From a virus, in IMG/VR virus record IMGVR_UViG_3300030616_000064, positions 1 to 32,077 of that record: a stretch of DNA of 32,077 nucleotides; one strand, 5' to 3'. The notes under the pieces are model-generated. The model was not told the DNA's origin and did not search any database. It saw only the letters and a program-made list of their open reading frames with translations. A program made the translations under genes and the position numbers. Numbering within the stretch: position 1 is the first letter of the stretch; each line of letters starts with the position of its first letter. Below, in pieces: positions 1 through 32,077 of the stretch.

Positions 1-456
1 CTGCTGGAGCAATACCCCGACTGGTCGGTGTCCACCGCGCTGCGCGGTGCACTTTTCGACGAAGAGCGCGCGCGGCGGGGCAGCAGGCTGGGCCGCGAAA
101 AAGCAATGGCCTGGATGCGCGCCTATATTTTTGCCGACAATCCCGAAGGGCAACCAGGGCACCCGAGCGCGTCGCCGGCCCAGGACAACGACCTGCGCGC
201 GCAGCTGGCCGAAGCTGAAGACCTGGCGCGCCTGATTCTGCATTGCCTGACGCGCGACACGCCATTGGAAGCGGTCGGCGCAATCATCCGCGAAGCCAAG
301 GCACGGCTGGAGCCCGACGGCCAGGCCACCCCCCCGACCGAATCACAGGCCGAAGCCCGGCTGCGCCAGATGGCCCCGCATTGCCGCGGCTGCGTCTGGT
401 GGAACCGTGAAAGACTGCACATCCGTCTGGAGAAAACCAAGACGGGCGGTGCGTGA
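1..456 (+). CDS. Hypothetical protein, 5' truncated by window edge
   Basis: The frame is open from base 1 to the stop at 454-456, so at least 151 residues are present and the true start lies upstream. A GTG at position 28 is the first internal start-like codon but has no clear ribosome site. The visible part is hydrophilic, with an Arg/Ala-rich N-terminal stretch, a helical middle (about residues 60-105) and a C-terminal HCRGC motif that could bind a metal. I recognise no family. The next gene starts on its stop codon (TGATG), so it belongs to the rightward operon of small genes that ends near 1836. Confidence 0.6.
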   Translation: MLEQYPDWSVSTALRGALFDEERARRGSRLGREKAMAWMRAYIFADNPEGQPGHPSASPAQDNDLRAQLAEAEDLARLILHCLTRDTPLEAVGAIIREAKARLEPDGQATPPTESQAEARLRQMAPHCRGCVWWNRERLHIRLEKTKTGGA

Positions 457-665
457 TGAGCATGGGCTACATCCGAAGATACTATGGAGTTCCTGCGAAG
501 CGCGGCGGCAGGGTTGCGTGGAAGACCAGCAAGGGGGTGCGTCACGGCACAATCACGCGGGCAACGGCCTACGTGTATGTGCGCTTCGACGGGGAGCGGC
601 AATCCGTGCCGCTGCACCCGAGGGGAAATGGGCTGGAGTACGAGGCCGAGAAGAAGGAGATCTGA
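456..665 (+). CDS. Small basic phage protein (YYGVPAKRGGRV type)
   Basis: A 69-residue basic protein beginning MSMGYIRRYYGVPAKRGG. I recall small proteins with this N-terminal signature in tailed-phage accessory regions, without known function. The middle (residues 17-55) looks like a small beta barrel, with alternating hydrophobic and basic residues around TYVYVRFDGE-like strands. ATG 456 overlaps the upstream stop. A GTG at 453 and an ATG at 462 are alternative starts. Its stop overlaps the next start by one base, implying translational coupling. No function is assigned. Confidence 0.65.
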   Translation: MSMGYIRRYYGVPAKRGGRVAWKTSKGVRHGTITRATAYVYVRFDGERQSVPLHPRGNGLEYEAEKKEI

Positions 666-976
666 TGAGCCACGAAGAGTGCCGCCACGGCGTTATAGTG
701 CGCATAGCTGGCGTGGAGACCGGCGAGCGTTGCCGGCTGTGCGAAATGACCTCCACCGGACCACACACGCGCAAATGGCCGCCGCTCAAACTCTGCTGCA
801 CCACCTGCGGCCTGGTGCTGGTGCCCATGGCGCATCACGACGGCGACGGATGGTTCCTGCACCTCGGCGGTTGCAATTGCGAGCAGCCCGCCGAGCTGGT
901 GCAGTTCCAGTGGCCGGAGGGTGTTGAGTCGCTGACCGCCGCGGAGCTTCGTGACATGGGCTTCATCATCGCATGA
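665..976 (+). CDS. Cysteine-rich, probable zinc-binding protein
   Basis: A 103-residue protein starting MSHEECRHGV. It has CRLC, a CCTTC cluster and a late GCNC, with several histidines around HHDGDGWFLH. This pattern suggests one or two zinc knuckles. The open frame continues well upstream, but ATG 665 sits on the previous stop (TGATG) and overlaps the neighbouring gene by only one base, so it is the likelier start. The last four bases overlap the next gene (ATGA). Zinc binding is inferred from cysteine spacing only. Role unknown. Confidence 0.7.
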   Translation: MSHEECRHGVIVRIAGVETGERCRLCEMTSTGPHTRKWPPLKLCCTTCGLVLVPMAHHDGDGWFLHLGGCNCEQPAELVQFQWPEGVESLTAAELRDMGFIIA

Positions 977-1188
977 CCGCCTCGGCCGGCATCCTGCGCC
1001 TGCTGCGGCGATCGCGCTCGGGCGGCAAGACCGCCCATGAGCTGGCCGAGTGGCTGGCCATGCCGCGTCGCAACGTGTCCAGCACCCTGTACCGCCTGAA
1101 AAAAGCGGGGCGGATCGTAAAGGTCGACGACCAGCGACCGGCGCTCTGGGCGCTCGTTGACAGTCACGAAAGGAGCGGCGTCCAATGA
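973..1188 (+). CDS. Small winged helix-turn-helix protein
   Basis: A 71-residue protein that reads as a bare winged-helix DNA-binding domain. It has an N-terminal helix (ILRLLRRS), a helix-turn-helix at about residues 20-47 (AHELAEWLAMPRRNVSSTLY, then RLKKAGRIV) and a short wing ending in ALWALV. The pattern resembles MarR/ArsR-type and phage 'YRLKKAG' regulators. It overlaps both neighbours by four bases. It lies in the last cluster before the late region, so it is one candidate for a late-gene regulator, but nothing in the sequence proves that. Confidence 0.7.
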   Translation: MTASAGILRLLRRSRSGGKTAHELAEWLAMPRRNVSSTLYRLKKAGRIVKVDDQRPALWALVDSHERSGVQ

Positions 1189-1391
1189 TCACCCTGACCA
1201 CCCGCGAACGCGAGAAGTTCGCCAAGTGGTGCGAGCAGCGCGCGAGGGACAACCAGGTCATCGCCGACCAAGCCGCCAAACTACCCGGCATCGGCACGGC
1301 CATGGCCAGGCTGCAGCGCAACGAAGCTCTTGCGCTGACCGCGGTGGCCATGCTGCTGCAGCAAATCGAAACCGAAAACGAGGAGGGCTGA
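1185..1391 (+). CDS. Small helical protein of unknown function
   Basis: A 68-residue, probably all-helical protein (MITLTTREREKFAKWCEQRA...). It has one long amphipathic stretch over residues 5-30 and another over residues 45-65. The ATG overlaps the preceding stop (ATGA). The GAGGAGGGC near its end provides the ribosome site of the next gene. Sequences with the TxREREKFAxWCE pattern occur in phage accessory regions as short hypothetical proteins. I can assign no function. Confidence 0.65.
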   Translation: MITLTTREREKFAKWCEQRARDNQVIADQAAKLPGIGTAMARLQRNEALALTAVAMLLQQIETENEEG

Positions 1392-1392
1392 C

Positions 1393-1836
1393 ATGCCAAC
1401 CAACCGCATCATCCACCCCGGTGGCAACGGCGGGGGGATCGTCCCCCCGCGATCCGAGATCCTGCCGATTCCGCTGCCGCCGGGCGTGAGCTTCCTGTCC
1501 GCCGGCGCGGCCGTCTGCGTGGTGCCGCCCTCGCCGGTCAGCGCGAAGAAGAACCCGTCGCTGACCCTGTTGCCGCGGCGCGACTTCAAGATGATCCTGG
1601 AGGCCTATTCCCAGGCGGTCGAGGAACACCGCCCCATCGTGATCTACCCCGAGCCCGACGCCAGCCCCGAGGGCATGCGTCCCAAGCTCGATCGCATCGA
1701 GGAGCTCGATGACGACCTGGCCCAGCTGGCCGCCCGCGCCGAGATCACCGTCAACGGCAAGCGCTACGACAGCCTGGCCTCCGGCTTTCGCATGCTGCAG
1801 CCCGGTGAGGAGATCGTGATCCGCCGCGAGAAGTAA
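1393..1836 (+). CDS. Hypothetical protein, last gene of the left operon
   Basis: A 147-residue protein. Residues 1-50 are Gly/Pro-rich and probably flexible. The remainder looks like a small alpha/beta domain with an acidic helix (RIEELDDDLAQLAARAE) and a C-terminal beta segment (ITVNGKRYDSL). GGAGGG lies just before the ATG, inside the preceding gene. A strong hairpin follows at 1873-1901 and the next gene is antisense, so this is the end of the operon. No family recognised. Confidence 0.65.
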   Translation: MPTNRIIHPGGNGGGIVPPRSEILPIPLPPGVSFLSAGAAVCVVPPSPVSAKKNPSLTLLPRRDFKMILEAYSQAVEEHRPIVIYPEPDASPEGMRPKLDRIEELDDDLAQLAARAEITVNGKRYDSLASGFRMLQPGEEIVIRREK

Positions 1837-1872
1837 GCTACCGGCGGGCGCGTTGCGCTCGTCGAGATCTGT

Positions 1873-1901
1873 CCGGCCCCCGGTCATGCGCCGGGGGCCG
1901 G
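1873..1901. terminator. GC-rich hairpin between convergent genes
   Basis: A perfect 11-bp inverted repeat (CCGGCCCCCGG, 7-nt loop, CCGGGGGCCGG) lies in the 76-bp gap between the convergent genes ending at 1836 and 1913. It has no T-tract on either strand. It could act as a bidirectional roadblock or RNA 3'-end stabiliser rather than a classical intrinsic terminator. Confidence 0.6.
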
Positions 1902-1912
1902 GCATTTCGGCG

Positions 1913-2602
1913 CTAGAAGTCGAAGTTCTTGCCGGTGGCGCTGGTTTTCGGCGTGTAGCCGCCCGGGGGCGGCTCGCCACAGGTCTTGGCGTAGTGTTTC
2001 TCTGCCGAGTAAAGCACCAGGTAGTACCGCGGAAGGCAGCACAGCTCGGGGCTGGCCGCGTCCCTGCCGTCACGCGCGGACCAGCCGGGGATGGCGGCCA
2101 CGGCGCCCTGTGCGGGCCAGCGGAACCGCGCGATCTGTTTGGGCGCCAGCATGGCCACCGGGCTGCTCTTGACCGCCGGCAGCCGGCTGCCCGTGCCGGA
2201 CCGCAGCTCGGGCCGCGGGTGGACGTTGTAGAGCGTCGTGGTGCCCTTGTTGGTCATCTGCGCGTGCAGCCACCCGCCGCGCAGCACCAGCTGCATATCG
2301 ATCCGGTTGCGGTAGCAGTCAACGGTGCCCCGCGAGCCGCCCAGCCGCTTGACCGCGTTCCACTGATCGCCGGTCAGCTTGTTCTTCGCACCGCTCAGCG
2401 CCCGCTGGATGGCCTCGGACTCCTGCTGGAGCACCTGGTACCGGGCGGTCAGCTCCACCAGCCTGGCGCGGCCCTTGCGGTTGTTTACGACCGCCCCTGC
2501 CGCGGCCGGCTTCGCCGGCGCGTTCACTTCCGCGGCGACCGCCACGGCGATCGCTGCGACCACGGCGACGGCCGCGGCACTACTCCTGGCTTTGCGTTGC
2601 AT
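1913..2602 (-). CDS. Secreted/periplasmic protein, putative lysogenic 'moron'
   Basis: A 229-residue antisense gene between the left operon and the late region. The start at 2602 (MQRKARSS) is set by an AAAGGGG ribosome site; the frame extends 16 codons further up without a good site. The N-terminus is a classic Sec signal: basic n-region, then a long Ala/Val core ending near AVAAEVNA. A predicted coiled coil follows (about residues 45-80), then a beta-rich region. Four cysteines after the signal (VDCYRN, ELCCLP, KTCGEP) could form disulfides. It has its own promoter at 2651-2678. Independent promoter, opposite strand and export signal are typical of morons expressed from a prophage. The function is unknown and I recognise no family. 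Confidence 0.75.
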   Translation of the reverse strand: MQRKARSSAAAVAVVAAIAVAVAAEVNAPAKPAAAGAVVNNRKGRARLVELTARYQVLQQESEAIQRALSGAKNKLTGDQWNAVKRLGGSRGTVDCYRNRIDMQLVLRGGWLHAQMTNKGTTTLYNVHPRPELRSGTGSRLPAVKSSPVAMLAPKQIARFRWPAQGAVAAIPGWSARDGRDAASPELCCLPRYYLVLYSAEKHYAKTCGEPPPGGYTPKTSATGKNFDF

Positions 2603-2650
2603 GTTTGCCCCTTTCCGCTTCTGAGATAGCCCGCCATGCCCGCTACTCAT

Positions 2651-2678
2651 AGGATACGCCGGTGCCCGCGGATGTCAA
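2651..2678 (-). promoter_or_regulatory. Consensus sigma70-type promoter for the secreted-protein gene
   Basis: Read on the minus strand, a perfect TTGACA (2673-2678) is followed by a 16-bp spacer and TATCCT (2651-2656). Transcription would start near 2644, about 42 bases upstream of the ATG at 2602, leaving a short leader with an AAAGGGG ribosome site. It is among the best -35/-10 pairs in the window and stands out against the GC-rich background. Confidence 0.75.
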
Positions 2679-2701
2679 TACCGAATACCTGCGCCGGGCT
2701 C

Positions 2702-2759
2702 GGCGCGCAAAGCGCGCCTAAGCCGCTGGCCGCCTGTCACATCCAACTTGGCGCGCAAA
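2702..2759. repeat. Repeated GGCGCGCAAA element between divergent promoters
   Basis: GGCGCGCAAA occurs at 2702-2711 and again at 2750-2759. The first copy is also half of a 7-bp dyad (GGCGCGC-AAA-GCGCGCC, 2702-2718). Both copies lie between the leftward promoter (2651-2678) and the rightward promoter (2773-2802). A shared operator controlling both is an attractive inference, but no binding protein is known. Confidence 0.4.
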
Positions 2760-2772
2760 ATGGCTTCGGGTC

Positions 2773-2802
2773 TTGTCTTCGCGGGGTGCTTCGCGGTATG
2801 CT
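2773..2802 (+). promoter_or_regulatory. Probable late promoter (pR'-like)
   Basis: TTGTCT at 2773-2778 and TATGCT at 2797-2802, with an 18-bp spacer. Transcription would begin at about 2808-2810, exactly where the GTGAG closing helix of the structured RNA begins. It is the only recognisable promoter upstream of the head genes. There is no room for another between the terminator (ending 2990) and the first head gene (3003). Confidence 0.65.
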
Positions 2803-2808
2803 ATAGGC

Positions 2809-2990
2809 GTGAGAGGCAAGGCACGCCTTGCAGCCCTGAGGGGGAGCACCTCATGAGGTAGTGGCGGACAGTCCGACGGGGGCCTTGGCAGTGCGCTGAC
2901 GCACGCCAACGCCCCCGGTCCGGGCTCACTACAGACGCGAGACCTTCGCGGCCGTTTGCTGAAGCATCAGCAGGCGGCCGCTTTCTTTTT
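2809..2990 (+). ncRNA. Structured leader RNA upstream of the head operon
   Basis: A stretch of about 180 nt with no plausible gene, bounded by a promoter and an intrinsic terminator. By hand it folds as follows. A closing helix GTGAG (2809-2813)/CTCAC (2925-2929). A hairpin GCAAGG-CACG-CCTTGC (2816-2831). A TGAGG/CCTCA or palindromic ACCTCATGAGGT hairpin (2837-2859). A long arm CGGAC (2865-2869)/GTCCG (2918-2922), continuing into CGGGGGC (2877-2883)/GCCCCCG (2911-2917), TGGC/GCCA, and GTGCG-CTGA-CGCAC (2891-2904). A hairpin CGCGA/TCGCG (2936-2950) overlaps the base of the terminator stem. The arrangement parallels the lambda pR' 6S RNA ending at tR', and put-type antiterminator RNAs are an alternative. 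The sequence matches no RNA family I know. Confidence 0.65.
2948..2990 (+). terminator. Strong intrinsic terminator in front of the head genes
   Basis: The stem GCGGCCG-TT-TGCTG (2948-2961) pairs with CAGCA-GG-CGGCCGC (2968-2981). The TT/GG positions can form G-U pairs, giving 14 continuous pairs around a 6-nt loop. TTTCTTTTT follows at 2982-2990. It is the only hairpin in the window with a proper T-tract. The ribosome site of the next gene (GGAG, 2991-2994) abuts it, so the head genes need read-through. Confidence 0.85.
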
Positions 2991-3002
2991 GGAGCGGCGA
3001 TC

Positions 3003-3293
3003 TTGGCCACCAGCATCAGCAAGGCAAACTTCCAGGCCGCACTGGGCAACTGCTACGACGCGATCGAGTCGGAGTCGTGGGCCAGCGCCTGGAAGTACTA
3101 CGCGATGGCCGAGGCCCAGCACGCCGGGCTGCTCAAGAGCTCCAGCGGTGACGGCATGGCCATGGAGCGCCGTGCCAGCCTGGAGGGGCTCAAGGACGCC
3201 ATCAAGGCTGCCGAATCCGGCGTGGACCAGCGCGCCGGCGCCGGCAATCGGCTGATCACCGCCCGTACCGGGTACAGCGCCAGGGGCCGCTGA
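3003..3293 (+). CDS. Small head protein, possible gpW-like head-tail adaptor
   Basis: A 96-residue protein with a TTG start at 3003, placed eight bases after GGAG (2991-2994). Two helical segments (about residues 5-40, ALGNCYDAIESESWASAW..., and 52-72, RRASLEGLKDAIKAAE) flank a polar turn. A basic, Gly-rich tail follows. Size and position directly before a gpB-type portal match lambda gpW, a small joining protein added after DNA packaging. The sequence resemblance is weak, so the call rests mainly on synteny. Its stop overlaps the portal start (TGATG). Confidence 0.6.
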   Translation: MATSISKANFQAALGNCYDAIESESWASAWKYYAMAEAQHAGLLKSSSGDGMAMERRASLEGLKDAIKAAESGVDQRAGAGNRLITARTGYSARGR

Positions 3294-4942
3294 TGGTCAT
3301 GCCGATGCGTACCCGCGCTTACGGCAACCGCATCGAGCGGGCCGTCGACACGGTCATCGGTCTGTTCAACCCCCGCAAGGCCTTCATGCGTTCGCACTTC
3401 CGGCGCATGGAGCGCGACATCGACTACCGCGAGAACGTATTCACGCTGATGCGCGCGCGCGGTTACCGCAACGCGGCAGCCGGCAGCCAGAAGACCCCTT
3501 GGGGCGGCACCAGCCGCGACGCCGACGGCGAGATCACCGGCGGCCGCAAGCAGCTGGTGTCGCGCTCGCGGGAGGTCAACCGCGACGACCCGGTGGCCAG
3601 CGGCCTGACCGGTACCTACGTGCACAACTGGATCGGCACGGGCATGACCCCGCAGGCCCAGACCGGCGACGACGCCAAGGACGACGCGCTCGAGGCCGTC
3701 TGGGAGCTGCGCAAGGACTCGCTCTACCCGGCCGATCTGCTCGACTACGAGGAGGCTCAGCGCCTCAACGCGCGCAAGGTCATCGAGGACGGCGAGGTGC
3801 TGGTCAAGCATGCCCGCCGCCCGCGACGCTACGGCGCCGACCCGGTCTGGTTCGAGATCATCGAGAGCGACCGCCTGGCCACCCCGCAGCAGCTGGCCGG
3901 CGAGGAGCTGGCCGGCCGCATTCGCGAGGGTGTGGAGCGCGACGAGAGCGGCTGGATCGTGGCTTTCCACATCCGCAAGACGCACCCCGGCAAGATGTCT
4001 CTGCTGGACGCCGCCGACCGCAAGTTCGCGCGTGTCGAGGCCGGCGTTGTCAAGCACCTGAAGTTCACGAAGCGCCCGGGCCAGAGCCGCGGCGTGCCGC
4101 TGTTCCACGCGGTGCTCCAGGACCTGCGCGACCTGGATCTCCTGATTGTGGCCAGCCTCAAGCGCACGCAGATCTCGGCCTGCCTAAGCATTTTCATCAA
4201 GAGCCCCTTGCCGGCCGACCAGATCCTGGACATCACCGCCGAAAAGTACGGCTACAAGCTCGACGACACGCTCGAGCCCGGCATGATCATGAAGCTCTTC
4301 CCGGGCGAGGAAGTCCAGACCATCATTCCCAACTTCCCGGGCAGCGACCTGGTGCCCTTCATCCTGCTGCTGGCCAGGCGCATCGGCGCCGCGCTGGGCG
4401 TTTCCTGGCAGGTGGTGCTCAAGGACTTCAGCCAGGCTAACTACAGCAGCGCGCGCACGGATCTCATGGAGTCCCGCCAGGTCTACGTGGTGCTGCAGCG
4501 CTGGTTCGAGAGCAAGCTGCTCAAGTGGGAGTGGCGCACGGTCATGGAGGACGCGCTGCTGCGTGGCGAGCCGCTGCTGGTTTCCGCCGGCGTCGAGCTT
4601 GCCGACATACGCAAGGTCAAGTGGATCCCCAACGGCTGGGACTGGGTCGACCCGGTCAAGGAGGCCAAGGGCAAGCAGATCGAGCTGGAGATGAAGGTTA
4701 CTTCACCTTACGAGATCTGCGCCTCGAAGGGCAAGGACTTCCCGACCGTGCTGCGCCAGTGCCTGAAGGCCGAGCAGCTGGAGATCAAGCTCCGCAAGGA
4801 CATGAAACTCCCGGCGCGCGCGCCCGACTCGGCCTTCGAGCCCGCGGCCGCCGACACCGACGACGACAAGGACGACGATCCGCCCCCGCCGGCCAGGCGC
4901 GGGCTGCTGGCTCTGATTCAGAACACCCTCGGAGGCAACTGA
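3293..4942 (+). CDS. Portal protein, lambda gpB family
   Basis: A 549-residue protein of the lambda-type portal family (Phage_portal_2). The portal ring forms the DNA channel at one capsid vertex and binds terminase and the connector. Supporting features: a basic N-terminus, REVNRDDPVASG and YVHNWIGTG near residues 92-115, WFEIIESDRLATP in the wing domain, DLDLLIVASLKRTQI in the stem/crown region, the signature SQANYSSAR at about residue 380, and WDWVDPVKEAKGKQIE near residue 450. An acidic D/P-rich tail precedes a short C-terminal helix. Length matches lambda gpB (533). The ATG overlaps the upstream stop and the stop overlaps the protease start. Confidence 0.93.
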   Translation: MVMPMRTRAYGNRIERAVDTVIGLFNPRKAFMRSHFRRMERDIDYRENVFTLMRARGYRNAAAGSQKTPWGGTSRDADGEITGGRKQLVSRSREVNRDDPVASGLTGTYVHNWIGTGMTPQAQTGDDAKDDALEAVWELRKDSLYPADLLDYEEAQRLNARKVIEDGEVLVKHARRPRRYGADPVWFEIIESDRLATPQQLAGEELAGRIREGVERDESGWIVAFHIRKTHPGKMSLLDAADRKFARVEAGVVKHLKFTKRPGQSRGVPLFHAVLQDLRDLDLLIVASLKRTQISACLSIFIKSPLPADQILDITAEKYGYKLDDTLEPGMIMKLFPGEEVQTIIPNFPGSDLVPFILLLARRIGAALGVSWQVVLKDFSQANYSSARTDLMESRQVYVVLQRWFESKLLKWEWRTVMEDALLRGEPLLVSAGVELADIRKVKWIPNGWDWVDPVKEAKGKQIELEMKVTSPYEICASKGKDFPTVLRQCLKAEQLEIKLRKDMKLPARAPDSAFEPAAADTDDDKDDDPPPPARRGLLALIQNTLGGN

Positions 4943-6084
4943 TGGCCAGACGCACGCAGAAGACTCTTCGCTCCGCGGGCCGCGAGCCCGCCCGCGCCCG
5001 CACCCGCGGGCTGTTCTACCCCGAGCGCATCGAAGTCCGGGCGGTAGACGCCGAGAAGCGCCAGGCCACCTTCGTGGCCGCCACCGAGGGCGGGGTCGAG
5101 ACCTGGGCGGGGCCCGAGCACCTGCGCATGAGCGGCGCGAACCTCGATCGCTTTCGCAAGAACCCGGTGATCCTCGACACCCACAACCGCTACGAGGCCG
5201 GCGCGATCATCGGCCGGGCGCTACGCGTCTGGATCGAGCAGGACAAGCTGCTGGTCGAGATCGAGTTCGCGGCCACCAAGCGCGCCGAGGAAATATGGAC
5301 GCTGGTGCGCGACGGGTTCCTGAGCGCGCTCAGCGTCGGGTTCTTGCCCGTCGAGATCATGCGCCTGGGCGAGAACGAGACCTACGGCACCGGCGACCGC
5401 AAGGTGGTCGGACCCGCCCGGGTGATCATAGAGTGGGAGCTATTCGAGATCAGCGTGGTGCCGGTACCCGCCGACGCCGACGCATTGAAACGCAGCTTCT
5501 TCGGCGACGAAGAAGACCCCCGCAATCAGGCCGGAGCCAGTGTGGCGCCGGCAGCGTCTCGGACGCGAGAAAGGAGCAGAAGCATGGATCCGAAGTTCAA
5601 GCAGTACTTGGAGGCCCGCGGGCTCGATCCCGACGAGCTTACCGAGCACACGCTCGAGGCGCTGAAGAAGGATTTCGACGCCGCGAGTCAGCGCTCGGCG
5701 CCAGCCGGCGAGGACACCCCGGTGGACCCCGTCAAGGTCGTGCGCGAGCACAAGCCCGCGGGCGAGCGCAGCGAGGAAGTCGTCCTGCGCGAGCGCGTGA
5801 TGGCCGTCTGTCCCGAGTCCCTGCGCGAGTACGCCGAGGGGCTGCTGCTGGCCGGCGGCAAGGTCGTGCGCAACGCCGAGGGCGAGGAGGCGGTCAAGGA
5901 GTTCCGCAGCTTCGAGGAGTACCGGCGCGCGCTGCTGGAGGAGGCCAAGCGCCAGAGCGCCCCGGTGGGCAGCACCGAGCCCCAGGAGCCGGGCGAGCAC
6001 GGCAAGGGCCAGGAGCGCTCCGGCGCCCCGCAGAAGGTCGAGGACCTCGACGACGACGTCGCGATCCGGGCCATCGCCGGCTAG
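4942..6084 (+). CDS. Prohead protease fused to scaffold domain (lambda C/Nu3-like)
   Basis: A 380-residue protein. Residues 25-190 look like an HK97/U35-type prohead serine protease (herpesvirus assemblin fold). NPVILDTHNRYEAG carries the candidate catalytic His81, SALSVGFLPVE the candidate Ser131, and WELFEISVVPVPADADA is the family's terminal strand-helix. Residues 190-380 are charged and helical, as in a scaffold. The protease matures the prohead by trimming scaffold and other head proteins. ATG 4942 overlaps the portal stop; the open frame upstream is a portal shadow. An internal start at 5584 probably yields the free scaffold. Confidence 0.88.
   Translation: MARRTQKTLRSAGREPARARTRGLFYPERIEVRAVDAEKRQATFVAATEGGVETWAGPEHLRMSGANLDRFRKNPVILDTHNRYEAGAIIGRALRVWIEQDKLLVEIEFAATKRAEEIWTLVRDGFLSALSVGFLPVEIMRLGENETYGTGDRKVVGPARVIIEWELFEISVVPVPADADALKRSFFGDEEDPRNQAGASVAPAASRTRERSRSMDPKFKQYLEARGLDPDELTEHTLEALKKDFDAASQRSAPAGEDTPVDPVKVVREHKPAGERSEEVVLRERVMAVCPESLREYAEGLLLAGGKVVRNAEGEEAVKEFRSFEEYRRALLEEAKRQSAPVGSTEPQEPGEHGKGQERSGAPQKVEDLDDDVAIRAIAG
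5584..6084 (+). CDS. Internal in-frame scaffold protein (Nu3-like)
   Basis: Within the protease gene, GAAAGGAG sits seven bases before ATG 5584, in frame, giving a 166-residue product beginning MDPKFKQYLEARG. The site closely resembles those of the decoration and capsid genes (GGAG-CAGAAGC/ACTGAAGC-ATG). The product is acidic and helical (DELTEHTLEALKKDFD, EFRSFEEYRRALLEEAKR), as scaffolds are. Lambda makes Nu3 from inside gene C in exactly this way. Independent translation here is inferred from the ribosome site, not shown. Confidence 0.7.
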   Translation: MDPKFKQYLEARGLDPDELTEHTLEALKKDFDAASQRSAPAGEDTPVDPVKVVREHKPAGERSEEVVLRERVMAVCPESLREYAEGLLLAGGKVVRNAEGEEAVKEFRSFEEYRRALLEEAKRQSAPVGSTEPQEPGEHGKGQERSGAPQKVEDLDDDVAIRAIAG

Positions 6085-6118
6085 CCGCGGCCGCGGCCAC
6101 GAGAGAGGAGACTGAAGC

Positions 6119-6637
6119 ATGACGACCAACAACTTCGCGCGCTTCCGCAGGAACATCTTCGGCGCGCCCGAACCGCTGATCTACCCCGGCGCTTTCCAGG
6201 CCGGGTCCACCGCCGCGGTCAAGGCCGGGGCGCTCATCGAGCTCACCGCCGACGGCAACAGCAAGTGGGTCGAGATGGACTCGGACTTCAACGGCGCGGC
6301 CAACGTGGCCATCGCCGCCTGCGAGATCAAGAGCGGCGATCGCGCGGGCTACTATCCGATCATCGTTCCCCGGCCCGGCGACATCTTCGAGTTCGCGCTG
6401 TCCGCGGCCGGCGACCCGGTCCTGGGCGCGGCGCTCTACTGGTCGGACGCCGAGACCCTGGCCGAGAGCGGCAGCAACGCCGTGGCCTACGTGGCCGACT
6501 TCGACCACTACCCGGCCATGCAGGGGCACCTGGCCGACGACGCCTCGCCGGACCAGGGCACCACGCTGCGCAGCGTGTCCTACGTCGGCGTCTTCATCGA
6601 CGCGGCCGCCAGCTACTACGCGGCGCTCGTCCAGTAG
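6119..6637 (+). CDS. Capsid decoration-like protein
   Basis: A 172-residue protein between scaffold and major capsid, the slot of lambda gpD. It is beta-rich and Gly/Ala-rich. Residues 30-110 resemble small phage capsid stabilising/DUF2190-type proteins (FQAGSTAAVKAGALIELT, YYPIIVPRPGDIFEFAL, GAALYWSDAETL). A GAGAGGAGA ribosome site precedes the ATG. Such proteins bind capsid trimers after expansion. The assignment is by position and composition, because decoration proteins diverge quickly. Confidence 0.7.
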   Translation: MTTNNFARFRRNIFGAPEPLIYPGAFQAGSTAAVKAGALIELTADGNSKWVEMDSDFNGAANVAIAACEIKSGDRAGYYPIIVPRPGDIFEFALSAAGDPVLGAALYWSDAETLAESGSNAVAYVADFDHYPAMQGHLADDASPDQGTTLRSVSYVGVFIDAAASYYAALVQ

Positions 6638-6674
6638 TCGCGGTAGTCGCGGCCGAGAGAGAGAGGAGACCAAA

Positions 6675-7928
6675 ATGCCACAGGAAACCACCAACAAGGC
6701 CCAGCCGCGCCCCAGGCACCGGCTGGCGTCCAACATCTCGCTGGACAGCGGGCCGGGGATGTCGTCCTACGACCTGCGCCAGCTGGCCCAGAAGGAGCCC
6801 CAGGCCTTCACCCGCAAGATGCTGGGCCTCATCGAACAGCGCGGCGAGGACGGCCGGCGCAAGCTCTCCTGGGAGAGCATCCGCGACCTCGGCCACATGT
6901 ACCGCGCGCTGGCCGGCGTGCCGGTCGAGGTGACCATGGACGACGGCCTGGGCGTGCAGCGCGCGATCATGGCTGACGCCTTCCCGATGCTGGCCGGCAA
7001 CCTCACCGTCGCGGCGGTCAACGACGCCTACGACGCGGTGCCGACCATCGGCCAGGAGCTGGTCACCGAGCGCCAGGACAACAAGCGCTTCACGCAGATC
7101 GCCGGCATCACCAGCAACGGCGGCAACAAGCAGCGCGTGGGCGAGGGCGAGGACTACCCCGAGATCGGCGCCGGGGAGGAGAAGTACACCATCGCCAGCA
7201 ACAAGAACGGCCGGCGCATCTCCATCACCAAGGAGATGATCCAGGAGAACGACCTGGCCAACATCGTCGAGCGGGTCAACGCGCTGGGCGAGATCTCCGC
7301 CGAGGAGATCGAGGAGCAGACCCTCAAGCGCGTCACCGACTTCGACGGCGGCAACAGCCGCGAGCCCTACGTCCTGCACCTCGGGGGCTCGGGCACCGTG
7401 CTGTACATCGTCACCGACGGCAGCCCGGGCGCGCGGGCCTCGCTGGGCACCCAGGTGCAGAACAACGCGCTCGAGGACTACACCGACCTCGACAACGCCC
7501 AGACCCTGCTGGCGGCCATGAAAAACAGCCGTGGCAAGCGCATCAGCATCCCGATGAGCCGCTGCACGCTGCTGGTGCCCAACGCGCTGGCCGGCAAGGC
7601 CGACCGCATCACCGGCAGCGAAATGGTGCCGGGCAGCCTCAACGAGATCAACAGCTGGGGGCCCAAGGGCCGCTACCGCCCGCGGGTGCTCAGCTCGCCG
7701 AAGCTCGACGACCTCTCGACCAGCGCCTGGTATATGGGCTGGTTCCAGAAGCAGTTCGTCCGCAAGTGGAAGATGACCTTCGAGTACGTGACCCTCGGCA
7801 CCCAGACCGAGAGTTACCTGCGCTCGGACATCGCCTTCCAGGCGCGGATGAGCTGGGACTGCGAGGTCGGCGCGCGCGACTACGTCTACGTGGTCCAGTG
7901 CATCGAGGCCAGCACCAACCCCGCGTAA
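6675..7928 (+). CDS. Major capsid protein (HK97 fold)
   Basis: A 417-residue protein with strong ribosome site GAGAGAGGAGA. Residues 1-70 are polar and may be an N-arm. From about residue 80 the order fits an HK97-fold capsid: VPTIGQELVTERQDNKRFTQ, a GEGEDYPEIGAGEEKYTIA segment like an E-loop, KNGRRISITKEMIQENDL leading into the spine helix, a P-domain strand, and a C-terminal block ending RSDIAFQARMSWDCEVGARD. The GEGEDYPE/ISITKE pattern is close to Mu gpT-like and related capsids. Its place after decoration protein and scaffold agrees. Confidence 0.88.
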   Translation: MPQETTNKAQPRPRHRLASNISLDSGPGMSSYDLRQLAQKEPQAFTRKMLGLIEQRGEDGRRKLSWESIRDLGHMYRALAGVPVEVTMDDGLGVQRAIMADAFPMLAGNLTVAAVNDAYDAVPTIGQELVTERQDNKRFTQIAGITSNGGNKQRVGEGEDYPEIGAGEEKYTIASNKNGRRISITKEMIQENDLANIVERVNALGEISAEEIEEQTLKRVTDFDGGNSREPYVLHLGGSGTVLYIVTDGSPGARASLGTQVQNNALEDYTDLDNAQTLLAAMKNSRGKRISIPMSRCTLLVPNALAGKADRITGSEMVPGSLNEINSWGPKGRYRPRVLSSPKLDDLSTSAWYMGWFQKQFVRKWKMTFEYVTLGTQTESYLRSDIAFQARMSWDCEVGARDYVYVVQCIEASTNPA

Positions 7929-7944
7929 GCACCTGACATTGCCC

Positions 7945-7976
7945 CCGGCGGCCCCGGCGCAACCCGGGGCCGCCGG
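7945..7976 (+). terminator. Perfect 13-bp hairpin after the capsid gene
   Basis: CCGGCGGCCCCGG (7945-7957), a 6-nt loop and CCGGGGCCGCCGG (7964-7976) form an uninterrupted stem 16 bases after the capsid stop. No T-tract follows. It could reduce read-through so that capsid exceeds downstream proteins, or protect the capsid mRNA 3' end. It is not a standard intrinsic terminator. Confidence 0.55.
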
Positions 7977-8024
7977 CCGGCACAACCCCGCGGCCACTCC
8001 GCGGCGAATCGGGAGGACTGAAAC

Positions 8025-8948
8025 ATGGGTAACTTCGCAGAGCATCTCCGGCGGGCGCAGGAGCAGCTCTTCGCCGGCGCGGTGGCCAAGGCCAACCCGC
8101 TGGGCAAGATCCTGTTCGTATCCAGCTCGCTGGGCAACGACGGCAACGACGGGTCCAGCCCCCGGCGTCCGGTGGCCACGCTGACCAGGGCCGAGGTCCT
8201 GGCCGACGCCAACACCACGATCTTCGCGCTGGGCAGCTTCAGCGAGGCCGTAACTTTCGACACCGCCGGCGTCAAGATCATCGGCGCGGGCCGCAGGCCA
8301 AAGGAGTGCCAGTGGACCAGCGGCGCCGACACGGTCAGCTGCACGCTGAACGCCAACTACCTCGAAGTGGAGAACATCTACTTCAAGCCCCCGGCCTACT
8401 CGGCGGGGACGCCGGCGGCCATCCAGCTCTCGAGCGCCAACCACGCGCGGATCCACAAGTGCCGCTTCCAGGGCCAGACCGCCTCGCACAAGGCGATCTA
8501 CTCGCCGGTCTGCAACTCCGACAACGTCGAGATCTCGGACTGCGAGTTCCACTACATGAACACCGCGACCCACGGCGTGGCGATTTTGGGCGTGGAAGCC
8601 GGCGGCCTGAGCTACAGCGCATGGCGCATCGAGCGCTGCAAGTTCTTCAGCTGCGTGACCGCCGTGAACATCAACGGCCGGGTCTGCCTGGTCAAGGACA
8701 ACATCTTCATGGAGTACGGCATAAACGCGGCCGGCTCCGTGGCCGCGGTCTGCACCCTGGCCCTGGACCTTTCAGGTACCTCCAGCGGTGGCAACTGCGT
8801 GACCGGGAACCTGATGGCCGGCGACTACGCGGCCGCAGGGCTCTACAAGGCGGGCGCGTCCGGCGACGTGTGGTCCGGCAACATCGCCGAGGACACCGCC
8901 GAAGCCGAGGTCGGCGACAACGCCATCACCATCGGCAACCCGGCCTGA
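8025..8948 (+). CDS. Parallel beta-helix (pectate-lyase-like) virion protein
   Basis: A 307-residue protein. Residues 25-50 hold a short SLGNDGNDGSSPRRPVATL motif typical of the first coil of right-handed beta-helix proteins. After that come repeated short strands and Asn/Cys ladders: VKIIGAG, LEVENIYFK, ARIHKCRFQG, VEISDCEFHY, WRIERCKFFS, CLVKDNIFM, GNCVTGNLM. This ladder (HKCRF, SDCEF, ERCKF) is the NosD/pectate-lyase-like fold. In phages the fold is common in spikes and carbohydrate-binding fibres. Its place between capsid and connector genes suggests a capsid-bound appendage. No catalytic residues can be assigned. Confidence 0.75.
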   Translation: MGNFAEHLRRAQEQLFAGAVAKANPLGKILFVSSSLGNDGNDGSSPRRPVATLTRAEVLADANTTIFALGSFSEAVTFDTAGVKIIGAGRRPKECQWTSGADTVSCTLNANYLEVENIYFKPPAYSAGTPAAIQLSSANHARIHKCRFQGQTASHKAIYSPVCNSDNVEISDCEFHYMNTATHGVAILGVEAGGLSYSAWRIERCKFFSCVTAVNINGRVCLVKDNIFMEYGINAAGSVAAVCTLALDLSGTSSGGNCVTGNLMAGDYAAAGLYKAGASGDVWSGNIAEDTAEAEVGDNAITIGNPA

Positions 8949-8973
8949 CCCGCAGCGTTAGCGGATATCCAGT

Positions 8974-8999
8974 CGGGGGGCCGCAAATGCGGCCCCCCG
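8974..8999 (+). terminator. GC hairpin after the beta-helix gene
   Basis: CGGGGGGCCGC-AAAT-GCGGCCCCCCG gives 11 perfect pairs with a 4-nt loop, 25 bases after the stop at 8948 and just before the CAGGAGA ribosome site of the next gene. There is no T-tract. Like the hairpin at 7945-7976, it brackets the beta-helix gene and may tune relative expression. Confidence 0.5.
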
Positions 9000-9015
9000 G
9001 CACCAGGAGACCGAC

Positions 9016-9471
9016 ATGACCAGCAAACAGGAACCGCTCACTCTGTTCGCCAGCGCCACGGTCACCGGCAGCTCGGCGGGCGGCTCGGATGCCGCCCGCT
9101 ACGGTTCCGCGGTCAACATCCAGGAACCAGGGCCGATCGTGGCCCTGCTGCTGCAGCTCGACGTGACCGCCGCGGCCAAGGAGGTCGGCGACACGCTGGA
9201 CGCCTACGTGCAGACCCAGCTGGACGACACCAACTGGATCGACATCTGCCACTTCACGCAGGTCCTGGGCAACGGCGGTGCCAAGCGGCACATCGCCAAG
9301 CTCGACGCCAGCCTGGCGCAAGCCACGTTCGAGGCCGCGGCCTCACTGAACGCCGGCGCCATCCGCAACATCATCGGCCGGCGCCTGCGCGTCAAGTACG
9401 TGACCACCAACGACGCCGACGATCCCGCAGACACCAGCTTCACCTTCAGCGTCAAGGCCGTGGTACTCTAG
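9016..9471 (+). CDS. Virion structural protein, likely head/connector associated
   Basis: A 151-residue beta-rich protein. Strand-like blocks include GPIVALLLQLDVTAAAKEVG, TLDAYVQTQLDDTNWIDICH, FTQVLGNGGAKRHIAKL and RLRVKYVTTNDADDPADTSF. I have seen this LDVTAAxxxxGDTLDxYVQT-type block in small structural proteins of other tailed phages, usually unannotated. An AGGAGACCGAC leader precedes the ATG, nearly identical to that of the next gene at 9481. The exact role (decoration, stopper or other) is unknown. Confidence 0.65.
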   Translation: MTSKQEPLTLFASATVTGSSAGGSDAARYGSAVNIQEPGPIVALLLQLDVTAAAKEVGDTLDAYVQTQLDDTNWIDICHFTQVLGNGGAKRHIAKLDASLAQATFEAAASLNAGAIRNIIGRRLRVKYVTTNDADDPADTSFTFSVKAVVL

Positions 9472-9480
9472 GAGACCGAC

Positions 9481-9903
9481 ATGACCGAAGTACACGCGAA
9501 AGACCTTGTCTGCCCCGAGTGCGGCAACTCTGCGAAGTTCACGGACCGTTCCTTCGCGGTCGATGGTCAGGCCTACCAGGTGGCCAGCTGCACCGGCTGC
9601 GTCCGCGACTGGCCCGTCCCGGTTGACCCGGTGGCCGCTCCCGTCGAGCCCTCGCGCGTACCCGTCAAGCCGGCCACGCCGGCATCCGCTCCGGTCGCGG
9701 AGCCCGGAGGGCAACTCGTTAAGGTCGGCGAGGGTTTCGAACTCGACGAGCTTGCGCCCGGCGACGAACTCCTGGTCGAATACAAGGGCGAACCGCGGCG
9801 GATCAGCGTCAACGACGTGACCGAGAAAACCGTGGTCGCCGAGATCGACGGCAAGCCCGACATCCGCATCAAACACAAGCAGATCGTCGGCCGGTTCGAG
9901 TAG
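9481..9903 (+). CDS. Zinc-ribbon protein with C-terminal beta domain
   Basis: A 140-residue protein in three parts. Residues 8-42 are a zinc ribbon (CPEC, then CTGC). Residues 44-78 are a Pro/Val/Ala-rich linker. Residues 80-140 are a small beta domain (FELDELAPGDELLVEYKGEP, then DVTEKTVVAEIDG) ending in RIKHKQIVGRFE. The modular layout suggests a tethered binding module. It is co-transcribed with head genes and has a CTAGGAGACCGAC leader. No function is recognised. Zinc binding is inferred from the CxxC pairs. Confidence 0.6.
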   Translation: MTEVHAKDLVCPECGNSAKFTDRSFAVDGQAYQVASCTGCVRDWPVPVDPVAAPVEPSRVPVKPATPASAPVAEPGGQLVKVGEGFELDELAPGDELLVEYKGEPRRISVNDVTEKTVVAEIDGKPDIRIKHKQIVGRFE

Positions 9904-9935
9904 CGAGGTCGCCGCGGTCTGCCGGGGGGACAGCC

Positions 9936-10625
9936 ATGCCAGGAGCCCATACTCACAAGCTGCGGTCCGCGGCACTGCTGGGGCTGCTGGTCGTCGGCAT
10001 CTTGGCCGGCACCGGGTGCCGGCGTGCCACCTTGCCGGGTGTGCCGCGGGTGACGTTGCCCGAAACTGGCAAACAGCCCCGCAGCGCCGCGGAGTGGCGC
10101 GCCCACGCCGAAAAGGAGCACGCCAGGGCCGACGCCCTGGAGCGCGACGCGGCCCAGCACCGCGCGGCCGCCGTCGACGCCGAGCAACGCGCCCGGGCCG
10201 CCGAGGCCGCGGCCCGGCAGCGCGTAATGCATATTACCGCCGGCGTGTGCTTCCTCTTGGCCGTGCTGTGCGTGCTGGGCGTAGTATTCGCGTCGGGCTA
10301 CCGCGTCAAGTGCCTGGTGGGCGTTGTGGCCTTTGTGTTGGCGGGCGTGGCCAGCCTGGGCATTGCCTGGCTGCTGGCCCACCCGTGGGTGATGTGGGCG
10401 GCCCTGGGCGTTGTGGCGCTGCTGCTGGGCGGGTGGGTGGTCTACCAGCTGCGCAAGGACCGCAAGCTGGGCGACGTGCTGCTGGAGGCCGGCGAAAAAG
10501 CCAAGCTACGCTGGGGCGACTTCCGCGACCACATGAAAAACTACATCCCCAGCGAAAGCGACCTGGACAAATACGTGGACAAGCGCCGGCGCCAGCTTGG
10601 CTGGACGTCGCAGCCTGACAGGTGA
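9936..10625 (+). CDS. Membrane protein with signal-like start, coiled coil and three TM helices
   Basis: A 229-residue protein. A hydrophobic leader (residues 10-28) ends in LAGTGC, resembling a lipoprotein signal, although Gly at -3 is not ideal. Residues 50-92 are an Ala/Glu/Arg heptad-like coiled coil (AEWRAHAEKEHARADALERD...). Three transmembrane helices follow: about 97-120 (ITAGVCFLLAVLCVLGVVFA), 125-150 and 151-174. A basic C-terminal tail of about 55 residues ends the protein. Lysis proteins (holin or spanin) and superinfection-exclusion proteins are the usual membrane proteins of such phages. No endolysin is nearby, so the role stays open. Confidence 0.65.
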   Translation: MPGAHTHKLRSAALLGLLVVGILAGTGCRRATLPGVPRVTLPETGKQPRSAAEWRAHAEKEHARADALERDAAQHRAAAVDAEQRARAAEAAARQRVMHITAGVCFLLAVLCVLGVVFASGYRVKCLVGVVAFVLAGVASLGIAWLLAHPWVMWAALGVVALLLGGWVVYQLRKDRKLGDVLLEAGEKAKLRWGDFRDHMKNYIPSESDLDKYVDKRRRQLGWTSQPDR

Positions 10626-10632
10626 CGCGCAG

Positions 10633-11088
10633 ATGCCTGACCAGACCACCGACCGCATAGGCGACCTGCTGACCGAAGTGCGCGGCCTGCGCAAAGACTG
10701 CGGCACGGAGTTTTCGAGCGTCAAGGGCCTGGTGGGCCAGACCCGCGAGGAGCTGGCCGGCCTGCGCCAGCAAATGGCCGACCACGTCAGCGTCCCGAGC
10801 CTACACCCCGCACAACCGTGCCAGGGCCTGGTTGAACACCGCGCCGACGCCACCGCGCACCCGGCCCGGCCGTGCACCGAACTGGGCCGGCACCTGGAGC
10901 GCCACGCATGCACCGCCGACACGCAGGCCGCGGCCGCAGTGGCAACGCGCGGCATCGACTGGCGCCAGGTGGTGGCCGGCGTGCTGATTAGCCTACTGTC
11001 CACGCTGCTGCTGGCCGCCCTGGGCGGCGGCCTGGCGTACCACTACGCGGGCGGCGGCGCGCCGGCTGCTAACACCGGGGGGCCGTAA
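10633..11088 (+). CDS. C-terminally anchored membrane protein, holin-like
   Basis: A 151-residue protein. ATG 10633 follows AGGTGA at 10620-10625; the open frame reaches back 12 codons without support. Residues 1-45 form a helical/coiled-coil segment (IGDLLTEVRGLRKDCG, LVGQTREELAGLRQQMADHV). The middle has spaced His/Cys pairs (HPAQPCQ, HPARPCT, ERHACT). One transmembrane helix lies near the C-terminus (VVAGVLISLLSTLLLAALGG), followed by a short Gly-rich tail. Cytoplasmic coil plus tail anchor is compatible with a holin or a phage membrane adaptor. It is paired with the membrane protein just upstream, so the two may work together. Confidence 0.6.
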   Translation: MPDQTTDRIGDLLTEVRGLRKDCGTEFSSVKGLVGQTREELAGLRQQMADHVSVPSLHPAQPCQGLVEHRADATAHPARPCTELGRHLERHACTADTQAAAAVATRGIDWRQVVAGVLISLLSTLLLAALGGGLAYHYAGGGAPAANTGGP

Positions 11089-11107
11089 CAACGGAGGACT
11101 AGCCGAC

Positions 11108-11476
11108 ATGGACCCCAACAAAATCCGCAAGCTGCGGGCCTACTGTGACGCGCTGCTGGAAGCCATCGACATAGCGGACGAGTCTGGCCCCTCGCAGCAG
11201 GACCCGCAGGATGTTCTGGACGACTGGCGCACCGATAGCTCTAATCGCGTGCTCGGCGGGTCTGGCTTCAAGGCTGAGATAATCGGCGGCTACGCCACAG
11301 CCCCAACAGTCACAAGCGCGGACTTAGAAGCGTTGGGGGTGTCTAAGTCAGTCGCGGCCGAGATGATTGTCGAGCGCGACCGCGTGCGTACTGAGGCCAT
11401 CCGCCGCAGAGACGCTATCGGCGACCCGCCGACCACTGGCGAATTCAACCCGGCGGCCGCTCCCGAGGAGAGGTAG
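11108..11476 (+). CDS. Hypothetical protein at start of AT-richer segment
   Basis: A 122-residue acidic, largely helical protein (LRAYCDALLEAIDIADES near the start; RDRVRTEAIRRRDAIGDPP near the end). GGAGGAC precedes the ATG by ten bases. Third positions become visibly less GC-rich here than in the head genes, and this continues to about 13590. Its stop at 11476 is directly followed by the next ATG. No family recognised. It may be a small structural or assembly partner of the next two proteins. Confidence 0.6.
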   Translation: MDPNKIRKLRAYCDALLEAIDIADESGPSQQDPQDVLDDWRTDSSNRVLGGSGFKAEIIGGYATAPTVTSADLEALGVSKSVAAEMIVERDRVRTEAIRRRDAIGDPPTTGEFNPAAAPEER

Positions 11477-12508
11477 ATGGGCACGCGCTGGTTCAGAGAC
11501 GCTCTGACGCTCTCCGACTCCGATAAGCTGGAGCACGTTCCCGGCTCTGGTGGTCGCACGTGTCGGCTGAAGCTCCAGCAGTCATGGCAGGATGACAACT
11601 TTACTGATTTCGGCCACCTGACTGAAGTGGACAGCGGAACAAACGTCACCGTTGATAGTGGCGTCATCAAGTTCAAGGGCGCGGGCGGATGGGACGCCAA
11701 CGGTGTCCGCACCGCATTAGTTTCGACCACTAACCCCGGCGCATTCCGCGCGCGTATAAAGATGAACGAAAAGGGATATTGCGGGATTGGGTTCACGCGG
11801 GATGCCTCTGGTCTTGACTACAACGATGAAGTGCCAAAGGTGTTTTTCGATGGATCGGGAAACATTGCGCTGATCGAGGCAAACACTATTACACGCAGGT
11901 GTTTCGTCAATACGTTGTGTGATGTTGGCGACACGTTCGACATCTGGTTCGAGTGGGATTGGGACCCAGTCTACAACGTGTTCCAGATCTTCAGAATCTG
12001 TATAGCTCTTCCGGACCTGGAAGACAATAAATTCTGCGTTTTCGAGCAACTGACTGACAATGGTGTCGCCAATATCGGATTCCAGATCAACTGCTACCAG
12101 GCGTTTTCCACTCCGTGGGAGTTGTCCGAACTGGAATACCTGGACGGTTACGACACCGGCGGCGAGGACGGCTCAACAGTGCTAGACGCCGGCGAGGGTA
12201 ACACGTGGGATGGTTCGGTGCTTGCCACGCTTGCTGATGACATTGCGCTGCCGACCGACGATGATCCGCGAGTGTCATACGATGACGTGACCTTTGACGT
12301 GAGCTACGACGACGGCACGCCCGACTGGCAGACCGGCAAGACCTTGGCGCAACTTGAAACGTGGATGAAGGCGCTGGACACCGACAAGCGGTATTTTCGG
12401 CTGAAGGGCGTCTTCGGGAATGATGCGGCCACGCAGGTATACATGCAACTGCCAAACATGGCCGAGGTCCCGCTAACGGGCGGCAATGTCATTGTGGTGG
12501 AGGACTGA
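11477..12508 (+). CDS. Virion protein with lectin/LamG-like jelly-roll domain
   Basis: A 343-residue protein. Residues 30-215 show the alternating strands of a concanavalin/LamG-type domain: DDNFTDFGHLTEVDSGTNVT, GVIKFKGAGGWDANGVR, GAFRARIKMNEKGYCGIGF, DTFDIWFEWDWDPVYNVFQI, NIGFQINCYQAF. The C-terminal part (about 235-340) has a DDDPRVSYDDVTFDVSYDDG segment and a beta tail. Such domains often bind polysaccharide on phage fibres. It lies in the AT-richer block, and many codons end in A/T, unlike the neighbours. The fold call is by strand pattern only. Confidence 0.6.
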   Translation: MGTRWFRDALTLSDSDKLEHVPGSGGRTCRLKLQQSWQDDNFTDFGHLTEVDSGTNVTVDSGVIKFKGAGGWDANGVRTALVSTTNPGAFRARIKMNEKGYCGIGFTRDASGLDYNDEVPKVFFDGSGNIALIEANTITRRCFVNTLCDVGDTFDIWFEWDWDPVYNVFQIFRICIALPDLEDNKFCVFEQLTDNGVANIGFQINCYQAFSTPWELSELEYLDGYDTGGEDGSTVLDAGEGNTWDGSVLATLADDIALPTDDDPRVSYDDVTFDVSYDDGTPDWQTGKTLAQLETWMKALDTDKRYFRLKGVFGNDAATQVYMQLPNMAEVPLTGGNVIVVED

Positions 12509-12511
12509 TAA

Positions 12512-13594
12512 ATGTTCGATGATTTTTTGGTCAAGGCCACCACGAGCAAAATTCTTGAGGTCATGGTCCGCGATTCCTCGACCGGAGCCGGCAAAACCGG
12601 TCTGGCACATGGCGACGTAACCGCCAGCTATTGCCGAGAGGGCGCAACGCGGCAAGCCATTAGCCTGTCAGCGGGCACGGCGGGCGACTCCTACAGCAGC
12701 GGCAAATGGTGCGAGGTTGACAGCACCAACCAGAAGGGGCTGTATCAGCTGCACATCCCCGATGCTGCGCTGGCCTCGGGCGTGGACGCAGTGACAATAA
12801 GTCTGCAGGCCGCCGGGATGATCGACAAGGCAATCAGCCTAAAACTCATCAACGCGAACTTCCGCGATGGCGTGCGGGCGGGGCTAACGGCGCTTCCAAA
12901 TGCCGCCGCTGACGCTGCCGGTGGCCTGCCGATCAGTGACGATGGTGCGTTGGACCTTGATACTCTTCTGGGGCACCTAGACGCCGACATCAGTTCCCGC
13001 AGCGACGGAACGGGCGTAACGTTGCACGGTGACTATGACGCCGCGAAGACCGCGGCGCAGGCGGGCGATGCGATGGATTTGGTTGAAGATGCTGTGGACG
13101 CAGCCGCTTTAAAGGCCGATGCCGTCACAGAAATCCAGTCAGGGCTAGCACCCGCTGGCGAATATGACACTGAAATGGCGCATCTTGATGTAGACGTGTC
13201 TTCGCGCAGCGACGGAACCGGCGTCACCCTACACGGCGACTATGATGCCGCGAAGACTGCCGCGCAGGCGGGCAATGCAATGGACCTGGTCGAAGATGCT
13301 GTGGACAGCACGGCGCTGGCAGAAAGCGCCGCGACCGAAATCAGTCAATCAATGCTCCTTGCGATGATTGACAATATAAGTTCCATCCGCAACGGGCTGG
13401 GCCTTGACCTGGTCCTGGAACACATGACCCGCAAGCGCACAATAGAGCTTGGTGACACGACCTACGAATATATCTGGAACGCCGCGGGCGACGCCACAGT
13501 GTACCGGCGCGCGCTGACCGATAACGCTGGCGCCGCGGTCGCTGCCGACACCACCGGGCCGATCAACTGCGCCGCCTGGGAGGATGTACCTTGA
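12512..13594 (+). CDS. Virion/fibre protein with tandem internal repeat
   Basis: A 360-residue protein. Residues 1-115 form a beta domain (ILEVMVRDSSTGAGKTGL, GLYQLHIPDAALASGVD, VTISLQAAG) like N-terminal domains of phage fibre/baseplate proteins. An ALPNAAADAAGGLP-type linker follows, then a 46-residue helical repeat present twice at 69-residue spacing (12974-13111 and 13181-13318). Another helix (LLAMIDNISSIRNGLGLDLV) and a C-terminal beta piece (TIELGDTTYEYIWNAAGDAT) complete it. ALPNAAA-type linkers recur in environmental phage tail proteins. It is the third and last gene of the AT-richer segment. Confidence 0.6.
   Translation: MFDDFLVKATTSKILEVMVRDSSTGAGKTGLAHGDVTASYCREGATRQAISLSAGTAGDSYSSGKWCEVDSTNQKGLYQLHIPDAALASGVDAVTISLQAAGMIDKAISLKLINANFRDGVRAGLTALPNAAADAAGGLPISDDGALDLDTLLGHLDADISSRSDGTGVTLHGDYDAAKTAAQAGDAMDLVEDAVDAAALKADAVTEIQSGLAPAGEYDTEMAHLDVDVSSRSDGTGVTLHGDYDAAKTAAQAGNAMDLVEDAVDSTALAESAATEISQSMLLAMIDNISSIRNGLGLDLVLEHMTRKRTIELGDTTYEYIWNAAGDATVYRRALTDNAGAAVAADTTGPINCAAWEDVP
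12974..13318 (+). repeat. Two-copy coding repeat, 207-bp period
   Basis: Copies at 12974-13111 and 13181-13318 encode 46 residues beginning HLD and sharing SSRSDGTGVTLHGDYDAAKT. By hand count 41 of 46 residues agree, while many third positions differ. That suggests an old duplication kept under protein-level selection rather than a recent DNA repeat. Confidence 0.8.
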
Positions 13595-14283
13595 TTCGCC
13601 CCTTCTGGTGGCAGCCGGGCGAAAGCAACGTGCCCACGTTCACGCGCCCGGGCATCGCCGTGGCCGACGACGGCGACGGGTCGGTGACCGTGACCGGCAC
13701 CAACAACGCCGGCCAGACGTCGCTGCTGCTATACCAGAAGCCCAACGACGCGGCCTGGACCACCCACGGCACCACGCTGACCGGCAACGGAACCCTTGAC
13801 GACCTGACCGGCCTGGACTATGCGGTGTATCACCTCGCGCTGCAGCCTTACGACGCGGCCAGCGGCGGGTATGGCCCGGTGTCCGCCCTGGTCGCGCTGC
13901 TGTTGGCCGATGCCAGCGCCGCAGCCACCACCAGCGCGCACGACGACGAGATGATCGACGACCTCGACGAGCATTTCGCGGAGTTCGCGCGCGAGCTGGT
14001 GTTCACCGCATACGGCCAGTCGCCGGTCTCGACCACCGGCATCGTCCAGGAGGAGTCCACGCCATTCCGGGAGGATCCCGACGAGGACACCGTCACCTAT
14101 CGGGGCACGATCCGCATGAAGCTGACGGTGGCCACCAACCCCGACCGCCGCGACTCGTTCACGGTCGACGGTGTCGAGTACCCCGTCAAGGACATCACCA
14201 ACCGCGGCAAGGGCACCGTGCTCTACAGCTACGAACGCAGTATCCGCGTGCGCACCAGCGCCGCGCCACACAGGGGGGGCTGA
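13591..14283 (+). CDS. Head-tail connector with N-terminal FN3-like domain
   Basis: A 230-residue protein. The TTG start at 13591 overlaps the preceding stop (TTGA). Residues 15-110 form an Ig/FN3-like sandwich (GIAVADDGDGSVTVTGTNNA, SLLLYQKPNDAAW, AVYHLALQPYDAASG). Residues 118-230 resemble head completion/joining proteins such as lambda FII or a stopper: an acidic helix (DDEMIDDLDEHFAEFARELV), then EDTVTYRGTIRMKL, FTVDGVEYPVKDI and an RSIRV-like strand. In lambda order this gene falls before gpZ/gpU. Having both parts in one chain is unusual. The connector call relies on position and strand pattern. Confidence 0.6.
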   Translation: MIRPFWWQPGESNVPTFTRPGIAVADDGDGSVTVTGTNNAGQTSLLLYQKPNDAAWTTHGTTLTGNGTLDDLTGLDYAVYHLALQPYDAASGGYGPVSALVALLLADASAAATTSAHDDEMIDDLDEHFAEFARELVFTAYGQSPVSTTGIVQEESTPFREDPDEDTVTYRGTIRMKLTVATNPDRRDSFTVDGVEYPVKDITNRGKGTVLYSYERSIRVRTSAAPHRGG

Positions 14284-14285
14284 TC

Positions 14286-14798
14286 GTGGCCATCAGCTAC
14301 ACCGGAGTCTGGTCCAGCGCGCTCGACAAGCTTATCAACCTCGTGGCGGCCAGCAGCACGTTCCAGACCTGGACGGGCGCCGCCGACGCCGCCGCCGCCG
14401 AGGCCTACATCCACGAGAGCGACTACAGCGAGGAGGAGTCGGTCGTCAAGAACAACCGCCGGCCCTGCGCGTTTGTGGACATCGAACTCGGAGGCGCGGT
14501 TGAGAACACCCGGATCTTCAACGGCACCGCGGTGATCATCTTCGAAGGCGCCGTAGACCCGGCGCACAGCGAGCAGGAGTCCTTCAGGGACTTCACGAAC
14601 CGCGTGGGCGCCATCCTCAGCGAGATGCTGCAGGCCGCCGAGGAGGACACCACCGGCAACCTGCTCAACACCGTGCGCATGGAGGGCGATCCCATCGAGG
14701 GCCCCTTCCGCGCCGGCAAGCAGGCCCGCGAGGGCGACGGCGACCACCTTATCTGCACGGTGCGCCTGCCCTACGGGCCCGATGGAGTGGCGGCCTGA
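14286..14798 (+). CDS. Tail terminator/completion protein (gpU-like)
   Basis: A 170-residue protein with a GTG start two bases after the upstream stop. Its alpha/beta pattern suits small tail terminator proteins: an N-terminal helix (WSSALDKLINLVAASSTFQT), strands CAFVDIELGG and GTAVIIFEGA, a long helix (FRDFTNRVGAILSEMLQAAE), and a C-terminal strand (HLICTVRLPYG). Tail terminators stop tube growth and bind the head connector. The position between the connector gene and tail tube is right. No sequence signature is strong enough for certainty. Confidence 0.6.
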   Translation: MAISYTGVWSSALDKLINLVAASSTFQTWTGAADAAAAEAYIHESDYSEEESVVKNNRRPCAFVDIELGGAVENTRIFNGTAVIIFEGAVDPAHSEQESFRDFTNRVGAILSEMLQAAEEDTTGNLLNTVRMEGDPIEGPFRAGKQAREGDGDHLICTVRLPYGPDGVAA

Positions 14799-14800
14799 TC

Positions 14801-15361
14801 ATGGTTATGCGCGCCCGCCTGATCGTGAACTGGGATCCCGCCAAGAAGCTCCGCGGGGTCAAGAAGGCCATCCGCGAGGCGGTCATGGCCGGGCTGCGCT
14901 ACTGGCACAAGAACATGCGTCCGCGGCACTTCACCGGCGAGGGCGGCCGAGCCTACGGCTACCCCGAGGTGTCGCCGCGCTACCGCAAGCGCAAGCTGAC
15001 CCGCAAGGGGCACGACCTGCCGTTCGTGTACCACGGCCGGCTGCGCGACGCCACAGAGCGCGCCGAGTTCAAGGCCACCCAGAAGCGCGGGCGCGTCATC
15101 ATTTCGGTCACCGATACCATGACCCGGGACGGGCGCAACTACGCCACGATCCGCCGCCGCAAGTGGGGCAAGTCCATCTCCGATTTCCTCACCAAGCTGA
15201 CCGACAAAGAGGTAGAGACCATCGCCAACGTGGTCATGAAGCACCTGAAGACGTGGCTGGCCAAGAAGACCGGTACCGGCGGCAACGCGCCGGCCGGCTA
15301 CGTCGGCCGCATGGACATGCTGCGCGGCGGCATCGCGCGCCTGTTCCGCCGGGGCGCATAG
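14801..15361 (+). CDS. Minor tail/neck protein (gpZ or HK97 gp10-like)
   Basis: A 186-residue very basic protein. HFTGEGGRAYGYPEVSPRYR, KGHDLPFVYHGRLRDATER and VIISVTDTMTRDGRNYATI contain the 'full-length Y-x-G-x-L-R' pattern typical of the small neck/tail-completion family around lambda gpZ and HK97 gp10. A C-terminal helix-rich tail (EVETIANVVMKHLKTWLAKK) ends in RLFRRGA. The adjacent terminator-like gene and the following tube gene support the call. Which exact family it belongs to cannot be decided by eye. Confidence 0.6.
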   Translation: MVMRARLIVNWDPAKKLRGVKKAIREAVMAGLRYWHKNMRPRHFTGEGGRAYGYPEVSPRYRKRKLTRKGHDLPFVYHGRLRDATERAEFKATQKRGRVIISVTDTMTRDGRNYATIRRRKWGKSISDFLTKLTDKEVETIANVVMKHLKTWLAKKTGTGGNAPAGYVGRMDMLRGGIARLFRRGA

Positions 15362-15374
15362 CAAAGGAGCCATC

Positions 15375-15782
15375 ATGAGCAAGACAAAGTCCAATTTACC
15401 CACCCGCCCCGCAGCCGGGCAGGAGCGCCCGGTGGCCAGCGTTTCGATGGAGCTGGAGCGGTCCGAGCTGGCCGCGCGCGAGTCGACGCCGGCTGTGGTG
15501 ACCGTTTCGGCACCCGAGCCGGTCGACCTGCTGGTCCGCATGGTGGTCCGGCACGGGCACCAGCGGGTGGCCAGCCCCCTGCCCTGGACCGCGCGCAGCC
15601 TGCGCCCCCCGGGCATGGATAGCGGGGCGGTCGAGCTGCAGATGCACCTGGTCTGCCGGCCGCCGGCGCCGGGTCGCACGCCGCTGGCCTGCGTGGTTGC
15701 CGCCGAGATCGCCACGCCGGAAGGCGAACCCATCGACAGCGCCGAGGTTGACCTGCTGGTCCGCCCGGCGAAGGAGGACTGA
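15375..15782 (+). CDS. Hypothetical protein before the tail tube gene
   Basis: A 135-residue protein. Residues 1-45 are polar and likely disordered. The rest is beta-rich (PVDLLVRMVVRHGHQRV, GAVELQMHLVCRP, TPLACVVAAEIATPEG, DSAEVDLLVRPAKED) and may be a single small sandwich domain. AAAGGAG lies eight bases before the ATG. It ends one base before the tube gene's ATG. It has no recognised family and might be a tail tube partner or initiator. Confidence 0.6.
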   Translation: MSKTKSNLPTRPAAGQERPVASVSMELERSELAARESTPAVVTVSAPEPVDLLVRMVVRHGHQRVASPLPWTARSLRPPGMDSGAVELQMHLVCRPPAPGRTPLACVVAAEIATPEGEPIDSAEVDLLVRPAKED

Positions 15783-15783
15783 G

Positions 15784-16701
15784 ATGTCACAGAGAGGCAC
15801 ACAGGGCTGCGTCGAGCTCAACGGCACGTCCTACGAGGCGCACAACCTGCGCCAGGCGACCGGGCTGGAGTTCCAGCACCTGTTCGGTGACGGGCAGCTG
15901 GATCCCACGTTCGCGGCGCTGCTCGACGCGCTGCCGGTGGTCACGTTCTCGACCTACGACGTGGGCGCGCTGCTGGCGCTGAACAGCAACAAGTTCCTCA
16001 TCGAGGGTGTCTCGATGAGCCAGGCGTTCAACGCCTACTTCCGCAACCAGACCGCCGACGGCACGGTTACCAGCACCGGCGACAAGTACTCGCTGACCAA
16101 CGGACTGGTGATCCCCACCCGGCTGGCCGCGGGGCACAAGGCGATCGCGGTGATGGAGTGCGTGGCGGTGGGCCGCAGCGCGGACAAGACCACCGCGGCG
16201 CTCAGCCGGACCGCGGACCAGAACGTCCCCAGCGTGACCACCGGCAGCCGCTACCTGGCCGGCAAGTGCGAGGCCAACGGCACCCAGATCAACGAGGTGC
16301 AGATGGTCGAGTTCGCGCCCAACATCCAGCTGCGCGGTCCGCTGGGCGGCGACGGCCAGCCCTACGCCGACCACGTGGGCATCGACGGCCGCCAGCCGTT
16401 GATCAGCATCATCAGCCAGGATTTGGACGTGGGCGCCACGCTCGACCCGTCCACCGGGCTGCGCCAGAACGCCACCGACAGCGAGATCTACCTGCGCAAG
16501 GTCGACGGCGCCGGCACCCGCGTGGCCGCCGGTACCTCCGAGCACATCAAGATGACCATCGCCGGCAACGACAGCCCCATGTGGATCGAGGAGCTGTCCG
16601 GTGCGCAGGGCCAGGTGGTGGCCGTGGCCATCAACTTTGCACCCATCTGGGACACCAGCAACCAGATAGTCACGTTCTCGGCGGCCAGCGCCATCACCTG
16701 A
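15784..16701 (+). CDS. Major tail tube protein
   Basis: A 305-residue protein. ATG 15784 follows GGAGG at 15774-15778; the open frame upstream is a shadow of the preceding gene. The sequence is rich in beta strands and Asn/Gly/Thr turns (CVELNGTSYEAHNLRQ, FSTYDVGALLALNSNKFLIE, KYSLTNGLVIPTRLAAGH, NEVQMVEFAPNIQL, HIKMTIAGNDSPMWIEEL). Its place just before the overlapping chaperone pair and tape measure identifies it as the tube subunit (lambda gpV position). It is larger than gpV (246), perhaps with an extra domain at 120-200. Confidence 0.72.
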   Translation: MSQRGTQGCVELNGTSYEAHNLRQATGLEFQHLFGDGQLDPTFAALLDALPVVTFSTYDVGALLALNSNKFLIEGVSMSQAFNAYFRNQTADGTVTSTGDKYSLTNGLVIPTRLAAGHKAIAVMECVAVGRSADKTTAALSRTADQNVPSVTTGSRYLAGKCEANGTQINEVQMVEFAPNIQLRGPLGGDGQPYADHVGIDGRQPLISIISQDLDVGATLDPSTGLRQNATDSEIYLRKVDGAGTRVAAGTSEHIKMTIAGNDSPMWIEELSGAQGQVVAVAINFAPIWDTSNQIVTFSAASAIT

Positions 16702-16722
16702 TCACGGGCTCAAGGGGGGATC

Positions 16723-17478
16723 ATGCGCGGATTCATCTACTACCTGCCGGGCCACTGCAACATGGCCATCGACAACGCCGTCTGCGAGGCCTACGGCGGC
16801 GCGGCGCTGCGGTCGGTGCTGCGGGGGCTCAAGCCCGCGATGACCGTGGGCCAGGGTCCGGACGGTACCCAGGGGCTGCTGGTCACCCATCCCGATGTCG
16901 AGGCCGAGACGCGCCGCTGCGAGCTGCCCGCGCAGGAGTGGCGCCAGGCGCCCGGTGCGCGCTACTGGGTGGGCATGTGGCGGTCCGCCCGCCCCACGGC
17001 CGCCGAGCTGCTGCGGCCCGGCGACGAGATCGTCGACGGCCGGCCCGTGGACCTTGGCGGCGAGGCCTGGCTGGTGCCGGTGGCCCGCCGCTGGACGCTG
17101 CACGAGGACGCCCCGCGCTGGTACCCGGCGCTGGAGACCAGCGTTTCGCTCGACGCCAACGGCGAGCTGGTCACCGGCAACGTGGTCCCCCGCCTGGCGG
17201 AGCTGTGGGAGGATGCGCAGTCGGTGGCCGAGACCATCTTCAACGCCGAAAACGCCGGCGGGGCGGTCCAGCTCGACGGCAAGGAGCAGTTCGCGCGCTG
17301 CGTGCGCGTGCTGGCCACCAACTACCGGCTGGGCCTGGCCGAGTGCGGGCTGCTCGAGCTGCTGACCACCCGCAACATGGCCGAGGTCCTGCGCGTGCTG
17401 GTGGACCTCCCGGGACTGCAGGCGCTGACCGACGCCCTCGTAAAAAAAAACGAGGCGGTGACGGAGGCCGCCGGGTGA
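16723..17478 (+). CDS. Tail assembly chaperone, gpG-like
   Basis: A 251-residue protein with ribosome site AAGGGGGG close before the ATG. The N-terminal half (residues 1-140) is an alpha/beta region unlike gpG (RGFIYYLPGH..., VGMWRSARPTAAELLRPGD, WLVPVARRWTL). Residues 150-251 are helical and polar (RLAELWEDAQSVAETIFNAE, AECGLLELLTTRNMAEVLRV), fitting chaperones that coat the tape measure. The gene ends with an A9 run and a -1 open frame reaching the tape measure start, the hallmark of G/GT genes. The fusion with an N-terminal extra domain is odd for this family. Confidence 0.68.
   Translation: MRGFIYYLPGHCNMAIDNAVCEAYGGAALRSVLRGLKPAMTVGQGPDGTQGLLVTHPDVEAETRRCELPAQEWRQAPGARYWVGMWRSARPTAAELLRPGDEIVDGRPVDLGGEAWLVPVARRWTLHEDAPRWYPALETSVSLDANGELVTGNVVPRLAELWEDAQSVAETIFNAENAGGAVQLDGKEQFARCVRVLATNYRLGLAECGLLELLTTRNMAEVLRVLVDLPGLQALTDALVKKNEAVTEAAG
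17442..17451 (+). other. Programmed -1 frameshift site (gpG/gpGT)
   Basis: The run A9C gives the 0-frame codons GTA AAA AAA AAC, i.e. the canonical slippery heptamer A AAA AAC at 17445-17451 and A AAA AAA just upstream. A -1 slip enters a frame that stays open to the TGA at 17574-17576. It would add about 41 residues to 243, giving a GT product of about 284. The extension reads RGGDGG..., then SDFLLWLRGLAPRY, and overlaps the tape measure start at 17566. A GGCGG/CCGCC hairpin (17454-17472) lies directly downstream. The function is as in lambda G-T. Confidence 0.75.
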
Positions 17479-17565
17479 GTGACTTCCTGCTGTGGCTCCG
17501 GGGCCTGGCGCCCCGCTACCGGCCGACCTCTGCCGATGTCTGCGTGATGAGCGAGGTGCTTGCCA

Positions 17566-18963
17566 ATGGCGACTGATGCCATCACCCTGCGGATCGACGT
17601 GCTCGAGCAGAAAATGCTCGGCGCCCTGGGCAAGATCCAGGGCCGCATGGAACAGACCAAGCGCAAGACCAAGGACTTCAACAAGGCCCTGGGCATGGCC
17701 CGCAACCTGGCCGCCGGGCTATCCGGCGCGTTCGGGTTCGGCGCCATCCTCGGCGGGCTCCAGAAGGCGATCAGCCTGCACGACCAGTGGATCAAGAAGC
17801 TGCAGGACACCGGCCAGCAGGCCGCCAAGACCGGCAAGGACGTGCTGGCGCTGGCGCTCATGCAGGAGCAGGGCAAGGGCGGGGACGTGGCCCGCAGAAT
17901 GGCGGCCGCCGCGCCGACCTGGAGCCCCGGCAAGGCCTGGAGCGTGGGCCAGCAGCTGCAGGCCCAGCTGGGCAGCCCCGAGGCCGGTATCAAGGGCCTG
18001 CAGGCGGCGCACCGGCTGAGCCTGGCGGGTGTCGAGTCCGAAGCTGCCGGCAGCGCCGTGGGCCTGGGCATGGCCATGAAGCTGCCGGCCGGCGTGGCCG
18101 CGCGCGCGCCCTACGCCGCGGGTGAAGCCAGCTCGCTCGAGGCCCAGCAGCTGGCCGAGGCCGGCCAGCGCGGGCTGGCCACCTACGAGGACCCGCTGAT
18201 GGGTTACGCGGTCATGGCCGAGCTTTCGAAGTTCATCAAGAAGGACACGGGCCGGCTCGGAACGTTCGCCAAGATCGCCCGACGCGGCCTGATGGACCCC
18301 GGCAAGCAGGACATCTGGAAGCAGATGGGTGCGGCGGATGAGGGCTTTATGGGGCGTCTGCAGGCGCTCAAGCGCGGCGGCTACGACACTGAAACGCGGT
18401 TGACCGAGCTCGGCTTCGCGGAGAGCCGCGAGCGCGAAGCGCTGATGATGCTGCTCAAGGATCCCGCGAGCCTGGCCCAGAAGTACCAGGACATCAGCAA
18501 AATGGCACGCACGCCCGGCCTGCTTATCGCCAAGCGCGCCGCCGCTGAGCAACAGCCCGAGGTCGGCCCCGCGGTGCGGCACAGCCGGGTGGTTGCCACC
18601 GCTAAATCGACGTTTGGGCGCGAACAGGACATGCCCTCGACCCCGGCCGCCAAGGCTGCCCGGGCGCGCGGCATGGAAGAGCAGACCCAGAGCCTGGCGC
18701 GGGCGATCGCGCTGCAGCGCATGGGCTACGCCGGAATCAACCTCAAAGACGACAAAGGCTACACCAGGTGGGAGGCTATCCAGGAGCAGTTCTGGCAGCC
18801 CGCGCCGCCCCTGCCCGAGCGCTACCAGACCCAGCAGGGCGGCGGGGGACACTACCGGTGGTGGCGCGACGAGTACGAACGCGCCTACAAGCAGCTCAAT
18901 GCCGCCAAGGACCTCGAGCGCGCGGCCAAGAACCTCTACAGCCAGACGCTGGAGAACCGATAG
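17566..18963 (+). CDS. Tail tape measure protein
   Basis: A 465-residue protein. ATG 17566 overlaps the GT extension; a TTG at 17560 is an alternative start. Residues 1-40 form a helix and coiled coil (LRIDVLEQKMLGALGKIQGR, EQTKRKTKDFNKAL). A hydrophobic Gly-rich stretch follows (MARNLAAGLSGAFGFGAILGG), then long Ala-rich helices over 85-300 and a basic helical C-terminus (ERAYKQLNAAKDLERAAKNL). Position after the frameshifting chaperone gene makes the call. At about 0.15 nm per residue it would set a tail of roughly 70 nm, which is short. Confidence 0.72.
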   Translation: MATDAITLRIDVLEQKMLGALGKIQGRMEQTKRKTKDFNKALGMARNLAAGLSGAFGFGAILGGLQKAISLHDQWIKKLQDTGQQAAKTGKDVLALALMQEQGKGGDVARRMAAAAPTWSPGKAWSVGQQLQAQLGSPEAGIKGLQAAHRLSLAGVESEAAGSAVGLGMAMKLPAGVAARAPYAAGEASSLEAQQLAEAGQRGLATYEDPLMGYAVMAELSKFIKKDTGRLGTFAKIARRGLMDPGKQDIWKQMGAADEGFMGRLQALKRGGYDTETRLTELGFAESREREALMMLLKDPASLAQKYQDISKMARTPGLLIAKRAAAEQQPEVGPAVRHSRVVATAKSTFGREQDMPSTPAAKAARARGMEEQTQSLARAIALQRMGYAGINLKDDKGYTRWEAIQEQFWQPAPPLPERYQTQQGGGGHYRWWRDEYERAYKQLNAAKDLERAAKNLYSQTLENR

Positions 18964-19383
18964 ATGGCCGTCTACGAGTACACCTTCACCATCACCGGCA
19001 TCGGCAGCGTGGAACTGTCCTCCAATACCCGCATCCTCAGCGAGGAGCACCGCCTGGGCGGCAACGGGCTGACGCTGGAGTTCTGGCTGCACGGCTACGC
19101 CAACGACACCGCGCTGGAGGCCGCACTGCAGACCATCGCCTCCTACAGCGTGGACTTCGACCGCCTGGTGCGCCACCAGTACCCGGGGATGAAGGGCTTC
19201 ACCGCCATCAACCTCGACGGCGAGGAAAACATCGGCACGCTTTCGAAGCGCGGGGGCGCCGGATCCTGGGCTAACTGCGTGATGAGCTTCCCGCGCATCT
19301 CGCGCTACTACCCGCCCCAGCCGCCGGACAGCAAGGTCGGCTGCAAGGGCACCGTGACTCTGCAGCAGCTGGCCCCGGGCTGA
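18964..19383 (+). CDS. Distal tail/tail tip protein, small
   Basis: A 139-residue beta-rich protein that starts directly after the tape measure stop. YEYTFTITGIGSVELSSNTR, GLTLEFWLHGYANDTALEAA, FDRLVRHQYPGMKGFTAIN and CKGTVTLQQLAPG give an alternating strand pattern. In lambda this position holds gpM, the first tip protein below the tube. No homology is visible; the role is from synteny. Confidence 0.58.
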   Translation: MAVYEYTFTITGIGSVELSSNTRILSEEHRLGGNGLTLEFWLHGYANDTALEAALQTIASYSVDFDRLVRHQYPGMKGFTAINLDGEENIGTLSKRGGAGSWANCVMSFPRISRYYPPQPPDSKVGCKGTVTLQQLAPG

Positions 19384-19412
19384 GGCCCGGGCGCCGTAAG
19401 GAGAATTCGGAC

Positions 19413-20378
19413 ATGGCACTCAGCGCAGCGATCTTCCCCAACGCCGACTGGGACGGCAACGCCCAGGACACCACTGGCGACGGCAGCGCCGACACCACCC
19501 TGGCCCAGGCCGGCGACTACAACGAGCACAGCTCCGAGATCCTCGAAGTGCAGCGCCTGCTGCGGGGCAAGGTGGCCACCGCGCACGGCGGCGCCGTCAT
19601 CGCCTGCGTCAACAAGACCGGCGGCGTGCTGACCTGCGGCAAGATGGCGGTGTTCGCCGGGTTCGACGCCACTACCGGGCTACCCTCGATCGCTTACGCC
19701 GCGGCCAACGCCGCCAGCTACCGCGACCTGGCCGGTCTGATCGTGATGGAGAAGGGCGGCGACGTCGACGAGGTGGCCGACGACGGGATCGCCTACGTGC
19801 TGCGCGACGGAGCCAGCTACGCGCTGGTGGACACCTCGTCGTTCAGCGCCGGCGATTTCCTGTGGCTGGCGGCCAGCGGCGCGCTTTCGGCCACCCGCGT
19901 GACCGGCTACCCGCCCGTGGCCCAGGTGGACGTGGACCACGCCACCCTGGGCGTGCTCACCGTCTTCGCCGCCGGCGCTCACGTGCACACCGCCCTGCCG
20001 CGCGCGACCAGCATGGTGCGCATCGGGGGCATTTCGGGCAGCGACGATCGCTACCTGTTCGTGGCGCCGGCGGCCAGCTACATCCGCCAGGTCTCGCTGG
20101 TGAGCGACACCGCGACCTCCAGCAGCGACGGAACCGACAACTACACCTTCCAGGTGGCCAACCTCACGCAGACCAACAACCTGCTGGCCAGCGCCAAGAG
20201 CACCAACGGCGCCGAGATCGCCGCCGACACGGTGTACGATCTGGATCCCGACCAGAACCAGCAGGTGGCCGCCAACGACGTGCTGGAGCTGCAGATCACC
20301 AAGAATAACGCGCCGACCGATCTGTCCAGCGCGGAGATCTCGGCGGTCATCGAATACGACCTGGTGCGCGACAGCTGA
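19413..20378 (+). CDS. Tail/virion structural protein
   Basis: A 321-residue Ala/Gly/Asp-rich protein with ribosome site TAAGGAGA. Its N-terminus (FPNADWDGNAQDTTGDGS) is polar. The middle (residues 55-195) has a beta-barrel-like repeat of short strands (VIACVNKTGGVLTCGKMAVF, GIAYVLRDGASYALVDT, FSAGDFLWLAASGALSATRV). Residues 205-320 form another beta domain with SDTATSSSDGTDNYTFQVAN. This resembles phage structural proteins with DUF2190-like turns, but I can assign no exact role. It lies in the tail tip block. Confidence 0.58.
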   Translation: MALSAAIFPNADWDGNAQDTTGDGSADTTLAQAGDYNEHSSEILEVQRLLRGKVATAHGGAVIACVNKTGGVLTCGKMAVFAGFDATTGLPSIAYAAANAASYRDLAGLIVMEKGGDVDEVADDGIAYVLRDGASYALVDTSSFSAGDFLWLAASGALSATRVTGYPPVAQVDVDHATLGVLTVFAAGAHVHTALPRATSMVRIGGISGSDDRYLFVAPAASYIRQVSLVSDTATSSSDGTDNYTFQVANLTQTNNLLASAKSTNGAEIAADTVYDLDPDQNQQVAANDVLELQITKNNAPTDLSSAEISAVIEYDLVRDS

Positions 20379-20406
20379 GCCGGTCGAGTCAGGGGGGTTC
20401 ATCGAC

Positions 20407-21711
20407 ATGAAGTGGGGCAACCGCTGGGGCGACCCCTGGGGCGACTGCGAGGACACCGGTCCGCGCTTTTCGGCCGTCGCGCTCAAGGAGGTCCCCGCCT
20501 TCGGCCCGCGGGCCTACCGGCTGTCCTGGACCTACTCGGGCCCCACCAAATGGGGCCAGCGCTGGGGCGACCCCTGGGGCGGATTCCGCGGCTGGTTCAA
20601 GGTCTATGTCAACGGCGAGCTGATCGCCACGCAGCGCGAGCGCTCGCTGGTTTTCACCGCGCCCGACGAGGGCGACGTGGTCGCCGCGATCGTGACCGTC
20701 GGTCCGCTCAACGGCGACCCCGGCTACGACCCGGGCTGCACGCCGATACCCGGCAACCGCGTCCGGCTGAACTGGTCCCGGCCCACTGACGACGACGACC
20801 TCAGCCATTTCAACATCTACACCGACGCCGGCGACGGGTCGGTCGATTACGACTCGCCGGTGGCCACCGTACAGGCCGGCACCGCCGCCAGCTACTCCTG
20901 GACCAGCGCGCCGCTGGTTGACGGCACCTACAAGTACGTGGTGCGCAGCGTCGACCTGGTGGGCAACGAAGACCCCAACACGGACGAGGTGTCCCAGGCG
21001 ATCGCCACCTGGCCGGCTTCGCCCACCGGGCTGGCCTACGCCTACGACCCCGACACCGACAAGGTCACCCTGACCTGGTCGGGCGGCATGAACTGCAACA
21101 TCTACAGCAACGGCGGGTCCGGCGACATCGACTACGACAGCCCGGTGGCCTCCGACCAGGCCAGCGGCTGGGAGTCGGCCGCGCTGACCGGCGATGCCCC
21201 AGGCACCTTCCGCTACGCGGCCCGCGGTCGCAACGCGACCTACGAGGAGAAAAACACCGCATACGTCGAGTTCGAGCTCGACGCCGCCGCCGCCGAGGTC
21301 ACCCGGCCGGGCTCGCCCTTCGGCCTTACCGTGGCGGCGACCGCCGGGGCCGAGTTCACCGTCAGCGGGTGGTATGACCAGCGCCGGCCCACCATCCTGG
21401 GCGCCCAGCCCGCGGCGGCCAGCCAGGTCCGGGTGTATCACGACAACGGCACCGGCACCATGGACTGGGTCACGCCGGTGGGTACCGCATCGCTGGTGCT
21501 GGCCGCCGGCGGCCAGCAGCGCTGGAGCCTGACCACCTCGGCCGGCGCCTACAGCCACGGCCAGACTGTCAAGTTCGGCGCCCGGGCGGCCACCGCCGGC
21601 GGCGTGACCGACGAGAACACCGACACCGCCAGCGCCGAGGCCGACGACACCGCGCCGGGCGCGCCGGGCGCGCTGGCGGCCACCGCGGTGCGCGACGTGG
21701 AGGGCACCTGA
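20407..21711 (+). CDS. Tail tip protein with Trp-Gly repeats and FN3-like domains
   Basis: A 434-residue protein. The motif KWGxRWGDPWG appears at residues 2-12 and again at 48-58. Residues 115-430 hold at least three fibronectin type III-like repeats, each with a VYxDxG/NIYxxxGxGxxDxxxPV pattern (NIYTDAGDGSVDYDSPVATV; NIYSNGGSGDIDYDSPVA; RVYHDNGTGTMDWVTPVGTA). FN3 modules are common in phage tail tips and fibres and may bind host carbohydrate. It overlaps the next gene by one base. Function is inferred from its domains and from its position. Confidence 0.62.
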   Translation: MKWGNRWGDPWGDCEDTGPRFSAVALKEVPAFGPRAYRLSWTYSGPTKWGQRWGDPWGGFRGWFKVYVNGELIATQRERSLVFTAPDEGDVVAAIVTVGPLNGDPGYDPGCTPIPGNRVRLNWSRPTDDDDLSHFNIYTDAGDGSVDYDSPVATVQAGTAASYSWTSAPLVDGTYKYVVRSVDLVGNEDPNTDEVSQAIATWPASPTGLAYAYDPDTDKVTLTWSGGMNCNIYSNGGSGDIDYDSPVASDQASGWESAALTGDAPGTFRYAARGRNATYEEKNTAYVEFELDAAAAEVTRPGSPFGLTVAATAGAEFTVSGWYDQRRPTILGAQPAAASQVRVYHDNGTGTMDWVTPVGTASLVLAAGGQQRWSLTTSAGAYSHGQTVKFGARAATAGGVTDENTDTASAEADDTAPGAPGALAATAVRDVEGT

Positions 21712-23885
21712 TGGCGGTTTCTGCCAGTCCATCCACCTGGAGCCCGCTGTCTGTGCCGCCCATCTGCCGGGTGTTTGTCAGCGGCACCACCGCCACCAGC
21801 GCCGACGGGAAGCGAAAGGAGGTCCGCCGCCAGTCGGGCCGCGACCTGTCCAAGGTCACCTGGGTGCACGAACCGCGCCTGCAGGTGTCCGGCTGGAACC
21901 TCGAAAGCGGAGCGGCGGCGCACAGTTGCACTATCATCGTGCCTGGCAACTCCGGGGCCAGCACGCCGCTGGTCACCGACTTCGGGCTGGTCTGGGGCGT
22001 GGACACCACCAACGACGGCGAGGAACTGGGCGTGGTCATGCGCCCCGACGGCATCTACTGGTGGGACGACATCATGGTCATGGCCTACGCGCCGGACGAC
22101 ACCGACCAGTCCGAGCCGGTGGGCACCTGCGTTTTTCGCGGCGTGGTCGCCGACGTGTGGGAGGACCTCGCGAGCGGCGTGCCCGGGTTTACCGCGCTGG
22201 GCCCGCGGTTTCTGCTCGAGGGCGCGCGCCTGCACGGCGCCAACGTGTGGGACGATCGCAACGACTGTTACGTCTGGGTGCCCGAGATCCTGCCGGTGTT
22301 CAACGACGACGGCACCGCCGACATGGCTGACGACTCCAAGGTCGAGGAGTCGATGGACGCCGCCGCCCAGGGCGACGCGGCTAAGAAGGCCCTGGAGCCC
22401 GCGTTTACGCACGTCGGCGGCGTGAGCGGGCTGAGCTGGACCCGCGGCAAGGTCTGGAACTACATCCGCAAGCACTGGCAGGTTTCGCCCAAGGGCTCTG
22501 TGGTACTGCCGCTGTCCGGCTGGCTCGACATCATCGAGCTCAGCTCCGAGGGCACCGGCGCGGCGCTGTTCAACGTGACCGACACCTATGACGGAATCTC
22601 CAAATACGAGAACCGCCGGCTCAGCATGGCGCTGCACGGCAAGCGCCTGAACACCGCGCTGGCGCACCTGGCGCGCCACTCCAGCGACCACGACATTACC
22701 GTGCGACCCGGCGACGATAAGTCCACGCTGCTGCTTTACGGCACGGGTTCCTCGACCATCGAGAGCGTGCAGCGCCGGCTCAGCCTGCGCCGCGGCGAGA
22801 TCGGCCGGGCCGTCAACGCCAGCACCACCCTGGGCGGCCGCCCCGAGATCACCGGCGGGCGGCTGGGATATTCGGTGCGCAACAGCTACACCCGGGTGCG
22901 CTACTACGGAGCGCGCAAGGAGCTGGACCTCACCATCGACACCGTAGCCGGCAGCCTTGTCGAGGGATGGCTGTCCGCCGACCAGACCACCTACAACAGC
23001 GCCGATCGCGACAACGACGACGCCATGGTCACGCCCTCGGTCTATCGCCGGTACGTGATCGCCGACACGGTTGATTGGGTAGGCGACTACGCGTTTGCGA
23101 TCCACCTGCTGCGCGCCGGCGCGCTGGGGGCCACGCTGGCCTCGGGCGATACCGGCACCGCCAGCGCCTCCGGTCGCCTGGTCCGGGTGCGCGCGCAGGC
23201 CTGGTACTCGACCGACAACGGCAGCACGTGGACAGACGTCAAGTCGCCCTTCGTGGTGCAGACCAAGTCGCTGGCGGTGGAGTTCCCCCATTCCGCGCGC
23301 TACGGCAACAAGACCCGCTTCACCTGGAACGGCAACCGCGGCAGCGCCAGTTCCTACGACCTGCGCGTGACCGTCAAGGTCACGCTGGACGAGCGGCTGA
23401 TGGTCACCGCCGGCGAGGAACCCGCGGGCTGGCCCGCCCGGGAACTTATCCGCGTCGACGAGAACTACAGGTACCGCGCTCGCCGGAACTGCCGGATCCG
23501 CACCGACAACGGCAAACCCCCGGATGACAGCTTGTCTCCCGGGGACGTGGTGCTCGACGGCGGAACCATGTGCAACCCGGCCGCGGGCGCCGTCAGCGGC
23601 GGCGCGGCCGACGACGACGTGATCCGCGACGACACCGAGTACCTCAACGCCGCCGCCAACGCGCTGCACAGCCAGCTTTCCCGGCCGGCCCTGAACGGCG
23701 AGATAGTGCTGCGCGGCGTGCGGCTCGACATCTGGCCCGGCGATTACATCGAGAAGATCGTGGGCGGTGGCGGCGCCGGCGCCACCGGGGTCAAGCGTAC
23801 CGACTGGCCGGTGCGCGCCGTGGTCCGGGCCGTGCGCGTAAGCGTGGCGGCGCAGGAGACCACGCTGGTGCTGGAAATCGACTGA
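21711..23885 (+). CDS. Tail hub/tip protein (gpJ-like position)
   Basis: A 724-residue protein, the largest in the window. It looks like a multi-domain tail hub. The N-terminal beta region (VSGWNLESGAAAHSCTIIVP) resembles hub domains. Residues 130-200 run from FRGVVADVWEDLASG to ARLHGANVWDDRNDCYVWVP. Residues 240-380 contain WNYIRKHWQVSPKGSVVLPL and the linear order YENRRLSMALHGKRLNTALA. A C-terminal beta domain with RVRAQAWYSTDNGSTWTDVK follows. The size and position before the fibre gene suit the receptor-proximal tip that closes the tube. No catalytic motif is visible. Confidence 0.6.
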   Translation: MAVSASPSTWSPLSVPPICRVFVSGTTATSADGKRKEVRRQSGRDLSKVTWVHEPRLQVSGWNLESGAAAHSCTIIVPGNSGASTPLVTDFGLVWGVDTTNDGEELGVVMRPDGIYWWDDIMVMAYAPDDTDQSEPVGTCVFRGVVADVWEDLASGVPGFTALGPRFLLEGARLHGANVWDDRNDCYVWVPEILPVFNDDGTADMADDSKVEESMDAAAQGDAAKKALEPAFTHVGGVSGLSWTRGKVWNYIRKHWQVSPKGSVVLPLSGWLDIIELSSEGTGAALFNVTDTYDGISKYENRRLSMALHGKRLNTALAHLARHSSDHDITVRPGDDKSTLLLYGTGSSTIESVQRRLSLRRGEIGRAVNASTTLGGRPEITGGRLGYSVRNSYTRVRYYGARKELDLTIDTVAGSLVEGWLSADQTTYNSADRDNDDAMVTPSVYRRYVIADTVDWVGDYAFAIHLLRAGALGATLASGDTGTASASGRLVRVRAQAWYSTDNGSTWTDVKSPFVVQTKSLAVEFPHSARYGNKTRFTWNGNRGSASSYDLRVTVKVTLDERLMVTAGEEPAGWPARELIRVDENYRYRARRNCRIRTDNGKPPDDSLSPGDVVLDGGTMCNPAAGAVSGGAADDDVIRDDTEYLNAAANALHSQLSRPALNGEIVLRGVRLDIWPGDYIEKIVGGGGAGATGVKRTDWPVRAVVRAVRVSVAAQETTLVLEID

Positions 23886-25327
23886 TGCCCGACAACACCG
23901 CGCTGATCAACGACCTCTACCGTCGTCTCGACGAAATCGAGGCCGAGCTCGACAGCATCCCGCGCACGCCCGACGCGCTTGGCGGCGGCTCCGATACCGG
24001 CGTGCAGCCAGGCACCCCGGCGACCCACGTGCAGGCCGAGGGCAGCGGGGCGGTGGGATCCACCGGCCAGTACATGGACGCCGGCACCATCCTGGAGCTG
24101 CGCCGGCGCACCGGCAACAACGGCACCGACCAGACCCACCCCTCGGGCATCGAAAGCTCCGAAGAGGTCGGCCGGCACGGCCTGGTCTGGGAGATCAACG
24201 GCGAATCCAGCACCCGTATCACCGACGTGGCCGGCGCCACCAGCAGCGACGGCAGCCGGCAAAGCGTGGCCTTCAGCGACCACGTACACGGCATGTCCGC
24301 CGGAGTGGGCCTGCGCTGGAACGGCACCGACCTGGAGGTCCACTTCGCCGATGGCGAAGATGTGGCCTGCGAAACGGCCTTCGGCACCGACCTGTTCAGC
24401 GCTGCGACTCCGGGCGGCGACGCTCGTTTGGGGCGGAACATATACCAATATGCTGACGATGCCTACTCGGTTCATTACCTGTACCGATTCAACGGAACGT
24501 GGGCCGCTAAGACCAAGGTGCTCAGTGGTCAAAACTTGGCGTGGATGGGATTTGGCGGCTATCACGGCGGCGGTGGGTTTGCTTCCGGTGCGTGGATCGG
24601 CGCAGTAGCAAAGGGCGACTATGACGCTGTCGCCGACATTCCTACGGAGTTGCAGTTCTGGACCGCACCGGACGGTGGAGGGTCGCGCAAGGTTGCCACG
24701 ATCAACGAGAACGGAATTCTAGAGTTGATGTATGGTGGGCAACTCGCCACCGACAAACAACTTCAGTTCCGCGACTCGGGCATCTTCGCCTACAGTCCTG
24801 CCGACGGGGTGCTTGGGTTCTCTGCCGACGGCGGGCATTATCGGCTCTATGAGCCAAGCAGTGGTGGAAACTATATCAACTTGGTGGTTCCCGGTCTTTC
24901 CGGGAATTGCAGCTATACACTTCCTTCCGCGCTGCCCGCCTCCGATAAGTTTTTACAGTCCACGTCGGGTGGCGTGATGACATGGGAGACGCCTGCAGCC
25001 GGCGACAGCTACACGGCGGGCGACGGGACCGACAAGTCTGGGTCTTTTACCTGTGATGGCACATGGCATGATCTTGACTTGAGCAGCGAAACCAGCGGCA
25101 GTGCGAAGCTGATTTTCGTTTGCATCGAGGCCTCGGCGTCCCCAACTCCCGGTGACATATGGTTCCGACCGGACGGAGGCTCAACAGTCTTTGTTCAGTT
25201 TGAGGTTGCGGACACGCAATTTCTACAGGTCTGTGCTGCGATTCCAGCCGCGTCTGGCGTGATCGAATACAATTGTACTTCGTCGGTTAGCATTTGGCAA
25301 TTCAGGGTTGCGGGCTACTTTGAGTAG
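23885..25327 (+). CDS. Tail fibre with divergent C-terminal half
   Basis: A 480-residue protein. ATG 23885 overlaps the hub stop; the open frame upstream is a shadow. Residues 1-22 are an N-terminal coiled coil (NDLYRRLDEIEAELDSI), typical of a trimeric fibre attaching to the tip. A Gly/Thr-rich shaft follows to about residue 180 (SDHVHGMSAGVGLRWNGTDL is a fibre-like motif). From about 24430 the codons become much less GC-rich. The C-terminal half (YQYADDAYSVHYLYRFNGTW; GGGSRKVATINENG) should be the receptor-binding part. The composition change suggests domain exchange. Confidence 0.7.
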   Translation: MPDNTALINDLYRRLDEIEAELDSIPRTPDALGGGSDTGVQPGTPATHVQAEGSGAVGSTGQYMDAGTILELRRRTGNNGTDQTHPSGIESSEEVGRHGLVWEINGESSTRITDVAGATSSDGSRQSVAFSDHVHGMSAGVGLRWNGTDLEVHFADGEDVACETAFGTDLFSAATPGGDARLGRNIYQYADDAYSVHYLYRFNGTWAAKTKVLSGQNLAWMGFGGYHGGGGFASGAWIGAVAKGDYDAVADIPTELQFWTAPDGGGSRKVATINENGILELMYGGQLATDKQLQFRDSGIFAYSPADGVLGFSADGGHYRLYEPSSGGNYINLVVPGLSGNCSYTLPSALPASDKFLQSTSGGVMTWETPAAGDSYTAGDGTDKSGSFTCDGTWHDLDLSSETSGSAKLIFVCIEASASPTPGDIWFRPDGGSTVFVQFEVADTQFLQVCAAIPAASGVIEYNCTSSVSIWQFRVAGYFE

Positions 25328-25344
25328 GAGAGGAGCACAGGACG

Positions 25345-25800
25345 ATGCACACAATCCCAGACGAAGAGAAGACGCAGATACGCATCCCCCACAGCATCGG
25401 GATCGTCGGTCATGTGTCCATGACCCTCGGGCACTACGATGCCGCCGGCGAACTGATTAACACGCTGCCGCCCGTGAGCGTTCCGGCTGAAGCTTTGCAT
25501 CACGACCTGTTCGCGGCCTTGGAGTCGGCGGCGGTGGCGTTTGTCCACCGTGTCCGCGAGGTCAAGCGCCTGGAGGCCGAACGCATACGGGCCGAACGCG
25601 AGGCCAAGCAGAGGGTGCAGCAGGCGATGGCCGACACTCAGGCGGCGCTGAAGTCCGCCCGCGCCGAGATCACCGCCGAGACTGGCAAGCACCCGTTGAG
25701 CGATGACCCGCGTCTGGTGGCGCTCAAGCGCCGCCGCAAAGCGTTGCAGGATCTCTCCGCCGAGGTAGACGTCCGGATCGAGAAGGCCGGCACCGCCTGA
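25345..25800 (+). CDS. Small coiled-coil protein after the fibre gene
   Basis: A 151-residue protein. Residues 1-60 contain a beta portion (RIPHSIGIVGHVSMTLGHYD) and residues 60-125 a long charged helix (RVREVKRLEAERIRAEREAK). Good ribosome site AGGAGCACAGGACG. Its position just after the fibre and before the terminator suits a fibre assembly chaperone or tip accessory, but this is inference. No family recognised. Confidence 0.58.
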   Translation: MHTIPDEEKTQIRIPHSIGIVGHVSMTLGHYDAAGELINTLPPVSVPAEALHHDLFAALESAAVAFVHRVREVKRLEAERIRAEREAKQRVQQAMADTQAALKSARAEITAETGKHPLSDDPRLVALKRRRKALQDLSAEVDVRIEKAGTA

Positions 25801-25865
25801 CCCCTGCGCCAGCACCTGGCGGACGTGCTTGCCGTTTTTCCCCCCTGGCAACGCATCCGCACGGC

Positions 25866-25896
25866 CCGGCCCGCCGGCACCAGCACGGCGGGCCGG
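25866..25896 (+). terminator. Late operon terminator
   Basis: CCGGCCCGCCG (25866-25876), a 9-nt loop and CGGCGGGCCGG (25886-25896) form a perfect 11-bp stem. TGTTTCC follows, a weak T-rich tail. It lies 66 bases after the last late gene and in front of the convergent integrase operon, so it probably ends late transcription and may also work on the opposite strand. Confidence 0.65.
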
Positions 25897-26139
25897 TGTT
25901 TCCTGAAACCCGTTCCCGTTCTCCGGCCACGCCCTTATTCTCCCTGCTCTCGTGAAGGGGTCACTGTCGCGCTGTGATCGTCCCTGTGCCACGATCTTGC
26001 CCGCGCCCCCTGTAGATAGGTTGTAGTGAACCCCGCCCCACCGATCACCGAAAACGCGTCACTTACGTCCATAATGACAGTGTTTTGAAACCGTCGCGTC
26101 TGCCGTTCCGCCACCCGGGCACATCTGTCTGTCTGTGCG
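25897..26139. other. Noncoding region, putative attP
   Basis: These 243 bases between the late terminator and the 3' end of the integrase gene contain no gene I can support. They hold direct repeats (26010-26029) and an AT-richer island around 26066-26092 (TCCATAATGACAGTGTTTTG) that stands out from the GC-rich surroundings. The phage attachment site is often next to the integrase gene, and this is the natural place. The core itself cannot be identified without the bacterial site. Confidence 0.5.
26010..26029 (+). repeat. Direct-repeat pair, candidate integrase arm sites
   Basis: TTGTAGTGA at 26021-26029 is preceded 11 bp upstream by a degenerate copy, CTGTAGATA (26010-26018). The 11-bp offset equals about one helical turn. 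The same nonamer occurs as an exact pair at 26242-26261. Directly repeated short sites on the same face are typical of integrase arm-type or excisionase sites. Confidence 0.5.
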
Positions 26140-27297
26140 CTAGTTGGCTCTATCCGTCAGTCCTGCCGTTGGTTCCGGCCGATAGACGGGGGTGTTCTCT
26201 GCGGACAGCTGCGGACCGCCGCGGGTCAGTGCGGAAATCACTTGTAGTGAGATTGTAGTGATGATTCCCGGCAAGGCCCGCTTCTCCTGTTCCCAGTCCA
26301 TGTAGCGCGCGTGCTCGTATCTCAGGGTCGTCGAGTAGCTCTGATGCCCCAGCGCCTCCTGGACCACCCTCAGACGCACGCCGGCCGCCACCATCCAGCT
26401 GGTCGCGCTATGGCGCAGTGTATGCGGAGTGACCGCCACGTCAAGATCTGCCTTGCGTGCCGCGGTTCGAACGGCGCGCCCGAAGGCGTCAGACGTCCAG
26501 ACGTCCGAGCGGGCCAACTGCCCCTGATAGATCGCCGGCCGCGTGAAGATCAGGCCGTCTGCCCGCTCGGGCTGCGACAGGAGTACCTCGCGGAGCCCCT
26601 CCGGGCACGGCAACTCGCGCTGCTTGTTGCCCTTGCCGTGCACCCGCAACACCCCCGGCAATACCCGGGCGCGGGGCAGCAGGCGGATCTCGGCCGAGCG
26701 CAGCCCCAGCGTGATCGCCGGCACCAGCATGGGCCGCAGGTACCCGGGCGAGTGCTGCCACAACCGCGCAAACTGTGACGGCGGCAGCCAGGCGTGCTTG
26801 AGCTTCGCCGGCCGCGGGGACTCGATGGCCTCGACGGGGTTGTAGGGTACCAGGCGCCGGCGCGCCGCCCAGCGGAACAGGGTGAACAGCTCCTGGCGGT
26901 GCTTGCGGACCGTGTTGGGCTTCGCGCCGCGATCGAGCATCTCGTCGAGGTAGATCTCCACCATCCGGGTGGTGACCCTCTTCGCCGGGCGCGTGCCCCA
27001 GCGGCCGGCCATGGTGCCGGCCAGGTCGCGCTCCAGCTCGACCAGGTAGGACTCGCTGGCGCCCTTGCGCCGGCGCGACTGCAGAAACTCTTCGACCAGT
27101 GCTCCGAACGTGCGCCGCGAGCCCGCGCGGGCACGGCCCTCCTGCGCGGCAATCTGCTCGCGCATCCAGGCACGGGCGGCGTTGACCCCCATGCGCAGAA
27201 CCCGCTGCACCCGCGGGCCCTCGCGGCCCGCGGGGTAGAAGTCCACGCGCGTGCGCGGACGGCCATCGCGACTGCGGGGCAGGGCGGTGAGGCTCAT
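26140..27297 (-). CDS. int: Tyrosine recombinase integrase
   Basis: A 385-residue protein that would recombine attP with the host attB. All catalytic residues are visible: Arg200 (LGLRSAEIR), a beta-hairpin Lys (KGNKQRELP, about 223-225), His292/Arg295 (PHTLRHSATSWM), His318 (LGHQSYSTT) and the nucleophile Tyr327 (LRYEH). Residues 62-160 are a SAM-like core-binding domain (FGALVEEFLQSRRRKGASES). The N-terminal 50 residues are basic and likely bind arm sites. Start 27297 overlaps the upstream membrane-protein stop by four bases. The frame extends 61 codons further up without support. It is convergent with the late operon. Confidence 0.93.
   Translation of the reverse strand: MSLTALPRSRDGRPRTRVDFYPAGREGPRVQRVLRMGVNAARAWMREQIAAQEGRARAGSRRTFGALVEEFLQSRRRKGASESYLVELERDLAGTMAGRWGTRPAKRVTTRMVEIYLDEMLDRGAKPNTVRKHRQELFTLFRWAARRRLVPYNPVEAIESPRPAKLKHAWLPPSQFARLWQHSPGYLRPMLVPAITLGLRSAEIRLLPRARVLPGVLRVHGKGNKQRELPCPEGLREVLLSQPERADGLIFTRPAIYQGQLARSDVWTSDAFGRAVRTAARKADLDVAVTPHTLRHSATSWMVAAGVRLRVVQEALGHQSYSTTLRYEHARYMDWEQEKRALPGIITTISLQVISALTRGGPQLSAENTPVYRPEPTAGLTDRAN
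26242..26261 (+). repeat. Second TTGTAGTGA pair inside the integrase 3' end
   Basis: Exact copies of TTGTAGTGA at 26242-26250 and 26253-26261, again 11 bp apart, within the coding region for the C-terminus of integrase. Together with 26010-26029 this gives two phased pairs about 230 bp apart. They would flank a core near 26066-26092, matching the P and P' arm layout of tyrosine-recombinase att sites. Confidence 0.55.
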
Positions 27298-27530
27298 CGC
27301 TGCCGGCGCGCGACCCAGGCCCACAGCGCACGCGAGGCGAAGAACACCGGCGGCGAGACCAGGATCAGCGGCCAGGCCGCGTGCAGCATGGGGTCTCGCG
27401 TCCAGCTGTTTGCGCCGCTCAGCAATACCAGCGCGAAAAGCACCCCGACCGCGAAGGCCAGCAGCGAAACCACCAGGCAATAACCCGCCAGCAGACGCAG
27501 CCAGAACCGGCCGGCCGGCTCAGTCGCCAC
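27294..27530 (-). CDS. Small membrane protein between repressor and integrase
   Basis: A 78-residue protein with a GTG start at 27530. It has two transmembrane helices, about 12-38 (LLAGYCLVVSLLAFAVGVLF) and 48-70 (AAWPLILVSPPVFFASRALW), and a basic C-terminus. It overlaps the repressor by 11 bases and the integrase by four, so it belongs to the prophage-expressed operon. Small membrane proteins made by lysogens often block superinfecting phages, so exclusion is a possible role. This is inferred from position only. Confidence 0.65.
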   Translation of the reverse strand: MATEPAGRFWLRLLAGYCLVVSLLAFAVGVLFALVLLSGANSWTRDPMLHAAWPLILVSPPVFFASRALWAWVARRQR

Positions 27531-28326
27531 GATCGGCAGACTCCTGCGTGAGGTCCTCGGCGCGCGCGTCTTCGGCCTCGGCGCGCTCTTGCGGCGTTTC
27601 GTACCCGGTGCCCTCGGCGGCGTCGGCGGTCGGTGCGAGATGCTCGGGCGTCTCCTGGTAGACCGGTACCTCGCGGGTCTGGATGGCCACCACGCTGTAA
27701 GCCAGCGCGGGGTCGGCGATCGCCACGGGCGAGCGCTTGCCGCTCACGTCGTTGAGGTACCACCCGCGTTTCGATTCTGTGTGCTCGAGCAGGAAGCCGA
27801 CCATCCAGGTCGGGTGCTGCTCGCCGCGCGAAACCTGGGCAAGCGCGAGCGTCCCGTCGCTGGCCGGGCAGCGCTTGTCGATGACCAGGCACCAGTCCGG
27901 CCTGCAGAGCGGTTCGAGCGAGCGGTCCCGGACCCTTATGCGTACAACGGGTTGCGGTTTGCGAAGCAGATCTATCATGACGGCCCCCCACGAGCCAGCC
28001 ACAGGTGCTATCAGGTTGCCGACTACCGGCGCGCGGAGATCCTTCTCCGCGGTCGCCCACCTGGTGTCTGTCTTTTCGAGTGTGGTGCCCGTTACCTCAG
28101 ATGGTAACACACTGCTGGCATTTCCGTCAAGTGCTGCACGGGGGATGTTGAGCAGTTCGGCGAGCTTGTCCTTGGTTTCTACGTCGGGCTCGGACTTGCC
28201 CTTTTCCCAGGAGCTCACGGCCTGCTTGCTCCGCTGGACTTGTCCCGCGACATCTTCTTGAGTGAGATTTCTGTCTTCCCGGGCGTTTCTGACAATTCGA
28301 CCTAAGACCCTAGACCAATTCATCAT
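27520..28326 (-). CDS. CI-type repressor, HTH plus S24-like domain
   Basis: A 268-residue protein. Residues 8-62 are an XRE-type helix-turn-helix (REDRNLTQEDVAGQVQRSKQ, AVSSWEKGKSEPDVETKDKL). Residues 98-215 resemble the LexA/CI (S24) domain: PVVGNLIAPVAGSW contains an Ala110-Gly111 pair like the cleavage site, and RVRDRSLEPL holds Ser136 where the catalytic Ser would be. No lysine is seen at the expected position (about 171-181), so self-cleavage may be lost. An acidic tail follows 220. CCTCCT (on +) at 28331-28336 gives AGGAGG; the second Met (28323) has the better spacing. Confidence 0.85.
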   Translation of the reverse strand: MMNWSRVLGRIVRNAREDRNLTQEDVAGQVQRSKQAVSSWEKGKSEPDVETKDKLAELLNIPRAALDGNASSVLPSEVTGTTLEKTDTRWATAEKDLRAPVVGNLIAPVAGSWGAVMIDLLRKPQPVVRIRVRDRSLEPLCRPDWCLVIDKRCPASDGTLALAQVSRGEQHPTWMVGFLLEHTESKRGWYLNDVSGKRSPVAIADPALAYSVVAIQTREVPVYQETPEHLAPTADAAEGTGYETPQERAEAEDARAEDLTQESADRGD

Positions 28327-28358
28327 ACAGCCTCCTGCTGTCCGGCGCGCATTGGACG

Positions 28359-28377
28359 AATCCCGCGCCGTGGGATT
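28359..28377. promoter_or_regulatory. Candidate operator dyad
   Basis: AATCCC-N7-GGGATT (28359-28364 and 28372-28377) lies between the repressor start and the -35 of the rightward early promoter. Position and symmetry suit a repressor or Cro operator. Only one clear copy is seen; lambdoid phages usually have several. Confidence 0.4.
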
Positions 28378-28383
28378 TTCCGC

Positions 28384-28414
28384 TTGACTTTCCCAGCGCT
28401 CTTGGCATTACTGT
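28384..28414 (+). promoter_or_regulatory. Early rightward promoter (PR-like)
   Basis: TTGACT at 28384-28389 and TACTGT at 28409-28414, spacer 19 bp. The -35 is good and the -10 keeps the key T, A and final T, but the spacer is slightly long. It would start transcription near 28421, just before the GGAGG at 28431-28436. No equally clear leftward promoter for the repressor could be found. Confidence 0.5.
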
Positions 28415-28439
28415 ACGCAGCAGCGGGCACGGAGGACAC

Positions 28440-28826
28440 ATGAAGCCGAGATGCAGAGTGGGAGAGGCTGACCGGGCGGCGAGCGCATCCTGCGCACTCC
28501 GTGCCCGCGGAACAAGTCGCCCGGTCAGTCGCCCCCGCTCAGGGCAGGCGGCAGATTCCATGAGCACACGAAAGCATGATGCGAGCGCGTTGACTGGTGG
28601 GGCGGGTGAGGCGGTCACCTGCACCTCCGATTGTCGTGGGGCGTCCGATGCGCGCAAGGCGGCCCTTTCCGCTCTGCGCGAGCCGGTGGCAGCGTCCTTG
28701 ACCTGTGCACCGGCCGCCCCCGGCAGTCGTATCGTAGCCATGAGCCCCTCCCCCCGCAAGGAATATGCGGCGGGAAGCGATTGCGCGCAAGGCCAAAGCG
28801 CGGGGGAGGTTTGGCCCCGTGGCTAA
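28440..28826 (+). CDS. Possible leader protein of the early operon
   Basis: A 128-codon frame with an excellent ribosome site (GGAGG, 28431-28436, three bases before ATG 28440) at the start of the early transcript. The predicted sequence is rich in Arg, Ser, Ala and Cys without clear structure, and its codon third positions are less GC-biased than those of proven genes. It ends eight bases inside the next gene if that starts at GTG 28819, allowing coupling. It may be a real small protein, a leader peptide, or a chance frame. The same DNA carries a strong hairpin (28468-28528). Confidence 0.33.
   Translation: MKPRCRVGEADRAASASCALRARGTSRPVSRPRSGQAADSMSTRKHDASALTGGAGEAVTCTSDCRGASDARKAALSALREPVAASLTCAPAAPGSRIVAMSPSPRKEYAAGSDCAQGQSAGEVWPRG
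28468..28528 (+). repeat. Inverted repeat in the early leader
   Basis: CTGACCGGGCGGC (28468-28480) pairs with GTCGCCCGGTCAG (28516-28528), 12 of 13 positions Watson-Crick plus one G-U. It encloses a second hairpin, GCGCA-TCC-TGCGC (28483-28495). Transcribed from the early promoter, this would form a nested RNA structure just after the putative leader start. Confidence 0.55.
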
Positions 28827-29181
28827 CTACTACGAGATCTCGCTGCCGGAGGCCATCAAGATCAGCGGCGCGCACAAGGCCGTTTCGGCGGCCTGCGGCG
28901 TCAACCTGCGCACGGTGTATCGCTGGGCCGAGTGCGAGAAGCCCATCCCCGCCGAGCGCGAAGAGCAGATCCGCGCAGCGATCGACTCGCAGGGCGGGAC
29001 TGTTGACAAAGCGCTGGCCGAGGTCGGCGAGATAGCCCAGGGGCTGCTCGAGAGCTGGGCCGACGGGCGGATCACCCCCGCCGAGCTGGTGATGATCCAG
29101 AAGGAAAGCGGCGAGGCCATCCTGGAGCTGGTGCGCGCACGGCGCCTGGCGCGGGCGCGGCGGGAAGGGGGCGCGGGGTGA
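28819..29181 (+). CDS. Cro/YdaS-like early regulator
   Basis: A 120-residue protein. GTG 28819 follows GGGGGAGG (28802-28809) at nine bases. An in-frame ATG at 28765 has poorer spacing (AAGGAA almost touching it). Residues 8-45 form the YdaS/Cro-type fold: LPEAIKISGAHKAVSAACGV is the first half of the helix-turn-helix, RTVYRWAECEKPIPAERE the recognition helix and turn. Residues 55-110 form a helical tail (LAEVGEIAQGLLESWADGRI). As the first gene divergent from the repressor it should act as a Cro-like antagonist. Confidence 0.72.
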   Translation: MANYYEISLPEAIKISGAHKAVSAACGVNLRTVYRWAECEKPIPAEREEQIRAAIDSQGGTVDKALAEVGEIAQGLLESWADGRITPAELVMIQKESGEAILELVRARRLARARREGGAG

Positions 29182-29330
29182 AGCGCCTCTGGAAGCTGCT
29201 GCGCATGGACACCGACGAGTTCGAGGCGCGCTACCCGGGCATCGCGACCCTTATCGCCGGGGCGATGGCCATGGTGATCGTGCTCGGCATGCTGCTGGGC
29301 GTGGGCGTGGCGGTCGGGGGTGGCTGGTGA
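29178..29330 (+). CDS. Tiny membrane protein A
   Basis: A 50-residue protein with GTG start at 29178, overlapping the preceding stop (GTGA). Residues 1-22 are polar (RLWKLLRMDTDEFEAR), 23-46 one transmembrane helix (ATLIAGAMAMVIVLGMLLGV), then GGGW. It is the first of three consecutive tiny membrane proteins that overlap by GTGA. No family recognised. Confidence 0.6.
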   Translation: MKRLWKLLRMDTDEFEARYPGIATLIAGAMAMVIVLGMLLGVGVAVGGGW

Positions 29331-29509
29331 TCACGTACCGGCTGCTGGCCCTGCACGCCGCGTGGCTGCTGTGGCGCTGGGTGCGCTGCCAGCTGGTGCC
29401 GACGTGCCTGCACGTGATCGGCGCGATGCTGGTGCTGGCGCTGGTGGGCGCGGCGGTGCTGAGGGTGCTGCTGTCCAGCCTGGCGGCCATGACCGGGGTG
29501 ATGCCGTGA
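29327..29509 (+). CDS. Tiny membrane protein B
   Basis: A 60-residue protein, GTG start at 29327, overlapping the previous gene by four bases. Hydrophobic segments at about 5-20 and 28-52 (HVIGAMLVLALVGAAVLRVL). Its stop again overlaps the next GTG. Antisense stretches of similar size exist, but the coupled starts support this frame. Confidence 0.55.
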   Translation: MITYRLLALHAAWLLWRWVRCQLVPTCLHVIGAMLVLALVGAAVLRVLLSSLAAMTGVMP

Positions 29510-29718
29510 GACGCTGGCGACGGCCCAACGCGGCCACGGTGTGGGCGCTCTGCGCGCTGATGTTCGCCGGGGCGCTGGCGCCGGCGGTATGCGTCGAGGC
29601 CTGGGAGTGGGCGGCCAGGCTGGCCCGGCGGGCGCGCACGGAAGTCAACGCGCGGCGCGACGAGCAGCGCTGCGAGCTGCGCCGTCTGATGCACCTGGCC
29701 GGGGGTGGCGGGCGATGA
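29506..29718 (+). CDS. Tiny membrane protein C
   Basis: A 70-residue protein, GTG start at 29506. Residues 10-28 are hydrophobic (TVWALCALMFAGALAPAVCV); the rest is a basic helix (AARLARRARTEVNARRDEQR). A single spanning helix with a cytoplasmic basic tail fits a small membrane adaptor or Rz1-like protein, but no lipobox is seen. Confidence 0.55.
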   Translation: MRRWRRPNAATVWALCALMFAGALAPAVCVEAWEWAARLARRARTEVNARRDEQRCELRRLMHLAGGGGR

Positions 29719-29978
29719 GCGCGCAGACCCCCGTCGAAGTGCGCCTGGGCGAGGACCAGTTCCAGCGGCTTTGCGCGCGCATCGAGCGCCGCATCGAGAA
29801 GCTGCTGCGCCCGGGGCAGAAGCGCGAGGTGCGTACCGCTGCCGGGTGGGCCGAAATCGTCAAGCGTGACGCCCGGACGATCAGGCGGTGGGCCGCCGAC
29901 GCGCGGAACCTCGACTGGACGGTGACCGGCAACCAGGGCCGCGAGCAGCTGATCCGCGGGCCGAAGGGGCTGGTATGA
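29715..29978 (+). CDS. Small DNA-binding-like protein
   Basis: An 87-residue protein starting at ATG 29715, overlapping the previous gene by four bases. Residues 5-33 form a charged helix (LGEDQFQRLCARIERRIEKL). Residues 42-70 resemble a helix-turn-helix (TAAGWAEIVKRDARTIRRWA) of the kind in phage excisionase/MerR-like or replication-region proteins. Its C-terminus overlaps the next gene. Function is not established; an excisionase is one possibility. Confidence 0.58.
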   Translation: MSAQTPVEVRLGEDQFQRLCARIERRIEKLLRPGQKREVRTAAGWAEIVKRDARTIRRWAADARNLDWTVTGNQGREQLIRGPKGLV

Positions 29979-30403
29979 GTTCGGGACCGATGCGGACCGA
30001 TTGCTCCTGGTGCGGCAGGATGATCTGCGACGGGGTGGTCGGCGCAGAGGGGCAGACCTTGAATCACGGGATCTGCCTGGAGTGTGCGCGCAAGACGCGA
30101 CGCAAGTACGGGCTGGCGCCGCTACATGGGGCGACAACGGGGCACGACACCGGACCGGAGTGCGACACCGCGGTACAGTCGCGCCAGCCAGAAGTCGCAC
30201 GACTGCGCCACGCCGGCGGCGCAGAGACGGCGAGGCCTGAGACGGGGGAGGGTAAGTCCACAGCGGCGCCTCCCCCCGAGGCCACCCGTTTCGAGTGCGC
30301 AGAATGCGGATGGTCGGGGGTGGACGGAGCACTGCCCGCGACCATGGTCAGGTATGGCCGCTGCCCGGACTGCGGGGCCACCGACGTGAGGGTGTGCCCG
30401 TGA
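29975..30403 (+). CDS. Double zinc-finger protein
   Basis: A 142-residue protein. An N-terminal finger (CSWC ... HGICLEC, residues 9-38) and a C-terminal ribbon (FECAEC ... GRCPDC, about 108-135) are joined by a polar, disordered linker rich in Thr, Gly and Arg. The N-terminal C-x2-C...HGICxxC pattern recurs in small phage and bacterial proteins of unknown function. It overlaps the previous gene by four bases. Confidence 0.62.
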   Translation: MSSGPMRTDCSWCGRMICDGVVGAEGQTLNHGICLECARKTRRKYGLAPLHGATTGHDTGPECDTAVQSRQPEVARLRHAGGAETARPETGEGKSTAAPPPEATRFECAECGWSGVDGALPATMVRYGRCPDCGATDVRVCP

Positions 30404-30540
30404 GATGGAACATTGACCCGGCGCGCGGCGCGGCGCCAGCGGGGCCGACTCTACGGACGCCATGCTTGTTCGGAGAACCTCACGGCCTATCACGCTCCGG
30501 GGACCACCCCCGGCGCGCCGGGACCAGCCCTTTAAGCTGA
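30400..30540 (+). CDS. Doubtful short frame
   Basis: A 46-codon frame with GTG at 30400 overlapping the preceding stop, ending at 30540. The peptide (RWNIDPARGAAPAGPTLRTP...) has no recognisable domain and Pro/Arg-rich composition. If it is not translated, 30404-30552 is a noncoding gap holding only the AAGGAG ribosome site for the next gene. Confidence 0.25.
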   Translation: MRWNIDPARGAAPAGPTLRTPCLFGEPHGLSRSGDHPRRAGTSPLS

Positions 30541-30552
30541 AGGAGTCCGCCG

Positions 30553-30831
30553 TTGAAGATGCTGCGCGCCTACCTGTGCACCAAGCCCGAATGCGCCCAC
30601 ATGGCCTACACCCTGGGATCGTTCGCGGCCCAGAAGGGGCAGGCCGTGCTGGTGCTGCCGGCCAGGTGGATCGAGGACCCGGAAAGCGCCGCCGAGGGTT
30701 ACCGCCGCCAGGCGCGCGAGGACGCCGCGCAGATCGAGGCGGCGGGCGTGAAAGCGTTCCCGGTGATGATCGAAGGCGAGCGGGTGATCACCGAGGGAGA
30801 CTGGCTCGAGTACTCGGGCGGGGTCTGCTGA
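30553..30831 (+). CDS. Hypothetical protein
   Basis: A 92-residue protein. AGGAG (30541-30545) is seven bases before TTG 30553, better than for ATG 30559. Residues 8-20 have CTKPECAHM, a short metal-binding-like motif. The remainder is an alpha/beta region with a helix (SAAEGYRRQAREDAAQIEAA) and strands around AFPVMIEGERVITEG. No known family. Stop overlaps the next ATG. Confidence 0.58.
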   Translation: MKMLRAYLCTKPECAHMAYTLGSFAAQKGQAVLVLPARWIEDPESAAEGYRRQAREDAAQIEAAGVKAFPVMIEGERVITEGDWLEYSGGVC

Positions 30832-31211
30832 TGGCCAGGCGCAAGAAGAAGCCACCGCCACGGCGCACGGCGCAGGTTGTCGAGTGCCGGATCTGCGGGG
30901 CGAAGATCGTCTGGCTGCCCGAGACCGAGGACTACTGCGCGCGCCGCGACGGGCCGTGCAACGTCGAGCCCGTAGGCATCGACCGGTGGGTCAGGTCCGA
31001 CGAGGCCGACACGCACGGGTTCACGCTGATGGGCATGCGCCTGGACGGCAAGCGCGTCGACACCGCCGACCAGGCGACCACCTACGTGGTGATATTCACC
31101 CGCCACTACTGCGCGCCCGAGGACATCGAGGAGCACCGCGCGCGCGCCGCGGCAGCCGCCGAACCGGTGCCGGAGGAGAGCTGGGGCGCAGGCCGGGCGG
31201 TGCCGGACTGA
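30831..31211 (+). CDS. Zinc-ribbon protein
   Basis: A 126-residue protein starting at ATG 30831 (TGATG overlap). A very basic N-terminus (ARRKKKPPPRRT) leads to CRICGAKIVWLPETEDYCAR, then RDGPCNVEP, forming a four-Cys zinc ribbon at about 19-45. Residues 50-100 are a beta-rich segment (TTYVVIFTRHYCAPEDIEEH). A polar tail follows. Its likely role is nucleic-acid or protein contact; no exact function can be given. Confidence 0.62.
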   Translation: MARRKKKPPPRRTAQVVECRICGAKIVWLPETEDYCARRDGPCNVEPVGIDRWVRSDEADTHGFTLMGMRLDGKRVDTADQATTYVVIFTRHYCAPEDIEEHRARAAAAAEPVPEESWGAGRAVPD

Positions 31212-31387
31212 TGCGGTGCTACGGGCGTGTTGCGGCGGTGTTGGGTGGGCTGGCGCTCGCCGGCGTGGCGGCGGCGTTCTCGCCGGTGCTGATCGCCGTG
31301 CATCTCTTCATTGCCTGGGGCGAGGGCTACTCGCTGCGGGAGGCGTGGGAGCAGCTGCGCTTCCGGCGGAGGAAGGGAGGGCGATAG
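31211..31387 (+). CDS. Small membrane protein
   Basis: A 58-residue protein. ATG 31211 overlaps the previous stop by one base. One or two hydrophobic helices span residues 6-36 (VAAVLGGLALAGVAAAFSPV, LIAVHLFIAW); the C-terminus is basic (FRRRKGGR). No family recognised. Confidence 0.52.
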   Translation: MRCYGRVAAVLGGLALAGVAAAFSPVLIAVHLFIAWGEGYSLREAWEQLRFRRRKGGR

Positions 31388-31389
31388 CA

Positions 31390-31569
31390 GTGCCGAAGTT
31401 TGCGCTGGTGATGGACGTGCCCGACGACGTGAAACCGGAGGTGCTCAAGGAGGCGGTGCGCGAGTGCCTGTGGTGCGAGCTAAGGGACTCCGAGGTCGAG
31501 GGCGAGGTGGTTTTAGGCAGTGAGGTCGAGGCCCAGGTGATCGCCTCGCTGACCATCGCGGAGCAGTGA
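31390..31569 (+). CDS. Small acidic protein
   Basis: A 59-residue protein with a GTG start (31390) just behind the upstream gene; GGAGG lies near 31368-31378. It is acidic, with FALVMDVPDDVKPEVLKEAV and EVEGEVVLGSEVEAQVIAS. It may be a small alpha/beta partner protein. No function visible. Confidence 0.52.
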   Translation: MPKFALVMDVPDDVKPEVLKEAVRECLWCELRDSEVEGEVVLGSEVEAQVIASLTIAEQ

Positions 31570-31570
31570 C

Positions 31571-31840
31571 GTGTACGAGGGCGACACCATCGAGGAGCAG
31601 TTCAAGAACATCCCGCAGGCCGACTGGCACGTGGCGATGCGCTACCGCCGCGAGTGCCTGGAGGCGGGGCGGTGCATGAGGTTCGTGGCCATGGCCGAGG
31701 CGATAGGCGGCGAACTCAACGACGACAGCAGAGCGCGCGCGGTCGTGATCCTCGAGCGGATGGTCCGCAGCGGACTGGCCGAGATCACCGACACGCCGGC
31801 GCTGTTCAGGGCGCGCAGTGCGCTGATGGAGAAGAGATGA
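31571..31840 (+). CDS. Hypothetical helical protein
   Basis: An 89-residue protein with a GTG start at 31571. It is mostly helical (DTIEEQFKNIPQADWHVAMR, CMRFVAMAEAIGGELND). The C-terminal part (LERMVRSGLAEITDTPALFR) looks like a small winged-helix or adaptor tail. Its stop overlaps the next ATG. No family assigned. Confidence 0.55.
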   Translation: MYEGDTIEEQFKNIPQADWHVAMRYRRECLEAGRCMRFVAMAEAIGGELNDDSRARAVVILERMVRSGLAEITDTPALFRARSALMEKR

Positions 31841-32077
31841 GCAGCCCGTGGATTGAGACGTTCAGCGGTAAGGTGTTCCCGCTCGCGAACCCGACGCACG
31901 GAGACATCGTGTGGGCGGATGTGGCGGCAGGGCTGGCGTTGACCAACAGGTACAGCGGCCAGACGGGTCTGACCGTCTGCGGTCGGCGGGTGCCAGTCGG
32001 CTGGTCGGTGGCGGCGCATTCGATTGTCTGCGCAGGAGTTGCCGAGCGCATGCACTACGAGCGCCAGCACGTCCTGG
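31837..32077 (+). CDS. HD-domain phosphohydrolase (YfbR-like), 3' truncated
   Basis: The frame from ATG 31837 runs off the window, with 80 residues visible. It matches the N-terminus of small phage HD-domain hydrolases: a start like WIETFSGKVFPLANPTHGDI, then ADVAAGLALTNRYSGQTG, and the SVAAHS segment (usually SVAQHS in this family) with the first metal-binding His. Members hydrolyse nucleotides such as dNMPs and probably adjust nucleotide pools in infected cells. The downstream HD motif lies outside the window, so activity cannot be judged. Confidence 0.72.
   Translation, partial: MSSPWIETFSGKVFPLANPTHGDIVWADVAAGLALTNRYSGQTGLTVCGRRVPVGWSVAAHSIVCAGVAERMHYERQHVL

Follow-up and report, generated by a model that had tools for sequence, protein, structure and literature searches.

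A putative terminator-gated late promoter at the head operon of an uncultivated phage and its relatives

The head-gene leader and its terminator

The window, the whole stretch of 32,077 bases of an IMG/VR virus record, carries a head-tail operon on the + strand from position 3003 onwards and integrase, repressor-like and CII-like regulator genes on its right side. The operon opens with a gpW-like head gene (2991-3293, + strand, counted from its Shine-Dalgarno sequence), which starts with TTG at 3003 and encodes 96 amino acids. This gene has no PHROG match, and a clear counterpart precedes the portal gene in relatives. The next gene (3293-4942, + strand) matches annotated portal proteins, with 27-31% identity to annotated lambda-type portals of Rhodobacter and Synechococcus phages. 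Because comparison with the terminase of a relative (locus L003) found no large terminase in the window despite the portal, capsid and tail genes, the record may lack a piece. No tRNA was found in the window, and no tandem repeat at the place of the leader.

Directly before the first head gene lies an intrinsic terminator with a T-tract (2948-2990, + strand). Its stem (2948-2981) has 15 pairs and a 4-nt loop, AGCA, with a dG of -28.6, and is followed by the tail TTTCTTTTT. When both strands of the window were scanned with folding energies, this terminator ranked first for hairpin and T-tail combined, and the sole hairpin that matches it in energy ends at 25896 and has a poor tail. The first-pass annotation had called it the strongest intrinsic terminator of the window and had stated that the ribosome site of the head gene touches the T-tract. 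Both statements are upheld, the second by the Shine-Dalgarno sequence GGAG (2991-2994) immediately 3' of the T-tract. Judged from these sequence features, the predicted terminator is real, and it would probably function in the host. The hairpin of matching energy (25866-25896, + strand, -29 kcal/mol) stands just past an open reading frame at 25345-25800 and is a possible end of the late transcript.

Upstream of the terminator is a putative late promoter, TTGTCT-18-TATGCT (2773-2802, + strand), from which a transcript would start near 2809. The promoter had been proposed from the window alone, where it scores 8/12; a site like it arises by chance in about 10% of shuffles of 2691-2948, and a second promoter-like site of 8/12 is found at 2734. 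Its main support comes from the relatives, whose promoters at the corresponding position are better; in L055, a near relative, the site reads TTTACA-18-TAGACT, and the ATAG that comes next is shared with the window. The claim that no promoter lies past the terminator held: there is no 8/12 sigma70-like site from 2802 to 3300, thus none between the terminator and the head genes, and no such site of at least 9/12 on the + strand from 1 to 8000. Upstream of the promoter, a perfect inverted repeat, GGCGCGC-AAA-GCGCGCC (2702-2718), is a possible operator for which no relative is known.

The leader RNA preceding the terminator (2809-2947, + strand) had been described as heavily folded, with several hairpins. 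Folding of 2809-2990 gave a z of -4.8, in line with that description, whereas 2809-2947 without the terminator gave a z of -2.1, with 4 of 200 shuffles as good, and 4% of 73 background windows reach a z of -2.5. The first 54 nt of the leader had a z of -0.8 and 2862-2947 alone a z of -3.7. Most of the fold signal outside the terminator is one long hairpin near 2876-2917 (+ strand, limits approximate), which makes the RNA less remarkable than had been described. The small hairpin at 2936-2950 (+ strand; CGCGA-GACCT-TCGCG, dG -5.4 kcal/mol) exists as had been noted and shares 3 nt with the base of the terminator. No homologue of the leader was found. Rfam 15 gave no match to the window RNA at gathering score and nothing convincing at relaxed thresholds; the only copy of the leader in its own record is itself; an exact search of IMG/VR with the core of the inner hairpin returned none; and the shared tail GCCGC..TTTCTTTTTGGAG was found in L005 and otherwise only at unrelated places.

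Recurrence of the leader terminator in relatives

Searches with the portal and capsid proteins gave about 140 loci, and a tree was built with 73 distinct portals from among them. These relatives are metagenomic contigs, and their leader terminators and promoters were selected manually from the scan results. A terminator was found in the leader before gpW or zinc-ribbon/gpW genes at 24 of the 73 distinct portal loci; the remaining loci, about two thirds of the total, lack one at this place. In L003, with a portal 46% identical, a TATAAT promoter and a terminator lie between the zinc-ribbon gene and the gpW-like gene, and the T-tract runs into the Shine-Dalgarno sequence. The order of promoter, leader and terminator is kept to portal identities of 46% and below (e.g. 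L003, L005, L006, L033, L044 and L045). Over the ~780 bases that end at the portal start, strong terminators have a density of 0.42 per kb, compared with 0.038 per kb elsewhere on the same strand. On the portal tree, leader terminators appear in both main branches and in the nearest relatives of the window (L006, L055, L005 and L060), and the trait takes 16 changes, at least 9 of them forced by well-supported branches. In cultured phages with related portals (RcKemmy, S-LBS1 and S-CBS1), gpW and portal are packed behind the terminase with no leader; thus, the leader is a feature of this clade. The leaders of the relatives are ~50 to 220 nt long and unrelated in sequence. Two terminator-like hairpins in tandem precede gpW in L005 (1079-1174) and L051 (5623-5691).

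Nearly all members of the clade have a zinc-ribbon gene (CPxC ... CRxCGH) between the genes for the large terminase and gpW (e.g. 4260-4583 in L003). Upstream of the head genes in the window, neither a terminase nor a zinc-ribbon gene is found at the place seen in relatives, and a minus-strand gene (1913-2650) adjoins the promoter region instead. On these grounds, the upstream side of the module seems to have been exchanged in the window. The minus-strand gene looks like a moron that took over the terminase/zinc-ribbon side. It has its own promoter-like site, TTGACA-16-TATCCT (2678-2651, minus strand), an in-frame start at 2603 gives a signal-peptide-like N-terminus, and there is no PHROG or Pfam match.

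The host search returned one homologue on a Nitrospiria MAG contig (L048), itself without a leader terminator, a weak homologue on a Phycisphaerae MAG (L049), and nothing further among 298 and 197 sampled genomes of these two classes.

Promoter palindromes, nested hairpins and minimal reading frames

Relatives with a leader terminator mostly have a good sigma70 -35/-10 pair upstream, between the upstream gene and the terminator. In six loci, TACAGTCTGTA stands exactly 10 nt ahead of the -35 element, and other loci have other palindromes at its place (TACAAGTTGTA, TACAGACCTGTA, CCAGAACTGG, GAACAAAGTTC, TATTGATCAATA and ACCAGCATCTGGT). A palindrome is centred 15.5-17 nt upstream of -35 in 12 of the 16 promoters examined, against a median of 1 at other offsets, in a comparison that was not blind, as the promoters were chosen by eye and some once the palindrome had been seen. 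The fixed distance suggests that a dimeric DNA-binding regulator may also act on the promoter in these relatives. The window promoter has no palindrome at that distance, and the inverted repeat at 2702-2718 is farther from its -35.

The part of the 5' arm that adjoins the terminator loop is, in most relatives, complementary to the loop itself; it can pair perfectly (5-7 bp) with the loop or, instead, pair with the 3' arm, as in L121 (TGTTGG-AG-CCAACA), L083 (GAGCGG-TG-CCGCTC) and L006 (TGTTGGG-AGG-CCCAACA). A dyad of at least 5 bp is present in 17 of the 24 leader terminators, in none of 35 terminator-like hairpins predicted in 100 kb of E. coli K-12, and in 2% of 250 other hairpins of phage contigs. 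When loops were swapped among the same terminators, the mean dyad decreased from 4.9 to 2.8 bp (2000 trials, maximum 3.9). The dyads have no G-U pairs, compared with 23 of 106 pairs in the alternative pairing with the 3' arm, a contrast that is partly built into the dyad definition. In the sister loci L006 and L055, the 5' arm, loop and 3' arm change jointly at one position (T-A-A to C-G-G). Both pairings of the 5' arm thus seem to be kept. The RNA structure that recurs among relatives lies within the terminator, where the first-pass annotation had not seen it, and it is weak in the window, with a dyad of only 4 bp across the 5' arm and loop (TGCT-GA-AGCA). A pseudoknot in which the terminator loop pairs with the 3' arm seemed less plausible than the alternative pairing, since the linkers look too short. 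Nested dyads also occur in terminators elsewhere in the late region, in L117 (~12085-12116, + strand, GTGTGG-TG-CCACAC, between tail-region genes) and in L108 (~11799-11834, + strand, GGTGAG-TG-CTCACC).

The straight hairpin is more stable by ~5-14 kcal/mol, and formation of the dyad leaves room for its lower stem beside the T-tract. For these reasons, the dyad is more likely to be an intermediate of folding or a hairpin for recognition than a simple antiterminator. Phages with the operator TACAGTCTGTA in common differ in their dyad sequences, an argument for a predicted role of the shape rather than of a DNA-binding sequence.

Some leaders also contain a minimal open reading frame. In the window, the Shine-Dalgarno-like GAGGGGGAG is followed by ATG AGG TAG at 2853-2861 (together 2838-2861, + strand); the other frames are ATG AAG TGA in L026, ATG ATG AAG TAG in L044, ATG TAA in L121 and ATG TGA in L055. 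The pattern (Shine-Dalgarno sequence, ATG, at most two codons, stop) is present in 5 of 19 leaders versus 0.17 expected in shuffles, having been spotted first and tested afterwards. Short leaders have no such frame. These frames may, for instance, load ribosomes or stall them in the wake of the transcribing polymerase.

Proposed control of the head operon by read-through

In lambda, the promoter pR' is followed by the 6S leader and the intrinsic terminator tR', and the late genes are expressed by read-through with the antiterminator Q. The element described here shares with that system, and with Q of phage 21, a promoter, a short untranslated leader, an intrinsic terminator and late genes. While the lambda gate stands before the lysis genes, the terminator here stands before gpW and portal, behind the terminase in relatives; the Q site lies between -10 and -35, whereas the palindrome of the relatives is upstream of -35; and here no Q homologue was recognised and the terminator hairpin is nested. 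A tested precedent for terminators directly before the first gene is provided by the AlpA-controlled alpBCDE and PA0807 operons of Pseudomonas aeruginosa (PMC7969949), which have this position in common with the present element. There, the AlpA element is between -10 and -35 and AlpA is encoded by the host, while no AlpA homologue is shown here. In the Caulobacter gene transfer agent cluster, GafY/GafZ with a terminator and antiterminator gate the structural genes of a phage-like particle (PMC11150451). Particle structural genes are likewise behind a terminator here, but the Caulobacter terminator consists of three 150-bp repeats past the first gene, whereas that of the window precedes the first gene. 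The window proteins scanned had no PHROG or Pfam antitermination match (Q, AlpA or GafZ), in a window that is without part of the genome (no terminase). Since no such protein was recognised, membership of the Q or AlpA system cannot be claimed.

We propose that the element is probably a terminator-gated late promoter at the head operon, similar to lambda pR'/tR' or to the AlpA operons. RNA polymerase would start near 2809, transcribe a leader of ~180 nt and stop at the terminator 2948-2990, and the gpW-like gene, portal and following head and tail genes would be expressed only upon read-through. A predicted phage factor would switch on the read-through, most likely by acting on polymerase at the promoter or close to it, in the way of lambda Q, AlpA and GafZ, with a switch on the nested hairpin as the second choice. 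An intrinsic terminator does lie between the promoter, weak as it is in the window, and the first gene of the operon. The central idea of the first-pass annotation, that the head genes are gated as in lambda pR'/tR', gains support from the recurrence across a large clade of uncultivated phages; against it count the weak promoter of the window and its lack of a palindrome at the relatives' place, the absence of a recognised antiterminator among its scanned proteins, and the many relatives without a leader terminator.

That the decision is made within the terminator RNA is unlikely, even though the nested fold invites the idea. The 5' arm would pair with the loop first and then pass to the 3' arm, and a factor or the folding kinetics acting on the first hairpin would set termination versus read-through, like a miniature riboswitch expression platform. 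The excess of dyads over the control hairpins, the loop swaps and the joint arm and loop changes between L006 and L055 speak for it, and internal strand displacement is established for riboswitch terminators (PMC10085676). In such riboswitch platforms (e.g. ZTP), a terminator arm likewise displaces an earlier hairpin; here, however, no aptamer was found, and the competing hairpin is inside the terminator and compatible with the lower stem. Given this coexistence and the greater stability of the straight hairpin, the dyad alone should not abolish termination, and the dyad of the window is short. The put-like element that the first-pass annotation had thought possible, an antiterminator RNA acting without any factor, has a probability close to negligible. 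As with put of HK022, the leader begins near a phage promoter and folds into hairpins in the nascent RNA, yet put is a conserved ~70-nt element of two stem-loops in early operons (PMC9378689), whereas the operon here is late and such a conserved two-stem fold is absent. The leaders have no sequence in common, the shorter ones (~50 nt in L003) could not hold such an element, and Rfam gave no match. The broader idea that the folded RNA itself is the antiterminator likewise finds no support, in view of the unrelated leaders, the lack of an inner-RNA homologue and the modest fold without the terminator.

It is distinctly unlikely that the terminator is mainly an insulator against stray upstream transcription, with the head genes expressed otherwise. 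In mobile elements, terminators often serve as insulators (Tn916, PMC11658703), and small + strand genes do lie upstream of the terminator in the window. On the other hand, the region past the terminator has no promoter-like site, and in relatives the promoter stands between the upstream gene and the terminator, an arrangement for which an insulator would have no use. Quite improbable, too, is a leader that serves as a small RNA itself, in trans or via its minimal reading frame, with read-through secondary. Such an RNA would have its own promoter and terminator, the frames with Shine-Dalgarno sequences would fit, and the prophage Gifsy-1 offers an example in IsrK, a small RNA that also has a read-through isoform (PMC4825925); against it, the leaders are unrelated across relatives, and some, at ~50 nt, are mostly terminator.

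Beyond the gated promoter that we favour, we tentatively suggest an undescribed late-gene switch in this large clade, in which a palindrome-controlled promoter may be combined with a two-step terminator (loop hairpin, then full stem) recognised or timed by a factor, with start-stop minigenes in some longer leaders and the window as a diverged example. The gate favoured here would carry terminator-gated late control beyond model phages and gene transfer agents into a large clade represented almost exclusively by metagenomic sequences. It would be placed at the head operon, and its terminators point to a two-step fold that recurs in the clade. Owing to its small size, the module could be transferred to a reporter in which the gate and the nested hairpin are testable, and the same contigs could afterwards be searched for the factor. 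The zinc-ribbon protein was considered as the antiterminator and is kept as a lead only: it is also encoded in relatives without the terminator, its gene is 3' of the terminator in L046, L117 and L125, and it is absent at that place in the window. A 71-aa winged-helix protein (973-1185, + strand), MarR-like and above the cut-off for Pfam z-alpha, is a candidate regulator encoded in the window itself.
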